From: Bacteroides sp.
GTDB lineage: Bacteria; Bacteroidota; Bacteroidia; Bacteroidales; Bacteroidaceae
Length of the DNA stretch: 64,000 nt
Direction: 5' to 3'
Assembly: GCA_021202275.1 (NCBI GenBank)
Contig: JAJQDI010000015.1
Location: 100,637 to 164,636 of the forward strand
The notes below the pieces were generated by a model. It saw only the letters and a program-made list of their open reading frames with translations, was not told the DNA's origin and made no database searches. The translations under genes and the position numbers were made by a program. This document shows, piece after piece, positions 1 to 64,000 of this stretch (position 1 is its first letter; every line of letters begins with the position of its first letter).

Positions 1-432
1 CATGCTGCTCTGTCATCCGATGGTAAACTGTATTTCTCCGGTCACAACATTGGTATCTGGATACTTGACACCGATGGCAACATCTTACCTACCAATGCGA
101 CAGGTGGTATATTGACACATGCAGCTTTATCTGCTGAGGGTGTACTATATTTCTGTAGCTATGACAATGGCATTTGGAGGCTTAGTGCCAACGGTGACAT
201 CCTGCCGTCCAATGTGATAAATGGATCTTTTAACAGTTCCTTTTTGTCTTCCGATGGTATATTGTATTTCTGCAGTCAGGATAAGGGTATCTGGAAACTC
301 GAAAAAGACGGCAACATTGTGCAGACAAATGTAATAAGTGGCAGTTTTCAAAGTGCGGCTCTGTCTTCCGACAATGTTCTCTATTTCTGCAGTGTAGACG
401 ATACTGGCATCTGGAAACTTAGCGCAGAGTAG
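1..432 (+). CDS. Propeller-repeat protein, C-terminal part (partial, 5' end outside window)
   Basis: The frame is open to the left edge, so only the last 143 residues are visible. They consist of 39-residue repeats (three full copies and one truncated), each with the pattern LSSDG-LYF-----GIW-L---GNI, ending just before the stop. Regular W- and G-containing units of this size are typical of beta-propeller or beta-solenoid surface proteins. The gene lies directly upstream of phage head and lysis genes on the same strand, so a virion-associated tail or fibre protein is the best inference, but no family is recognised. It could also be a host surface protein next to a prophage. An internal ATG at 112 is not the real start, because the repeats continue upstream of it without a break. 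Confidence 0.7.
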   Translation, partial: HAALSSDGKLYFSGHNIGIWILDTDGNILPTNATGGILTHAALSAEGVLYFCSYDNGIWRLSANGDILPSNVINGSFNSSFLSSDGILYFCSQDKGIWKLEKDGNIVQTNVISGSFQSAALSSDNVLYFCSVDDTGIWKLSAE

Positions 433-491
433 AACTAAACAGAACAGCATCTCAATATATATGAATAATGCTTTATCCATAACACCATACT

Positions 492-1073
492 ATGATTGTC
501 ATAAATAAACAGAGTCGCAAATTGACTTTACCCAAAGTAGACCGGTGTAAACTCAATACCTATGATGAAAGTTACCAGCTGATATTGCAGCATAAAGCGA
601 CGCGTAAGTTATTCGTATATTGTGTGAAGGATCATTGTCGGAACAACCCCGTCTATTTCCACTTTCATTTTTCAGTAGCGGAAGATATGGAATACGGTGA
701 GCACAATCTGTATCTCGTTGCCGCAAACCACTGGAGCAAAGAAGAAATAGACCGGGTCGATCCGAAAGCGACCCTACGCGTACCGGACAAAATCCCTGTC
801 CTGATCAACGGATGGTTTATCACCTCCGGAAATCAGTTGCTGATGAGCAAAACCACCAAAGCAATCATAGAAGACGCGTATAGCTGTCTGACAGCCGACG
901 GAGACTATTACGTGGCAAACCTCACCTCATGCGATGAACGGATATACGGAGATCTGGAAGAACCGATAGAGATCCTCTACACGGATATATTGAAATACAG
1001 GGATCACGCTTTCGACCCTGGGATAGGACCCAGGAGATTGCGCGATCAGAAACATACAGAATACAAACGATGA
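492..1073 (+). CDS. Hypothetical phage-associated protein
   Basis: A 193-residue protein with no signal peptide or membrane segment. It is rich in beta-type sequence and has several aromatic and His residues (FHFHF near residues 55-60). No family is recognised. Its stop overlaps the start of the portal gene by 4 bp (ATGA), which indicates translational coupling, so it belongs to the phage structural operon. A minor virion or tail protein is possible, but that rests only on context. Confidence 0.75.
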   Translation: MIVINKQSRKLTLPKVDRCKLNTYDESYQLILQHKATRKLFVYCVKDHCRNNPVYFHFHFSVAEDMEYGEHNLYLVAANHWSKEEIDRVDPKATLRVPDKIPVLINGWFITSGNQLLMSKTTKAIIEDAYSCLTADGDYYVANLTSCDERIYGDLEEPIEILYTDILKYRDHAFDPGIGPRRLRDQKHTEYKR

Positions 1074-2161
1074 ATGCAGAAAAAACAATTCAACAGGATC
1101 CTCAGAAGATCTATTTATCACTGATAGATGCCCCCAGGTACGAACCTACACCCAATGTGGATGAATATGTAAAAGGTAAGGAGTATGTCTATTGGGGAAT
1201 AGATAATTATTATCCTGATTTTCTGTGGAATATCTATAACAACTGTGGTATCTTGCAAGCGGTTATAGATGGTCTTACGGATTATACCCTGGGGCAAGGC
1301 ATTATAAACAATACCGGTATTCATGAGGAAAATATATACGGCGACTCCATCCAGGATATTGTAGAAAAGTTTATCCTCGACCGATGGATTTATGGCGGGT
1401 TCGCGCTCCAGGTAAAATTCAACACACTGGGAGGTATCATAGGGCTCTCCCACATAGATATACGCAAATGCCGGGTAGATGAACAGGGTCAGCATGTCTA
1501 TGTACAGGACAGGTGGGACAAAGCAGGATCGAACAGGTTTGAAAAGTTCAACGCTTTCCACCCTGATACCGGTGGCAGCGATGGGGTTCAGATCTATTAT
1601 TACAAAGGCACCCGCACACGGAGTATCTATCCCATACCTGACTATAATGCTTCTATCATATCCTGTGAGATCCAGAAAAAGATAAAGGAATTCCAGATCA
1701 ATGAACTCGACAACAATTTCACCTCTTCAGGGATCATCAACTTCAATAATGGCAAACCCGGAAAAGACGAAAAAGCCAATATCGAAGCCGGGATAAATAA
1801 AAAATTCGCGGGATCAAAGAACGCCGGACGCATGATGGTATCTTTCAATGAAGACAAAGAGCATGCCACCACTTTCGAACGACTGGGAACAGATGATTTC
1901 CCCGACCGCTACAACGCGACCAACGATTCGTCCCGGGCAGATATTTTCATTTCGCTCCGGGCGCATCCTCAGTTGTTTGGCATGACTGTGTCCACCGGAT
2001 TTGCCAACATCGAATACGACAGAGCCTTTGAATTGCTCAACAGGACACATATCCTCAAAAAGCAGAACGAGATCGTACGCGTTTTTTCCAAAATATTCTG
2101 CAGACCGGATGTGATCTCTTTCATTCCTTTCGTACTGAATAGCGACGAAAGGGAACAATAA
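1070..2161 (+). CDS. Phage portal protein
   Basis: A 363-residue protein resembling portal proteins of Bacteroidetes phages. Near the N terminus it has the YVYWGIDNYYPDFL segment followed by NNCGILQAVIDGLTDYTLG. The C-terminal half contains a conserved run ending in FANIEYDRAFELLNRTHIL, the kind of stem/crown helix seen in such portals. Portals form the dodecameric DNA channel at the capsid vertex. At 363 residues it is on the short side for the group. It overlaps the preceding gene by 4 bp and is followed by a connector-like gene. No terminase or major capsid gene follows it, which is unusual for a complete head module. Confidence 0.75.
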   Translation: MNAEKTIQQDPQKIYLSLIDAPRYEPTPNVDEYVKGKEYVYWGIDNYYPDFLWNIYNNCGILQAVIDGLTDYTLGQGIINNTGIHEENIYGDSIQDIVEKFILDRWIYGGFALQVKFNTLGGIIGLSHIDIRKCRVDEQGQHVYVQDRWDKAGSNRFEKFNAFHPDTGGSDGVQIYYYKGTRTRSIYPIPDYNASIISCEIQKKIKEFQINELDNNFTSSGIINFNNGKPGKDEKANIEAGINKKFAGSKNAGRMMVSFNEDKEHATTFERLGTDDFPDRYNATNDSSRADIFISLRAHPQLFGMTVSTGFANIEYDRAFELLNRTHILKKQNEIVRVFSKIFCRPDVISFIPFVLNSDEREQ

Positions 2162-2227
2162 ACGATAAAAATGGCATCAACCACAGAAAAACGATCAGAA
2201 ATACGTAGATAACTATGGAAACATGGA
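2162..2227 (+). other. Short gap with two minimal open frames
   Basis: Two tiny frames occur between the portal and connector genes: 2171-2212 (13 residues) and 2215-2274 (19 residues, beginning METWNDIR). The second overlaps the start of the next gene in another frame. They may be noise, or the remnant of a longer N terminus or a lost small gene. Neither resembles anything I know. Confidence 0.3.
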
Positions 2228-2833
2228 ATGATATCAGACAAAAAAATGAAGTGTACCGACTTTATCCCACATAAAGTATGGCTCGCGTCTACCACCGATA
2301 TAAAAGCAGAAAGCTATCTGGACGAGAATGTTTCGGATCATCAGATCCAGGTTGCCCTGACTGATGTGCAGAACACAATCATAGAAAAGGTAACGGGAAG
2401 CTGTCTCATCCATCAGCTCAAATCCCTGATCTGTGAAGATCTGATCCGGTGTAAGTGTGCCGGCTGGTACCGGGAACTGCTCGATAGTTATCTTTTCCCC
2501 ATCCTGGCCTACGGGGTACAGGCGGAACTCGCGGCCCACCTGACATTCAAAGAGCGCAATCAGGGAGTAGTCCGGGCAGGCGATACCGGCCATCTTCAAT
2601 ATCCCGTACTCAACGATATAAAATACATCAAAACACAGTACGAAACGAAACGGGATTTCTACATTACAAGAGCAGTAAAGTGGCTGAAATGCAACCGACA
2701 CCACTTCTGTGAACTTTGCAGCCTGTGTACCTGCTGCAATTGTGAAACGGCTCCTCTCCAGCTTCCGTATTCCGTAGGAATAGAGTTTGAAACAAAATAC
2801 GACAACCGCCTTGGTTTTATCCGGAAAACATGA
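2228..2833 (+). CDS. Putative phage head-tail connector (DUF6712-like)
   Basis: A 201-residue mostly helical protein. The layout resembles small head-tail connector proteins of Bacteroidetes prophages (DUF6712-like; from memory and not certain): an N-terminal helix pair, a central LLDSYLFPILAYGVQAEL helix, and a C-terminal helix with YIKTQYETKRDFYITRAVKWL. A Cys-rich patch near residues 160-170 (CELCSLCTCCNC) may bind a metal. An alternative start is Met7 at 2246. It lies between the portal and tail-completion genes, fitting a connector role, and its stop overlaps the next gene by 4 bp. Confidence 0.6.
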   Translation: MISDKKMKCTDFIPHKVWLASTTDIKAESYLDENVSDHQIQVALTDVQNTIIEKVTGSCLIHQLKSLICEDLIRCKCAGWYRELLDSYLFPILAYGVQAELAAHLTFKERNQGVVRAGDTGHLQYPVLNDIKYIKTQYETKRDFYITRAVKWLKCNRHHFCELCSLCTCCNCETAPLQLPYSVGIEFETKYDNRLGFIRKT

Positions 2834-3285
2834 AAAAAGATTATAACTTATATGAGTTGACAAAAATGCTCGAAAGGATCTGCCAGGCGCATCCGATTGT
2901 AGGTAACTTCCTGACGAATGTATATCAACTGGGTGAAACAGATGATATAACCTATCCGGTAGTAGCATTGACCCTGAATAATGTCACCAGACGGGAAAAC
3001 ACACTTGATTTCAGTCTGAATATTTTGTACGCAGACAGGCTCACAGACAACAGAGACAATACGATAACGGCTCAGAGTGTCGGGATAACCGTTTTGCTCG
3101 AAATGCTCAACCTGCTGCACAACCACACAAATGTGATTGTACCGGGCGACTACCAGATCATTCCCTTCCAGGAGCAATTCGCCGACAACACAGCCGGAGT
3201 ATATGTTCCTGTCATCCTCAAAGTCCCCAACTATGTAGGTGATTGTACCTGGATAGACCCGGATTGCATAGAATGTCAGGCATGA
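2830..3285 (+). CDS. Putative phage tail-completion / terminator protein
   Basis: A 151-residue soluble protein without a signal peptide. The sequence YPVVALTLNNVTRRENTLDF followed by a helix (SVGITVLLEMLNLL) and a beta-rich end resembles the alpha/beta fold of small tail-terminator proteins. This is a fold-level impression, not a family match. It overlaps its neighbours by 4 bp on each side, so it belongs to the same translationally coupled phage operon. Confidence 0.5.
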   Translation: MKKDYNLYELTKMLERICQAHPIVGNFLTNVYQLGETDDITYPVVALTLNNVTRRENTLDFSLNILYADRLTDNRDNTITAQSVGITVLLEMLNLLHNHTNVIVPGDYQIIPFQEQFADNTAGVYVPVILKVPNYVGDCTWIDPDCIECQA

Positions 3286-3725
3286 ACAAAATAGACAACA
3301 TATTGTCATTCGCAGGCGGGTCGCTTTTCGGCTTGCTGTCCTTTGTGGCTCCGCTGAAAATCTCCTTCATTGTGATCTTCGTGGTAATCGCCGCCGATTT
3401 TATCACCGGCATCTGGGCCAGCCGCATCAAAAAGATCAGTGTCTCTTCCCGACGATTGCGCAAATCCATCCGGAAAATGATAGGCTATTTTGAAGTTATA
3501 TTCTTACTCTATATCATAGAGAAAGGGTTCGACTTTGACATAGGGACTTACCGGTTCACAGGAGGATTTATCTGCTTCATCGAACTGATCTCCATACTGG
3601 AAAATTCGGCGGTGATAACGGAAAATAAGATTTTTCTCTCCCTGATCAGACTACTGAGAGGAAAAGCAAAATCTGCCTACGGCGATATGATCGATGAGAT
3701 ATTAAATGAGAAAAACAACGATTAA
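3282..3725 (+). CDS. Phage holin family protein
   Basis: A 147-residue membrane protein. Hydrophobic segments lie at about residues 26-48, 68-80 and 92-106, with a basic loop (RLRKSIRKM) between the first two and a charged C-terminal tail. This matches the Bacteroidetes-type phage holins (Phage_holin_4 superfamily), which permeabilise the inner membrane at lysis. The start at 3282 is preferred over the in-frame ATG at 3243, because it gives the 4-bp ATGA overlap used throughout this operon and places the first membrane segment correctly. The amidase gene follows 3 bp downstream. Confidence 0.75.
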   Translation: MNKIDNILSFAGGSLFGLLSFVAPLKISFIVIFVVIAADFITGIWASRIKKISVSSRRLRKSIRKMIGYFEVIFLLYIIEKGFDFDIGTYRFTGGFICFIELISILENSAVITENKIFLSLIRLLRGKAKSAYGDMIDEILNEKNND

Positions 3726-3728
3726 GAC

Positions 3729-4199
3729 ATGACATCCTTAGAAATTGATTCTATCGTGATACATTGTTCCGCGACTAAAGTGACCGCGGATATATCTGCC
3801 CACGATATTGACACCTGGCATCGGGCCAACGGCTGGTATAGAAAGAAGCAGAACATCCGGGACGATCCGGAGCATTACACATCCATTGGCTATCATTGGT
3901 TCGTATCCAAAGACGGTACGCTTTTTCCGTGCAGAGCTGAAAATGAAACAGGTTGCCACTGTGCCGGGTGGAATTCACGGGCGATAGGCATATGTTATGC
4001 CGGTGGTCTTGATGCCAGTGGCAAAGAGGCTGATACACGCACCCCTCAGCAAAAACACGCGATCCGGCAATTGATCACGGAGATCCTTCAGCGACATCCC
4101 GGAAAAGTGCGGCAAATACTGGGGCATAGAGATACGGGAGCTAAAAAGGCATGTCCGTGTTTTGACGCGATACCGGAATATCTGGATCTGCTGAAATGA
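3729..4199 (+). CDS. N-acetylmuramoyl-L-alanine amidase (phage endolysin, Amidase_2)
   Basis: A 156-residue single-domain amidase of the T7-lysozyme / PGRP type that cleaves the bond between MurNAc and L-Ala. Probable zinc ligands are His12 (IVIHCS), His133 (GHRD) and Cys142 (KKACPCF). The central GCHCAGWN motif and the SIGYHWFVSKDG strand are characteristic. There is no signal peptide, so it would need a holin to reach the wall, and a holin is encoded immediately upstream. Its stop overlaps the next gene by 4 bp. Together with its neighbours it forms a lysis cassette. Similar amidases also occur outside prophages in Bacteroides, next to HU-like genes. Confidence 0.9.
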   Translation: MTSLEIDSIVIHCSATKVTADISAHDIDTWHRANGWYRKKQNIRDDPEHYTSIGYHWFVSKDGTLFPCRAENETGCHCAGWNSRAIGICYAGGLDASGKEADTRTPQQKHAIRQLITEILQRHPGKVRQILGHRDTGAKKACPCFDAIPEYLDLLK

Positions 4200-4666
4200 G
4201 ACTGTTTTACTGTTTGATAGGGATCTGGATGTTTACCTCCTGTGCATCGGTAAAGTCACACAGATCTTCCGAGATCAACCGGGAGATCAGCCAGACAACA
4301 GATGTAGAGAGCGATGCCTCGCAGGAGATGTTATTCAAACTCTTCCGAAAGCAATTCTCGAACAGCTTGAGTCAGACGCGGATGACTCTCTACGACACGT
4401 CGCAAGAGGTAGACAAAGAGACAGGAAAGCCACCGATCCTCGCGGAGATAGAAAACCGGATACAAACGGAAACTACCACATACACACAAACTGAAAGGAG
4501 TGATAGCATATATACCTCCGTCAGAAGCAGATTATCGGTTCAGGATAACGAAAGCACAAAAGAAAAAACAGACAAAAAAACAGGCCGTAATCTTTACAGG
4601 TTACTTGATATAAGTATACTCCTCGCCCTTGGAATCATTCTTTATTTCACGAAAAAAACCAGATAA
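4196..4666 (+). CDS. Lipoprotein with C-terminal membrane anchor, putative unimolecular spanin
   Basis: A 156-residue protein with a short lipoprotein signal (lipobox FTSC, Cys16). Then comes a long, charged, probably extended or coiled periplasmic region, a C-terminal hydrophobic helix at about residues 136-151 (LLDISILLALGIILYF) and a basic end. One chain tethered to the outer membrane by lipid and to the inner membrane by a C-terminal helix is the u-spanin architecture known from phage T1 gp11. It follows the holin and amidase with a 4-bp overlap, exactly where a spanin is expected. The spanin role is inferred from architecture and context, since spanins share little sequence. Confidence 0.65.
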   Translation: MRLFYCLIGIWMFTSCASVKSHRSSEINREISQTTDVESDASQEMLFKLFRKQFSNSLSQTRMTLYDTSQEVDKETGKPPILAEIENRIQTETTTYTQTERSDSIYTSVRSRLSVQDNESTKEKTDKKTGRNLYRLLDISILLALGIILYFTKKTR

Positions 4667-4694
4667 TTACATTCTACTTTTTTACGGCCCTCAC

Positions 4695-4728
4695 AAAGCC
4701 GGTTGCCTGAGAAGGTTACCGGCTTTTT
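4695..4728 (+). terminator. Rho-independent terminator of the phage lysis operon
   Basis: A 9-bp stem (AAAGCCGGT paired with ACCGGCTTT) with a 14-nt loop, running into a T tract. It lies 28 bp after the spanin-like gene and closes the phage operon. Confidence 0.8.
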
Positions 4729-4765
4729 CATGTTGGATCTTGCTCCAAAAGGACAACACCATAGG

Positions 4766-4969
4766 CTATTCCGGTAAAAGGATCTCCCACAGGATCCGGC
4801 TCACCTCATCTGCTCTCCTGATCACCATCAGGTGGTCCCCTCCCTCAATGGCATAAGCATCCTTTATCCATCCGTAAAGAAAGAGCCGATCTTTAATCCC
4901 ATGAATAGGACAAAGATTTTCACAGAGTACCTGCAGTTCCCGGGTAAATGATCCGGCAGGTGACCCCTT
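4766..4969 (-). pseudogene. Alpha/beta hydrolase, C-terminal relic
   Basis: The minus strand has a 68-codon open stretch ending in TAG at 4766. It reads as the last part of an alpha/beta hydrolase: a HGIKDRLF segment carrying the catalytic-Asp position, then IEGGDHLMVI with the catalytic His, and a final helix (ADEVSRILWEIL). An in-frame TGA lies immediately upstream. A second open stretch in another frame continues to about 5133 and may be the rest of a frameshifted gene, but the nucleophile-elbow half is not visible. It lies just beyond the phage terminator, so it may be a host gene broken by the insertion. Confidence 0.5.
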
Positions 4970-5250
4970 TCATATATTCGGGGAAACTACAGGAGACGTA
5001 GTATACTTCAGACACCTGGATTTTATGCGGATGGGATATGTGAGTTGCATGCTCAACAGTCCGTTCCGGTACTACGATTCCGAAACAGGGACCTGCGACA
5101 AGAACAGGAACATAACATCCCTTTCACGTGTCTTGCGATACTATACGGACAACACCATTACAGTGATGTACGGCGAATACAACACCAGCCCTTACTTCCT
5201 GGTCAGGATATACAAATTTGTGAGGTCTTTGCAACTTAAATGTACAAGGA
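4970..5250. other. Intergenic / degraded sequence
   Basis: Frames are open on both strands here (plus strand to 5270; minus strand about 4910-5133), and I can assign none of them. The plus frame from 5025 contains RYYDSETG, which looks superficially like an RHS motif but has no other RHS features. Decayed coding sequence is the most likely explanation. Confidence 0.3.
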
Positions 5251-5370
5251 ATCCAGTTGAATCCACTTAAGACACAATGAATCCACTTAAGACATAATGA
5301 ATCCACTTAAGACATAATGAATCCACTTAAGACACAATAAATCCATTTAAATCCATTTGAATCCAGTTAT
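5251..5370 (+). repeat. 20-bp tandem repeat array (4 copies) with 10-bp half units
   Basis: Four contiguous 20-bp units occupy 5261-5340, each ATCCACTTAAGACAYAATGA or nearly so. They are flanked by 10-bp half units of the form ATCCANTTRA at 5251, 5341, 5351 and 5361. Each full unit contains the palindrome CTTAAG. The array lies about 25 bp upstream of the -7 box of the HU-like gene, so it could be a binding-site array for that gene or an iteron-like element. Confidence 0.85.
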
Positions 5371-5395
5371 TCATTTTCGCCCCTACCCCAATATG

Positions 5396-5403
5396 TATCT
5401 TTG
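5396..5403 (+). promoter_or_regulatory. -7 promoter box of the HU-like gene
   Basis: TATCTTTG matches the Bacteroidales -7 consensus TAnnTTTG. It gives a leader of about 57 nt before the ATG at 5468, and the tandem repeat array ends just upstream. Confidence 0.65.
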
Positions 5404-5467
5404 TAGCACAAGAGTTCCGGAACCTCTTTGTAAGTAATATTATTTTAAACATTTAATTTGAGAAGTT

Positions 5468-5959
5468 ATGTCAATTATTTACAAAAAAACATTGAGAGAA
5501 AATCCTCAGAACCGTGATATAAAAAAATATCACCCGCAGTTGGTCACACTTGGCAAAAGCGTGGATGAAGACTATATTGCTCATCAGATCAAAGAATTGA
5601 GTTCTCTGTCCAAAGGAGATATCCACAGTGTCATCACCAACTTTCTGGATGTAGTGCGAACCTCTTTGTATAGCGGACATTCGGTGAATTTCAGGAATTT
5701 CGGTGTATTCAGCCTGTCAGCCCAGACAGAAGGTGCGGATACAAGAGAAGAATGTACGGCCAGAAACATCAAATCGATCCGTATCAACTTCAGGGCTTCG
5801 AAAAGCATCCGACCGGACGTGAACGCTACACGTGCTGAGGATAAGATCAGTTTCATCGATCTGGACGCTTACCTGAAAAATCTGTCGGGGACCTATGTAC
5901 CGGATGAGAACAACAACGGTGACAATGGTGAAGACGAGGGTACCAACCCGTTAGGATAG
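5468..5959 (+). CDS. HU family DNA-binding protein (HU-HIG type)
   Basis: A 163-residue protein of the Bacteroidetes HU-like family with an N-terminal extension (HU-HIG). The order is a beta-rich N terminus with KTLRENPQNRD, an HU-like helical region, the FRNFGVFSL strand near residue 79, and the segment INFRASKSIRPDV that matches the DNA-binding arm region. It ends in an acidic, Asn/Gly-rich tail. Such proteins are nucleoid-associated and are often found next to amidase genes and mobile elements in Bacteroides. It has its own promoter and terminator. The tandem repeats upstream may be its own binding sites, which is an inference. Confidence 0.85.
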   Translation: MSIIYKKTLRENPQNRDIKKYHPQLVTLGKSVDEDYIAHQIKELSSLSKGDIHSVITNFLDVVRTSLYSGHSVNFRNFGVFSLSAQTEGADTREECTARNIKSIRINFRASKSIRPDVNATRAEDKISFIDLDAYLKNLSGTYVPDENNNGDNGEDEGTNPLG

Positions 5960-5990
5960 TCGGAGATCGCCGTAGCTAACTAAAGAAAAG

Positions 5991-6024
5991 ACCGGAGCAT
6001 ACACAGTATGTCTCCGGTTTTTTA
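5991..6024 (+). terminator. Rho-independent terminator after the HU-like gene
   Basis: ACCGGAG pairs with CTCCGGT, extended by CATAC with one bulged base, and is followed by a run of T residues. Confidence 0.85.
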
Positions 6025-6054
6025 TGCCCTTTTGTATTTCTGTCTGTTATCTTA

Positions 6055-6117
6055 CTGTCTGACCGGATTATCTGACTGTCTGACCGGATTATCTGACTGT
6101 GAAATTGAATGATCTGA
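6055..6117 (+). repeat. 21-bp tandem repeat (two identical copies plus one diverged)
   Basis: Two identical 21-bp units (6055-6075 and 6076-6096) begin CTGTCTGACCGG. A diverged third unit at 6097-6117 shares the CTGT start and ATCTGA end. The array lies in the convergent gap between the HU-like and AsmA-like genes, and there is no coding sequence in 6025-6338. Confidence 0.8.
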
Positions 6118-6338
6118 CTGTGAAACCACCTGTTTCCCGGTGTGGGAAGATCTGTCAGTTACGAGGGAACGATTCCCTCCCTTCAACGGCATCATCCATT
6201 CATCTTTTTAAAAGATATTCCACATTCAGTCCCTACCTCTATCAAATTTTTTTATCCGAAAAACAGTTCTTTCCTCAGAAAATTGTCACAATATATTCCC
6301 GAAACAACCGCGATAAAGCGATCCTCCCGCCCGACGTC

Positions 6339-9300
6339 TCACTCCTGGGGTACGCTATCCGCGATCGTATCCGGCAACGCTTCCATACCTTCGGGAAGGA
6401 GATTCGTATCCAATGGCGTGGTAGCTGTCGTATCTTCCAGCTGGAAATAGTCGCGTTTCAGGCTATCCGGCAGTTCTACCCGTGGCCGTCGCAGGGGTCG
6501 CGTCAGATCCATGCCCGCGATGTCCTGAATGCTTTGCCGCAGTTTCTCGTCCATCTCCTTCCGTAGGTTGATGGTCGGCGTCTGATTCAGCACTTTTTCA
6601 CGGGCCACGGTAAACATATTTTTGTATTTCGCCTTGCCCAGCCGTATTCTCATCTTCTCCGGCGTACCTGAGATATTCAATCCCAGCTTGAAGGGAACCG
6701 GCGATTTGAGTACGGTGATGTGATAATCGAACGACATATCCAGGTTCTGTATTCCTCCCACCGCAGCATTGTATCTGTCCATAGCGATCTGGAAAGGGAA
6801 GATCATCAGTTTTTCATCTTCCAGGATCATCTCTACAGATATACTGTCTATCAGGTTCTTTTCTTTGTTTTTAAACCTCATCATCTTGGATATCTCCGCA
6901 AAAGTCTCCCCGTCGAGCAATACCAGATCCTGACCACTCAGGAAACAGGAGGCCGTGGTTTCCGACAGGCGGACGTTCATCAGCGAATCCAGTTCGGTAA
7001 CAGCCGTGAGGTTACAGTCTACCACTCCCTCGAAGGAACGAAGCATCGGAGTCAGTTCGTCAATCATAGGCATGGCACCGACCAACTCTTTTATATTAAT
7101 GCGTTTTACCCCCAGTTCCATACCCAGGTGCGCACCCCGGGTATCCGCTGCTTTGTAGACCAGGGTCATAGAAGCGTCTCCGACATCCGAACTCAGCATC
7201 AGGCGCGGTAGCTGAATGGCCTGGTCGCGCAGAATGATCCTTCCCCGGACACTCCGGATCGCCAGGTTATTGAACCGGGCGTTGCGTATGCGTGAATTGA
7301 ATTCGATGTCCAGGTTACGCGGCACCACAAATATACCCAGTTCCGTGGTATCCTGATCCTGTGTGATATCGTTGTTCTCATCCAAGACAAATCCTGAGAT
7401 AGAATCCCGTTCCACCCCTGTCTTCTGACTGTATTCCGAACCGACTACTGCCGCCCGGATCAGTTCATCAAAGTGGATGGAATCGGCATCCAGGGTCATC
7501 TTCGCAGTGACCTTACCGTTGTACAGCAAGGCTCCGCGAATGCCTTCGACCTCTCCCGTCAGCTTGAAATCCGAACGCCCCAGGTGTACGTGCGCTTTGG
7601 AAAGATTCACGGTATTTTGTGTAAAGGCCATGTCCGACTCCCGCATACGGATCGGAACCGGGAAGTGTGGTGTCCGTATACGGATGTCCGTGGAGGTGAG
7701 ACTTCCGGAAATATTCCAGTTGCGCAACAGGTCTTTTGCCTCTTGCGACTCGATCTGGAAAGAAAGGTTCGTTGTCGGGTCTACCCGACTTCTACGCAGG
7801 GAATCACGCCGCACACGGGTCAACGTTGTATCCCTTCCGGACAATCCCGTTCTTCGTGAACCGCTCACCCGGGTAGAGTCGCCAGGGGCAGTGACTCTTC
7901 GCCGGCGTACCTGTTGTTTACTGAGTTTCAATTTGAAATTAGCTTTACTGATGCGTCCCGCCATATCATATACCCGTCCTGCCACGGTATCTACAGACAG
8001 GCTGGCACCGATCTCGGGCAGACCGGGCAAATCGGCCCTCGGACGTATATTCACCCCTCCTACAGCATGCACTCCCCGGACGCGCACCGAGTCGCCCATG
8101 TTCAACCGCAGGTTGTTGATCCGTCCTCCTATCGCCACAGGTGCGATGGAGGCAGTATCTTTCGGAGGTGAGGTAGCCACCGCCGCACTGAGCCGGCTGG
8201 AATTCGCTACCACTTCATCCTTCCAGTTGAGGTGGAGCGAATCAAGTACGACCTTGCTGCGCAGCAGGTTTTTAGGAGGATTCCCCGCCACGCTATCCTT
8301 CACGTGGGTACCCAGTGTAACATGGGCATTGGATGTATAGAAGGTGAAATTCTCCTGGGGATAATGGAAATTTACCTGTTGAACGTTGATCACCCCGTCG
8401 GCATCTATTTTCCCATAATCCGATGCCAGAATATCATCCAGCAGGCATCTGGCCGAGAAATCAAAATCGACCAGCCCGCCCATCTTCATTCCGTCGAGCG
8501 GCAGTTTTTCCGCTATCTGTGTGAAATTGATATGAGCTTTTGCCTGGGCATTGATCGTAGGCCGGGTCAGGATATGGTCAAACACCCCCTTAGCCGTGAG
8601 CGTGGAAGAGGCGGTTTGCAGACGCAGGTTGTTCAGTTCCAGGGAAGAGGGTTGCTTTCCCGAGAGATCGAGCAAGGTACTGAAATCCAGATCAAATCCT
8701 TCTACAAACGGTTTCTTCGGATGCCTGACAGAGGCCAACGTTCCATCCGCCAGTTGCAGGGAAAGACGGATCAACGGATACTGACCGGGGCCGAGTTTTC
8801 CGGTCAGCTTACCGGTGGATTCCACTCTACCGCCAGCTACCAGTCTGGAGGATACAGGGGATATATGCTCCGGGATCATGTTCACGATATCGGTCAGCGA
8901 CGAGGCATTGAGGCTGAAGTCTATATCTACGTTGGTCAGCCCCGGTACGGTGTCGCGCTCCAGCATTCCGGTCGTATTCAGTTCCAACGCTCCGACCCTT
9001 ACCCGGCCTCTTTCAATGGCAAATGTTTTCAGTACCCTGTCGCGTACCAGTGTGGTGCGGAAAGAGAAGGGCAGTTCGCGGCTGAATGCCTGTCCCTGAT
9101 ACCAGGAAGTAATTCCTGTGGTCCGTATGCTCAGGCTCAGATCGGCGTGTTCTTTGGAGAGGTTGCCTTTGAGACGCATATTCAGGCTATCTATCATCAC
9201 AAACACATCCTCCTGCAGATCGTCGTAGGTCAGGTTGACATTGCGCAGGCGGATGTTACTGATATTCAGTTCCGGCATCACGAAAGCACTGGTATCCTGA

Positions 9301-9755
9301 GGAACAGCCTCTAGGGTATCGTTGGAAACGAAGATGTCCCAGTTGGCACGCCCCAGCGTATCCACATGGGCATAGATATCGGCATTTTCTATTTCTAATT
9401 GCTTGATAATGATTTTCTTGTCGAAGAAAAATGCCACGGGGTTTACGGCTATCCGGAAATGCTCGAATGACAGCAGGGTATCTGTTGCGGTGGAGATGCT
9501 ACCGTTGCGCAGGCTGACCCCCAGGTCGGGGAACGTACCAAACAGGGTGATATCTATGGCTTCGCACTTCACGTCGCTCCGGATATATTCCGTACTTAGT
9601 CCGAGGATGATCGGAGTGATCCGTTTAGGGGTGGCCACGGTATTCAGTACGATAGCTACGACAATCATCAGTAGGACGAGTATCCCCACCAGAGCCAATC
9701 CGACTCTGATCAGGATTTTTTTCACCTTCTTGCTGGCAGGCTTCTCCTTTTCCAT
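6339..9755 (-). CDS. AsmA-like / TamB-related envelope protein
   Basis: A 1138-residue protein with an N-terminal cytoplasmic basic stretch, a single membrane anchor at about residues 15-38, and a very long periplasmic region of repeated amphipathic beta strands. The start of the periplasmic part (ITLFGTFPDLGVSLRNGSI) and an AsmA-like C-terminal region near residues 940-1060 place it in the AsmA family. Members bridge inner and outer membranes and are linked to phospholipid transport and outer-membrane homeostasis. A Ser/Arg-rich segment around residues 620-660 looks like a linker. It is monocistronic, convergent with the HU-like gene. The length fits Bacteroidetes members, and family membership is firm while the exact role is not. 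Confidence 0.85.
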   Translation of the reverse strand: MEKEKPASKKVKKILIRVGLALVGILVLLMIVVAIVLNTVATPKRITPIILGLSTEYIRSDVKCEAIDITLFGTFPDLGVSLRNGSISTATDTLLSFEHFRIAVNPVAFFFDKKIIIKQLEIENADIYAHVDTLGRANWDIFVSNDTLEAVPQDTSAFVMPELNISNIRLRNVNLTYDDLQEDVFVMIDSLNMRLKGNLSKEHADLSLSIRTTGITSWYQGQAFSRELPFSFRTTLVRDRVLKTFAIERGRVRVGALELNTTGMLERDTVPGLTNVDIDFSLNASSLTDIVNMIPEHISPVSSRLVAGGRVESTGKLTGKLGPGQYPLIRLSLQLADGTLASVRHPKKPFVEGFDLDFSTLLDLSGKQPSSLELNNLRLQTASSTLTAKGVFDHILTRPTINAQAKAHINFTQIAEKLPLDGMKMGGLVDFDFSARCLLDDILASDYGKIDADGVINVQQVNFHYPQENFTFYTSNAHVTLGTHVKDSVAGNPPKNLLRSKVVLDSLHLNWKDEVVANSSRLSAAVATSPPKDTASIAPVAIGGRINNLRLNMGDSVRVRGVHAVGGVNIRPRADLPGLPEIGASLSVDTVAGRVYDMAGRISKANFKLKLSKQQVRRRRVTAPGDSTRVSGSRRTGLSGRDTTLTRVRRDSLRRSRVDPTTNLSFQIESQEAKDLLRNWNISGSLTSTDIRIRTPHFPVPIRMRESDMAFTQNTVNLSKAHVHLGRSDFKLTGEVEGIRGALLYNGKVTAKMTLDADSIHFDELIRAAVVGSEYSQKTGVERDSISGFVLDENNDITQDQDTTELGIFVVPRNLDIEFNSRIRNARFNNLAIRSVRGRIILRDQAIQLPRLMLSSDVGDASMTLVYKAADTRGAHLGMELGVKRINIKELVGAMPMIDELTPMLRSFEGVVDCNLTAVTELDSLMNVRLSETTASCFLSGQDLVLLDGETFAEISKMMRFKNKEKNLIDSISVEMILEDEKLMIFPFQIAMDRYNAAVGGIQNLDMSFDYHITVLKSPVPFKLGLNISGTPEKMRIRLGKAKYKNMFTVAREKVLNQTPTINLRKEMDEKLRQSIQDIAGMDLTRPLRRPRVELPDSLKRDYFQLEDTTATTPLDTNLLPEGMEALPDTIADSVPQE

Positions 9756-9787
9756 AAACGCGTTTTATGTGTATGTTGAAAACGGCA

Positions 9788-9795
9788 CTAAGATA
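9788..9795 (-). promoter_or_regulatory. Probable -7 box of the AsmA-like gene
   Basis: On the minus strand TATCTTAG, a near match to TAnnTTTG, lies about 33 bp upstream of the ATG at 9755. Confidence 0.4.
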
Positions 9796-9979
9796 CGAAA
9801 AAGAGATCATACAGAAGGAAAATCAATGGCTTTTTAGGAACCGGACAGATTTTAGCTGAGACACAACCGTCAGCGAAGCAAGCGGCCTGTACCGGATAGC
9901 TACCCACCCAAACAGCAGAACAACCAAAGTATAAACAAACCGACCTGAATCAATGAGAATGTACAAGGTTTGTATATCA

Positions 9980-10067
9980 AACCTTTCTGAAATCAGCATA
10001 CAGACTGGCATTCAGAAAGATTTTACAAATCCTGTTTTACTAAAACAGTAGGAAGTGAAGCAGAAGC
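9980..10067 (-). repeat. Diverged copy of the ssrA terminator and flank (candidate attachment remnant)
   Basis: This segment begins with a hairpin (AACCTTTCTGAA pairing with TTCAGAAAGATT) followed by TTTTACAAATCCTGTTTTA. It aligns in the same orientation and nearly without gaps with 17661-17750, the terminator and 3' end of the tmRNA gene. Identity is high in the hairpin and the TTTTACAAAT block and weak over the part matching the tmRNA 3' end. It may be the outer end of an old island inserted at ssrA, or a copied terminator. The rest of 9796-10250 shows no gene. Confidence 0.55.
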
Positions 10068-10255
10068 ACTTTACTTTCCCTACATATACTGACGGCAGCC
10101 AGTGACTTAACTATCTGTTTTACAAATACTGCTTACGAAACGGTTTTGCCGTCTTTGATTCCATTTTTGCCTCATTCATCCTGAAACAGACTGCCAGCCT
10201 CATTTCATTTTTGATCTTTGCACAACGCTTTTTGACAGGTAGGGGCAGATCCTAT

Positions 10256-10283
10256 GTTTGAATTGAACAAGCAATCGTTTGAA
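10256..10283 (+). promoter_or_regulatory. AraC-type operator upstream of the first aldo/keto reductase gene
   Basis: Two GTTTGAA half sites start at 10256 and 10277, 21 bp apart (two helical turns). The second half site starts 36 bp before the -7 box. A near-identical arrangement with the same spacing precedes the flavodoxin gene at 12968. The AraC-family gene between the two promoters is the likely regulator. Confidence 0.65.
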
Positions 10284-10312
10284 TCGCAACAGTAGAAAAC
10301 CGTATGAGCCCG

Positions 10313-10320
10313 TACTTTTG
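10313..10320 (+). promoter_or_regulatory. -7 promoter box of the aldo/keto reductase gene
   Basis: TACTTTTG matches TAnnTTTG, 39 bp before the ATG at 10360. Confidence 0.6.
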
Positions 10321-10323
10321 TAA

Positions 10324-11346
<1,023 letters not shown>

Positions 11347-11364
11347 AACCATTAAAAACAGTGA

Positions 11365-11404
11365 AACGGAAAGGATAGCAAGCTTTGTATCCTTTCCGTT
11401 CCAG
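11365..11404 (+). terminator. Rho-independent terminator after the aldo/keto reductase gene
   Basis: AACGGAAAGGATA pairs perfectly with TATCCTTTCCGTT across a 10-nt loop. Confidence 0.85.
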
Positions 11405-11447
11405 GAAAAAACAGTAATTTTAGCCCTATAACTAACTCATAACATGT

Positions 11448-12356
11448 ATGATTGAAAGCCTGACGGAATTTTACAAACGGATCGAACGCCCTGAAATGGC
11501 AACCCTGACCACTCTTGCCAGAGGGAAAGAGTTTTTCAATGTACAGGAAAGTGTATGCCAGTTTGGTACAACCTCTTTTAGTTACAGGGATTTTTATAAA
11601 GTGCCCCTGGTGATGCATACGGGAAGGCTATATTATGCCGATAAGTGGATTGAAGTAGACCGCCCGGCCATTCTTTTTTCTACACCTTTGATCCCATACG
11701 CATGGGAAAATACGGGAATGGGCAAGGGAAACGGCTATTTCTGCATTTTCAACGAACTCTTCCTCAAACCCGGCGACCGCAACAGTTCGCTGGCAGAAAC
11801 TCCGTTATTGGATATTTCTAAAGAACGGATCTATTTTCTGAACGACAAAACGGTAGACACCATTCAGGATCTTTTTATCAAAATGAAAAAGGAAATGGAA
11901 TCTGATTACGCACAGAAATCCGATATGTTGCGTTGCTACCTGCATCTGATCGTACATGAAGCCATGAAGATGCACCAGGCAAACCACTATGTAGCCAACA
12001 AAAACGCCAGCCAGCGCATTGCCGAACTTTTCCTGGCTCTGCTCGAACGTCAGTTCCCGGTTGACTCACACAACAGCCTCTCTCTGAAAACAGCCAACGA
12101 CTTTGCCCGGCGGCTTTCCGTACATGTGAATCACCTCAACCGGGTAGTAAAGAGTACCACCGGACGCACGACCTCTTCTCTCATTTCAAACCGTATTACC
12201 CAGGAAGCGGTGCAATTGTTGCAGCATTCGGATTACTCCATTGCCGAAATTGCTTTTGCGCTGGGATTTGAAGAGCCGGCCTCTTTCAGTAACTTCCTCA
12301 AGAAGCATACGGATATGTCGCCTACAGAACACCGGGGGAAAGCGGTGGCGGTATAA
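11448..12356 (+). CDS. AraC family transcriptional regulator
   Basis: A 302-residue regulator with an N-terminal cupin-like sensing domain (about residues 1-170) and a C-terminal double HTH. Visible HTH parts are SVHVNHLNRVVKSTTGRTTS and YSIAEIAFALGFEEPASFSNFLKKHTDMSPTEHR (written here only as a marker of the second HTH, about residues 255-290). It lies between an aldo/keto reductase and a flavodoxin gene, a common context for AraC proteins that sense electrophiles or control NADPH-dependent reductases. Paired GTTTGAA sites precede both neighbouring promoters, so it probably activates both transcripts. The ligand is unknown. Confidence 0.92.
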   Translation: MIESLTEFYKRIERPEMATLTTLARGKEFFNVQESVCQFGTTSFSYRDFYKVPLVMHTGRLYYADKWIEVDRPAILFSTPLIPYAWENTGMGKGNGYFCIFNELFLKPGDRNSSLAETPLLDISKERIYFLNDKTVDTIQDLFIKMKKEMESDYAQKSDMLRCYLHLIVHEAMKMHQANHYVANKNASQRIAELFLALLERQFPVDSHNSLSLKTANDFARRLSVHVNHLNRVVKSTTGRTTSSLISNRITQEAVQLLQHSDYSIAEIAFALGFEEPASFSNFLKKHTDMSPTEHRGKAVAV

Positions 12357-12384
12357 AATACAAAGGATCAGCTTTCTTCATAAG

Positions 12385-12430
12385 AAAAGAGATAGTATGC
12401 CGGGGCATGTTTGTGCATACTGTCTCTTTT
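12385..12430 (+). terminator. Rho-independent terminator after the AraC gene
   Basis: A 16-bp stem (AAAAGAGATAGTATGC with GCATACTGTCTCTTTT, one G-U pair) ends in a T tract. A frame from 12400 encodes a lipoprotein-like start (ILTSCGN) but runs out after about 60 codons and probably is not a gene. Confidence 0.85.
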
Positions 12431-12667
12431 CGTGGATATACATCCTGACCTCGTGTGGCAATCCGGCAACAGAAGAAAAAAGTAATCGGACAGATACCAT
12501 AACCTACCGCAGGGTCATTTACCATCATCGGTTCCTGTTCGGGAGACTCATCCTATTTCTTTTCCTTCATCAGATTTCTCTTTTATAAAGTTTGGGGTAT
12601 ATGGATGGATACAAAGATAAATTATTTAAGAGGATATACTCATTTGTCTGATATATAATTCGTATTG

Positions 12668-12892
12668 CAGAGACGCATAGTGGCATCTCATTCTATTCAT
12701 CTATCCAAACAGATCTATCTAACCGAGACGCAACTACACGTCTCTTATGTTTGCATATAAAGTGTTACGCATAGGGACTCAAAACAGATTCTTTCTGTAA
12801 TTTCAATCGTACATCGTAATTAACTTCGCTGACCGTTGGTTGACTTTGTCGACTGTTGGTTCAGTACATCGTAAATCTCTTTACGTCTCTAC
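12668..12892. repeat. MITE-like intergenic repeat, copy 1
   Basis: It begins CAGAGACGCATAGTGGCATC and ends in TCTCTTTACGTCTCTAC, so the termini are imperfect inverted repeats of AGAGACGYA. An internal part (TTTCTGTAATTTCAATCGTA) is shared with copy 2 at 15191-15363. There is no coding capacity. A nested second AGACGCA...CGTCT hairpin near 12723 makes this copy longer than copy 2. Confidence 0.7.
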
Positions 12893-12967
12893 CATGCAAA
12901 CAAGACCCGTAAAACAGAAGACAATAAAGAAGCAAAAAATGCGATAAAGAGATAAAGTTTCCCGTAT

Positions 12968-12995
12968 GTTTGATTTGAACAAGGAATCGTTTGAA
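12968..12995 (+). promoter_or_regulatory. AraC-type operator upstream of the flavodoxin gene
   Basis: Half sites GTTTGAT (12968) and GTTTGAA (12989) lie 21 bp apart, with the core TTGAACAAG-AATCG between and around them as at 10256. The second site starts 36 bp before the probable -7 box, the same distance as at the first operator. Confidence 0.65.
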
Positions 12996-13024
12996 ATGCC
13001 ATACCCATTCCCATTTATCTGCCT

Positions 13025-13032
13025 TTACTTTG
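13025..13032 (+). promoter_or_regulatory. Probable -7 box of the flavodoxin operon
   Basis: TTACTTTG is one base from TAnnTTTG, 33 bp before the ATG at 13066. Confidence 0.45.
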
Positions 13033-13065
13033 TACCAGTAATCAAATGAAGAAAAGATCCCGGTT

Positions 13066-13632
13066 ATGAAAACAAACATTTTAATATTCCTTATGACGAC
13101 ACTCTTTGCGGCAAACAGCACTTCTATGTTTGCACAGACAGGTAACGGAAAGAAAGTGCTTATCGCTTATTACTCCCTGCGCAACGGCAATACCCGTATG
13201 GTAGCTGAACATATTCAGAAAACCGTGGGCGGAGAGATGTTCCGCATCGAAACCGTAGCTGCCTATCCGGCTGTTTACAACGACGTGACCGCACAGGCAA
13301 AAAGGGAACTCGAATCCGGACATCGTCCTACCCTGAAAACCACCGTACCTCATTTTGACGAATACGATGTTATCTACCTCGGTTCGCCGAATTGGTGGAA
13401 TACCCTTGCTCAGGCGGTGATGACTTTTCTGGAAACCTATAATTTTGAAGGCAAAACCATTGTTCCGTTTATCACCCACGAAGGCAGCCGCCTGGGAGCC
13501 AGTGTAACCGATATAGAGAAACTTGCTCCAAAAGCCACTGTACTCAAAGGACTTCCGGTGCGTGGCGGTTCGGTAGATAGTGCCCTGCCTGATGTACAGA
13601 AGTGGCTCAAAGAAATCGGGATGACCCCATAA
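13066..13632 (+). CDS. Exported flavodoxin
   Basis: A 188-residue flavodoxin-fold protein (Flavodoxin_4 type) with a cleavable N-terminal signal (about residues 1-24, ending MFAQ), so it should act in the periplasm or be membrane-associated. The FMN phosphate loop is YYSLRNGNTRMV (about residues 35-46), and GSPNWWNT with a following PFITHEGSRLG supplies the other flavin-contacting loops. An exported flavodoxin needs an electron donor at the membrane, and the polyferredoxin gene starts only 13 bp downstream. Its promoter carries the AraC-type operator. Family membership is firm; the physiological partner is inferred from gene order. Confidence 0.9.
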   Translation: MKTNILIFLMTTLFAANSTSMFAQTGNGKKVLIAYYSLRNGNTRMVAEHIQKTVGGEMFRIETVAAYPAVYNDVTAQAKRELESGHRPTLKTTVPHFDEYDVIYLGSPNWWNTLAQAVMTFLETYNFEGKTIVPFITHEGSRLGASVTDIEKLAPKATVLKGLPVRGGSVDSALPDVQKWLKEIGMTP

Positions 13633-13645
13633 TACATACCTTCCT

Positions 13646-15190
13646 ATGCTTAAAAAAATAAGAGTTGTTACCGCTACTGTTTTCCTGCTGCTGATCACCT
13701 TGTTGTTTCTGGACTTCACAGGGATTCTACACCAGTGGTTCGGCTGGCTGGCTAAACTGCAATTTATACCGGCATTTCTCGCTGTGAACATCGGGGTAAT
13801 GGTCGGATTGCTTTTTCTGACCCTGCTTTTCGGAAGAGTCTACTGTTCCGTAATCTGTCCTTTAGGCGTGTTTCAGGACGGTATCTCCCACCTTTCCGCA
13901 CGAAGGAAAGGAAAGAAGAACCGCTTCCGCCATTCCCCTGCTGTATCATGGCTGCGTTACGGCATGTTAGTTGTATTCATCATAGCCCTGATAGCAAAGG
14001 TCAGCATCCTTGTTTCCCTGCTCGATCCCTATGCGGCCTATGGACGTATCACCTCCGGTCTGTTGAGTCCTTTGTACCGCTTAGGCAATAATTTACTGGC
14101 ATGGCTTGCCGAACGGGCAGACAGCTACGCCTTTTATACCACCGAAGTATGGATAAAAAGCTATATCGTTCTGGCAGTAGCTCTCATTACCCTTATCGCT
14201 GTGGCGATACTCGCGTGGAGGGGTGGACGAACCTATTGCAATACCCTTTGTCCGGTAGGTACTATGCTGGGATTTCTCTCCCGTTTCGCTATCTTCCGGA
14301 TGGCATTCGACAGGAATAAATGTACCCGTTGCAAAGCCTGCGAACGTACATGTAAAGCCTCCTGCATCAATGCCGCAAACCTCACCATAGACCACAGCCG
14401 TTGTGTCACCTGCTTCAACTGTATCAATAGATGCAAAACCGGTGCGATGAAATATACATCCCGTTTCGGCAAACGATCTGTAAACCTGCCTGCGGATAAA
14501 GAGAGTGCTCATACTTCTGACAACATACAGACAACAGATCATCCGGTACAGGAAGGAGTACAAAAAGGTCGTCGCAATGCCCTGACCCTGCTTGCAACAG
14601 TGGCTGTGGCACACACCCTCAAAGCACAACAAATACATGTAGACGGTGGGTTGGCAGCCATAGAGAAGAAAAAAATCCCCAAACGGAACCATCCCATTGT
14701 TCCACCGGGTGCGGTAAGTGTCCGCAACCTGACGGCACATTGTACCGCCTGTCAGCTTTGTGTCTCGGCCTGTCCCAACGGTGTATTGCGTCCTTCGTCG
14801 GAACTATCTACCCTGATGCAACCCGAAATTTCTTACGAACGGGGCTACTGCCGTCCCGAATGTACCGAATGCTCACAGGTATGTCCGGCAGGAGCCATCA
14901 TACCCATTACCCCTGCCGATAAAGCAGGACTATCTATCGGTACAGCGGTATGGATAAAAGAAAACTGTAGGGTGAACCGGGATGAAGTACAATGCACCAA
15001 TTGTGAATATCACTGCCCTACGAGGGCTATTACGCTGGTCGACCGTAATCCCGGCTACAGCGATTCACTCCGGACCCCTGTAATAAATAAAGAATTATGT
15101 ATCGGTTGCGGAGCCTGTGAAAATCTCTGTCCGGCACGTCCGTTCAGTGCGATCTACGTGGAAGGAAATGCAAGACACCATTTAATATAA
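13646..15190 (+). CDS. Membrane polyferredoxin, NapH-NapG-like fusion
   Basis: A 514-residue iron-sulfur protein. The N-terminal NapH/YccM-like half has about four membrane helices with two CxxxCP sites (VYCSVICP near 66; TYCNTLCP near 197). A first pair of ferredoxin clusters follows at about 226-265 (CTRCKACERTC, CVTCFNCINRC). A second twin-Arg hydrophobic stretch (GRRNALTLLATVAVAHTLKA, about 308-327) leads into a NapG-like domain with four more Cys clusters: about 366-376, 402-413, 450-457 and 485-495. NapH and NapG are normally separate and pass quinol electrons to the periplasm. Here they are fused and no nitrate reductase gene is present, so the exported flavodoxin and aldo/keto reductase neighbours are likelier acceptors. 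Confidence 0.85.
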   Translation: MLKKIRVVTATVFLLLITLLFLDFTGILHQWFGWLAKLQFIPAFLAVNIGVMVGLLFLTLLFGRVYCSVICPLGVFQDGISHLSARRKGKKNRFRHSPAVSWLRYGMLVVFIIALIAKVSILVSLLDPYAAYGRITSGLLSPLYRLGNNLLAWLAERADSYAFYTTEVWIKSYIVLAVALITLIAVAILAWRGGRTYCNTLCPVGTMLGFLSRFAIFRMAFDRNKCTRCKACERTCKASCINAANLTIDHSRCVTCFNCINRCKTGAMKYTSRFGKRSVNLPADKESAHTSDNIQTTDHPVQEGVQKGRRNALTLLATVAVAHTLKAQQIHVDGGLAAIEKKKIPKRNHPIVPPGAVSVRNLTAHCTACQLCVSACPNGVLRPSSELSTLMQPEISYERGYCRPECTECSQVCPAGAIIPITPADKAGLSIGTAVWIKENCRVNRDEVQCTNCEYHCPTRAITLVDRNPGYSDSLRTPVINKELCIGCGACENLCPARPFSAIYVEGNARHHLI

Positions 15191-15363
15191 CAGAGACGCA
15201 TAGTTGCATCTTATAGGTTTGCATATGAGATTTGTCTATGGAAGTCTTACAGATATATGCTTTCTGTATTTTCAATCGTAAATCGACAATGTTCCTTGAT
15301 GCTAAAAACCGACTCATGGTCATGACCGAAGGGAGTAAATCGTGAATCTCTTTACGTCTCTAC
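15191..15363. repeat. MITE-like intergenic repeat, copy 2
   Basis: It starts with CAGAGACGCATAGTTGCATC and ends with TCTCTTTACGTCTCTAC, matching the ends of copy 1 at 12668-12892. It shares the internal TTTGCATAT and TTTCTGTA-TTTCAATCGTA blocks. It fills the gap between the polyferredoxin gene and the next reductase gene. Confidence 0.7.
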
Positions 15364-15386
15364 AAACCAGAAACCCAAAAAGTGAA

Positions 15387-16790
15387 ATGGAAAATAAAAA
15401 AAATACATCCCGCCGGGATTTCCTGAAAACCCTCGGAGCCGGTTCGCTTGCTGCTACTGCTGCCCTGTACGGATGCAAAGACAACAAAAACGCCGTATCT
15501 GCCGAAGGTGGTTCCATAGGCGAAGTGCCTACCGATAAAATGACCTACCGCATCAACCCTGCCACAGGCGACCGGGTTTCCCTGCTTGGCTACGGCTGTA
15601 TGCGCTGGCCGCTGCGCCAGAAAGCCGACGGAAGTGGCGAGGAAATAGATCAGGACACGGTAAATGAGTTGGTCGACTATGCCATTGCTCATGGAGTCAA
15701 CTACTTTGATGTTGCTCCCACGTATGTGCGAGGTTGGTCGGAAGCTGCCACCGGGACAGCCCTGAAACGACATCCCCGTGACAAATACTATATCGCTACC
15801 AAACTATCTACCCACCGGGAAGATCCCGGACTCCGCACCTTCGAAGGCTCTACGGCACTCTACCGCAAATCCTTTGAAAATTTACAGGTAGATTACATCA
15901 ACTATTACCTGCTCCACGCCATCGGACTGGGTGGAATGCCTGCCGTGATGGAACGCTTCTACGACAATGGTATGCTCGATTTCCTGCTGAAAGAGAAAGA
16001 AGCCGGACGCATCCGCAACCTTGGCTGGTCGTTCCACGGCGATGTGAAAGCTTTCGACTTCCTGCTCTCCCAACAGGACGAAGGAAATGTGCAATGGGAT
16101 TTTGTGCAGATACAGCTGAACTGTATCGACTGGCAAAACGCATCCGGCTGGAATACCAATGCCGAATACCTGCTCGGTGAGTTGGAAAAACGCAATATCC
16201 CTGCCGTTATCATGGAGCCTTTACTTGGCGGTCGCCTTTCCCGTGTGAGTACCGAAGCCTTGCACCTGATGAAACAGGCACGACCGGAAGATAGTGCAGC
16301 ATCCTGGGCGTTCCGCTATGCCGGAACCCCTGAAAGCATACTTACCGTACTGACAGGAATGGTCTATATGGAGCATTTGCAGGAAAATATCCGTACCTAT
16401 TCACCGCTTGAACCGCTTACGGCGCAGGAATATGAAATACTGGAAAAGGTAACCGAAATACTGCTCAATGACGAGTATGTACAATGTACCGAGTGCCAGT
16501 ATTGCATGCCTTGTCCTTACGGGCTGGATATTCCCGGTGTATTCGGACATTACAACCGCACGATCAGCGCAGGCAAACGGCTCCGGAGTTCCAACGACGA
16601 AAACTATAAAAAAGCCCGCCGTGACTTCCTGATCGGTTACGACCGCAGTGTGCCCAAACTCCGGCAGGCAAACCATTGTATTGCCTGTGGACTCTGTAAG
16701 CCCCATTGTCCGCAGACAATCGACATTCCTGCTGAGATGCGCCGGATAGACCGATATACGGAACAATTGAAACAGAAAACGGATTTTTAA
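15387..16790 (+). CDS. Tat-exported aldo/keto reductase with C-terminal 4Fe-4S ferredoxin domain
   Basis: A 467-residue protein. The start at 15387 is chosen over 15342 because it places the twin-arginine motif (SRRDFLK, residues 8-14) at the N terminus, followed by a hydrophobic stretch and a lipobox-like LYGC (Cys30), suggesting a Tat lipoprotein. Residues about 50-345 are an aldo/keto reductase barrel (GYGCMRWPL, FDVAPTYVRG, KLSTHRE). The C terminus has CTECQYCMPCPYG and CIACGLCKPHCPQ, two 4Fe-4S sites as in ferredoxin-linked AKRs. It could accept electrons from the flavodoxin or polyferredoxin encoded upstream. The substrate is unknown. Confidence 0.88.
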   Translation: MENKKNTSRRDFLKTLGAGSLAATAALYGCKDNKNAVSAEGGSIGEVPTDKMTYRINPATGDRVSLLGYGCMRWPLRQKADGSGEEIDQDTVNELVDYAIAHGVNYFDVAPTYVRGWSEAATGTALKRHPRDKYYIATKLSTHREDPGLRTFEGSTALYRKSFENLQVDYINYYLLHAIGLGGMPAVMERFYDNGMLDFLLKEKEAGRIRNLGWSFHGDVKAFDFLLSQQDEGNVQWDFVQIQLNCIDWQNASGWNTNAEYLLGELEKRNIPAVIMEPLLGGRLSRVSTEALHLMKQARPEDSAASWAFRYAGTPESILTVLTGMVYMEHLQENIRTYSPLEPLTAQEYEILEKVTEILLNDEYVQCTECQYCMPCPYGLDIPGVFGHYNRTISAGKRLRSSNDENYKKARRDFLIGYDRSVPKLRQANHCIACGLCKPHCPQTIDIPAEMRRIDRYTEQLKQKTDF

Positions 16791-16800
16791 ATGGAAGGAA

Positions 16801-17181
16801 ATGGAAAAGATTATAAATCTGATGTATGAAAGTGACTGTTCCTGTGTAGTAGAAAATTACGGGAAGGTATTCACTTTTCACAAACAGGGAGTAGCCGACC
16901 TCTATGATATGGTAACAAATAGATCCTGTTTTCTCAAAGATGCTTCGATTGCCGACAAAGTAGTTGGAAAAGCGGCCGCGGCTCTGATGATTCTGGGAAG
17001 TGTGAAAAAGGTGTATGCGGAAGTCATCAGCCTTTCCGCTCTTATCTTACTGCGTGATGCCGGGATTGAGACTGATTTCCGGAATGTGGTGCCTTTTATC
17101 TGGAACCGCGTCCGGACTGACTGGTGTCCGTTGGAGCGAATGTCGTACGACAAAAAAAGGCAGAAGAAATTTTACCATTGA
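16801..17181 (+). CDS. DUF1893 domain protein
   Basis: A 126-residue cytoplasmic protein of the DUF1893 family (Thermotoga TM1506-like, cytidine-deaminase-related fold). The conserved block is ASIADKVVGKAAAALMIL followed by a strand-helix unit and a second conserved region near PFIWNRVRTDWCPLE. The function of the family is not established. It starts 10 bp after the Tat reductase gene and is probably co-transcribed with the redox operon. It is often found next to redox or Fe-S genes, but that is a general impression. Confidence 0.8.
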   Translation: MEKIINLMYESDCSCVVENYGKVFTFHKQGVADLYDMVTNRSCFLKDASIADKVVGKAAAALMILGSVKKVYAEVISLSALILLRDAGIETDFRNVVPFIWNRVRTDWCPLERMSYDKKRQKKFYH

Positions 17182-17654
17182 TAAAAGATTTTATGAAAAG
17201 TGTAAAAGAACGGCACATACAGACAGAATGTGTTTGAGAGAAGTGTTTGTCCCTGCAAGTCTTAACCTAAGTGCAACTCCAACGGAAGCAAAAGAAATAC
17301 TTTACCGGATAGCATTGTAGGTTGGCAGCTCTAAGGTCTGCAACTTCAAGGAAACCACCAACGAAATATTTATCCAAAGAGATATCCCCGGGAGCAACAG
17401 ATGCGCAACTACCGGGTAGTATACTTTACATATCAGGAGATTGCCGGAGGGCTGAATAGATTCATAGATACATTAAAGATCTGTATGTATACTATACCTG
17501 CAACCGGATATACTTAGTTTGAACCTGTTTTTCAGGCTGAAGAATGAATCGTATGTTTCTTGACTGATACAAATTTTTGTTACTATTTTCCCAGGCACCT
17601 TACTATTTCCACAAGATCAATACCAAAAATAAGATAACCCCATCCTTTCCCTAT
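17182..17654. other. Intergenic region, no gene seen
   Basis: The DUF1893 gene ends at 17181 and the tmRNA terminator begins near 17655. There are only short frames and several AT-rich inverted stretches, such as GTATAC motifs near 17417 and 17487. Nothing is assignable. Confidence 0.5.
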
Positions 17655-17705
17655 AAACAAAACCTCTCTGAAATCAGCTAACAAGCTGTACTTCAGAGAG
17701 GTTTT
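17655..17705 (-). terminator. Terminator of ssrA
   Basis: AACCTCTCTGAA at 17661-17672 pairs with TTCAGAGAGGTT at 17692-17703. On the minus strand it is followed by TTTTGTTT. A diverged copy with its flank lies at 9980-10067. Confidence 0.8.
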
Positions 17706-17736
17706 ACAAATTCCGTTTTATTGGAATATTAAAAAG

Positions 17737-18130
17737 TGGAGCTGGAGGGAATCGAACCCTCGTCCAAACGAGGAAACCGCAAGCTTTCTACATGCTTATC
17801 TTTGCCTGAGTTTTCGTGTACGGGCAGAACCAAAGCCATCAACCCATACCTTATCCTCTAAAGTTTCATCTGCGGTGCGAGGCCATCACAGACTATCTCC
17901 GATTTGACTGCACCACCGGATCGGAATGCTTCGGAGCAACAGCTTCCGGGTGATGTCTTGTCCAAGCACCTGGTGCCCGGATTAAGTTAATCTACTGTGA
18001 TTCGATTAAGCAGCAAGAGCGTAGTTATTTTCGCCAGATAAAATGTTGATAACTGAGATTTAAGTGCCAATTAACGAAGCACTGCATGCTTACTCACCAT
18101 TTCTTCCCGCTGTCAAATCCAGTCAACCCC
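17737..18130 (-). ncRNA. ssrA: tmRNA
   Basis: Transfer-messenger RNA that rescues stalled ribosomes and tags their products. On the minus strand the 5' end GGGGTTGACTGG pairs with the 3' end CAGCTCC followed by the discriminator A. The T-arm GGTTCGATTCC lies just before it. The tag frame at 18035-18006 reads GENNYALAA then TAA, the known Bacteroidetes-type tag. The encoded 3' end is ACT rather than ACCA, so CCA must be added. The mature length is about 394 nt. Confidence 0.95.
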
Positions 18131-18234
18131 AGAAAGAAATAATATATTAATTATCAGAGAAATATAATTCATTTCATACCTCCAAGGGACAAAACAAACC
18201 CAAAATATTCACCCCTTATTTCATTTCTCTGATG

Positions 18235-18242
18235 CAAAGATA
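18235..18242 (-). promoter_or_regulatory. Probable ssrA promoter (-7 box)
   Basis: TATCTTTG on the minus strand, about 105 bp upstream of the mature tmRNA 5' end, leaves a leader to be removed by processing. Confidence 0.5.
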
Positions 18243-19130
18243 CAAAATAATAATGAGATTTAGAGAATAATAGTTTGGTCTTTAAAGTTGATTAAAACTT
18301 AAAAACACAAATAAAGTTTACATTCTGATAAGGATAGAACGCTGTGTTCCGGATATGCTTCAACCGCCGGATCCGAAAGAGAAATCCGGACCAACCCGAC
18401 CTGTGCTCTTTATACACATTCAGGATATCATGAAGCATTGTTCAACGGTCTTGTCTGATACTACTCCAATACTATGCTATACTACCTCCCATTGTATCGA
18501 ACGTTCACCCTCACCGCTTTTTCTTATTATCCATACAAGCATTTTTCAGAGATAAGCCGGATTGAATTCCGAAAAGCGGAACAGTTAACTACCCAAAAAC
18601 AGAAATGCATCCACATACCGTGTGTCTTACCCGGAAATATATATACATTAAATCCCTGTAACCCGGATCCGGGTTATCAGGAACCTTACCGGATACTATT
18701 TATTTTCTATCTCAGCATGGCTCAGGTATGGTGTTCACATTCCTTACCATATAATCGGTTTTAAAAGAATGATAACCTTATTCCTAAGAAAAGTATTATA
18801 CTATGTATAACAAAATATACCTACCTCGAATTCTACTTTTTATCTGTTTGGGATACCTACATCCATACAAGGGAAAAAGAAAGAATTAATATTAATTAAA
18901 TAATTTAACCCGATCAATCTGAATATTATATTTTTATTTACATTTGATTGATACCGACAACACACATAAACAGTTTGCTTTTTTCACATCTGTTTACCTG
19001 TTACAGATCCCGTATGACCCTATCCGACACATACGTATCCGGATACTACGCACAAGATCCGTAGAGGAAATTTAAAGAGGATTGATTTCATTCTTTCAAA
19101 CAACATATCACTCTGATTAAAAGCAAAACT
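18243..19130. other. Long AT-rich intergenic region
   Basis: Nearly 900 bp between the ssrA promoter and the M20 peptidase gene. Frames at 18355-18555 and 18474-18764 lack recognisable domains, start signals or compositional support. No RNA gene or repeat is apparent. Confidence 0.5.
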
Positions 19131-20300
19131 ATGGTAACAGAAACACAAAGCCTGATGTGGCTGAAAGAGATCATTCAGATCAGATCCGTATTGGGAAATG
19201 AAAAAGAAGTAGTAGACTATCTGAAAGGTATTCTGGAAAGCGAAGGGATTACTACCTATGAAGAGGTGGTCCTGGATGCGGAGAACAACCGTTCTCAACT
19301 GGTCGTTACCCTGAAAGATGAGAAGGAAAGCGACAAGGTATTAGGATTTACCGGACACCTGGATGTGGTACCGGTAGGGGATGAAGCCTGGGAATATGAC
19401 CCGTTCAGTGGATATGAAACCGATGGAAAGATCTACGGACGTGGTTCTACGGATATGAAATCCGGTGTAATGGCTATTCTTGTCTCCCTGATCAATCTCA
19501 AGCAGAGCGGTAAACCCTTCAGTGGTACGCTTAAACTGTTATTTACCGCAGGGGAAGAGTCTGCCGGCATAGGTGCCGAACAATTAGTCAATCAGGGATA
19601 TGCCAATGACCTGACCGCCTTGGTGACAGCCGAACCTGCTCTGAACTACGTATTCAACGCAGAAAAAGGGGCTTTGTGGATAGAATGCAGGACGACCGGA
19701 AAAACGGCTCATGGCTCTACGCCGGAAGAAGGGGTAAATGCTATAGATCATATGTTAGCTTTTATCCAGAGATTCAGAGAACGCATCGATTTCTCACAGT
19801 ACACCGACGAATTATTGGGAACAGCAACCTGTAGCCTGAATGTACTTCAGGGTGGGGACGCCACCAATGTAGTTCCCGACAGTTGCATTGTACAATTTGA
19901 CATGCGTACAGTGCCTACTCTGGAGCATTCTTTTATTCTGGAAACTATCCGGGAGATCAGTACCGAACTTGAATCCGAAATAGAAGAATTCAAGTTCACT
20001 TATAACATACTGACCAATCTGTCTGTTGTTAACACACCCTTTGAAGATGCTTTTGTGCAACTCGTACTGAAAGCACGCACAGACATTGCAGCTGAACAAC
20101 CGGGACCATTGGGATACAGCGGATATACAGATGCAGCTCAGTTCATAAAAACCAATCCCTCTTTACCCATTGTGATTTCAGGACCCGGAAGTTTTGTATC
20201 GCATCAGACAAATGAATATGTAGCAATCAATGATTATCTGAATGCTATACGGATATATGACCGGATCATAAACGATTACCTGGAAGTAACAGACAACTAA
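19131..20300 (+). CDS. M20 family metallopeptidase (ArgE/DapE-type deacylase)
   Basis: A 389-residue dinuclear zinc amidohydrolase of the ArgE/DapE/CPG2 family. Metal and catalytic residues are visible: His76 and Asp78 in GHLDVVP, Asp108 in GRGSTDMKSG, Glu142-Glu143 in TAGEES, Glu168 in TAEP, and a His near 362 in GSFVSHQTNEY. The lid/dimerisation domain begins near residue 180 (GKTAHGSTPEEGVNAI). Family members cleave N-acyl amino acids or peptides, and the specificity here is not determinable. There is no arginine or lysine pathway gene nearby. The sequence feels closer to Firmicutes ArgE/DapE deacylases than to the core Bacteroidetes ArgE, so transfer is possible. It is monocistronic with a strong terminator. 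Confidence 0.9.
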   Translation: MVTETQSLMWLKEIIQIRSVLGNEKEVVDYLKGILESEGITTYEEVVLDAENNRSQLVVTLKDEKESDKVLGFTGHLDVVPVGDEAWEYDPFSGYETDGKIYGRGSTDMKSGVMAILVSLINLKQSGKPFSGTLKLLFTAGEESAGIGAEQLVNQGYANDLTALVTAEPALNYVFNAEKGALWIECRTTGKTAHGSTPEEGVNAIDHMLAFIQRFRERIDFSQYTDELLGTATCSLNVLQGGDATNVVPDSCIVQFDMRTVPTLEHSFILETIREISTELESEIEEFKFTYNILTNLSVVNTPFEDAFVQLVLKARTDIAAEQPGPLGYSGYTDAAQFIKTNPSLPIVISGPGSFVSHQTNEYVAINDYLNAIRIYDRIINDYLEVTDN

Positions 20301-20369
20301 CCATGCCCTACAAATAACAGAAAGCAGGAAGCAGCATTCACTTTCCTGTCGGGACATAGATCCACTTTC

Positions 20370-20412
20370 AAAAGGTTTACTACCTATGCTCTGTAGGTAG
20401 TAAACCTTTTAC
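20370..20412 (+). terminator. Strong terminator after the M20 peptidase gene
   Basis: A 17-bp perfect stem (AAAAGGTTTACTACCTA with its complement) and a 7-nt loop. The T-rich end makes it a terminator in either direction. Confidence 0.9.
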
Positions 20413-20608
20413 GGGTATGCTTACTACCTTCCGGCGATCCGGTGTAACCTATTCCTCCATACAGATGTCCGGAACAGGATTTTCCTGTTACAAAAGGAAC
20501 CGTTGGTACTTTCCGCATTTTCTTTTTTCTCCGGCAATGACCTTTTTATATACTCCGGATCTCCGGGCGATTTTTCGTCTCACAGAGCATATCCTGTTCT
20601 ATTTTTCC

Positions 20609-20616
20609 TACCTTTG
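20609..20616 (+). promoter_or_regulatory. -7 box of the DUF3352-like gene
   Basis: TACCTTTG followed by CA, a textbook Bacteroidales -7 element, 25 bp before the ATG at 20641. It rules out the longer in-frame start at 20503. Confidence 0.7.
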
Positions 20617-20640
20617 CAGTTTCAACCAAACACACAAATC

Positions 20641-22752
20641 ATGGACGAAAATCAGACCCCGATACCGGAAGAGCAACCGGTACAGCCCATAGAAGATGTA
20701 TCTTTATCGGCGGGAGATACCGCCTCCACTCCTCCCGGAAAGGACTCTGAAGAAAAAAAGAAAAACTACAGCCGTTTTATCCGCAGAGGGATACTGGGTA
20801 TTGCAATACTGGTATTGCTCTACCTCTCCTACTCTATCGCGCATGTATTTATCTCTCCGGACCGCCACATCCAGCAGATCTACCTGGTGCCGGAAGACGC
20901 GGCTTTCATCATCCGCTCTTCCGAACCGGTGAAAGACTGGCGCGCGTTCAGTGAAAGCGCGCCCTGGCAGACCCTTAAACAGGCCCAGTCTTTCGACGAA
21001 GTGGCACAAAACGTGGGCACACTGGACTCACTGATCCGGAGCAACCAGACCCTGCTTTCCCTGGTAGGAAAACGTGACCTGCTGATCTCTCTGCATAAGA
21101 TCAGTTCCAAAGACTGGGACGCGCTGATCCTGGTCGATCTGCAAAAAGTCTCAAAACTGGAGACACTGAAAGAACAGATGGAGACAGTATTGAAAATGAC
21201 TGGAAGCCAGGTGACACAGCGTATACACAATACCATTCCTATCCTGGAAATGCGGGATGAGCAGACCAGAGAAACGCTTTACATGGCTTTTATAGACAAT
21301 CACCTGGCGGCATCGTATACCTCCCGCTTAGTAGAAGGGGCCATCGACGAACGCAACAATCCCCGCATCGGGCGGGCACCGGCCTTTATCGAAGCGGAGA
21401 AACTGGTGTCGGACAAGGGACTTTGCCGCTTGTATGTCAATTACGCCCACGTTCCTCAGTTCCTGGCCATCTATCTGGGAGGAAGCAATGAGTATATAGA
21501 TATGTTCAGCCGCTCGATGGACTTTGCCGGACTGTGGTTCGACAGCAAACAGGACCGGATGGAAGTGAAAGGATACACCCTTTGCAAAGAGGAAGCAGAC
21601 CCGTACGTAACGGCTCTGTTGCAGTCCGGAAAACACCGGATGAAGGCGCACGAGATCTTATCTGCCCGCACAGCATTCTATACGAACATCGGATTCAGCA
21701 ATCCGGCGACTTTTGTCAAAGAACTGGAAAAAGCCTTGGCCATACACGACGAAGTAGCCTATAATGACTTCAAAAGTACACAGAAAAAGCTGGAAGGCTA
21801 TTTCGGTATTTCCCTGGAAAAGAACTTCCTGAGCTGGATGTCGGGAGAGTTCGCGCTCTCTCAATCGGAACCGGGATTGCTGGGACAGGAGCCGGAACGT
21901 ATATTGGCTATCCGTGCCGGAAACATCAGGGATGCCCGCAAAAATATGGAATTGCTGGAAAAAAGGATCAAAAACCGTACACCAATCAAAGTGAAGAAGG
22001 TGGAATACAAAAAGTATGAGATCAACTACCTGGAGATGAAAGGATTCTTCCGGTTGTTCTTCGGTAAACTGTTTGATAGCTTCGAAAAACCTTACTATAC
22101 CTATCTGGGAGATTATGTGATCTTCAGCAATACCCCTTCTGCCCTGCTTTCTTTCCTCGAAGATTACGAACAGAAAAACCTGTTGAAGAACGATCCGGGA
22201 TTCCGGAAGAGTTTCAAACAGATAGACAACAGCTCCACACTTTTCGTATACGCGGATATGCATAAATTCTTCCCGCAACTGCAACAGATGATGGACGCAT
22301 CTACACGGGCCGACCTGCAGGCAAACCGGGATGTACTCTACTCCTTCCCTTACTGGAGCATGCAGATCACCGGAGAAAAAGAGGCAGCTTCGCTTCACTA
22401 CCTGATGGAGCATCAGCCCTACACTCCGGAACTGGAAGTGACTGCAACGACCGACCCGGACGAAGAAGATGAAACCATGAAAGAAGATGCTGCTACGGAA
22501 AAGGAACTAATGAACGAACTGAAACGGTTCTACGTAGAAAAGTTCGAAGGAAATGTATTGCGTGACTTTTATGAAGAGGGAGCGCTGAAAAGCGAATCGG
22601 AAGTGAAAAACGGAAAGCGCAACGGACGCCACCGGGAATACTACGAAAGCGGAAAACTGAAAGTACGCGGCAAATACAGCAATAACCGTCCCAAAGGTAC
22701 CTGGAAATACTATACCGAAGAGGGTAAATTCGAGCGGAAAGAGAAGTTCTGA
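20641..22752 (+). CDS. DUF3352-type membrane-anchored protein with C-terminal MORN-like repeats
   Basis: A 703-residue protein. A 45-residue Pro/Glu-rich cytoplasmic N terminus precedes a single membrane helix at about 48-67, then a long extracytoplasmic region resembling DUF3352 proteins. The last about 70 residues hold MORN-variant repeats of the YwqK type (NVLRDFYEEGALKSESEV, GRHREYYESGKLKVRGKY, GTWKYYTEEGKFE). The start at 20641 was selected because a consensus -7 box lies at 20609-20616. Its function is unknown; the MORN-type end may bind lipid or partner proteins. It is monocistronic and convergent with the next gene. Confidence 0.8.
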   Translation: MDENQTPIPEEQPVQPIEDVSLSAGDTASTPPGKDSEEKKKNYSRFIRRGILGIAILVLLYLSYSIAHVFISPDRHIQQIYLVPEDAAFIIRSSEPVKDWRAFSESAPWQTLKQAQSFDEVAQNVGTLDSLIRSNQTLLSLVGKRDLLISLHKISSKDWDALILVDLQKVSKLETLKEQMETVLKMTGSQVTQRIHNTIPILEMRDEQTRETLYMAFIDNHLAASYTSRLVEGAIDERNNPRIGRAPAFIEAEKLVSDKGLCRLYVNYAHVPQFLAIYLGGSNEYIDMFSRSMDFAGLWFDSKQDRMEVKGYTLCKEEADPYVTALLQSGKHRMKAHEILSARTAFYTNIGFSNPATFVKELEKALAIHDEVAYNDFKSTQKKLEGYFGISLEKNFLSWMSGEFALSQSEPGLLGQEPERILAIRAGNIRDARKNMELLEKRIKNRTPIKVKKVEYKKYEINYLEMKGFFRLFFGKLFDSFEKPYYTYLGDYVIFSNTPSALLSFLEDYEQKNLLKNDPGFRKSFKQIDNSSTLFVYADMHKFFPQLQQMMDASTRADLQANRDVLYSFPYWSMQITGEKEAASLHYLMEHQPYTPELEVTATTDPDEEDETMKEDAATEKELMNELKRFYVEKFEGNVLRDFYEEGALKSESEVKNGKRNGRHREYYESGKLKVRGKYSNNRPKGTWKYYTEEGKFERKEKF

Positions 22753-22888
22753 TGGGTATACTTATTCCTGTCTGTCCTGTCCTATAAAGGATGTACGTGT
22801 GGTATACAGAAGTTGTGATTGTAAAAGCAGAAAGGATAATCTTCCTGTAGCAGCCGGAGCTCCTGTTCAGAATATATACAAAAGCAGA

Positions 22889-22925
22889 AAGAGAGGATTG
22901 TCTGACAAACAGATAAACCTCTCTT
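22889..22925. terminator. Bidirectional terminator between convergent genes
   Basis: AAGAGAGG pairs with CCTCTCTT, with an inner TCTG/CAGA pairing. It serves the DUF3352-like gene on the plus strand and the lipoprotein gene on the minus strand. Confidence 0.75.
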
Positions 22926-22941
22926 CTTAATATATTCCGGT

Positions 22942-23883
22942 TTATCTGAATATAACCGTGACCCTCGCGGTGATCGTATCTGAATTCCGCTCAGTTACCA
23001 GGAAGGTATAAGCCTGTGGAAGATTATCTATATCCAGATTAGCAGGTACTGATACTTTCAATACATTATTCTCCACATACAAAGAAGCTCCTTTTCCATC
23101 CGCATCCGGAGTGGTATTGAACTGCCCCAGCGGATTAAAGACATCCAGAATATATACGCTCTGGCCCAGGATATAAAGTGGGTTATATACACGTTCCTGC
23201 ACATTATAAGTCCTCGGACCTTCGACCAGTACAGAGTTCTTCACGAATAAATTTCCTTCGATAGACGCATCCACGTCTCTCAGATCAAAGGTATCGGCAG
23301 TAATGGTTCCCTCAGGACCCACTGCTAATAAACTTCCCGCATTCATTTCAATAAAGTCTGCTGTCAAATTTCCGAAAACATACAGGTTTCCCGTATTGGA
23401 AAAATAGAAGAAATCATTGGTAAAGTTTGCCTCACCACCCGGCAGCACAAATACATTTGAATTGCCATTAATGACCAGAGAAGAATTCTCAGTGGACAGT
23501 AGCTCCCCTCCGGGTAATACCACAACATCTACTCCGTTTTCAAAATTCCAGTTCCCTACAACCCAGGTACCTGCAACGAATACAGTAACTCTCTCGTCGC
23601 TGTTACTACCCGTATAAGGTATATTACCGGTATATTCACCATTGATAATATACGATTGTCCCGGCTGCAAAGTACCGGTTACATCCAGAATGTCTGTAGC
23701 ACCGGTAGTATCAAACTCCGGTAATTCGATGGTGTCCAACGAGAAGACGGTACGGGTGCTGGGACTGTTACTACCCTCCGTGTTCTCTGGCTGAGAACCG
23801 GTCAGATCTTCTTGTTGCTGACAACACATGAGCAATCCTCCGATCAGGAATACACTCAGAAATATAAATGTAAATTTTTTCAT
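22942..23883 (-). CDS. Putative surface lipoprotein, beta-helix-like
   Basis: A 313-residue protein with a lipoprotein signal (GGLLMCCQQQ, Cys20 or Cys21), a low-complexity Ser/Thr/Glu linker, then a region of short repeating hydrophobic strands with NG turns (NGNSNVFVLPGGEANF, NTGNLYVFGNLTADF, NAGSLLAVGPEGTI). This pattern is typical of right-handed beta-helices or adhesin-type solenoids. The last about 60 residues look like a small Ig-like or cadherin-like domain (NLPQAYTFLVTERNSDTITARVTV). No family is recognised. It is AT-rich relative to its neighbours, is flanked by long noncoding DNA and may be acquired. Confidence 0.75.
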   Translation of the reverse strand: MKKFTFIFLSVFLIGGLLMCCQQQEDLTGSQPENTEGSNSPSTRTVFSLDTIELPEFDTTGATDILDVTGTLQPGQSYIINGEYTGNIPYTGSNSDERVTVFVAGTWVVGNWNFENGVDVVVLPGGELLSTENSSLVINGNSNVFVLPGGEANFTNDFFYFSNTGNLYVFGNLTADFIEMNAGSLLAVGPEGTITADTFDLRDVDASIEGNLFVKNSVLVEGPRTYNVQERVYNPLYILGQSVYILDVFNPLGQFNTTPDADGKGASLYVENNVLKVSVPANLDIDNLPQAYTFLVTERNSDTITARVTVIFR

Positions 23884-24474
23884 GTAATATAAATTTGTGT
23901 CCGTAAATATAACTGTTTTTAAAACAATATTATCTTTTTATTAAAAAAAATAAAAATATTAACTGTTTACACTCTTATTATGTATTTAATATCAGCATAT
24001 AAAGTTAAATAAAAATTATTCATATCTACTTATATATGTTTTTAATACAATTAAAACGTTTTCATTATGCACTGTATAACTCTACAATAGTACTCTTTTT
24101 TATAAAATAGATATCCTTTAATTGTAAATAAATACAATCTAAATCAAACAGCAGGGATTATATTCTCACCCCATAAAGATCCATCTATGTTTTTTCATCA
24201 TACCCGTATCAATCTCCTTCTCACTATACAATTGAACTGTTTTCATATATATATCTGATCATATATACTGTGTCTATAGGGATCTTTTTTTGTAAAAACT
24301 AAAAAGGAAAAGAATAAAAATTAAATATACTCTTAGCTCCTTACTCAAAGGAAATTCAAAGAGTTTGTACTATTTTTGTCTGTTATCTCTGTGCATCCGA
24401 CAGGAAGCAGGTAGCTTTATAAAAATCGAATCCTTGTCTTTTACCTGATAAAAACTCAGAAATATATAAACATT
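23884..24474. other. Very AT-rich intergenic region
   Basis: About 590 bp between divergent genes, dominated by A/T tracts with no credible frame. It presumably carries both promoters. I see no clear TAnnTTTG box directly upstream of either start. Confidence 0.5.
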
Positions 24475-25650
24475 ATGAAGATGCAAAAAGTTAAAGTAAT
24501 AGCAATCGCCTGTTTATGGGCTGCTACCTGGACCTCCTGCGGCTCCGGAAAGAAAGAACAATCTCATGAAATCACCATGAACAACAACGAACTAACCATG
24601 CTGGTGGGTACCTATACCTCCGGCAGCAGTAAAGGAATATATACGTATCGGTTCGATCAGGAAACCGGCACGGCTACGCCGCTGAGCGAAACGGAAGTTT
24701 CCAATCCGTCGTATCTGAATGTATCGGCAGACGGAAATTTTGTTTACGCAGTCAGTGAAAATGAAGCGGACGAAGCGGCCGTATCGGCTTTCGCTTTCAA
24801 GAAAGAAAATGGTACGCTACGTCTGCTCAACTGTCAGCCGACACATGGCGACGCGCCTTGTTACGTGATCACCAACAGTAAGCAGGTAGTAACTGCCAAT
24901 TATGGGGGTGGCAGCATCACGGTACTTCCCCTGGCGGCCGACGGTTCTCTGTTACCGGCTTCGGCTGTGATCTCTTTTGAAGGATCGGGCCCTAATTCCG
25001 AACGTCAGAAAAAACCTCACCTGCATTGTGTACGGTTTACTCCCGACGGGAAACATCTGCTGGCGGATGATCTGGGAACAGATAAAATACACCATTTCCA
25101 TGTAAACGTACAGGCGGACTCGCAGAACAGAGAGACTTTCCTGACACCGGGAACTCCTGAGGCTTATCTCATAGAACCAGGATCCGGCCCACGTCACCTG
25201 ACCTTCTCCGCAGACGGGAAGTTTGCTTATCTGATCAATGAGATCTCGGGTACGGTGACCGCGTTCAGCTACGGGAACGGCGAACTGCAACAGATACAGA
25301 CAGCTGTATCTGATACCTTAGGAGCCGGAGGAAGTGCGGATATTCACATCAGCCCGGACGGCAGGTTTCTGTATTCCAGTAACCGCCTGCAGGCAGACGG
25401 TATTGCGATCTTCCGCCGGGATACGGAGACCGGACTCCTGACCCGCCTGGGACATCAGTTCACAGGAGTACACCCGCGCAATTTCATCCTTACTCCCAAT
25501 GGTAAATACCTGTTGGTAGCCTGCCGGGACAGCAATGTGGTGCAGATCTTCCTACGGGATCAGGAAACAGGTCTGCTTACAGAAACAGATAAGGAGATCT
25601 TACTGGACAAACCGGTCTGTATTAAATTTGCAGAATGTCCGGGGGAGTGA
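24475..25650 (+). CDS. Lactonase family lipoprotein (6-phosphogluconolactonase-like seven-bladed propeller)
   Basis: A 391-residue protein with a lipoprotein signal (TWTSCGS, Cys22) and a Pgl-type beta-propeller (Lactonase, PF10282) from about residue 38. Diagnostic segments are MLVGTYTSGSSKGIYTYRFD, NPSYLNVSADGNFVYAVSE, VTANYGGGSITVLPL, HLHCVRFTPDGKHLLADDLG and HPRNFILTPNGKYLLVACRDSN. Cytoplasmic relatives hydrolyse 6-phosphogluconolactone. An exported, lipidated form probably acts on other lactones or is a binding protein. There is an alternative start two codons later. It is monocistronic with a terminator hairpin downstream. Confidence 0.88.
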   Translation: MKMQKVKVIAIACLWAATWTSCGSGKKEQSHEITMNNNELTMLVGTYTSGSSKGIYTYRFDQETGTATPLSETEVSNPSYLNVSADGNFVYAVSENEADEAAVSAFAFKKENGTLRLLNCQPTHGDAPCYVITNSKQVVTANYGGGSITVLPLAADGSLLPASAVISFEGSGPNSERQKKPHLHCVRFTPDGKHLLADDLGTDKIHHFHVNVQADSQNRETFLTPGTPEAYLIEPGSGPRHLTFSADGKFAYLINEISGTVTAFSYGNGELQQIQTAVSDTLGAGGSADIHISPDGRFLYSSNRLQADGIAIFRRDTETGLLTRLGHQFTGVHPRNFILTPNGKYLLVACRDSNVVQIFLRDQETGLLTETDKEILLDKPVCIKFAECPGE

Positions 25651-25722
25651 AAGTAACTGGTATATATATCCCTTCTCTTTGTAGGGACTCCGGCAAATCA
25701 ACCGGATGAATATAAAAAAGAT

Positions 25723-25772
25723 ATAGTCTATAAGGAGGGTACCTGTATTAAAGTACCATACTTATAGACTAT
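25723..25772 (+). terminator. Terminator-like hairpin after the lactonase gene
   Basis: ATAGTCTATAAG pairs with CTTATAGACTAT, with an inner GGTAC/GTACC stem. It lies between convergent genes and the T tract is weak. Confidence 0.65.
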
Positions 25773-25824
25773 TCAATTTACGTTTATTCATTACAGGTAG
25801 TGATGCTTTCTGTATATTTCGTCC

Positions 25825-26490
25825 TTATTTAAAGAAGAATATTTCTCCTCCATCCGATCCGGCATATTTACGGAGCAAGTCTTGTATCATGCATGCCGCT
25901 TCTTCCAGGCCACCCTGACCGCCATATCCATTAATGATAGCCAGTATATGGTGAGTATCCATATCTATTTTGGTCCGCTCGTGGTCACTTGTAGGGGTTC
26001 CGATCCCTCCTGCGGCATCCCGGTAGACCGGCAGGCCTTCGATATTGAGTGCTCCCCGCCCGATGGCTTCAAACGGTTCACCGGCTCGCCCGATCCCCAA
26101 CTGAAGATCAGTACCCTGTATTTTATTGGCATCGAAGCCACCGATGGAGTATCCCGTACGTAAAGAGACCAGGTTGATCAGATCTACCAATGTATCTATC
26201 TGATAAAGAGGAATACCCCGTAAAATTCGCCTGCGTAGTGCCTCTGCAGAAGGACGGTATCTGCCCGGATCTTTTCCACAACGTTTGTATGATTCCCGCG
26301 TGGCGGCAATGACCGGCTGTTTTTTGATATCTTCCATCTGAGTGGAAGACAACAACTCTTCGGAGAAGGCATCGATCTCCCTCCACAACTGTTCGTCGTA
26401 TTTCCGGTTGCTGACTCCGGCATATACAGCCGCACCGGTAAATACCGGGCAGGCTGTCTTTATTTCATCGGACACTCTGATCGTAAACAT
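25825..26490 (-). CDS. B3/B4 tRNA-binding domain protein
   Basis: A 221-residue stand-alone B3/B4 domain protein, the fold found in the editing module of phenylalanyl-tRNA synthetase beta. The conserved parts are YKRCGKDPGRYRPSAEALRRRI (residues about 69-90), LVDLINLVSLRTGYSIGGFD, and GTPTSDHERTKID with GYGGQGGLEEA near the end. Stand-alone members are thought to deacylate or bind mis-charged tRNA or amino acids, and their biology is poorly known. It lies downstream of hpt-adk-obgE-pgeF on the same strand, separated by a small secreted-protein gene, so it is probably independent of that operon. Confidence 0.85.
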   Translation of the reverse strand: MFTIRVSDEIKTACPVFTGAAVYAGVSNRKYDEQLWREIDAFSEELLSSTQMEDIKKQPVIAATRESYKRCGKDPGRYRPSAEALRRRILRGIPLYQIDTLVDLINLVSLRTGYSIGGFDANKIQGTDLQLGIGRAGEPFEAIGRGALNIEGLPVYRDAAGGIGTPTSDHERTKIDMDTHHILAIINGYGGQGGLEEAACMIQDLLRKYAGSDGGEIFFFK

Positions 26491-26676
26491 GGTGTGTGTA
26501 TGTTGTGAATATACTCATCGGATCAGCCAGGCAATTCCAGCTCCACATGGATACAAACAGGTGCATCCGGCATTATCCTTCGTTCCCCTTGTTTGCTCAC
26601 CAGCGAACGACTGACATCCGGAAGGGCAGGTCTCCTGCACCTCCGGTGAGTGCCTGTCCCTAACCCGTCAAAAACA

Positions 26677-27135
26677 TCAGTCACCGTAATAATCGCGGAA
26701 CCAGAAATTGATTTGTACATTTTCCTGGGTAGTATCAATCTTATAACTGAACATCTGCGGCTCGGTAAGACGTGCCACCTCCTGATCATTGACATATACG
26801 GAAACCCGTTGCTGAGGACCGGTCACATCCGCCAGAAATACCAATTCTTCCGGTGCGCCCAAAGGCACTTCCAACACACGGGGATTAGGTCCCCTGGTTT
26901 CTATTACCCCATTTGAACTGTGATGATAGCAAAAGTCTTCTTCCTTACCCTGCGCATACATATAGGTAGAAGGCAAGACATTACATAAATGGGTCAGACA
27001 AGTCATAGTGATGCGGCAGGTAGCCTCACTCTTCTCATTTTCAGTACCTATGGGCTCACTGCTCCATACATTCACAGCAATGAACAGGCACACCAGTGTG
27101 GTTGCAACAGATACCATTCTCTTTTTCATACGCAT
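26677..27135 (-). CDS. Small secreted protein of unknown function
   Basis: A 152-residue protein with a cleavable signal peptide (MRMKKRMVSVATTLVCLFIAV, about residues 1-24). Four Cys in the mature N-terminal half (TCRITMTCLTHLCN and DFCYHH) could form disulfides, and a beta-strand-rich C-terminal half ends FWFRDYYGD. No family is recognised. A GC-rich hairpin-capable segment downstream at 26615-26665 may terminate it. Confidence 0.65.
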   Translation of the reverse strand: MRMKKRMVSVATTLVCLFIAVNVWSSEPIGTENEKSEATCRITMTCLTHLCNVLPSTYMYAQGKEEDFCYHHSSNGVIETRGPNPRVLEVPLGAPEELVFLADVTGPQQRVSVYVNDQEVARLTEPQMFSYKIDTTQENVQINFWFRDYYGD

Positions 27136-27415
27136 TACAGATTAAGATTATACAACATTTTCCTGCTAAATTAGAAAAAATAATGATACAGCAAGACATT
27201 TATCCTCTTTTATTCTTTTAAGTATCAACACCTCTGTAAGATTTGCATTCCCTTATGCAGCATACAAGATAGTTACAAAGAGAATATCCGGCCACAGGAC
27301 ACTTTCATCCTCCGCATACCACCCGTGCATCCGATAAATACCTACAAAAGCTGAAAAAGCAGGGGACAGGTCAGACAACAGTTCCGATCACAAAACAGGA
27401 TCCATCTACTCTCTG
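27136..27415. other. Intergenic region, no gene seen
   Basis: The DNA upstream of the small secreted-protein gene and beyond the original pgeF stop (27416) holds only short frames. Confidence 0.5.
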
Positions 27416-28252
27416 TTACCGGAAAAACTCCGGGAACTCTGGTTTTATAGCAATCCCCGAAAGCATACGTCCGGAGTGGATCCCCAAACGTCGGGCAGAA
27501 AAGAATTTGTCCCATTGCCGGTAGGTGCAGATGCCGGCGATCTCTATCTATGAGGCAGGGACGTCAAACTCTTCCAGTTGCATCCGGTTGGCTTCCCACA
27601 GATCTATATGGTATTTCCCGGTCAAAGTGTTCAGGCTGGCAAACCGGGACAGATCCAACCCCTGCTGCCGGAAAGTTTCAACGACCTCCTCTCCTACTTC
27701 AAAAGACTCTTCAGATATAGAAGGTCCGATACAGGCCAGCAGATCCTTGCCCTCCGTACCGAAACAGTCACGCATCCGATGCAAGGTTTTTTCCACAATA
27801 CGTCCGGCCGTACCCCGCCATCCGGCATGCACGGCTCCTATGGCCTGGTGGTTGCGATCGTACAACAAGACAGGCACACAATCGGCCGTAGAGATACACA
27901 GGAAATGGCCCGGTAGATGAGTAATCAATGCATCTATCCCATAGAGAGTTTCCGAACGTCCGGAGTCAGACAGAGACAGATATTCCGGATCCACCTCAAA
28001 GACTTCCGTACCGTGAGTCTGCCGGGGAATGACCCACGACTCCGGTCTCCAGGAGAGTCCTTCTTCCAGCAACCGGAGATTTTCCCGGACCGCAGCCGGA
28101 TCATCGCCACACCAGGGCGAACAGTTGAAAGAGGCATAGGCTCCTTTGCTCACGCCGCCGTGACGGGTGGTCACAAAATGAGAAATGTCGGGACAGGACT
28201 GCAACAGCCCGTATCCCAACACTCCTTTATGATCTTCCCGGACAGGTATCAT
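27416..28252 (-). pseudogene. pgeF: Peptidoglycan editing factor PgeF, interrupted by an in-frame amber codon
   Basis: A laccase-domain (DUF152/YfiH) protein that removes misincorporated residues from peptidoglycan stems. The active-site signatures are present: QTHGTEVFEV, STADCVPVLLYD with the metal-binding Cys, and AVHAGWRGT with the His. The frame stops at TAG 27550-27548 after EEFDVPAS. The same frame continues for 43 more codons with the family's normal C terminus (IEIAGICTY, FFSARRLGIHSGR) to TAA at 27416. So this is a nonsense change, not a frameshift. The start at 28252 overlaps the obgE stop by ATGA. Other genes here end in TAG normally, so recoding is unlikely. The truncated protein may be inactive. 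Confidence 0.88.
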
Positions 28253-29406
28253 TCCTCTTCCCAATCTTCTTCGTATTCGAAATCGAAATCATCCTCCTCG
28301 CTGGTATCTATGGGTTCGTGCAGGATCTCTTCGTCCTCGCCCATCTCTTCCAGTTCCTGTTGCAGGCGGTGTACATCTTTGGGACGGTGCACCAGGGATT
28401 CGATGCGGTTGCTCTCTTTGTTGAGCTCTTCCCAGAGAATATCTTTCAGTACGGAGATCCCTAGGCCAGTGACTGAAGAAATAAACACATACGGGATCCC
28501 TTCCGGCAATGTGGGTTCGATCTCATCCATCAACCCCTGATCCAGCATATCACTTTTGGTGATAGCCAATACCCGCTGTTTGTCGAGCATTTCGGGATTG
28601 AAGGTTTTGAGCTCGTTGAGCAGGATCTCATATTCCTTGCGGATATCGTCGCTGTCAGCAGGTACCATAAACAGAAGCAAAGAGTTGCGCTCGATGTGTC
28701 GCAGGAAACGGAGTCCCAGCCCTTTCCCGGCGCTGGCTCCTTCAATGATACCGGGTATATCCGCCATCACAAAGGATCTGCCGTCGCGGTAGGGCACGAT
28801 CCCCAGATTAGGTTCCAGCGTCGTGAAAGGATAATCTGCGATCTTCGGACGGGCTGCCGATACGGTAGAGAGCAGGGTAGACTTCCCGGCGTTGGGAAAC
28901 CCCACCAGCCCTACATCCGCCAGCAGTTTCAACTCCAGGATCACAGTCATCTCCTGCATAGGCTCTCCCGGTTGTGCAAAACGGGGTGCCTGGCGGGTAG
29001 CGGTCTTGAAATGGGTATTACCCAGACCACCGCGACCACCTTTGAGCAGGATCACCTCCTGGTCGTGTTCGGTCACATCACAGAGATATTCCCCGGTCTC
29101 GGCATTATAGACCACCGTTCCGCAAGGTACTTCAATAATCTTATCTGCTCCCTGTTTTCCGAAACTGCGGCTGCGCCCTCCCGACTCTCCGTGCTCTGCC
29201 ATGGCATGACGGTCGTACCGGAGATGGAGCAGGGTCCAGTAGTTGCGGTTACCTTTCAGGATGACATGGCCTCCTCGTCCGCCGTCACCCCCGTCGGGTC
29301 CGCCATTGGGGATATACTTCTCGCGCCTCATGTGTGTAGAGCCTCTGCCTCCCTTACCGGAACGGCAGTATATCTTTACGTAATCAACAAAATTCGATTC
29401 AGCCAT
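28249..29406 (-). CDS. obgE: GTPase Obg (CgtA)
   Basis: A 385-residue essential GTPase acting in large-ribosomal-subunit assembly and stress signalling. The N-terminal glycine-rich Obg fold spans about residues 1-158 ([30 protein letters not shown]). The G domain has GFPNAGKST (G1), the DYPFTT switch, [10 protein letters not shown] (G3) and TKSD (G4). The C terminus is an acidic tail ([16 protein letters not shown]) instead of an OCT domain, as in other Bacteroidetes Obg. It lies in the order hpt-adk-obgE-pgeF. Confidence 0.96.
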
Positions 29407-29652
29407 TTTTCTTGCATCTTATACCATTTATTTTCTATCTTTTTTCCTGTTCATTTCTTTGTACCGACAAAGAAAAGAACCAAAGAAAACGGCACCGTGT
29501 TCTCCACGCTACTCCGTTTGATGTCTGATGTTCCGCAAAAGAACTCGCTTCGCTCAGACAGCTTTTGCTCTCTGACATCGGACATCCGCACTCCGCTTTA
29601 CACTGCGAGACCAAAGGCGACCATACGCCTGTTCCAGGCATGTTGCAGATAT
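29407..29652 (-). repeat. Intergenic repeat-like segment between adk and obgE
   Basis: About 245 bp with a 9-bp hairpin (TTTCTTTGT/ACAAAGAAA at 29454-29475). From memory, this type of segment (CTTTGTACCGACAAAGAAAA) recurs between genes in Bacteroidales genomes. A 68-codon minus frame inside it is likely spurious. It separates obgE from adk, which are adjacent in related genomes. Confidence 0.4.
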
Positions 29653-30222
29653 TTATAAACTGTCTATTGCTTCCACGATCTTCGCAGCGATCTCTTCCAT
29701 ACTACCCATTCCTTCAATGTGGTGGTATTTGTTCTCCTCTTTGAACCAACCGATCAGCGGCGCAGTCTGTGAATGGTATACGGCCAGGCGTTTACGGATG
29801 GTCTCTTCGTTATCATCGGCACGTCCGGAGTCGATACCACGTCTGATCAGACGGCTCATCAGTTCCTCTTCGGGTACATCCAGGTCGATCATTACAGAAA
29901 CCTCCTGTCCTCGTTCGGCAAGCATCTTTTTCAGTGCTTCGGCCTGTGCAATGGTACGTGGGAATCCATCGAAGATCACCCCTTTACTATCCCGGAAGCC
30001 ATCCAATACGCTTGCCAGAATGTCTATCATCAGTTCGTCCGGGATCAATTGTCCCTGGTCTATATATCCTTTGGCAGTCTGTCCCAGCTCCGTACCGTTT
30101 TTGATCTCCGCACGGAGTACATCACCGGTAGAAATGTGGTTCAGACCGTATTTGTCTACGATTCTCTGGCTTTGAGTTCCCTTTCCTGAACCGGGAGCTC
30201 CGAAAATTACAATATTCAACAT
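29653..30222 (-). CDS. adk: Adenylate kinase
   Basis: A 189-residue nucleoside monophosphate kinase (ATP + AMP to 2 ADP). The P-loop is GAPGSGKGT (residues 8-16), the AMP-binding region is STGDVLR with GFPRT, and a short LID (RLIRRGIDSGRADDNEET) without zinc Cys makes it the short type. It lies between hpt and obgE on the same strand. Confidence 0.96.
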   Translation of the reverse strand: MLNIVIFGAPGSGKGTQSQRIVDKYGLNHISTGDVLRAEIKNGTELGQTAKGYIDQGQLIPDELMIDILASVLDGFRDSKGVIFDGFPRTIAQAEALKKMLAERGQEVSVMIDLDVPEEELMSRLIRRGIDSGRADDNEETIRKRLAVYHSQTAPLIGWFKEENKYHHIEGMGSMEEIAAKIVEAIDSL

Positions 30223-30279
30223 GTCGTTAGTGTATATTAAACAATCTATAATAGTTTTGTTTCAGTCTTCTATTTATAT

Positions 30280-30816
30280 TCAGGGAATTACGGTATAAAT
30301 ATCGGGATAATTGCGTCCGAATCCGTCGTAGTCCAGTCCGTACCCTACAATAAAGTCGTTAGGTATCTTCATGGCAATGTATTCGATATCCAGTTCTACT
30401 TTCAACTTGTCCGGTTTCAGCAACAACGTAGCGATCTTTATCTCTTTCGGATTGCGGGTACCCAGTGTCTCCAGCAAACGCTGCATCGTGAGACCGGTAT
30501 CCACAATATCTTCCACGATCACCACCGTACGGTTGGTCAGATCTTCATTGATACCGATCACCTCTTTGATGGTTCCGGTAGAGGCCACTCCCTGGTAAGA
30601 AGCCAGTTTCACAAAAGAGACTTCGCAAGGGATAGTGATGTACTTCATCAGATCGGCTGTAAACATAAATGATCCGTTGAGCACACTCAGGAACAAAGGA
30701 TTTCGTCCTTCCAGATCCCGATTGATCTCCTCTGCCACGCGTTTCACCTCTTTCTGGATCTCTTCTCTGCCGATAGAGATGGTAAATAGTTTGTCTTTTA
30801 TTTGTATAGTGTCCAT
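30280..30816 (-). CDS. hpt: Hypoxanthine phosphoribosyltransferase
   Basis: A 178-residue purine-salvage enzyme converting hypoxanthine or guanine to IMP or GMP with PRPP. The PRPP-binding loop is VVIVEDIVDTGLTM, the flexible-loop region is SFVKLASYQG, and the C-terminal FIVGYGLDYDGFGRNYPDIY is the purine-binding end. The start at 30816 is used rather than the upstream ATG at 30912, because it matches the family length and a -7 box (TATTTTTG) lies at 30847-30840, inside the longer frame. First gene of the hpt-adk-obgE-pgeF cluster. Confidence 0.95.
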   Translation of the reverse strand: MDTIQIKDKLFTISIGREEIQKEVKRVAEEINRDLEGRNPLFLSVLNGSFMFTADLMKYITIPCEVSFVKLASYQGVASTGTIKEVIGINEDLTNRTVVIVEDIVDTGLTMQRLLETLGTRNPKEIKIATLLLKPDKLKVELDIEYIAMKIPNDFIVGYGLDYDGFGRNYPDIYTVIP

Positions 30817-30839
30817 AAACCGGTAGTTTAAAATTGAAG

Positions 30840-30847
30840 CAAAAATA
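30840..30847 (-). promoter_or_regulatory. -7 box of hpt
   Basis: TATTTTTG on the minus strand, 23 bp upstream of the chosen ATG. Confidence 0.6.
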
Positions 30848-31051
30848 CGATTTTTCTTCCAGTTCGTGTGTGTCACACTGCCATTTTCTTCACTGAATAA
30901 CAAGCGGAACACTCTTACGGAAAAATAGTACCGCCTTAAAAAACATGGGAAAAGAACCGGACCAGATACAGGATCTCACCCTGTAAAACACAAGCAGCCA
31001 TCTCAATAGGGACGAATGAATGTTATATACAGTACATAAAAGCACAGTATG

Positions 31052-31082
31052 AAAAAGAGCGGAATATTTTCATATTCCGCTC
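31052..31082 (-). terminator. Terminator of the PQQ-like dehydrogenase gene
   Basis: GAGCGGAATAT pairs with ATATTCCGCTC over a 4-nt loop and is followed by T residues on the minus strand. Confidence 0.8.
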
Positions 31083-31139
31083 AGACATCCGTTCAGATAA
31101 CCCTACTCTATAACTTCCACACCCCTCTTTGTTTACCTG

Positions 31140-32828
31140 CTACAACCCGTAAATCAATATCTTACTGTCTGCGGGCAGATCTGTCTCAATAACCGACTTT
31201 TTATATCCACAGGCAACCGCCACATATTGTTTACCGTCCACCGCATAGGTAATCAGTCCCGCACCAGTAAGCAGCCCGGTGTTACCTTGCCACAGGATAG
31301 TTCCGTTCTCCGCATCAAATGCATACAGTCCTCCTTCCACATTGGCTCCAAAAAGCAGTCCTCCGGCAGTTGGGGTGACTGCTGCCCAGACAGGTGCGGG
31401 TGACTGGTAGTTCCATTTCACCTGTCCTGTCGAAGCATCCACCGCATAAAACCAGCCGCGCGCTTCGGAGTAAGGATCGATCACCGGCGTACCTCCGTAC
31501 CAGCCGGAACCCAATGCCGGGATGTTGTTCAATGCATCTTCCAGTGAAGGCAGGAGGACACTGGTCCCCAGATCTATGGTTCCTGTATAGATCAACCTGA
31601 GTTCGGGATGGTAGGCCGCGCCACTCCATTCACAACCGCCACCAATACCCGGTTTGAACCAGGTGTATTCTTCACGTGACAACGGCGTGTCTACATTTTC
31701 CCGCACAGTAATGGGTACAGAGAAGAGGACAGGAAGTTTATTTTCGATCCCTTTGGAACGGGGATTCACTTTGCTTCTGTCCATGACAGTCAACAAACCG
31801 TCTTTATTGGCACTGGCAAGGAGCTTCTTTCCGTGTTTTGTGGTAATGACAGCCGGAGCTGTACAAACGTCCCAGTCGTGAAAATCATTCTTTACCACCT
31901 GGTTATATCCCAACATCTTACCGGTACGGGCGTTTACCGCAATCACACAATTGGTATACAGGTTATTTCCCTGGCGCAGCTCCACATCGAAATCGGGTGC
32001 CGGATTGCCTGCCGTAACGTAAAGGATGCCTTTTTCTTCATCCAGAGAGAAACTAGTCCAGAAACCTCCTCCGATCACCGGTATCCGCTGGTCATTGTAG
32101 CTCCAGTCGTCATACGAACTTTCCGGAACTACATCAAACCGCCATACCTGCTGTCCGGTATGTACATCAAAAGCATAGAGGTGACCGGTTACGCCAGCGA
32201 TATCACCGCCCGCATTCCCGATAAAGACAAGACCGTTCCAGGCAATAGGTGCCATGGAGATAGTAGCTCCCGGCTCTATTACTTCCGGCTGCACATCCCA
32301 GACCAGAGCTCCGGTAGTAGCATCGAGTGCGTACACATGCATATCGTTGCTACCACGGATGATCTTCCCATCCCAGTAAGCCACTCCCCGGTTGGTATTG
32401 AACCCTCCCTGAGATTCCGGGTTACGGACATGCTGCCATTTCAGCTCGGCAGTAGCTGCGTCGATGGCATACGTAATGGTGTCGGCAGTAAAGTACATAG
32501 TTCCGTCTACTACGATCAGACCGGTCTGCAAATTGGGCTGACCCGGAATATCAAAGGTATGCAAGAGTTTCAATCCGGATACGTTCTCTTTGTTGATCGA
32601 AACCAAAGGTGAAAAGCGGTCGCTGGCATTGGTACGGTTATATGACACCCAGTTATCCGGTGAATCACGTTGTACCGAACGGGTAGAAGCCTGATCTGTT
32701 CCCTGTTCCATACCATTCTCTTTCCGGAAGTTATCCATACATCCGGTAATACCCATAAACAAGCACACGATAAACCAGCCTTTTACAAAGACTGTTGACA
32801 TACAGTTTGTCCTCATTGTTGTTTTCAT
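31140..32828 (-). CDS. PQQ-dependent dehydrogenase-like lipoprotein (quinoprotein propeller)
   Basis: A 562-residue protein with a lipoprotein signal (FMGITGC, Cys30) followed by an eight-bladed PQQ propeller. Family marks are NWVSYNRTNASDRFSPL, NRGVAYWDGKIIRGSND, repeated W motifs (ALDATTGALVWD, AFDVHTGQQVWRF, AVDASTGQVKWN) and DFHDWDVCTAPAV, which aligns with the region of the catalytic Asp. The vicinal Cys-Cys pair of methanol and ethanol dehydrogenases is absent, and GNAGGDIAG has Asp where the Ca-binding Glu is usual. It could be a functional sugar or alcohol dehydrogenase, or a binding protein. No PQQ biosynthesis genes are in the window. It is monocistronic and unusual for a gut-type Bacteroidales. 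Confidence 0.8.
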   Translation of the reverse strand: MKTTMRTNCMSTVFVKGWFIVCLFMGITGCMDNFRKENGMEQGTDQASTRSVQRDSPDNWVSYNRTNASDRFSPLVSINKENVSGLKLLHTFDIPGQPNLQTGLIVVDGTMYFTADTITYAIDAATAELKWQHVRNPESQGGFNTNRGVAYWDGKIIRGSNDMHVYALDATTGALVWDVQPEVIEPGATISMAPIAWNGLVFIGNAGGDIAGVTGHLYAFDVHTGQQVWRFDVVPESSYDDWSYNDQRIPVIGGGFWTSFSLDEEKGILYVTAGNPAPDFDVELRQGNNLYTNCVIAVNARTGKMLGYNQVVKNDFHDWDVCTAPAVITTKHGKKLLASANKDGLLTVMDRSKVNPRSKGIENKLPVLFSVPITVRENVDTPLSREEYTWFKPGIGGGCEWSGAAYHPELRLIYTGTIDLGTSVLLPSLEDALNNIPALGSGWYGGTPVIDPYSEARGWFYAVDASTGQVKWNYQSPAPVWAAVTPTAGGLLFGANVEGGLYAFDAENGTILWQGNTGLLTGAGLITYAVDGKQYVAVACGYKKSVIETDLPADSKILIYGL

Positions 32829-33672
32829 TTTTATATTTATTTGTGTTTATACCTCCCGGTCACCATTTTACTGATAGCAGGAAGCCCTTTTCATTCATTC
32901 TGTTTCTACATTCACCTCTAACCGTCACGTATTGTAGGCCCACTGACACATCGAATATAAAGTCTGCGCAGCCATCCTGAGCAGAAGATCCCTATGTTCT
33001 CCACATCGGGAACCTACTTACTATCTCTCCGCATGAAACAAAAGTACAACTACCCCAGGGGCCATTACCACCCGAATCCTACTCTAGACCGGAATTAGCT
33101 GTATGGGCAGATAGTGCGGGAACCAACAGATAAAAAAACAATTATTAGTTATGAATTCAATAAATTATGTGCAGAGCTATCTTTTATCCATACCGTGCTA
33201 CCTTACCCAACAGTTATCGATAATTTGGATATGAATTTTACAATCTCAATAATTAAATAACAACCCAAAAATCTCATTTTCCTGATCTGGCAGTCTCCAT
33301 TTACCCCTTCTGACTACTTCAAACAGCACTATTTTTTTGTTTCAAAAGAGAATGAAGTAAAAACATAAAAAATATATATTTACAAATATAAAATAAATTA
33401 TTTTAATAAAAACAACGTACTATAAATAATCCGCTTTTTATTAGTTAACTTAAATATGGAACAGGTTTTACGACCGGGCCTCGTATGACCGGATACTTTT
33501 TATTCGGTAAGTGCATGACAGATAAAGACTCAGTTTACCCCTGAAAATGGCGATGGCAAAAGCAGAATGTATAATATAGACCCTTAAAGGACAAATAAGA
33601 TCCGGTACTATTTATTATATAGGAAAAATAGAGGTTTATTTACAGCAATTCCCGTTCCGTATCACAGGATAA
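32829..33672. other. AT-rich intergenic region
   Basis: About 840 bp upstream of the PQQ-like gene with long A/T tracts near 33120-33420. No credible frame, RNA or repeat is seen. Confidence 0.5.
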
Positions 33673-33738
33673 AAGGAAGGGTAGTCTGATTAACCCTTCC
33701 TACAAAAAATGGGGTTGCCCTGTTCTCCGGACAACCCC
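33673..33738 (-). terminator. Terminators downstream of the glycosidase relic
   Basis: Two hairpins. GGGGTTG at 33711-33717 pairs with CAACCCC at 33732-33738, with a T run on the minus strand. A second stem, GGAAGGGT/ACCCTTCC, lies at about 33675-33700. Confidence 0.7.
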
Positions 33739-33768
33739 ACACCAAAAACCTATTGAAACGAAACGGGC

Positions 33769-35015
33769 CTACGCCATCGTAACATCGTCTGCTGGTAAAA
33801 TATCCTCATTGGGATGTATGGAAGCATAGTACTCGCCCAGAGAAGTCAGTTCGCCCTCTTTTTTTACCAGCATGGAGGTCCAGAGTCCGGCCATGGTCGG
33901 GCTACCGCTGAACCAGGCATACCGGAAGACTTCGGGCATAGATTCGTATTCAGTGAGCATAGGTTCGATGAAGTTGTCCCGGATCCACTCTTCGGAATAA
34001 CTGTTGGTTTCGGGACGGCCGGATACCACATTGTCGTCGCGCGGCGCAAACTCCGTCACCCACACCTTCTTTCCATAGGTATCCGCCAGTTCCTTCACCT
34101 GGTTGACATACGTAGTCGGAGCAGGTCCTACATAGAGGTGAGCCGCCACATAGTCGCAACGCAATCCCTGTTCCTGCACGCCTTTCATAAAGTCCTTCAT
34201 CCACTGACGGCCGGGCCAGGAAGTAGCGGGACTCACCAGTTTGATACCCGGGTCCAGTCCGTCACAGAGCTTTTTCCAGTCTTCCAGCGCCTGCTCCACC
34301 GTCATGTTGGCCTCCTCTTTCAGGTCGGGTTCATTGAATCCCAGTACATAGAAGACTTTTCCGTCGCGGTGGAGCTGATTCACAATGTCGATGTTGTTCT
34401 GGGTCACATTGCTGTGGCCCCAGAACATGGGTACAAATTCGGTATTCCGTGGTGCATAGGGATCCTGCGCGCCCGTGATGCCCCAGGTATAGTACCAGTG
34501 AGCTTTCAGCGTGATGAGGTTGGCCCACCACAGCCCGGTACTGGTACTGGTGCTGAATCCGCATCCGCGTTTGTAGGTCCTAGCTACTCCCGGACCGTTG
34601 CCGGAGGGACCTCCCACTCCGTTGGCACCGCTGGCAGTAGCCACAATGGTCATGGAAGAGTGACACCCTTTGATCAGATCCGGACCTTCGCCACGACCCA
34701 CGATACCGGCAATACAGTTCTTACCTGCCAGTACGGTCAGCGTTCCTTCGGAAGTACAACGTGTCACGCTGGCACCACTGCCGGTTCCGCTGTTGCGACC
34801 GACAATACCACCGGTCATACCGCAGTAGGCTTCCATGGTTGCGTTCACATAGCAATTGCAGACATACCCTGCTCGCGGTTCTCTCCCGCGATACCTCCCA
34901 GAATATCTCCGGTGTTGTCACTGAGGATAGTTCCTCTTACCTCCACATTCCCGATCGTACCGGTATTGTAACCCGTAACGGTACCGAAAGAGGCGGTGGT
35001 GTGTATATCCACCTG
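33769..35015 (-). pseudogene. Asl1-like glycosidase (Glyco_hydro_cc) with GLUG-like repeats, frameshifted and 5'-truncated
   Basis: The C-terminal 260 residues are a glycosyl hydrolase of the Asl1/GH128 type: VPMFWGHSNV, FYVLGFNEPD with the acid/base Glu, YVAAHLYVG and KVWVTEFAPRD with the nucleophile Glu. Upstream are GLUG-like repeats (GGIVGRNSGTGSG, AGIVGRGEG). At about 34868-34875 the frame shifts by one base in a GGG run (EQ|GYVCNCYVN), and the earlier repeats (GGIAGENRE) continue in another frame up to about 35015. There the frame opens without an ATG or signal peptide. Family members degrade beta-1,3-glucan or related polymers. The 1080-bp intact frame lacks an export signal, so it is probably nonfunctional. 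Confidence 0.75.
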
Positions 35016-35535
35016 ATCAAATTTAATATCGTGTATGGATTATGTTTACGAATATTACTCTGAGTGAACCATGTGATATTTTAATAACCAGGATAAATGA
35101 TGTGCTGAAAAGTGTAAAGACATCCTTTGTTCCCGCTTTTTTACTTACTTTTTAGGGGACGACTACTTTGCAAAAGAGTTAGTATCCTAAGCAGTAGGGA
35201 AGCCGGCGGTTTCACTACTACTTATTTTGGTTTCCGGTACTCCACACACCAGTTGCCGGTAATTCAAACCACTTAAAAGCCATATACAGACGGACAAACA
35301 AAGTAACCTGAGCTGAGTTAAATGCTGAAAGTCTATTTTCAAAAAACAAGCGACTCAGACAAATAACGCAATACAAGTCATCATGTCATAAAATCATTCC
35401 ATTCAGCAACTATTTGATTTCAGCTCATCTCTTCCGATCGCCTACAAGTACTGTCGCTATTTGGGTATATTCTTTAAAAACAGAAAAACGTATATAGTGT
35501 TATACCCTTAAGTTGGTATTCTTAGATGTTATATT
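35016..35535. other. Intergenic region, no gene seen
   Basis: About 520 bp between the glycosidase relic and nnr. Stops are frequent in all frames. Confidence 0.5.
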
Positions 35536-35543
35536 TACATTTG
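35536..35543 (+). promoter_or_regulatory. -7 box of nnr
   Basis: TACATTTG matches TAnnTTTG, 30 bp before the ATG at 35573. Confidence 0.6.
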
Positions 35544-35572
35544 TGAGTCAAATCTGAAAGCAAGAAAAGAAA

Positions 35573-37084
35573 ATGAAAATATTTCCTACTCACCTCGTCC
35601 AGAAGCTGGACGAATATACAATCGGGCATGCGCCCATCACGTCTATCGACCTGATGGAACGTGCCGCACAGGCTCTGACAGAAGCTATCGTACAGAAATG
35701 GGACTCTTCCGTACCGGTAACTGTATTTGCCGGACCGGGCAATAACGGAGGCGACGCACTGGCAGTGGCACGGATGCTGGCCGAACAGAAATATCACGTT
35801 GAAGTCTATCTTTTCAATCCGAAAGGTGAACTGTCTGCCGATTGCCGTACCAACAAGGAACTGGTAGATATGATGGATCACATCGCTTTCACAGAGGTTT
35901 CTACCCAGTTTGTTCCTCCTGTACTGACAGACAGGCACCTGGTCATAGACGGCCTTTTCGGATCAGGACTCCACAAACCCCTGACCGGAGGATTTGCCGC
36001 GGTAGTGAAATACATCAATTCTTCGCCGGGCACCGTGGTAGCTATAGATGTGCCCTCCGGACTGATGGGAGAAGACAATACGCTGAACGTACGTAGTCAC
36101 ATTGTACGGGCGGATGTTACGCTAACCCTGCAATTCCCGAAGCTCTCTTTCCTGTTTGCTGAGAATGCCGATCTGGTGGGTGAATGGGAAGTGATCGATA
36201 TAGGGTTGAGCCCGGAAGCCATAGAGAAGACAGAGACGGATTATTACCTGACAGAGGCGGAAGAGATCCACGCGATGATACGTCCCCGGAAAAAATTTGC
36301 CCACAAAGGCAATTTCGGACACGCGTTGCTGATTGCCGGATCGGCAGGCATGGCAGGACCCTCTATCCTGGGTGCCAGAGCCTGCCTGCGGTCGGGAGTA
36401 GGACTGCTCACGGTACATGCTCCGAAGGTAAATGTCCCTGTCTTACAAACGTCTGTACCCGAAGCGATGGTACTGGCGGACCCCAACCTGGAAGTATTCT
36501 CTACCCCTGTGGATACAGACGACTATCAGGCGTTAGGGATTGGCCCGGGACTGGGCAAAGAAGAAGAGACGGAACAGGCGCTGGTGGAACAACTGGCACT
36601 GTGCCAGATCCCTGTCGTTGCTGATGCAGATGCACTGAATCTGCTGGCCAACCAACGGAAAGCACTGCATACCTTACCGAAAGGCTCCGTACTCACTCCG
36701 CACCCGAAAGAGCTCGAACGTCTGGTCGGAAAATGCCAGAACTCTTACGAACGACTGATGAAAGCCCGGGAGTTGGCCCGTACCGCTCAGGTACATATTA
36801 TTCTGAAAGGCGCCTATACGGCTGTAATCGCTCCGGATGGAAAATGCCACTTTAATACAACAGGTAACCCGGGCATGGCTACGGGCGGTAGCGGAGATGC
36901 ACTCACGGGGATCGTACTGGCACTGCTGGCACAAAGTTATCCCGCGGACGAGGCAGCACGTATAGCCACCTACGCACACGGGCTGGCCGGGGATTTTGCC
37001 CGGAAGAAGTTCGGGGAAACGGCTATGACAGCAGGCGATATCGTTCAGGGTCTTCCGCTGGCCTGGAGGATGTTAAGCGAATAA
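35573..37084 (+). CDS. nnr: Bifunctional NAD(P)H-hydrate epimerase / ADP-dependent dehydratase
   Basis: A 503-residue repair enzyme for hydrated NAD(P)H. The N-terminal YjeF_N epimerase domain (about 1-215) shows SIDLMERAAQAL, FAGPGNNGGDALAVAR and VIDGLFGSGLHKPL. The C-terminal carbohydrate-kinase-like dehydratase domain (about 225-500) shows GHALLIAGSAGMAGPSILGA, VLTPHPKELERL and the anion hole GNPGMATGGSGDALTG with the catalytic Asp. The fusion and length are normal for the family. It has its own promoter, and the DUF4831 gene follows after 74 bp. Confidence 0.95.
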   Translation: MKIFPTHLVQKLDEYTIGHAPITSIDLMERAAQALTEAIVQKWDSSVPVTVFAGPGNNGGDALAVARMLAEQKYHVEVYLFNPKGELSADCRTNKELVDMMDHIAFTEVSTQFVPPVLTDRHLVIDGLFGSGLHKPLTGGFAAVVKYINSSPGTVVAIDVPSGLMGEDNTLNVRSHIVRADVTLTLQFPKLSFLFAENADLVGEWEVIDIGLSPEAIEKTETDYYLTEAEEIHAMIRPRKKFAHKGNFGHALLIAGSAGMAGPSILGARACLRSGVGLLTVHAPKVNVPVLQTSVPEAMVLADPNLEVFSTPVDTDDYQALGIGPGLGKEEETEQALVEQLALCQIPVVADADALNLLANQRKALHTLPKGSVLTPHPKELERLVGKCQNSYERLMKARELARTAQVHIILKGAYTAVIAPDGKCHFNTTGNPGMATGGSGDALTGIVLALLAQSYPADEAARIATYAHGLAGDFARKKFGETAMTAGDIVQGLPLAWRMLSE

Positions 37085-37158
37085 TGCTTAATTGCTTGCG
37101 GTTTTTCGAAGAAGTTGATTAACTTTGTTTTCGGAAAACCGTTAAAAACAAACCGGAA

Positions 37159-38217
37159 ATGAAGCAGGTTATTATGATATGGGCAGGGTTGATGTTGTGT
37201 ACAGCTACTGCCTCAGCACAAACGGAAGTCACGGCAGGAGTCATGCGTGGAAAGGACTATGGAGTTACCTATACACTGCCTAAATCGGAGATCCGGATCG
37301 AAGTGAAGGTAAACAAAGTGACTTATACTCCCGGAGAATTCAGCCGGTACGCAGATCGTTACCTGAGGCTGAACCATGTTTCGGGCGAACCTGAAGAATA
37401 CTGGGAACTCAAAAGCATGACTGTACAGTCTGCCGGAGTACCGGACAGTGAGAAGACTTATTTTGTGAAACTGAAGGATAAGACGGTAGCTCCGCTGATG
37501 GAACTGACCAAGGAAGGTATAGTCAAATCTATCAATATGCCTTACAGTTCTCCGTCGAAATCTACGCCCCCTTCTTCTACACCTGTTTCCACACGGAAAG
37601 TAAATCCGAAGGATTTCCTGACGGAAGAGATCCTGATGGCCAACTCTACCGCCAAAATGGCGGAACTTATCTCCAAAGAGATCTACAACATCCGGGAAAG
37701 CCGCAACGCGCTGATGCGCGGACAGGCGGACTATATGCCCGCGGATGGGGAACAAATGAAACTGATGCTGGCCAATCTGGAAGAGCAGGAACGGGCCATG
37801 ACGGAGATGTTTTCCGGTACCCACCATATAGAAGAGCGTGCGTTTGTGATCCGGGTGGTACCCGACCGGGAATACGATGAGGAAGTGGTATTCCGTTTCT
37901 CACGCAAATTGGGCATACTTGGCAAAGAAGACCTGGCAGGAGAACCGATCTATATAACGCTGAAAGATCTGAATGCGGTAGATATACCCGAAGACGATAA
38001 GAAGAAAAAAGTAAGCGGAGTGGCCTACAATGTACCGGGACGTGCCCGGGTGACGATCAAACAAGGGACTCAGCAATTGTACAGCGGAGAAATGCCCATT
38101 ACACAATTCGGAACCACTGAATACCTGGCACCGGCCTTGTTCAATAAGAAGTCTACCGTGAAAGTACTTTTCAATCCGGAGACAGGAGGGCTGATCAAAG
38201 TGGAGCGGGAAGAGTAA
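37159..38217 (+). CDS. DUF4831 family secreted protein
   Basis: A 352-residue protein with a signal peptide (about 1-20, ending ASAQ). The mature N terminus (GVMRGKDYGVTYTLPKSEI) and the layout with a central Pro/Ser linker (residues about 130-150) match DUF4831, a Bacteroidetes family of unknown function. A helix at about 155-220 precedes the second half with the FRFSRKLG and YNVPGRARV segments. It follows nnr with 74 bp between and is probably co-transcribed or closely linked. It is predicted periplasmic. Confidence 0.85.
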   Translation: MKQVIMIWAGLMLCTATASAQTEVTAGVMRGKDYGVTYTLPKSEIRIEVKVNKVTYTPGEFSRYADRYLRLNHVSGEPEEYWELKSMTVQSAGVPDSEKTYFVKLKDKTVAPLMELTKEGIVKSINMPYSSPSKSTPPSSTPVSTRKVNPKDFLTEEILMANSTAKMAELISKEIYNIRESRNALMRGQADYMPADGEQMKLMLANLEEQERAMTEMFSGTHHIEERAFVIRVVPDREYDEEVVFRFSRKLGILGKEDLAGEPIYITLKDLNAVDIPEDDKKKKVSGVAYNVPGRARVTIKQGTQQLYSGEMPITQFGTTEYLAPALFNKKSTVKVLFNPETGGLIKVEREE

Positions 38218-38346
38218 AGGGTTTTATTCTGTGTGACTTCATATCTCAGGATTGGTTTAGAGACCATATAATCCCACACTAAGCACAAATACAAAAAAGC
38301 CAATCATAAAAGTACTCCATGCCGGCAGATCATCATTGATAACTAA

Positions 38347-39042
38347 TCAATAGACAAGCGCCGCGATAAACAGGATCATAACAAACGGCAAAAAGAAAAC
38401 AAAAAGGAATCTGTTGCCAGAGCGCAAATAGCTTTTCATGGAATATCCCAAAGCATACCGCATGATCCCTATAAAAGCAAACACCCATACCGATCCAATA
38501 ACAAGGGTCGCGAATAAAAAGAATAGGATATGCTTGCCCCACACAAACATATAATCGCTACTTCCCACATAATAAATCGTATACTCCTCAACCTTCTGCG
38601 GACATTCCGATGAACCGAAATTGGTTTTACGGGTGATTACATGGCCTTCTTTTGTCGTAAATTCCAATATGGAGTAGTAATATTCCGTACTTTCCCCGTC
38701 ACTGTCCTGACTCCATTCGCTGGTCCAATCAACGACTGCCGCTTTATAGCATTCTCCAGCCAGGATCGCATGCATGCCTGAAAGGGTTTTGGACAAACAT
38801 ATAGAAGTCAGACTGATGGCCAATATACCCACAAAAAAGACGACCACCCAGATATAACCCATAGACATACACCCCATACTTTTTTTATCGGACGACTGCT
38901 TCTCCATGCGTCTCTTTATACCAAACGTAATGAAGAGAGAGAAGAGAATAAATCCGATAGCTCCATACCCATAAGGAGTTATCGTAAAAGAAGCAAGTGC
39001 CAGATAATTTATTCCCAAAGAAACAAGTAGCAGTAGTGCCAT
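38347..39042 (-). CDS. Hypothetical membrane protein, DUF3592-like
   Basis: A 231-residue protein with four hydrophobic segments (about 3-18, 24-40, 64-84 and C-terminal 165-230). Between the second and third pairs lies an extracytoplasmic beta-rich domain (residues about 95-155, YYYSILEFTTKEGHVIT, EYTIYYVGSSDYMFV), which resembles the DUF3592 layout. No function can be given. It is on the minus strand, convergent with DUF4831 and 61 bp from the PqqD-like gene upstream of it, and may be the last gene of that group. Confidence 0.65.
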   Translation of the reverse strand: MALLLLVSLGINYLALASFTITPYGYGAIGFILFSLFITFGIKRRMEKQSSDKKSMGCMSMGYIWVVVFFVGILAISLTSICLSKTLSGMHAILAGECYKAAVVDWTSEWSQDSDGESTEYYYSILEFTTKEGHVITRKTNFGSSECPQKVEEYTIYYVGSSDYMFVWGKHILFFLFATLVIGSVWVFAFIGIMRYALGYSMKSYLRSGNRFLFVFFLPFVMILFIAALVY

Positions 39043-39102
39043 AGTATGTCAGTTTCGTGTACGATTCTACGAAACAAGGATGCCTGGTCGGCACTTCTTT
39101 CC

Positions 39103-39438
39103 TTACAGGCGGTATCCGATCAGGTTGTCTTTCCTCAACTGCATGATGTAAGTAATTACACGAGCCTCATACCCTTCTTCCTGCCGGAAGTAGTCGCCCA
39201 GCAGTCCGAGAATCTCTCCCACCGTACGATTCCCGTCAATCAACTCCCAGACTGCCGTTCCATGTTCCTCCAGCGTAACGTGAACGAAAGGGGACATTCC
39301 TTTGGGAAGCAGGAAGCGTTGCATCCACTGCTTCTTAAAGCGAGGGATGCCCAGCCTGATACATTCTCCTTCCCGAGACACGGAAACGCGCTCATTCGGG
39401 TACGGAATGACTTCGAGCAGGTTTATCTTTCCGGACAT
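39103..39438 (-). CDS. PqqD family protein (stand-alone RRE)
   Basis: A 111-residue winged-helix protein of the PqqD family, the peptide-recognition element of RiPP pathways. Conserved parts are VTLEEHGTAVWELIDGNRTV and GEILGLLGDYFRQEEGYEARV. No radical SAM or precursor peptide gene is nearby, so it is either an orphan or has an unrelated role, as is common in Bacteroides. Its start is 12 bp downstream of the MFS transporter stop, indicating a two-gene operon. Confidence 0.85.
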   Translation of the reverse strand: MSGKINLLEVIPYPNERVSVSREGECIRLGIPRFKKQWMQRFLLPKGMSPFVHVTLEEHGTAVWELIDGNRTVGEILGLLGDYFRQEEGYEARVITYIMQLRKDNLIGYRL

Positions 39439-39449
39439 GACCTGTTGTA

Positions 39450-40853
39450 CTAAGACTTTTTGATGTTAGGTGCTTCCAGACCGTAACCGTGCAGTTTATC
39501 TTCCGCTTTGAGCCATATACCCAATAAAAAGGCAAAGACACCCAGACTGGCGAAAATAAGCATGGGCAGTGTATAATCATAATGTCCTGTAACAGCTACA
39601 TCTGGATTGGCATAATCCAGTGTCAGACCAATGACTATCGGGAAAGCCCATAATCCGATATTCTGTATCCAGAAAATAACGCTATAAGCGGAACCCAGAT
39701 AACGGTTTTCTACCAATTTGGGTACGGAAGGCCACAGAGCCGCGGGTACCAGAGAAAAAGATACACCCAGTACCAGAATGGCCAGATAAGAAATGATCAG
39801 ACTAGTGGTACTATCGGGCTGCAACGGATAGATAGCGAATATCAGGTGACAGGTAAAAACCAGTACCGAACCTATGATAAGCATGGTTGCTCCTTTGCCT
39901 TTCCGATCTAAGAACCATCCCAAAAGGGGGGTAAGTATCATGGCACCAATCGGGAACCAGGAAAATAGTTTGGAAGCATCCGTACTCGGAATACCCAGAC
40001 GATTTTCCAGCATACTGGTGGCAAACTTCTGGAAAGGGAAAATCGCGGAATAATAGAGTACACATAGAAAAGCGATGATGAGAAAAGGCTTGCTGGTAAA
40101 CAGAATACCCAGATCGCTGATCTTGAACGGATCTTCTTCCTCGGCTCCTGCCGCCTCTCCCAGCTGCTCATCGAGCCTGCGATCCATGAAGAAATAGACT
40201 AAGAATGTAAGCAGACCGATACACAGCAATCCGCAACAGACCGCTACCGGACGAACCACACTTTCGGTACCCCAAGAGGCGATCCAGGGAGACAGCCGGA
40301 ACACTGCAAAAACTCCCAGACGGGCAATAGCCATTTCCAGTCCCATGGCCAGCGCCATCTCTTTTCCGGTAAACCATTTCACAATGGCTTTGGACACCGT
40401 GATACCTGCCATTTCTACTCCGCAGCCAAAAATAGCAAATCCAACACAAGCCAGCTTGGCCGTCGCGGGAAAAGAGACCCAGAAAGAATTAAAGAAATCG
40501 TAAAGGGCATTCCCTTCCGTGAAATAAGAGCTGATGGCATATAGTTTGATACCTCCTCCCACGATCATGACCACTGCCGAAAGAAGAGCGGTAAATCGTA
40601 CGCCCATCTTATCCAGAATAATCCCGGCAAAGATCAGGAACAGGACAAATACATTCAGAAAGTATTCGGAGCCGGCAAAAGTCCCATACGTACCCGCGCT
40701 CCATCCCAGTTGATTTTCGAGCAGGGTCTGCAAAGGAGACAATACGTCAATGAACATATAAGCGAAAAACATGGTGGAGGCGATCAGAAGAAGGGCAGTC
40801 CACCGCAGCACGGAAGAGTCGCGCATGGTTACAGTGAGTTTGTCGGTACTCAT
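39450..40853 (-). CDS. MFS transporter
   Basis: A 467-residue transporter with 12 predicted membrane helices split by a central loop (residues about 225-250, DEQLGEAAGAEEEDPFK). MFS features include GIILDKMGVRFTALL after helix 2 and GWFLDRKGKGATMLI in the second half. The substrate is not identifiable; the best guess is an organic anion or nucleoside. It is transcribed together with the PqqD family gene downstream. Confidence 0.88.
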   Translation of the reverse strand: MSTDKLTVTMRDSSVLRWTALLLIASTMFFAYMFIDVLSPLQTLLENQLGWSAGTYGTFAGSEYFLNVFVLFLIFAGIILDKMGVRFTALLSAVVMIVGGGIKLYAISSYFTEGNALYDFFNSFWVSFPATAKLACVGFAIFGCGVEMAGITVSKAIVKWFTGKEMALAMGLEMAIARLGVFAVFRLSPWIASWGTESVVRPVAVCCGLLCIGLLTFLVYFFMDRRLDEQLGEAAGAEEEDPFKISDLGILFTSKPFLIIAFLCVLYYSAIFPFQKFATSMLENRLGIPSTDASKLFSWFPIGAMILTPLLGWFLDRKGKGATMLIIGSVLVFTCHLIFAIYPLQPDSTTSLIISYLAILVLGVSFSLVPAALWPSVPKLVENRYLGSAYSVIFWIQNIGLWAFPIVIGLTLDYANPDVAVTGHYDYTLPMLIFASLGVFAFLLGIWLKAEDKLHGYGLEAPNIKKS

Positions 40854-40970
40854 ATCTTTATTTTATTGGTTTGACTCAACGTATAATATGTAAAAAAACA
40901 TGGCTGCAAGCTTCCTGTAGGAGCCGACAGCCATGTCCCATCTTATTTGTTCCGATATAGCATCGGTATG

Positions 40971-41336
40971 TTATTCCGCTACGATCTCAGCATCTTCTGC
41001 CGGAGCAGTCAGATCCAACGCGGGAGCAGCTGTTCCCTGAGGTACAGTGTAAGGATTGGTAATTTCATCCTCCAGAGCCTGTTGCTGGATATATCCTCCG
41101 CCATCCACTACATCGCGTGGAAGAACATACGCGATCGCGATACTCATCACTACCATAAACGCGGCCAGTCCCCAGGTCACCTTTTCCAGAATATCTGTAG
41201 TCTTACGTACTCCCATGATCTGATTGGAAGATGCGAAGCTGGATGCCAGACCACCTCCTTTAGAGTTCTGGATCAGCACAATGAAGCACATCAGGCCGGC
41301 AGCGATCAATGTCAGGATAAGGAATAATAAATACAT
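40971..41336 (-). CDS. secG: Preprotein translocase subunit SecG
   Basis: A 121-residue SecG with two membrane helices (about 3-22 and 52-72). The conserved loop LIQNSKGGGLASSFASSNQIMGVRKTTDILEK lies between them (marker segment SKGGGLASSF). An acidic, Ala/Pro-rich C-terminal extension is typical of Bacteroidetes SecG. It is the last gene of the pdxA-regulator-lptE-TPR-secG run. Confidence 0.95.
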   Translation of the reverse strand: MYLLFLILTLIAAGLMCFIVLIQNSKGGGLASSFASSNQIMGVRKTTDILEKVTWGLAAFMVVMSIAIAYVLPRDVVDGGGYIQQQALEDEITNPYTVPQGTAAPALDLTAPAEDAEIVAE

Positions 41337-41342
41337 ATTTCT

Positions 41343-42095
41343 TTATTTTGATTGAGTGTTAATAATCAATTTTTCCAAAAATCTGATTTGGTCTGCAAAG
41401 TAAGCATTTTTTTTTGGATATTTCAAACTTAATTTTTTAATTATTTCAAGAGCTTTGGAATATCTCTTCTGTCTGACATATATTTTGGCCAAAGTCTCCG
41501 TGAAATAGCTATCATCTTCACTTTCCGCGTCCGCATCGGAATTTCCCACGGGTTGTATTTCCTCTTCGTGGAAAACCGGTTCGGGCCGCGGGGCAGATCC
41601 TTCTTCTGTACGGGAGATAAAGTCATCAATCAGGGATTGCCCGCGAAGCGCCGGAACATCGTCGGCTGGCTGATCTGCCGACAGATCTTCCCGCAACAGA
41701 TACGCCGTATAATCGCCGGCATACTCCAAAGGTACCACCGGATCTTCCTGAGGGATGTTTGCCAGGAAAGCATCAATCAGCATCAGCGTTCGGTCGATGG
41801 CCGGTTCCTCTTGCCACAGAGCCGTGAGCTCACCAGCTTGTTGCTTCTTGTGCAGTCTGAAGCGATCGCCTTCTACCAGTTCGAAAAGCATACGCCTGTC
41901 TGCCACATGCAGGATCGATTGCCGCAATTCTTCCCCAAAAGTAGCTTCGTGCAACAAAAAAAGATTCCTGAGCAGCAACAAGCGGGCAGACTGGAAATAG
42001 GGATAACGGGCAACCAGCGTACGCAGTTCGTACAGCGTATCTTTGTCGAGCATCTCCGGACGACGAACCCACTGGTGGAATTGGGAAGAGATCAT
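41343..42095 (-). CDS. Conserved TPR-containing protein
   Basis: A 250-residue cytoplasmic protein with no signal peptide. The N-terminal helical domain (LVARYPYFQSARLLLLRNLF) and the C-terminal TPR-like unit (FTETLAKIYVRQKRYSKALEIIKKLSLKYPKKNAYF) flank an acidic, Pro-rich linker at about residues 135-195. The gene is conserved in this position (lptE-TPR-secG) in Bacteroidales. The role is unknown; a link to envelope biogenesis is inferred from its neighbours. Confidence 0.8.
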   Translation of the reverse strand: MISSQFHQWVRRPEMLDKDTLYELRTLVARYPYFQSARLLLLRNLFLLHEATFGEELRQSILHVADRRMLFELVEGDRFRLHKKQQAGELTALWQEEPAIDRTLMLIDAFLANIPQEDPVVPLEYAGDYTAYLLREDLSADQPADDVPALRGQSLIDDFISRTEEGSAPRPEPVFHEEEIQPVGNSDADAESEDDSYFTETLAKIYVRQKRYSKALEIIKKLSLKYPKKNAYFADQIRFLEKLIINTQSK

Positions 42096-42617
42096 TTACC
42101 AGTTTGCTACAGTTGCATTAAAGATCTGTTCGGTTATCTCTTTGGTCATTTCAGCAATATACGTATCCTGCACATCGGTCAGCAGTTGCCGGGAATCGTA
42201 GGTACGGAACGCAGAGAATTGCTGCTCGAAGTCCTCATCGTGATTGGTATTATTCACAAAACGCACATTCACCGTGATGGTCAGCTTGGTTTCCGAAGAA
42301 TACCCATCTGCCTGCACAGCCTGGTTGTATTGATTGTAGCCCGTGATCTCTCCCTCAATATCGAGATCCCCTCCCCGGTTGACGAGTTGCAGGCGGGTCT
42401 GACGAACAAAGATATCTTTCAGATCGTCGTTGAACTGAGTGGCCAGCGGCGCATATACATAGTCCGATTTCATGGGAAAGTCGGCAATAGAGATGGTCTT
42501 CACCCGATCGTAATTGATGGAAGAGCCATTGAATTTATAAGATACGGTACACGAATTGACCACTACCGAGATATACACGATACCAGCAAGGCGTGTCATT
42601 ATGTTAATCCAGTTCAT
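42096..42617 (-). CDS. lptE: LPS assembly lipoprotein LptE
   Basis: A 173-residue outer-membrane lipoprotein (lipobox VVNSC, Cys23) of the Bacteroidetes LptE type, partner of LptD in LPS delivery to the surface. Diagnostic segments are YKFNGSSINYDRVKTISIADFP and the C-terminal helix EMTKEITEQIFNATVANW. The chosen start overlaps the sigma54-regulator gene by 14 bp. Met7 at 42599 would give a shorter signal and no overlap. Confidence 0.88.
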   Translation of the reverse strand: MNWINIMTRLAGIVYISVVVNSCTVSYKFNGSSINYDRVKTISIADFPMKSDYVYAPLATQFNDDLKDIFVRQTRLQLVNRGGDLDIEGEITGYNQYNQAVQADGYSSETKLTITVNVRFVNNTNHDEDFEQQFSAFRTYDSRQLLTDVQDTYIAEMTKEITEQIFNATVANW

Positions 42618-43839
42618 ATTCTTTTATTTTTCTGTAAAGGGTACGTTCGGAAATGTTCAGATCTCTGGCAGCCGCTTTCCGCTTCCCGTTGTGTTTCTCC
42701 AGCGCTTTACGGATCATCTCTTTCTCCACCTCATCCAGCGACAACGTCTCTTCGACATATTCGTCCGTATCCTGTATCTCTTCTTCCGGCCCGGCGGCTT
42801 TCATCGGATGAATATTGATTGTCGGAGCTACTGCGGGTACGGCAGGTGGCGGTGAGGCATAGAAAGCACTTGGAGCAGGCACTCCGGAGGTGATACTTCC
42901 GGCACGTTCGGCCATCAGGGTATTGACCAGCTTTTTCAGTTCCGTCATATCCTGCCGCATGTCGAACAGGATCTGGTACAGGATCTCACGTTCACTCTCA
43001 AATCCCTTGGTCTGCTTCATCCCCATCAGCGCAGGCAGGCGTTGCTGATTCTGCTGGGGAAGGTAGTTTTGCAGGATAGAAGCGGTAATCTCACGTTGTG
43101 TCTCTATGATAGAGATCTGTTCGGTTATGTTTTTTAACTGACGCACATTTCCCGGCCAGGGATAGGCCAGCAACGCTTGTTTTGCATCCTCTGTCAATTG
43201 GATGGAAGGCATGCGGTATTTCTCAGCGAAATCGGAAGCAAACTTGCGGAACAGAAGAAGTACATCTTCTCCGCGTTCCCGCAGGGCAGGCACTTGAATA
43301 GGCACCGTATTGAGACGGTAATACAGGTCTTCCCGGAATCTTCCGTCGGAAATCGCCTGCATCAGGTTCACATTCGTAGCCGCTACAATACGTACATCTG
43401 TCTTCTCTACCCGGGAAGAGCCTACTTTAATAAATTCTCCGCTTTCCAATACACGCAGCAAACGTGCCTGGGTAGACAGAGGCAATTCGCCAACCTCATC
43501 CAGAAAGATGGTTCCTCCGTTGGCTTCTCCGAAATAGCCTTTGCGCTCGCCGATGGCTCCGGTAAACGCACCTTTCTCGTGGCCGAACAGTTCGGAATCG
43601 ATCGTACCTTCGGGAATAGCCCCGCAGTTGATCGCGATGTATTGTCCGTGTTTACGGCGGCTATACTGATGAATGATCTGAGGAAAACTCTCCTTCCCTA
43701 CTCCGCTCTCTCCGGTTATCAGAACAGAAAGATCAGTAGGTGCCACCTGAATGGCCACATCTATCACACGCAGCAACCCTTCGGCATTGCCTATGATACC
43801 AAACCGGAGTTTTACCTGTTGTATTTCTGATCTTGTCAT
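42604..43839 (-). CDS. Sigma-54-dependent Fis family regulator
   Basis: A 411-residue AAA+ activator of sigma-54 RNA polymerase. Walker A is GESGVGKE, the sigma-54 contact loop GAFTGA is present, and the Walker B region is GTIFLDEVGELPL. Its C terminus has a Fis-type HTH (KRKAAARDLNISERTLYRKI). A linker of about 120 residues rich in Pro/Ala separates them. There is no receiver domain, so control is through partners or abundance. It lies between pdxA and lptE on one strand and may regulate envelope genes, which is inference. Confidence 0.92.
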   Translation of the reverse strand: MTRSEIQQVKLRFGIIGNAEGLLRVIDVAIQVAPTDLSVLITGESGVGKESFPQIIHQYSRRKHGQYIAINCGAIPEGTIDSELFGHEKGAFTGAIGERKGYFGEANGGTIFLDEVGELPLSTQARLLRVLESGEFIKVGSSRVEKTDVRIVAATNVNLMQAISDGRFREDLYYRLNTVPIQVPALRERGEDVLLLFRKFASDFAEKYRMPSIQLTEDAKQALLAYPWPGNVRQLKNITEQISIIETQREITASILQNYLPQQNQQRLPALMGMKQTKGFESEREILYQILFDMRQDMTELKKLVNTLMAERAGSITSGVPAPSAFYASPPPAVPAVAPTINIHPMKAAGPEEEIQDTDEYVEETLSLDEVEKEMIRKALEKHNGKRKAAARDLNISERTLYRKIKEYELD

Positions 43840-43867
43840 AAAATGATCTGTGCTCTATATAGCTGTT

Positions 43868-44965
43868 TCAAATATCTTCCTCGATGGTATCTAATTTCAG
43901 TTTATCGCTGTCGTCACGTTTCTCGTAATATTGCTTACGCAAGGGATTCACTCTTGCCTGCGCGTCTCTCTGCCGGTTGCGGTATACATCTATCGCCAGA
44001 TAGATGGCCTGACGGAAAGATTCTTCACCCGCTATCCCTTGTCCGGCTATATCGTAGGCAGTACCGTGGGCAGGGGAAGTACGTACGACAGGCAAACCTG
44101 CCGTAAAATTGACTCCGTCTTCCATAGCCAGCACTTTAAACGGCGTTAGTCCCTGATCGTGATACATCGCCAGGATACCATCGAATTTCGTATAATTGCC
44201 CGATCCCATAAAACCGTCGGCTGGGTAGGGACCGTAACATAAAATACCTTTTTCGGCCATTTCCTGTATGGCGGGAATAATGACTGTCTGCTCTTCTGTA
44301 CCTATCACTCCGTCGTCTCCGGCATGAGGATTCAGAGAAAGAACCGCGATACGTGGACTTCCGATATTGAAGTCCCGCTTCAACGAATGGTGAAATATCC
44401 GGATCTTTTCCTGGATACGTTCTTTCGTGATGGCAGCCGGTATCTCACTTACTGGGATATGTCCGGTAACCAATGCCATACGCAGATCATCTTTGACCAG
44501 GATCATCAGAGATTTTTCTCCTTCGCCCAGTCGCTCTTCCAGGTACTCGGTATGACCGGGAAAGGGAAATTCTTCCGAGCGGATCGTATGTTTGTTGATA
44601 GGGGCTGTCACCAGAACATCTATCTTCTGTTCCCGGTACTCTTCCACCGCCTTTTCCAAAGCGTCAAAGGCAGCTTTTCCGATCTCGGGATCCACTTTGC
44701 CAAATTCAACTTTGACTTCGTCGTTGGTACAATTGACCACACTTAGTCTATTGGATTGTGCTTCAGACGCGGAATTCACAATAGAGAAATTGGTGGGCAA
44801 ATCCAGAGATTTACGATGATACGCCGCCACCTTGGGAGACCCGTAAATAACCGGTGTACAAAGCTCCAGCATAGCCGGCTCCGCGAAAGTCTTCAGGATC
44901 ACTTCATATCCGACACCATTCACATCTCCCTGTGTGATCCCTATTTTTATTTTGTTGCTTTCCAT
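43868..44965 (-). CDS. pdxA: 4-hydroxythreonine-4-phosphate dehydrogenase
   Basis: A 365-residue PLP-biosynthesis enzyme oxidising 4-phosphohydroxy-L-threonine with NAD. Signature parts are GITQGDVNGVGYEVI at the N terminus, FPGHTEYLEERLG, LNPHAGDDGVIGTEE, and MYHDQGLTPFKVLAMEDGVN with metal-binding His. The C terminus has a 30-residue extension (RKQYYEKRDDSDKLKLDTIE) seen in Bacteroidetes homologues. First gene of the operon running through secG. Confidence 0.95.
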   Translation of the reverse strand: MESNKIKIGITQGDVNGVGYEVILKTFAEPAMLELCTPVIYGSPKVAAYHRKSLDLPTNFSIVNSASEAQSNRLSVVNCTNDEVKVEFGKVDPEIGKAAFDALEKAVEEYREQKIDVLVTAPINKHTIRSEEFPFPGHTEYLEERLGEGEKSLMILVKDDLRMALVTGHIPVSEIPAAITKERIQEKIRIFHHSLKRDFNIGSPRIAVLSLNPHAGDDGVIGTEEQTVIIPAIQEMAEKGILCYGPYPADGFMGSGNYTKFDGILAMYHDQGLTPFKVLAMEDGVNFTAGLPVVRTSPAHGTAYDIAGQGIAGEESFRQAIYLAIDVYRNRQRDAQARVNPLRKQYYEKRDDSDKLKLDTIEEDI

Positions 44966-45076
44966 TTTGTCTTACTAACTGTTTAAATTTTACATATCCA
45001 GGCAAATATGATTTGCTGATGTACGATGTACGGATATAAAATGAAAGTATATACTTGTGTATTGGACGTATATCGC

Positions 45077-45099
45077 AGAGACGCACGGCGTGCGTCTCT
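45077..45099. repeat. Palindromic intergenic repeat (AGAGACGCAC type)
   Basis: AGAGACGCAC and GTGCGTCTCT form a perfect 10-bp inverted repeat with a 3-nt loop. The same AGAGACGYA ends flank the repeats at 12668 and 15191. Two AATCGTAAATC units follow at about 45138 and 45152. Confidence 0.7.
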
Positions 45100-45148
45100 A
45101 CAAGTGGATGATTACTTTATATGACTTGTCTTTCCAATCGTAAATCAT

Positions 45149-46183
45149 CTAATCGTAAATCATCTGGTCTACCGGAATCTCCTCATTCCTGTCTTCATTG
45201 GGCAAACGCAAGGTATACAGAGAGGCTTCCATCTGACGCACGAAATTACGTTTGGGGCGATCCGGAGAATAGATAAAGATCTCTGCGGTGATGATACGCT
45301 GGTTGGCGCGGTCCAGACGGGTATGGGAAACAAACGGGCCACCCATAAAGTCACCTCCCCGCATACGCCACAGGCCACGGGCTTCCAGGGTGTAGTCTCC
45401 GTGAACATCTATCACACGTGTATCCACAGTGATGGAATCCGTACCCATATAAGAGCCCTCGAACGAGCCCGGAATATTTGCTTTCATCACAGAGTCTCTT
45501 TTGTGTATGATATATTCCGGAGTAAAGGTATCCTTATCTGTATAGGGATAAGAGTAGATCACGAAATTCTGATCGCCTGTAGCAGTATTGGTAGAAGCCC
45601 AGAAGAAATCTTCTCCCTGTTTATAGCTGTTGAGTTCTGTGGATACCCAGATGTCACAGTCAAACATACTTGCTACTTTCGTAGAGATATATTCGTTGTG
45701 CTTCTTAGACAAAACGCTGATCCGACGATTCATCTCTGCACGCGTAAAGAAGTCTATGATCACTTGAGCATTCTCCTCAACAAAACGCGCGAACTCCTCT
45801 TCATCCGGAGCCTGTATGGTGAGCACCATCTGCGGAGAAGCATATTTGTCTTTAGCATATTTAAACCCACCTTTTGTATAAATGTCCTGTATGTCCACCA
45901 CAATGATATTGCGTATGAGTTTCAATGTAGAATCAAAATAACGAGGGGCAGTATACATAATCCGGAAAGAACGTTCCGGTTGCGGCAATCCTGGTACATC
46001 CGTATCCAGCACATCATACAAGGCCCTACCGGCCGGCCGTTCCCACACACCGGGTTCTACCACAACCATGATCTCATAGGCATTCCCACTGGAACTGTTT
46101 TTGAGAATTCCACCGCTATTGCCACAGGAGGTTACTAAAAGTACAACAAGAGCCATACTCAAATAAGACAAAAACTGTTTCAT
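45149..46183 (-). CDS. DUF4837 family lipoprotein
   Basis: A 344-residue protein with a lipoprotein signal (LLVTSCGNS, Cys20) of the DUF4837 family. Recognisable parts are YEIMVVVEPGVWERPAGRALYDVLDTDVPGLPQPE, and the late FDCDIWVSTELNSYKQGEDFFWAS segment with GLWRMRGGDFMGGPFVSH (used as markers). It is predicted to be lipidated and in the envelope. The function is unknown. It is encoded just downstream of rlmN on the same strand. Confidence 0.88.
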   Translation of the reverse strand: MKQFLSYLSMALVVLLVTSCGNSGGILKNSSSGNAYEIMVVVEPGVWERPAGRALYDVLDTDVPGLPQPERSFRIMYTAPRYFDSTLKLIRNIIVVDIQDIYTKGGFKYAKDKYASPQMVLTIQAPDEEEFARFVEENAQVIIDFFTRAEMNRRISVLSKKHNEYISTKVASMFDCDIWVSTELNSYKQGEDFFWASTNTATGDQNFVIYSYPYTDKDTFTPEYIIHKRDSVMKANIPGSFEGSYMGTDSITVDTRVIDVHGDYTLEARGLWRMRGGDFMGGPFVSHTRLDRANQRIITAEIFIYSPDRPKRNFVRQMEASLYTLRLPNEDRNEEIPVDQMIYD

Positions 46184-46187
46184 ATTG

Positions 46188-47234
46188 TCAGCTTTTAGGG
46201 GTTAACAATTTTATTTGTTCTGCCGCGCTGTAGAAAGCATGCCACAGGCAGCGAAAATATCTTCTCCACGAGAGGAACGTATGGTTGTAAAAAACACCAT
46301 GAGAGGTCAGATAATCTCTGAACTGCAACATGGTTTCCGCGGCAGCTCCTTCCAGATCTACCCCCGGAATCGCATGAAAACGGATAAGGTTGATCCTGCA
46401 ATCCAATCCATTCAACAAACGTACCAGTTCCTTCGCATGTGCCAATGAATCATTGACATTCTTAAAAACAATATATTCAAATGAAAGTCGGCGTTGCCGA
46501 CTGAAATCATACTTTTTTAACATCCCTACCATCTCCTGAGCAGGGAATCCTTTTTCCGCAGGCATCAGGCTCTGACGCTGATCCGCAAAAGGGGAATGCA
46601 GGCTGACAGCCAGATGACAATCACTCTCTTTCAGGAAACGCTCTATACCTTTACGCAGACCTACGGTAGAAACCGTAACCCGCTTCGGGCTCCAGGCATA
46701 TCCATACGAAGAGGTCATGATCTCCAGGGCTTTCAATACCTCATCGAGATTATCCATCGGCTCTCCCATGCCCATCATTACCACATTGGTCAGGGACTCT
46801 CTCTCAGGCAACGACTGGATCTGATTCAGGATCTGACCGGCAGTGAGCTGAGCCTGAAACCCCTGCTTACCCGTCATACAGAACGCGCAATTCATCTTAC
46901 AGCCTACCTGGCAGGAAATACACAACGTAGCCCGCTCCCCGTCGGGGATATATACAGACTCCACAAAATATCCTTCCGGGGTCTGATACAGATACTTCAC
47001 TGTACCGTCTACAGATCGCATAGCCTGTACAGGCACCGAAGTCCCGACCTCAAAACGGGTAGCCAGCAACTCCCGGTGTTTCAGAGACAGATTGGTCATC
47101 TCTGCTATTGTATCCACCTTTTTATCATAGATCCAGGAAGCGATCTGACCGGCAGTGAAACCAGGCATACCCAGTTCACTGACAATCTCTTTCAATCCGG
47201 ATAAAGTAGTACCCAACAGCGGTAGTCTGGTCAT
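46188..47234 (-). pseudogene. rlmN: 23S rRNA/tRNA methyltransferase RlmN with C-terminal frameshift
   Basis: A radical SAM enzyme that methylates A2503 of 23S rRNA. The start at 47234 (MTRLPLLG) fits the family and lies downstream of a -7 box. CKMNCAFC is the cluster motif, and the Cys in ATLCISCQVGC matches one of the two catalytic Cys. At about 46290-46295 there is a run of six T (minus strand) after HGVF. With five T the frame continues as TTIRSSRGEDIFAACGMLST and stops at 46211, restoring the second essential Cys of the AACGML motif. As read, the last 34 residues are unrelated and that Cys is lost. A sequencing error in a homopolymer is possible. Confidence 0.88.
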
Positions 47235-47263
47235 AGAAGTTATCAAGTCTCTAATTGGTTCTA

Positions 47264-47271
47264 CAAATATA
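47264..47271 (-). promoter_or_regulatory. -7 box of rlmN
   Basis: TATATTTG on the minus strand, 29 bp upstream of the chosen ATG at 47234. Confidence 0.6.
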
Positions 47272-47489
47272 GGGAAAGCTGAAGCCAGAGCCAAAGTTGT
47301 TTGAGCTATGCTGAGGCACATCCTATATTCTATACATATAGCGAAAGCCGAGAGAGATCATACAAGTTCACGTGCAAAGAGGTCCGGGGCAATCCTATAT
47401 TCTGCAAATATAATCAATTTAAGTTGATATAAACAGCCCCGTCAACAAAACTTAACAGAGAAGAGACTCTCGCAAAATAAAAAAACGGG

Positions 47490-47560
47490 GATACTTACAA
47501 GTCCTGCAAGGACGACCGATTCCAGTCCAGGGTAGGGAGAAGCACAGGGAACCGGAGCGA
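47490..47560. repeat. Dispersed intergenic repeat element
   Basis: It contains CAAGGACGACCGATTCCAG followed by GGGTAGGG and a GC-rich hairpin partner. The motif GGACRAYCGATTCCAG recurs at 62810-62825. It looks like one of the short noncoding repeat families common between genes in Bacteroidetes. Confidence 0.5.
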
Positions 47561-47595
47561 GTTGCCACCCTGAGTATACATAGATGCAAAACAAA

Positions 47596-47659
47596 GAGTG
47601 CTGAAAGTACGACCGAAACTTAAGATGTTTCATTTCTTTCGATCGTACTTTCAGCACTC
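47596..47659. repeat. 17-bp perfect inverted repeat
   Basis: GAGTGCTGAAAGTACGA at 47596-47612 and its complement at 47643-47659 form a hairpin with a 30-nt loop. No gene is associated with it. Confidence 0.75.
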
Positions 47660-47742
47660 ACTTTCGTGTGCACTTCGCCACCCACCAGGGTGGCGTCGGA
47701 TTTTGCTTCTCTTCATCCGCCTTACCCTCGTATATTTGCGAC

Positions 47743-47874
47743 TCCTGGGCTAGAATCGGACGTGCCTACAGCACTTGAGAATACCTTGATTTTCCTACGT
47801 TGAGACAGAGTCCGGGCTAAAATCTGTTGTGCCTACAGTACCTGGGACTACCTTCTTTCTACGTTGAAACAGAC
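47743..47874. repeat. Imperfect tandem duplication of about 65 bp
   Basis: Two adjacent units (47743-47810 and 47811-47874) share GGGCTARAATC, GTGCCTACAG and CTACGTTGARACAGA. They lie just downstream of the ppiD stop and resemble intergenic repeats seen in this phylum. Confidence 0.7.
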
Positions 47875-47909
47875 TCTTCGCCATGTATTCTTATTTTGTT
47901 CCGGAAGGA

Positions 47910-50051
47910 TCAGAAGAATACATACCGGTTGTCCTTGACTTTCGCCTTCAGATACAGATCGTTGATATAGCGGCTTGCCATTCGGGTCTGCGTGTCAGCC
48001 AGAGTTTCTTTCTCTGTTTTTACTTCGAAAGTGTCATTGAGCTTTTCTTTGCTATATACCTGCAAGACCATTACCCCGGCATTACCCTGGATAGGACGGC
48101 TCACCTGATTCAGTTCGGCAACAGAAGCATAGGCTCCTACCAGAGGTTCACTGCTACGTAATACGGAAACATAGGCCGGAGCAGAGAAGGTTACCATCCG
48201 GATCGAATCGCTTACCGCGTTTTCCATATTTTTATATTGTTCAAACGAAGTAGCTCCCGAAGCCTTCATATCAGCGATGATCTTTTCCGCTTTCTTTTCC
48301 CGGATCAGTTCTGCCTTCAATTGTTGTTGTACTTCCGACAGTGGGGTATATCCTTCTTTATTGACAGCAGCCAACGCAACCACGAACAACCTGTCGTTAG
48401 ACTCACCTACCTCATACAGATTGGAAACATCACCCGGCTTGGCATTAAACACCCAGCGCAACGCGTCTTTGGTTCCTCTTACACCACCGATCATATGCTC
48501 CGAGCTATAGAGTTCATTCCTTTCCAGCAATCTGTAACCGGACTCCTCAGCATTCTCCGTCAGCTGTTCTATTGTCGGATTGGCTGCGATAAACTGGCTG
48601 AACTCGTTATACATACGATCGTACGTCGCTTTACTGTATTCTACCGTACGTTTGACTACTGCCACTTTGTATTTTTCCTGATTGCTTTTCTTATTCAATA
48701 CCTGCAGGATCACAGGTCCCTGTACGAGGGAAATAGACCCGATCTCACGTGTATTCAAAGAACTCAGGGTATTGAGGAATTTCACATCATCGCCACTCAA
48801 TTGCGCACCTTCATAGTCCTGTGAAGAGATCCAGCGCGATTCCCCATTCTGTCCGTAACTCTGTGCTACTTCATCAAAATCAGCCCCTGCTTTCAGAACA
48901 GCAAGTATACTGTCTACCACTGCCTGCTGACGGTTCAGATCTGCTTCCAGAACCATGAACTGGCGTACTTCAACCGAATCCGGAAGGGTGGCTTTGGATA
49001 CAATTTTAAATGCATTGAACGTATTATCTGCCGCGTTGTAATAAGGACCGTATACTTCTCCCACAGAAGTGGAATCGATACGCGCGGCAACATCCGCCGG
49101 AAACGCATTGCGGGTATAATACAGATCTATATACGGATAATCGGAAGCGGTAGAGCGGATGAAATTGGTATAGTCTGTATGGGTATTGTGGAGTTGTTCG
49201 GTATATTCTACCATTTCACTCTGAAGGGCCGCACGATCTTCTTCACTGGGAACCACCTGTACATCCACATACTTGATATTGCGGGTTTCAGCATACCTGC
49301 GGAACTGCTCTTTTTTCTTGTTATACAAGCTCTTCAGTTCGGATTCTTTCAGACGAATCAATGAATCGGGAACACTGGAGTAAGGAATTGCAGCCAGCAA
49401 TACATCCGACTGATTGACCCTACCGTCAAAAGTGAATTCCACTTCTACCGGATTAGACTGCAGTGACTGGCTGATCAATGCCTGGTATTTCTCTGCCAGA
49501 CGTGTCTGGATCAGGTTCTTCTCAATGAAATTCCAATAGCGTGCCAACATTCCGTAATACTCCACTTCAGGAGTATAGATACCCGACTGCGTATACCTGG
49601 CATAGTCTGCCAATACTTTTTTCAGTCCATCCTGATCAAACACACCGGTCTGAGGGTTATAGAAAGGGGTCTGCATCAGCAGGGGATGTGACCCTTCACT
49701 GATAATAGCCTGGATTTCTTCTTTGGAAACGGTCAGACCGATCTTTTTAGCTTGATCTTCTACCAATTTGTTATTGATATAATTGCGCCATGCTTCATCC
49801 TTGATCTGATTGGTTTGCTCCTCTGTCAGGGTAGTCATACCGGAAGTCAGTTTCACGACATCGGTATATTCGTCTATAAGGTCCTGATATTGTTGAACAG
49901 AGATAGACTTTCCATTCACTTCACCTACGTCCTGTGACATCTGAGGCTGGAGTATCCGCCATGCATCGGAAGCAATGAATGCGAACAATGCAAAACCGAT
50001 TACGATAAGTAATAAAGGTCCTTTCGATCTGATCTTTTGTAACGTTGCCAT
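47910..50051 (-). CDS. ppiD: Periplasmic peptidyl-prolyl isomerase PpiD/SurA-like
   Basis: A 713-residue protein anchored by one N-terminal helix (about 12-30, LLLIVIGFALFAFIASDAW), followed by a SurA_N-type chaperone domain (about 35-200) and parvulin-like PPIC regions in the middle (around FMVLEADLNRQ and ADFDEVAQSYGQNGESRWI). It assists folding of outer-membrane proteins in the periplasm. It is the last gene of the coaX-OMP-TPR-lptC-corC run and has a probable separate promoter at 50108-50115, next to a 7-bp microsatellite. Confidence 0.9.
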   Translation of the reverse strand: MATLQKIRSKGPLLLIVIGFALFAFIASDAWRILQPQMSQDVGEVNGKSISVQQYQDLIDEYTDVVKLTSGMTTLTEEQTNQIKDEAWRNYINNKLVEDQAKKIGLTVSKEEIQAIISEGSHPLLMQTPFYNPQTGVFDQDGLKKVLADYARYTQSGIYTPEVEYYGMLARYWNFIEKNLIQTRLAEKYQALISQSLQSNPVEVEFTFDGRVNQSDVLLAAIPYSSVPDSLIRLKESELKSLYNKKKEQFRRYAETRNIKYVDVQVVPSEEDRAALQSEMVEYTEQLHNTHTDYTNFIRSTASDYPYIDLYYTRNAFPADVAARIDSTSVGEVYGPYYNAADNTFNAFKIVSKATLPDSVEVRQFMVLEADLNRQQAVVDSILAVLKAGADFDEVAQSYGQNGESRWISSQDYEGAQLSGDDVKFLNTLSSLNTREIGSISLVQGPVILQVLNKKSNQEKYKVAVVKRTVEYSKATYDRMYNEFSQFIAANPTIEQLTENAEESGYRLLERNELYSSEHMIGGVRGTKDALRWVFNAKPGDVSNLYEVGESNDRLFVVALAAVNKEGYTPLSEVQQQLKAELIREKKAEKIIADMKASGATSFEQYKNMENAVSDSIRMVTFSAPAYVSVLRSSEPLVGAYASVAELNQVSRPIQGNAGVMVLQVYSKEKLNDTFEVKTEKETLADTQTRMASRYINDLYLKAKVKDNRYVFF

Positions 50052-50107
50052 TTTGATTATTATGTTTTACTTGTTTATTATTTCCTTACTTGGGGCATTT
50101 TAGCGCA

Positions 50108-50115
50108 CGAAGATA
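50108..50115 (-). promoter_or_regulatory. Possible -7 box of ppiD
   Basis: TATCTTCG on the minus strand, one base from TAnnTTTG, 56 bp upstream of the ATG. Confidence 0.4.
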
Positions 50116-50120
50116 CAAAA

Positions 50121-50155
50121 AAGTTTTAAGTTTTAAGTTTTAAGTTTTAAGTTTT
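50121..50155. repeat. Heptanucleotide microsatellite (AAGTTTT x5)
   Basis: Five contiguous AAGTTTT units. They lie immediately upstream of the ppiD -7 box, in the interval where the spacer and -33 element should lie. A related inverted stretch (ACTTAAAACTTTAAACTTAG) occurs at about 50213-50232, so the pair could also form a large hairpin. Confidence 0.85.
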
Positions 50156-50246
50156 ACTTTACACGTCACTCAAAATCCGGAACTCAACAATCAAAACTGA
50201 TAGTTCAACACTTAAAACTTTAAACTTAGAACTTAAAACCCAGCAC

Positions 50247-51503
50247 TTAATGAACGACTTTCAATCTCACCAGTTCGATCTTGGTAGCCGTTACTTTAAT
50301 GATCTTAAAATGATAGTCTTTTACAATGACGGTCTCATGCAATTTGGGGAAGCTCTGATACTCATGCAGGATAAGGCCGCCAATGGTCATGTAATCATCC
50401 GACTCCGGCAACTCCAGACCAAAGGTCTCGTTCACTTTTTCTATTTCGAGACGACCGGAGAGTATATATTCGTCTTCACCTATTTCCTTACAGATATAAG
50501 AGGGATTGTCATGTTCATCTTCAATGTCTCCGAAGATCTCCTCTACCAGGTCTTCCAGCGTGACGATACCCGAGGTACCTCCGAACTCATCCACGACCAC
50601 TGCAATAGAGCGTTTTTGCTGCAACAGGGACTTCATCAGTTTGTGCGCGGCCATTGTTTCAGGAACAATGGATATCTCTTTCACATGCTCCCGCCAGTCT
50701 GCCGGCACACGGAACATTTCCGAAGAATGGATATAACCGATGATGTTATCTATATTCCCGTCAAAAACGATCATTTTGGATATGCCCGACTCCACAAATT
50801 TATTCTTAAGTTCTTCCAGAGGGGTGGACCGATCTACCGCCACCACTTCCGTACGCGGAACCATACAATCCCGGATCTTCACATTGGAAAAATCCAGCGC
50901 GTTACGGAATATTTTCACTTCTGCGTCCAGATCTTCCTGATTCTGCGCATTACTGATACCCGTCTGTACAAAATAGTCCAGATCTACTTTACCAAACGCA
51001 TTGGCAGAGGCATCTTTATTCACTTTCACTCCGAAAATACGCAGCATAACCGAAGAGAGGGAAGAGGCAAACCAGGAGATGGGATACAAAATGATGTAGA
51101 TAAAAAAAAGAGGGATCGCTAACACCCGAAGGATTAGATTGGGGTTTATTTTAAAAAGGGTCTTGGGCAGGAACTCTCCCGTCACCAGAACAATCAGTGT
51201 AGATATGACGGTCTGTACCAGCACCATCACAAAATGATTGGAAATAAAATTGGAGAGGAACTTTACTTCGATCAACTGTGCCATCAGGATCCCGTAGATC
51301 ACCAGTGAGATATTATTCCCTACCAGCATCGTAGAGATAAAGTTGTTGGGAGAGCGGAAGAACAGGGAAAGGATACGAGAGACGATCCCACTCTTACGCT
51401 CCATCTCCATACGCAGTTTATCTACCGAGATGAAAGCAATCTCTGTTCCGGAAAACAGCGCGGAAAAGGCCATCGTGATGAGGATGTAAACGACTATATT
51501 CAT
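50247..51503 (-). CDS. Hemolysin C/CorC family protein (CNNM + CBS domains)
   Basis: A 418-residue membrane protein. A DUF21/CNNM membrane domain covers about 1-190 (FSALFSGTEIAFISVDKLRME). A pair of CBS domains lies at about 205-325 (IRDCMVPRTEVVAVDR, VVDEFGGTSGIVTLEDLVEEI), and a CorC_HlyC domain at about 335-415. Related proteins act in divalent-cation homeostasis; GldE of gliding Bacteroidetes has the same layout. Its ATG overlaps the lptC stop by 4 bp (51500-51503), so the two are translationally coupled. Confidence 0.92.
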   Translation of the reverse strand: MNIVVYILITMAFSALFSGTEIAFISVDKLRMEMERKSGIVSRILSLFFRSPNNFISTMLVGNNISLVIYGILMAQLIEVKFLSNFISNHFVMVLVQTVISTLIVLVTGEFLPKTLFKINPNLILRVLAIPLFFIYIILYPISWFASSLSSVMLRIFGVKVNKDASANAFGKVDLDYFVQTGISNAQNQEDLDAEVKIFRNALDFSNVKIRDCMVPRTEVVAVDRSTPLEELKNKFVESGISKMIVFDGNIDNIIGYIHSSEMFRVPADWREHVKEISIVPETMAAHKLMKSLLQQKRSIAVVVDEFGGTSGIVTLEDLVEEIFGDIEDEHDNPSYICKEIGEDEYILSGRLEIEKVNETFGLELPESDDYMTIGGLILHEYQSFPKLHETVIVKDYHFKIIKVTATKIELVRLKVVH

Positions 51504-52219
51504 TGTTCGGATAATGAATCTGTGATTTCAATCGGCTCTGCCTGCAAAGAACGGACGGGTGTAGCCACGGAAGGATCCCCGGACGGCTGAGAGGTAGTAT
51601 CCACAGCTAAGGAATCGTTTTTCACTGCCATTGCTTCATCTTCCACATAAAAGATCCCCTGTACATTCAGGATCCTGTAATTGGTCATTTGCTGATTAGA
51701 CTCAAATCCGTAACCGGTGATGATCCTGTCGGGCTGGTCTATGCGGATAAATTCATCTGAGTATACCTTCTCCGTTACCTGATTCCAGAAAAGAAGATCT
51801 GTTTCAAAACGCTCTCCTTTCACATTCTCGATCTCTACATTGCGTACCAGCTTCCATATCTTATCATCCATATAATAATAGGCTGTATCGGCCTTTATAC
51901 TGGCTTCTATATCAAAAACAGAATCGAACTTTTCCAGATATACCCCTTTTTCAAAAGCCCAGTAAGGGGGCTTTTTCTTATCATAAATCTCCCATTCTTC
52001 GGTCACGATCCGATAGCGGGTGACTCCGGAATCCGACACCAGATTGGTAACTCCCAGCGTTACCATCGTAGGTAAAGAGTCACGTTCGACGATCGCCTCG
52101 CCGAAAGTCTTGTTTCTTCCTCCGCAGCCACTACATAAAAGAAGCACAATGACCACCCCGAAAGAGGTGATCATTATGCCTGTAGAATATGAGTATACTT
52201 TTCTAAGTAACGATATCAT
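51500..52219 (-). CDS. lptC: LPS export periplasmic protein LptC
   Basis: A 239-residue protein of the Bacteroidetes LptC group in the Lpt bridge carrying LPS to the outer membrane. A hydrophobic N-terminal helix (GIMITSFGVVIVLLLCSGC) with a possible lipobox precedes the beta-jellyroll region (YRIVTEEWEIYDKKKPPYWAFEKG, ADTAYYYMDDKIWKL, ETDLLFWNQVTEKVYSDEFIRI). The start at 52219, 1 bp after the TPR stop, is chosen over 52273, which lies inside that gene. The C-terminal Pro/Ser tail is disordered. Confidence 0.88.
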   Translation of the reverse strand: MISLLRKVYSYSTGIMITSFGVVIVLLLCSGCGGRNKTFGEAIVERDSLPTMVTLGVTNLVSDSGVTRYRIVTEEWEIYDKKKPPYWAFEKGVYLEKFDSVFDIEASIKADTAYYYMDDKIWKLVRNVEIENVKGERFETDLLFWNQVTEKVYSDEFIRIDQPDRIITGYGFESNQQMTNYRILNVQGIFYVEDEAMAVKNDSLAVDTTSQPSGDPSVATPVRSLQAEPIEITDSLSEQ

Positions 52220-52220
52220 A

Positions 52221-53558
52221 TTACCGGATGGTAGTTGCCTCACCGATCCATCCACCGATCGTGATACGGTCACCGGCTTTGTAACCCAACATGAACAGAT
52301 CCTGCGCAGACGGAGTATAGCGAGAGTAAGTTCCGATCAGTTTGTTAGCTTCTTCCGTAACACTTGGATCTACTGCTTTGGCTCTCTGCAATTTGTCTAC
52401 AATCAGGAAATACGTACATTTGTTCAGTGCCGACTCGTCACTCCAGTTAGGACTGGTCGCGTACAGCTGAGCAATCATGATATAAGGAGCTCCGTAGTTC
52501 TCGTTGTAGCTGATCGCTTTCTGACAATAGCTTCTGGCCTGAGAAAGTTTCTTTGCCGAATTCAATACCGCAGCAGCCATATAGGCTTTTTCTGCTTTTT
52601 TGATATTGTCGGTTTCCAGGTCAATAGACTCGTCGAAGAACTTAACCGCTCCGTCGATATCACCTTTCTTAAATGCCATATACGCGCAACCTGCCGCGGC
52701 ATCGGTAGTAGGTTCGATCTGATACACATAGTAAGATGCCTGGAAGTAAGCTTCCTCTTCGGTACATTTCATCATTTTCATGATGTCGATCACCTTTTTC
52801 AGATATTCCAGGTCATTTTTATTTTCTTCTACCTTATCACCATAGATCTCCTGCAGAGATTCACAGTCCGCGGCACCACTGTTGATAAACAATGCCACCA
52901 GGTTGTCTTTTACATTCTGGAACTGTTCTTTGGCACCGTCTTTGGCGTTTTCAATGGCTTCGTCCACATACTGGGTCGCATTCAGATAATCCTGGATAAA
53001 CTGTTCTTTATGAGACTGGTCTTTCTTGAGTTTGTTCATAGACATTTCCAGGAAATAGTGCAATACCGGCGCCGATGATTGTCCTTGTACCGCGTTGGCG
53101 GATTCGCTCAGCCAGGCATATGCCTGATCCACATCCGGATTAGGTGCGTAACTGATATAATCGATCGCCTTCACTCCGATAGAAGATTCTACTGAAGGAA
53201 CGTTCTTTACTGTTTTCTGGAATTCCGGAATATATTTCAGACGCAGATCATGGACTTCCATGAGTTCGTCGAAATATTTCTTGTATTCTTCGGAAGTATG
53301 GGCATTGTTATTCGCCTTGTTGTCTTCGTCTAAGAAATATTTAAGTATTCTGAAACCATCGGTAAATGTGTAGAAGCGAAGAAGAGGACAATTATCAAGA
53401 ACCACTCTCCAGGGCTGGTAAGCATCCTTGAAGTTTCCTGCTCTTACAGCTTCATGAGACACACTACTGTTCGAAATGCAAATACTGTCAGTTTGTGCCG
53501 AAGCACTGGCCACCCCTGTCATAAGCAGCAACCCAACCAAAAGTGTCTTAATCTTCAT
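52221..53558 (-). CDS. Secreted TPR protein
   Basis: A 445-residue protein with a signal peptide (about 1-21, ending ASAQ) and TPR-like helical pairs. Recognisable units are AVRAGNFKDAYQPWRVVLDNCP at the N terminus, AYMAFKKGDIDGAVKFFDESIDLE and ARSYCQKAISYNENYGAPYIMIAQLYAT later. It ends with a beta-rich stretch (YKAGDRITIGGWIGE). It belongs to the envelope operon between the barrel protein and lptC. Its precise function is unknown; it is probably a periplasmic assembly scaffold. Confidence 0.85.
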   Translation of the reverse strand: MKIKTLLVGLLLMTGVASASAQTDSICISNSSVSHEAVRAGNFKDAYQPWRVVLDNCPLLRFYTFTDGFRILKYFLDEDNKANNNAHTSEEYKKYFDELMEVHDLRLKYIPEFQKTVKNVPSVESSIGVKAIDYISYAPNPDVDQAYAWLSESANAVQGQSSAPVLHYFLEMSMNKLKKDQSHKEQFIQDYLNATQYVDEAIENAKDGAKEQFQNVKDNLVALFINSGAADCESLQEIYGDKVEENKNDLEYLKKVIDIMKMMKCTEEEAYFQASYYVYQIEPTTDAAAGCAYMAFKKGDIDGAVKFFDESIDLETDNIKKAEKAYMAAAVLNSAKKLSQARSYCQKAISYNENYGAPYIMIAQLYATSPNWSDESALNKCTYFLIVDKLQRAKAVDPSVTEEANKLIGTYSRYTPSAQDLFMLGYKAGDRITIGGWIGEATTIR

Positions 53559-53616
53559 CGTATCTAAATTTTAGTAGTTATATAATCACTTTAAACATAA
53601 TATTACTTTTATTGGT

Positions 53617-54863
53617 TTACTCCACTTTCCGTTTGAAGAACCAACGTTCGTTGAAAGTCAGGCCCAGGTTTATTCTTATATAATTTTCATTTATCATATT
53701 GACGCCTCTGCCATCTACCCGTATGTATTGCGCGGAGACGCTGAACATCGAACGCGTCCGTGGAAAAGGGAGTCCGAATCCGGCACTCACTCCATATTCC
53801 CGGGTAGCCCGTCTGCCATTGATTTTATAATACGGGTCGGAATAATAAGCCCCGGCCCTGTAACGCACATGTGACAAATAGTTCTTAGACAACAGGCTGG
53901 GACGATATTCCGCCCCTATCGCTATTTTCGAACGATCGCACAGTTCATTTTCTTCACCGTCGAACTTCACGTCACCCCACTTCTGTAAGGTATAATCGGC
54001 TCCTACGGTCAGACGTTTGTCGTAGACGTAGGTCAGCCCCAGTCCGAAACTATGAGCAAGTCCGTAGTCTACATTTTTTTAACCTGCTGGGAAGTCCCGC
54101 TTCCCGTAGCAATTCCCAGATACGAATTGCTGTTCAGGTTCTTCTTCGGTGAATAAACAGCCCCTACCGTCATCACATGTTTCTTGCCCAGAGGCTGCGT
54201 ATATTGTACACCAAAATCCAATTTATAATCCCGGGCAGACAGATGCAATGTATCTGTATAGTTGTAATTGCTGGAGTTGATATATCCGACAACCATACTA
54301 CGGTCTATCCCTCCCCAGAAATAGGAAGCATTGACCCCTACCGACAGGTTACGCATCACGCGGAATCCCATTCCCAGATACAACTGATGAAACCCGCCAT
54401 CTCCATAAAAGTCCTGACGATTGGCAGGAGTATCATCGTTTCCTTCCGTAATCCGGGTCATATTGTACCCGACATTCGAATAAGGCAACAGTCCCAGACT
54501 CATACCCATCCAGCGTTGCACACGGAACTGCATAGCTACATAGTCAAAACTCGAATTTTTAGCGTTCACCCGGGTGGCTCCTTCACTGAAATTCGTATTC
54601 TGCAAGGTCAGACCTGCATCGAACAAAAAAGTCAGTGAGTCTATAGCCGTGTATGAAGCCGGGTTGACCGGGTTGATGTGAGATCCGTCTCGTAAACCGT
54701 AAGCGACTCCCCCCATAGCCTTGGAATTGGCAAAATTCTGATCCGATAGTTGTCCATATCCGTAGCGTGTGTAAGGAGAGTTCGTATTATTCTGGGCCAC
54801 TGTCAATTGGGGCACAACCGCCACAAATAACAGAGCACAGAACAACTCTTTAAAATCTATCAT
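53617..54863 (-). pseudogene. Outer-membrane beta-barrel protein, split by a frameshift in a poly-A run
   Basis: The N-terminal piece (54863-54069) starts with a signal peptide ending TVAQ, then NSPYTRYGYGQLSD and repeated barrel strands. It stops at QQVKKM because of seven A residues (54074-54080 on the plus-strand T run). With one more A (or two fewer) the frame becomes NVDYGLAHSFGLGLTYVYDKRLTVGADY and joins the 117-residue piece that ends FNERWFFKRKVE, giving about 415 residues. The layout resembles the FadL/PorV-like barrel proteins in this operon in other Bacteroidales. Its start overlaps the coaX stop by 4 bp (54860-54863). The break may be a sequencing artefact. Confidence 0.85.
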
Positions 54864-55579
54864 TTATTATAGTCTAAAATTCTATTTAACCCTTTTAACA
54901 CTAAAAATCTATCTGCAAAGATGATACTTTTTAAGTTCGTATCAAAAGAAAATTCATCTCCACCCGTTAAAAAAATGAAAAGTTCAGGATATTTATCTTT
55001 TAGTGAAGCGATGTAGCCCCGGATCTCATATTCTATGCCACGCTTCACACCAGCGCGTATGGCTGTTTCCGTATTCCGTCCCAGCAAGGGCAACTTTCCC
55101 GCTTCCGGCACCAGCGGCAGCCGTCCGGTATAGTCGTGCAGAGCCTGCAGACGCATCCGGAGTCCGGGAGAAATATTCCCTCCGTGGTACTGTCCCGAAG
55201 CATCGAGAAATTCATAGGTGATCGCGGTACCCGCGTCAATGACCAGCAGGTCACGGCCCGGACACTGCTGCCAAGCTCCCACTACCGCGGCCAGACGATC
55301 CATTCCCAGCGTCTCCGGGGTTTCATACAGATTCACAACGGGCAAAGGGGTCAGGTGATCGAGCCACAGAACAGGGATCTGACCATCCGTCAGAGGTTGC
55401 AAAACCTCCTTCCCGATGTCTGTCACCGTGGAGACGATCGCGGCTTCCACCGGATATTTCGCACATAAGCCAGGCAAACGGGACAGGCTATGATCGTCCA
55501 CACAAACTTCTGCCATCCGGCCCTCGTCGAAAACGGCCAGCTTGACGAATGTATTCCCGACATCTGCGACTAAATTCAT
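54860..55579 (-). CDS. coaX: Type III pantothenate kinase
   Basis: A 239-residue ASKHA-fold kinase for the first step of CoA synthesis. Signature parts are [16 protein letters not shown] (P-loop-like phosphate 1), [15 protein letters not shown], and [31 protein letters not shown] with phosphate-2 Asp and Thr. First gene of the operon that runs to ppiD. The promoter -7 box TATCTTTG lies at 55606-55599. Confidence 0.95.
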
Positions 55580-55598
55580 GCTATTTGTTTTTCACTTG

Positions 55599-55606
55599 CA
55601 AAGATA
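55599..55606 (-). promoter_or_regulatory. -7 box of coaX
   Basis: TATCTTTG on the minus strand, 19 bp upstream of the ATG at 55579. Confidence 0.65.
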
Positions 55607-55779
55607 GCTGTTTTTCTCTCAGAAGTGGTGTGTATTTTGTCCGTTTCTTCCGGGAAAATGTACAAATAAAGTCCAGGATAGGTTTGAAAGGATACGTTGG
55701 AGGTTTGAAGTGACAGGTTTTGAGGCAATTGCCGGAAAGAGCAGAGCCACTCTCCGAACAAGAACATACGGTTCCGCGG

Positions 55780-55889
55780 GCTTATAGATCCCGTTTCCGG
55801 AGCTTATAGAACTTGACTCAAATGCTTATGCAACTTCATGCAAGTGCTTATGGAATTCAGCCCGGATGCTTATCCAATCCGGATGAAGT
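55780..55889. repeat. Five phased GCTTAT boxes, 22-bp period
   Basis: GCTTAT starts at 55780, 55802, 55824, 55846 and 55868, exactly 22 bp apart each time. Sequence between boxes is only loosely conserved (often AACTT or CCGGA). The spacing equals two helical turns and puts all boxes on one face of the DNA. The rest of 55607-56528 shows no supported gene; a longer in-frame extension of the next gene exists but lacks coding character. Confidence 0.85.
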
Positions 55890-56528
55890 TCCATAGGCCC
55901 CGGAAACTTCTTCGTTACGCGTCACAGACTTCACGTTACATATCCACACAGTTTTTCCGATAACGAACAGATTATTTTCTGATGTCTGATCCGCGTGCTC
56001 TTTTTATGTAAAGAGTGAGTCTTTTTCTTAATTCTTTCTTATCTCATTCTTATTTTCTATAAAGTTAATTAACTGATTATCAATAATTATTCCCTCAATT
56101 TTTGTACAAGTTTTCCACTATTCCGGAACAGATCCCTGTGAGTTTTTGTACAAATTTTGTATAGTTTTCGTTTTCACACCACACAACTTTTTGATAACCA
56201 AAACATTACAAACAATATTTTTATTGCTTCATTTTTCCCTTCTGAACGCGTTTTGAAATTATCTTTTTTCGATTTTCAGGGAAGTTTTTTCCGTATCAGG
56301 CATATTTCAGCCCGTCACCCTTCCCAGAATCCGTCTGAAAGGGGTATAAAAAGCGATTCTTACTTTTCCTGTTTTTTGTCCCGGAACGTAAAATTTACAG
56401 TTTTTACCGCACGCAAATCGCCGGTTTTCTACACCTGTCGCCCCCTTGAGACAGAGGCTATCATCCCGCCTACATCATGCAACCAGATCCGGCTCCCTGT
56501 CAGAATTGGATTTACAGAAGGAAAAGCC

Positions 56529-56536
56529 TATATTTG
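56529..56536 (+). promoter_or_regulatory. -7 box of the DUF4105 gene
   Basis: TATATTTG followed by CA, 10 bp before the ATG at 56547. This excludes the upstream in-frame start at 56157 and suggests a very short leader, or use of the ATG at 56559. Confidence 0.65.
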
Positions 56537-56546
56537 CAACGCATCA

Positions 56547-57767
56547 ATGAACCGTTTTATGAGCAGATACATTCATTTATTCCTGATTATTTTTTCCTTT
56601 TTCTCAGGGGCGACCATACCGTTAACGGCTTCCACACTGCCTCAGCAGGCAGACGGCTTCGCTCCCCGTTTCAGTCTGCTCACCTGCTCTCCCGGCGAAG
56701 AAATATATTCTTATTTCGGGCACACGGCTATCCGGATGATAAGACCGGAAACAAACAGGGATATTGTATTCAACTACGGAGTATTCAGTTTCAACGCGCC
56801 CAATTTCATCTTACGCTTCGCGTTAGGAGAAACCGATTATCAACTCGCGGTCACCGATTATCATCGGTTTGCCGCGGAATACGATTATTACAACCGGGGC
56901 ATCACCGAACAAGTGCTTTCACTGTCTCCTTCCGAAGCACATAAGCTGGCAGAGTTGCTGGAAGAGAATTATCTTCCCGGGAACCGGGTCTACCGGTATA
57001 ATTTCTTTTACGACAACTGTGCCACACGCCCCAGGGGCATCATAGAGAAGTGTATAGAAGGAAAGATCGTGTATCACTTTCCAGACAGCCTGTCGCAATC
57101 ATACCGCGATATCATTCATATATATACACAGGGACACGACTGGGGACAGTTCGGGATAGATCTTTGCCTGGGAAGCCAGATAGATACCCCGATCACGCAG
57201 CGACAGAAAACATTTGTTCCGGACTATCTGCTATGGGCCTTCCGCGACGCCGAGATCATAGCTCCGGACGGCAGCAGACGCGCGTTGGTGAGTGCGGAAC
57301 ACATCCTTTTGCCGGCACGCACAGACACACAGTCACAGGGTTTCTGTCTGTCTCCCCTCTCCTGCACGTTGTTACTTTTTATGGTAGTGGTTCTCTTCAC
57401 CATCTATGGCCTGCGCCGGAAGAAGAGTTTGTGGGGAGTAGATATGGTGCTGTTTGCCGCGGCCGGAATAGCCGGATGTGTATTGGCTTTTCTGGTATTT
57501 CTATCTCAGCATCCCGGAGTGAGTCCCAATTATCTTCTGTTCGTATTTCATCCGTTGCACCTGTTGCTGCTTCCTTTCTTCCTGTATAAGGAAAAAAACA
57601 GGCAAAGAAGCATCTATCATGTGGCAAACAGCGTTACTTTAACTTTTTTTATACTGTTTATGGCCGTTTTACCCCAAAGAATTGAATGGGCTGTAGTACC
57701 TTTGGCACTTTGTTTGTTGGTACGTTCAGTCAGTAATCTTATACTGACCTATAGAGAAAGAGCATGA
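56547..57767 (+). CDS. DUF4105 (Lnb N-terminal periplasmic domain) membrane protein
   Basis: A 406-residue protein. A signal or anchor helix (about 5-25) precedes the DUF4105/Lnb domain with FSLLTCSPGEEIYSYFGHTAIRM, where His is catalytic-like, and NFFYDNCATRPRGIIEK near residue 155 with a conserved Cys. Four membrane helices form the C-terminal part (from about 270 on). Families with this domain are predicted cysteine-type peptidases or amidases of the NlpC-like class in the periplasm. The start may be four codons later at 56559. The stop overlaps the next gene by 4 bp. Confidence 0.85.
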   Translation: MNRFMSRYIHLFLIIFSFFSGATIPLTASTLPQQADGFAPRFSLLTCSPGEEIYSYFGHTAIRMIRPETNRDIVFNYGVFSFNAPNFILRFALGETDYQLAVTDYHRFAAEYDYYNRGITEQVLSLSPSEAHKLAELLEENYLPGNRVYRYNFFYDNCATRPRGIIEKCIEGKIVYHFPDSLSQSYRDIIHIYTQGHDWGQFGIDLCLGSQIDTPITQRQKTFVPDYLLWAFRDAEIIAPDGSRRALVSAEHILLPARTDTQSQGFCLSPLSCTLLLFMVVVLFTIYGLRRKKSLWGVDMVLFAAAGIAGCVLAFLVFLSQHPGVSPNYLLFVFHPLHLLLLPFFLYKEKNRQRSIYHVANSVTLTFFILFMAVLPQRIEWAVVPLALCLLVRSVSNLILTYRERA

Positions 57768-59347
57768 AAGGAATTATTACCTCTATTTTAACCGTCCTTA
57801 CCTTTACCGGATTACAGGCACAATCTGTTCCCGCAACTCCCCGTCTGATCGTCGGACTCACCATCGATCAGCTGCGTACGGATTACCTGGAGTCTTTTTC
57901 ACCGTTATACGGTGAGAAAGGATTCAAACGCCTCTGGAAAGAAGGAATGGTATATCGCAATGCCTCCTACAATTTCGCGGACGTAGACCGGGCCTCGGCC
58001 ATAGCTGCTATTTATACCGGTACTTCTCCTTCCATGAATGGGATCGTAGGCAACTATTGGTTAGATATCTCTACGCTGCGTCCGGTCAACTGCGTACATG
58101 ACCTTTCGTTCATGGGCAACTATACCGACGAGAGTTCCTCTCCTTCTCAGTTATTGGTCTCTACCCTTGCGGATGAACTGAAAATAGCCACCCAGAACAA
58201 TGCCATCGTATATGCCGTATCTCCTTTCAGAGATGCTGCTATCTTGTCGGCGGGACACGCTGCCAACGGAGCTTTCTGGCTCAATGAGAACACCGGAAAA
58301 TGGTGCAGTACCACTTACTACGCCGATTTTCCCTGGTGGGTGAGCCAGTACAACGACAGAAAAGGGCTTGACTTCCGCATTGAGAATATCGTGTGGCAGC
58401 CTTTGCTACCCTCCGGAAGCTATAAATACCTGCCAGAATGGCGCAGAGACGATTTCCGCTACAAATTCGACGACGACCGCAGGAATAAATTCAGACGTCT
58501 GATCACCAGTCCTTTTGTCAATGACGAGGTCAATCTGCTGGTAGAAGAGATGCTGGAGCATAGTTTTATCGGACAAGACGATGTTCCTGACCTGCTGGCA
58601 CTCACATATTACGCTGGCAACTACGATCGCCGGAGCCCGCAGGAGTATGCAATGGAATTGCAGGACACCTACGCGAGATTGGATCGCAGCATAGAAGACC
58701 TGTTGACGATGCTGGACCGGAAGGTAGGATTGGAGAATATCCTGTTCTTTGTGACCTCTACCGGTTATTCCGATCCGGAAAGCGCGGACATCAGCCTTTA
58801 TCGCATACCGGGCGGAGAATTTCACCTGAACCGTTGTGCTGCCTTGCTAAATATCTACCTGATGGCCACCTATGGCGAAGGGCAGTTTGTGGAAGCCTAC
58901 TACAATCAGAATATCTACCTCAATCACAAACTGATCGAACAAAAGGGGCTCGATCTGGCAGAGATCCAGAACAAAGCAGCCGATTTCCTGATCCAGTTCA
59001 GCGGTGTCAACGAAGTACATTCGGCACACCGCCTGCTCCTGGGAGCCTGGACACCCGAATCGGATAAAATACGGAATGCCTACCATCGCAAACGTTCGGG
59101 AGATCTGATCATCGACGTACTGCCGGGATGGCGGATCATCGATGAGAATCACTCTTATAACAACCGGGTGGTACGCAAAACCTATAGTCCGGCTCCCCTC
59201 ATCTTTATGTCTCCGCACTTCCGTCCGGAGATCATCGAGACTCCGGTGACCATGGATCACATTGCCCCGACTATCGCGCAATGTATGCGCATCAGGGCTC
59301 CCAATGCGTCCGCCTCCCCTCCCCTCTACCGGCACTCATTGCGGTGA
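57764..59347 (+). CDS. Alkaline-phosphatase-fold protein, probably catalytically degenerate
   Basis: A 527-residue protein with a signal peptide (about 1-20, ending LQAQ) and the alkaline phosphatase/phosphodiesterase fold. GLTIDQLRTDYL keeps the first metal-binding Asp (35), and GTSPSMNGIVGN and the LQDTYARLDRSIEDLL helix are recognisable. The other active-site elements are altered. The usual T/S-PGH-type nucleophile stretch is NFADVDRASAI, the D--GH metal site reads NYDRRSPQE, and the TADHG motif is TSTGYSDP. It is likely a non-enzymatic member that binds a ligand or protein. It is coupled to the DUF4105 gene by ATGA and followed by secA. Confidence 0.8.
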   Translation: MKGIITSILTVLTFTGLQAQSVPATPRLIVGLTIDQLRTDYLESFSPLYGEKGFKRLWKEGMVYRNASYNFADVDRASAIAAIYTGTSPSMNGIVGNYWLDISTLRPVNCVHDLSFMGNYTDESSSPSQLLVSTLADELKIATQNNAIVYAVSPFRDAAILSAGHAANGAFWLNENTGKWCSTTYYADFPWWVSQYNDRKGLDFRIENIVWQPLLPSGSYKYLPEWRRDDFRYKFDDDRRNKFRRLITSPFVNDEVNLLVEEMLEHSFIGQDDVPDLLALTYYAGNYDRRSPQEYAMELQDTYARLDRSIEDLLTMLDRKVGLENILFFVTSTGYSDPESADISLYRIPGGEFHLNRCAALLNIYLMATYGEGQFVEAYYNQNIYLNHKLIEQKGLDLAEIQNKAADFLIQFSGVNEVHSAHRLLLGAWTPESDKIRNAYHRKRSGDLIIDVLPGWRIIDENHSYNNRVVRKTYSPAPLIFMSPHFRPEIIETPVTMDHIAPTIAQCMRIRAPNASASPPLYRHSLR

Positions 59348-59396
59348 TTGCCACATTTTTTACATACAAAACGGCAGCAGGTTCGTGTTTTTAGTG

Positions 59397-59404
59397 TAAC
59401 TTTG
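59397..59404 (+). promoter_or_regulatory. -7 box of secA
   Basis: TAACTTTG matches TAnnTTTG, 45 bp before the ATG at 59449. Confidence 0.6.
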
Positions 59405-59448
59405 CCGCTATATTTCACCATAGTAACCAATTAAGCATAAGATATAAA

Positions 59449-62400
59449 ATGGGTTTAAACGATTTTTTAAGTAAATTCTTCGGCAATAAGTCTTCCCGTG
59501 ATATGAAAGAGATACAGCCCTGGGTGGATAAGATCAAGGCTGCTTATCCGGAAATAGAGAAACTCTCCAACGACGGACTGCGCGCGAAGACAGAAGAGCT
59601 CAAACAATATATCCGGGATGCCGCGCGCGACGAACGCGCGAAGGTGGAGGAACTGAAAGCCTCTATCGAGCAGACCGAACTGGAAGACCGCGAACAGATC
59701 TTCGCGGAGATAGATAAGATAGAGAAACAGATCCTGGAGATCTATGAAAAAGCGTTGGATGAAGTACTGCCCGTGGCCTTTTCCATCGTAAAAGATACGG
59801 CGCGCCGCTTCACCGAGAACGAAGAGATCGTAGTGACCGCTACCGAATTCGACCGTACGCTGGCAGCTACCAAAGACTTTGTACGTATCGAAGGTGACAA
59901 GGCCATCTTCCGGAACCATTGGCTGGCGGGTGGTACCGAGATCACCTGGAACATGATCCATTACGATGTACAGCTTTTCGGTGGCGTTGTGTTACACAAA
60001 GGAAGGATCGCGGAGATGGCTACAGGGGAGGGAAAAACCTTAGTAGCAACTTTGCCGGTATTCCTCAACGCGCTGACAGGAAACGGCGTGCATGTGGTTA
60101 CGGTGAACGACTACCTGTCTAAACGTGACTCGGAATGGATGGGACCTTTGTATATGTTCCACGGATTGAGTGTAGATTGTATAGACAAACACCAGCCCAA
60201 TTCGGACAGCCGCCGGCAGGCCTATCTGGCAGATATTACGTTCGGTACCAACAATGAGTTCGGATTCGACTACCTGCGCGACAATATGGCGGTAAGCCCC
60301 AAGGATCTGGTACAACGCCAGCACAACTTTGCCATTGTGGATGAGGTGGACTCGGTATTGATCGATGACGCGCGTACGCCTCTTATCATTTCCGGGCCGG
60401 TGCCTAAAGGAGATGTACAGCTGTTCGAGTCGCTCCGTCCCCTGGTAGAAAGACTGGTAGAGGCACAGAAAGGACTGGCCACCAAATACCTGACAGAGGC
60501 CAAACGCCTGATCGCGTCCGAAGATAAGAAAGAACAGGAAGAAGGCTTCCTGGCACTCTACCGCAGCCACAAAGCTCTTCCGAAAAACAAACCGCTGATC
60601 AAGTTCCTGAGCGAACAGGGCATCAAGACCGGAATGCTCAAGACAGAGGAGATCTACATGGAGCAGAACAACAAACGGATGCATGAGGTGACAGATCCGC
60701 TCTATTTTGTGATCGACGAAAAGATCAACAGTGTGGATCTGACGGACAAGGGTATCGACCTGATCACGGGCAAAGCGGAGGATCCGACCCTGTTTGTACT
60801 CCCCGATATTGCGTCTGAGCTCTCCGCACTGGAAGCTATGGGCCTGTCGGAAGAAGAAAAGCTTCAGAAGAAAGACGAGTTGATGACTAACTACGCGGTC
60901 AAGTCCGAACGCGTACATACCATCAACCAGCTCCTCAAGGCATATACGATGTTCGAGAAAGACGACGAATATGTGGTCATGGACGGGCAGGTGAAGATCG
61001 TAGACGAGCAGACCGGACGTATCATGGAAGGTCGCCGCTACTCCGACGGATTGCACCAGGCCATTGAGGCCAAAGAACGGGTGAAGGTGGAAGCTGCCAC
61101 GCAGACTTTTGCCACGATCACCTTGCAGAACTACTTCCGTATGTATCACAAACTGGCTGGTATGACCGGTACAGCAGAGACGGAAGCCGGAGAGTTCTGG
61201 GACATCTATAAATTAGATGTGGTGGTGATCCCGACAAACCGGCCGATTGCCCGTATAGATATGAACGACCGGGTGTACAAGACCAAACGGGAGAAATACA
61301 AAGCAGTGATCGAGGAGATCGAAGCACTGGTACAGGCGGGACGTCCGGTACTGGTGGGTACTACCTCCGTAGAGATCTCTGAGATATTGGGTAAGATGCT
61401 TGCCATGCGCAGGATCGAGCACAATGTACTGAACGCGAAACTTCACCAGAAAGAGGCGGATATCGTGGCTCAGGCCGGTCAGAAAGGCATCGTGACCATT
61501 GCCACCAACATGGCGGGTCGTGGTACGGACATCAAACTGAGCCCGGAAGTGAAGGCTGCCGGGGGTCTGGCCATCATCGGTACCGAGCGTCACGAATCCA
61601 GACGGGTAGACCGTCAGCTCAGAGGTCGCGCCGGTCGTCAGGGCGACCCCGGTTCCTCCGTATTCTTCGTATCGCTGGAAGACGACCTGATGCGTCTGTT
61701 CTCTTCCGATAAGATCGCTGGGGTGATGGACCGTCTGGGCTTCAAAGAGGGAGAAATGATCGAGCATCCGATGATCTCGAAATCCATAGAACGCGCGCAG
61801 AAGAAGGTAGAAGAGAATAACTTCGGTATCCGTAAGCGTCTGCTGGAATACGATGATGTGATGAACAAACAACGTACGGTTGTATATACCAAACGGCGCC
61901 ACGCCCTGATCGGAGAGCGTATCGGTATGGACATTGCCAATATGATCTGGGACCGTTGCGCAGTGCTGGTTGACACCAACGACTACAAGGAAGCGAAAAT
62001 GGATATTCTTCAGACATTGGCCATGGATCTGCCCTTCAGCGAAGAAGAATTCCGTACGGGCAACAAAACGGAGATGACTGAGAAGGTATTCGAACTGGCG
62101 ATGGACAATTTCAAACGCAAGACGGAAAGACTTTCACAGGTAGCCTTCCCGGTGATCAAACAGGTGTATGAAACACAAGGACAGATGTACGAGAACATCC
62201 TGATCCCTATCACTGACGGAAAACGGATGTACAACATATCCTGCAACCTGAAAGCGGCTTATGACAGCGAATGTAAGGAGGTAGTGAAAGCGTTTGAGAA
62301 ATCGATCCTGCTGCATGTGATTGACGAATGCTGGAAAGAGAACCTGCGTGAACTGGACGAACTGAAACATTCCGTACAGAACGCGAGCTATGAGCAAAAA

Positions 62401-62748
62401 GATCCGTTGTTGATCTATAAGCTGGAGTCTGTGACCCTGTTCGATACGATGGTGAACAAGCTGAACAACCAGACGATCTCTATCCTGATGCGCGGACAGA
62501 TCCCTATTCAGGATCCGGCACAGGTACGCCAGGCAGCGCCTGAGAGACGGCAGGATATGAGTAAATACAGCGAGCAAAAACAGGACCTGAACAACCTGAA
62601 GGATCCGAATCAGGCCGCGGCTGCGCAAAGAGATACGCGTGAGGTCAGACGGGAACCGATACGCAGCGAGAAGACGGTGGGAAGAAACGATCCGTGTCCT
62701 TGCGGAAGTGGCAAGAAATTCAAGAACTGCCACGGTCGCGCAGTATAA
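59449..62748 (+). CDS. secA: Preprotein translocase ATPase SecA
   Basis: A 1099-residue SecA, the motor that drives proteins through SecYEG. Walker A is [11 protein letters not shown], Walker B is [11 protein letters not shown], and the conserved helicase motifs [12 protein letters not shown] and [21 protein letters not shown] are intact. It is longer than E. coli SecA because of insertions in the N-terminal part (about residues 60-110) and around 310-370, as usual in Bacteroidetes. The C-terminal zinc motif [13 protein letters not shown] is present, with a preceding Gln/Glu-rich linker. It has its own promoter. Confidence 0.97.
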
Positions 62749-62779
62749 ACTGACACGGAGGGGGCAGTCTCAAAATAGA

Positions 62780-63080
62780 AAAATAAGTGTACCTCTCAAT
62801 CCCGAAGGGACAATCGATTCCAGACTAGGGGTAAGTATACCCATCAGGCTAAGAAAATCAGCAATTTGTATATTGCATGTTTTTCGCTTGCTGTACCTAC
62901 AGTTAACCTCAGCCTGATCCTGTATTCTATCTCAGTCTCTTCTCTGGGTTCCCCAAAGGAGATAGAACCATATAGCCCGGGGTTGCCTTTGGAGAGCGGA
63001 ACGAAAGTGAAGCAAACCAAGGCTACCCCGGGTATATTTATACTCTTTGCTACCCTTATGTATGACATCTTATTCTCCTA
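62780..63080. repeat. Intergenic repeat element downstream of secA
   Basis: It contains GGACAATCGATTCCAG (62810-62825), also seen near 47520, and an imperfect inverted repeat, CCCGGGGTTGCCTTTGG at 62976-62992 with CCAAGGCTACCCCGGG at 63017-63032. Small frames here are not convincing genes. Confidence 0.5.
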
Positions 63081-63129
63081 TTTATAAAAAGATTCAGAGC
63101 TTTTAACAATCAGCTTTATAGAAAAATCG

Positions 63130-63145
63130 TACATTTGTTGTACAA
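63130..63145 (+). promoter_or_regulatory. -7 box and overlapping TTGTACAA palindrome of the DUF6340 gene
   Basis: TACATTTG at 63130-63137 matches TAnnTTTG. TTGTACAA (63138-63145) is a perfect palindrome directly after it, near the expected start of transcription, and another TTGTAC follows at 63152. Confidence 0.5.
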
Positions 63146-63166
63146 ACATTCTTGTACTGAAACAAC

Positions 63167-64000
63167 ATGAAAAAATATTCACACAGTCTGCTCATCTGTT
63201 TTTTCTTTTTAGTTACTTCCTGCCAGACCATAGATCAGCTTTCTATTGATTACCTGGTGCCCTCAGAGGTAAGTTTTCCTCCTGAACTGAGACGGGTAGC
63301 TGTCATCAACAACACCAGCCTGCTGCATACGAATGACGTAATTACGGACTCCCCGGAAAAACTGCCCAATGAGCTGGCCAGACAGACTTCCTATCCGGAG
63401 GGGAACGCCTCCCTGGCCGCCGAAGCCATGGCAGAAAGCATTGCCGAAGAAAATTACTTCGATAAAGTAGTGATCTGCGACTCCACGCTGCGCGCGAACG
63501 ATCGCTTCGCCAGAGAATCTACGCTGAGTAAGGAGGAAGTGATGCAATTGACCCGGGAGCTGGATGTAGACTTTCTGATCTCTCTGGAAAACCTGCAGAT
63601 GAAAGCAGTCAGGATCATACGTTTCGATCCTGTATTCGGAGGCTTCGAAGGGGTGGTGGATGTGAAAGTGTATCCTACCGTAAAAATATATCTCCCTTCC
63701 CGTTCGACACCGATGGTGACCATTGCGTCGAACGATAGTATTTTCTGGCAGGAATTCGGTACTACGGAGCAGAATGTACGTTCCCGCCTGATCTCCAACA
63801 GCCGTCTGGCAGAAGAGGCATCCGTCTTCGCGGGCACGGTGCCGGTTCAGAAACTGATCCCACACTGGAAAACGAGCACCCGGTATCTGTATACAGGAGG
63901 TTCTTCGGCCATGCGCGATGCGTACGTACAATCCCGCAGAGAGAAGTGGGACGAAGCCTACGCACTCTGGCTACAGATCTATGAGAATAAGAAACCGAAA
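63167..64000 (+). CDS. DUF6340 family lipoprotein (partial, 3' end outside window)
   Basis: At least 278 residues, open at the right edge. A lipoprotein signal (FLVTSCQTI, Cys19) precedes the conserved start of the DUF6340 family (IDQLSIDYLVPSEVSFPPELRRVAVINNTSL). A helical region at about 225-275 (AMRDAYVQSREKWDEAYALWLQIYEN) looks like the beginning of a TPR-type module. The function is unknown; it is probably an outer-membrane-associated lipoprotein. Confidence 0.85.
   Translation, partial: MKKYSHSLLICFFFLVTSCQTIDQLSIDYLVPSEVSFPPELRRVAVINNTSLLHTNDVITDSPEKLPNELARQTSYPEGNASLAAEAMAESIAEENYFDKVVICDSTLRANDRFARESTLSKEEVMQLTRELDVDFLISLENLQMKAVRIIRFDPVFGGFEGVVDVKVYPTVKIYLPSRSTPMVTIASNDSIFWQEFGTTEQNVRSRLISNSRLAEEASVFAGTVPVQKLIPHWKTSTRYLYTGGSSAMRDAYVQSRREKWDEAYALWLQIYENKKPK

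Follow-up and report, generated by a model that had tools for sequence, protein, structure and literature searches.

A NapH-NapG fusion polyferredoxin paired with a Tat-signal Fe-S aldo/keto reductase in Bacteroides, a candidate quinol-powered reductase of the cell envelope

Aldo/keto reductases are known as soluble enzymes that use NAD(P)H. A locus in Bacteroides encodes one with an export signal and ferredoxin-type motifs, next to a membrane polyferredoxin and a flavodoxin. We analyzed this locus within a window of 64,000 nucleotides, the whole stretch of DNA considered here. An earlier note on this DNA reported that the flavodoxin, a NapH-NapG-like fusion, and the Tat reductase are encoded together, and all three open reading frames (ORFs) are indeed in place, with matches to the named domains (Table 1). 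The note also found no nitrate reductase subunits, and the genome, which is 95% complete, contains no NapA match. Omitted from the note was a DUF1893/TM1506 gene, which lies inside the same interval.

Table 1. Features of the locus, in window coordinates
Feature	Position	Strand	Evidence or remark
Putative AraC operator copy 1	10257..10283	+	Two GTTTGA-type half-sites; upstream of cytosolic aldo/keto reductase
Cytosolic aldo/keto reductase, without Fe-S motifs or signal	10360..11346	+	Aldo_ket_red, 249.6 bits
AraC-family regulator	11448..12356	+	Domain match
Putative AraC operator copy 2	12969..12995	+	About 70 bp before flavodoxin start
Flavodoxin_4 protein, predicted Sec signal peptide, accessory	13066..13632	+	Flavodoxin_4, 84 bits
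NapH-NapG fusion polyferredoxin, 514 residues	13646..15190	+	Fer4 models and Fer4_5
Fusion twin arginine (residues 309-310) and fifth TM-like segment, start of NapG-like half	14570..14626	+	
Tat-signal, lipobox-bearing aldo/keto reductase with two 4-Cys ferredoxin-type motifs	15387..16790	+	Aldo_ket_red, 102 bits, and Fer4 models
Reductase segment holding both 4-Cys motifs	16485..16709	+	Cys conservation
DUF1893/TM1506 protein, without signal	16801..17181	+	145.2 bits

The spacing of the genes is uneven, with 13 bp between flavodoxin and fusion and a gap of 196 bp, holding a repeat, between the fusion and the ATG at 15387. An alternative start of the reductase, GTG 15342, sits within this dispersed repeat, which is also present upstream of the flavodoxin, making ATG 15387 the better start. 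Because of the same gap and repeat, co-transcription of fusion and reductase in the window is unproven. Pieces of the repeat at 12663-12892 and 15186-15363 have AGAGACG-type and CGTCTCT-type ends and are perhaps MITE-like. Scans for sigma-70-type promoters (12 against a shuffled mean of 9.6) and for terminators (7 against 5.4) both stayed near the shuffled mean. A tmRNA gene with the tag GENNYALAA lies farther downstream, at 17736-18130 on the minus strand.

NapH models match the N-terminal half of the fusion and NapG models its C-terminal half, both below the curated NCBIfam equivalog cut-offs (72.2 of 234 bits for NapH and 59.8 of 269 for NapG). The NapH-like half has a CX3CP motif, two 4-Cys motifs, and four strong hydrophobic stretches (4-TM), and the NapG-like half has four 4-Cys motifs, with each Cys column 98 to 100% conserved over 109 aligned rows. 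At the junction, R309 is kept in 100 and R310 in 104 of the 109 rows, and RR or KR followed by at least 12 uncharged residues occurs in 97. The fifth segment that follows is weakly hydrophobic, with a mean hydropathy of 0.91 against 1.86 to 2.93 for the first four stretches, and is succeeded by positive charges (KKKIPKR). The NapH-NapG fusion polyferredoxin architecture was identified by Tooke et al. 2017 (PMC5449189), whose main text shows that one such protein, MLMS-1 PFD, needs both Sec and Tat for assembly; it too is a NapH-NapG fusion with a twin arginine before a weak fifth transmembrane segment and positive charges after it. The fusion class is thus known in kind, its predicted architecture being that of the Sec/Tat-assembled polyferredoxin described there, and by likeness to MLMS-1 PFD, whose C-terminal half was shown to depend on Tat for translocation, the C-terminal half of the window's fusion would be predicted to do the same. 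TatC is encoded in the window's genome, and of 41 genomes searched 39 have it. A TatC gene stands near the pair in four loci (among the best 80 of at least 578), and in another genome (G025, locus L177) one lies beside DUF1893 and an S-component gene.

The reductase begins with SRRDFLK...LYGC, a twin arginine followed by a lipobox, and both the RR and the lipobox Cys reach a conservation of 95% or more in an alignment of 112 rows. Both the RR pattern and the lipobox are present in 97 of 111 reductase ORFs, with the RR pattern lacking a lipobox in 3 and the pattern absent in 11, some of which are mis-called starts or variants (RK, RN). The eight Cys of the two 4-Cys motifs are conserved in 99 to 100% of the 112 rows. 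The protein also has the TIM barrel and a conserved D-Y-K-H tetrad, which we take to be the catalytic tetrad of aldo/keto reductases, and its nearest solved relatives are L-galactose dehydrogenases. We considered loss of the nicotinamide site, for which alignments compared by eye spoke neither for nor against. The conserved tetrad, together with a cytosolic aldo/keto reductase that shares the putative operator, favors a carbonyl substrate, and the enzyme would thus reduce a carbonyl compound.

To see which parts of the locus are kept, we used the best 80 of at least 578 confirmed stretches, picked by similarity to the window's reductase, with ORFs from a naive caller that takes the first start after a stop, so that several starts are too long. 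Among these best 80 of at least 578, 78 have a fusion gene no more than 1 kb from the reductase and in the same orientation, and in 73 it is upstream, counts that, like those over genomes, ignore kinship. One of the two loci without a linked fusion is on a contig that begins at the reductase (L114); the other has 8 kb of upstream sequence without a fusion (L069). The reductase was found in 27 of the 41 genomes at E < 1e-100, and the fusion, at least as a fragment, in 26 of these 27, the exception being a genome (G008) without a fusion match in which the reductase lies 35 bp from a contig end. Fusion and reductase are linked above chance and form the conserved core of the locus. This bears out the earlier note in its proposal of an extracytoplasmic redox system built of a quinol-dehydrogenase-like fusion and a reductase with an export signal.

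The window's genome holds a second fusion-reductase pair (L025, contig C15), where the upstream gene is of the FMN_red type with a twin-arginine start. In a sister operon, a DUF362 protein accompanies a fusion of this class, often together with an S-component-like protein (L048-L054, L062, L063, and L026); the Tat signal of the DUF362 protein was seen in L049, and the L026 copy is in the window's own genome, on contig C5. Near relatives of the pair occur in loci labelled Holophagales, Holophagaceae, Verrucomicrobia, or Planctomycetaceae (L075, L083, L076, L085, L089, L090, and L091), which may reflect transfer or mis-binned contigs.

The reading that we favor, with moderate confidence, is that fusion and reductase make up a menaquinol-powered periplasmic reductase in which electrons go directly from the outer [4Fe-4S] clusters of the fusion to the two clusters of the reductase. 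The NapH-like half would oxidize menaquinol, the electrons would cross the membrane to the NapG-like clusters outside, these would reduce the two clusters of the reductase directly, and the reductase would in turn reduce a small, probably carbonyl-bearing compound. Topology, quinol donor, cluster binding, direct hand-over, and a reduced carbonyl-type product are all points that we infer. The step from cluster to barrel is unproven because an aldo/keto barrel has no built-in converter between one- and two-electron chemistry; a tightly bound nicotinamide exported with the folded enzyme could provide this coupling, or the chemistry may be different.

The earlier note suggested that electrons could take a different route, from quinol through the fusion to the exported flavodoxin and from there to the reductase; we weighed this as a relay with the flavodoxin as an obligatory link. 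The flavodoxin of the window has a hydrophobic N-terminal stretch at residues 4-23. In favor of such a relay, it directly precedes the fusion behind a putative operator and is one of only two Flavodoxin_4 matches in the genome. Against it, only 8 of the best 80 of at least 578 loci have a flavodoxin gene immediately before the fusion, a count that takes in one match to a 99-residue ORF (L068), and it is missing from that position in the other 72; within 6 kb on the same strand the number rises to 12. Co-occurrence of the three genes across genomes, the check that the earlier note proposed, therefore holds for the fusion and the reductase but not for the flavodoxin. Moreover, a Flavodoxin_4 match is absent from 11 of the 27 reductase-bearing genomes, of which 7 have a completeness of 90% or more and one (G021) consists of a single contig, with these counts covering the Flavodoxin_4 family only. 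The existence of such genomes makes an obligatory relay unlikely. The reductase also has two 4-Cys motifs that could take electrons directly, and both points argue for direct transfer from fusion to reductase. We thus judge the obligatory relay improbable. Full-length flavodoxins near the pair do start, as judged by eye, with a signal-peptide-like stretch, and we read the exported flavodoxin of the window's lineage as an added carrier or side acceptor; given the 13-bp spacing and the operator upstream, a relay confined to this lineage is possible. FMN_red-type proteins lie within 6 kb on the same strand in 8 and a nitroreductase in 1 of the best 80 of at least 578 loci, and because most FMN_red neighbors start without a signal, an exception being that of the second pair in the window's genome, they give no support for an exported flavoprotein partner. 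Downstream of the pair in two loci is a nitroreductase-family protein with a signal-peptide-like start (L027, 11387-12025, and L143, 7621-8259).

DUF1893 is present in 20 of the 27 reductase-bearing genomes and in none of the other 14, and 15 of the 20 have it downstream of the reductase at a distance of up to 1 kb; in one of these 15 (G023, locus L058) an AraC gene stands between the two. Within 6 kb on the same strand, DUF1893 is found in 28, an S component in 30, and a TonB receptor in 21 of the best 80 of at least 578 loci, with any of them in 39 and none in 41, some of whose contigs are short. DUF1893 has a solved relative, 1vk9, and PDB 9e9a is a solved DUF1893 protein (E 0.0034); open-licence papers yielded nothing on the family. 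The S-component fold of the ECF-like partner was confirmed in relatives, and a search for EcfT (CbiQ family) gave a match in 1 of 25 genomes, with a model that matches in 10 of 14 control genomes. In many relatives the TonB receptor and the protein of ECF S-component fold would bring the compound across two membranes; neither is near the window's locus. Attempts to name a ligand failed on both sides: structure matches of the S component take in riboflavin, thiamin, biotin, folate, pantothenate, and cobalt components alike, and B12, siderophore, and haem models all fell below cut-off for the five receptors scanned. Elsewhere in the window's genome (L174, 8778-11613), the neighbors of an S-component relative are a plain aldo/keto reductase and a protein of metallo-beta-lactamase fold. 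By clustering, 7 of the best 80 of at least 578 loci have a similar lactamase-fold gene ahead of the fusion (that of L028, 7172-8275, was scanned).

An alternative reading is a reductive salvage. A vitamin-like or redox-active molecule would enter through the TonB receptor and be reduced in the periplasm by the quinol-fed reductase, and the solitary protein of ECF S-component fold would move the product into the cytosol, where DUF1893 would act on it. We regard this as a tentative possibility, rather doubtful as it stands. The window's contig has no S component, and no receptor-sized ORF was found from the locus to position 22000; a search of 17 loci returned no riboswitch, only tRNAs and GibS sRNA; and S-component relatives also adjoin DUF362 genes and so are not specific to the reductase. 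Equally tentative is the broader picture of a quinol-driven machine for periplasmic reductive import, comprising a TonB receptor, a fusion-fed Fe-S reductase without soluble nicotinamide, a solitary S component without EcfT, and DUF1893, with a sister machine built on a Tat DUF362 protein. Electrons could also run the other way, the aldo/keto enzyme oxidizing a periplasmic hydroxyl compound and the fusion passing the electrons to menaquinone. The L-galactose dehydrogenases among the nearest solved relatives of the reductase speak for this direction, but NapGH is described as a quinol dehydrogenase in the main text of PMC5449189 and no neighbor found at the loci suggests oxidation, and we hold the reverse direction to be the least probable of these readings.

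A 31-bp stretch upstream of the flavodoxin reappears, with 29 of its 31 positions identical, ahead of the cytosolic aldo/keto reductase gene at 10360, and the AraC gene stands between the two putative operator copies. The derived 27-bp pattern was built from the sites of the window, L065, L067, and L068, so that only how rarely it occurs and its sites in L179 and L180 count as independent evidence. With up to three mismatches allowed, it matches the 4.43-Mb genome at exactly two places, both of them here, and a reversed control had none. Across some 2.1 Mb of locus sequence, sites outside the window are confined to L065 (two sites), L067, L068, L179, and L180. Five of these six sites precede a flavodoxin or, in L179 and L180, DUF1893 and a TonB receptor; downstream of the other, the second in L065 (8134), we recognized no gene. 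Relatives of the window's AraC protein are present in all five site-bearing loci at 42 to 71% identity, with those upstream of the flavodoxin in L065, L067, and L068 at 68 to 71%. The operator is not universal, as L058 has an AraC relative (49%) and no site at three mismatches. A full match to what we take to be the Bacteroides promoter consensus (TTTG, TAnnTTTG) at 10231-10260 overlaps operator copy 1; the match ahead of the flavodoxin is limited to the second box. In our reading the AraC protein would induce both the cytosolic aldo/keto reductase and the envelope system in response to the substrate, and reduction of the compound would then take place in the cytosol as well as outside the membrane. 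In Escherichia coli, YqhC is an AraC-type regulator beside an aldo/keto reductase, acting with YqhD and DkgA in an aldehyde response that is cytosolic and NADPH linked, to which the window's locus adds an envelope, likely quinol-linked, arm.

How much of this is new depends on the level considered. The NapGH proteins of periplasmic nitrate reductase share the Cys-motif pattern, the logic of topology, and the flow from quinol to a periplasmic reductase, whereas the window's protein is fused and below the NapH and NapG cut-offs, in a genome without a NapA match. Modular NapH-type systems outside the cytosol are already known in the main texts of PMC5449189 and of an eLife 2021 paper (PMC8238504), the latter describing NapH-type membrane proteins with varied extracytosolic enzymes. 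The systems of the eLife paper were gathered around flavinylated FMN-binding domains, with "keto" absent from that main text, and an FMN-binding (ApbE target) domain is absent among the six window proteins scanned. PMC5449189 is about assembly; its main text contains neither "aldo" nor "operon", and its passages on the polyferredoxin name no partner enzyme, receptor, or regulator. PMC11304471 was set aside as a source on NapH, the matches in its text referring to naphthoquinone. Open-licence papers also gave nothing on an exported flavodoxin, and the main text of PMC10434189 mentions flavodoxin and lacks keto reductase and polyferredoxin. The open-licence literature yielded no case in which a NapH-type protein has as its partner an aldo/keto reductase with a Tat signal and ferredoxin motifs, in the company of DUF1893, a TonB receptor, and an S component without EcfT.

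The conserved pair would point to some substrate that Bacteroidota handle. If our reading is correct, anaerobes would run aldo/keto chemistry outside the cytoplasm with the respiratory chain as its source of power, a type of envelope chemistry that has been little explored in anaerobes, and both DUF1893 and the solitary ECF S-component-like family would gain a context.
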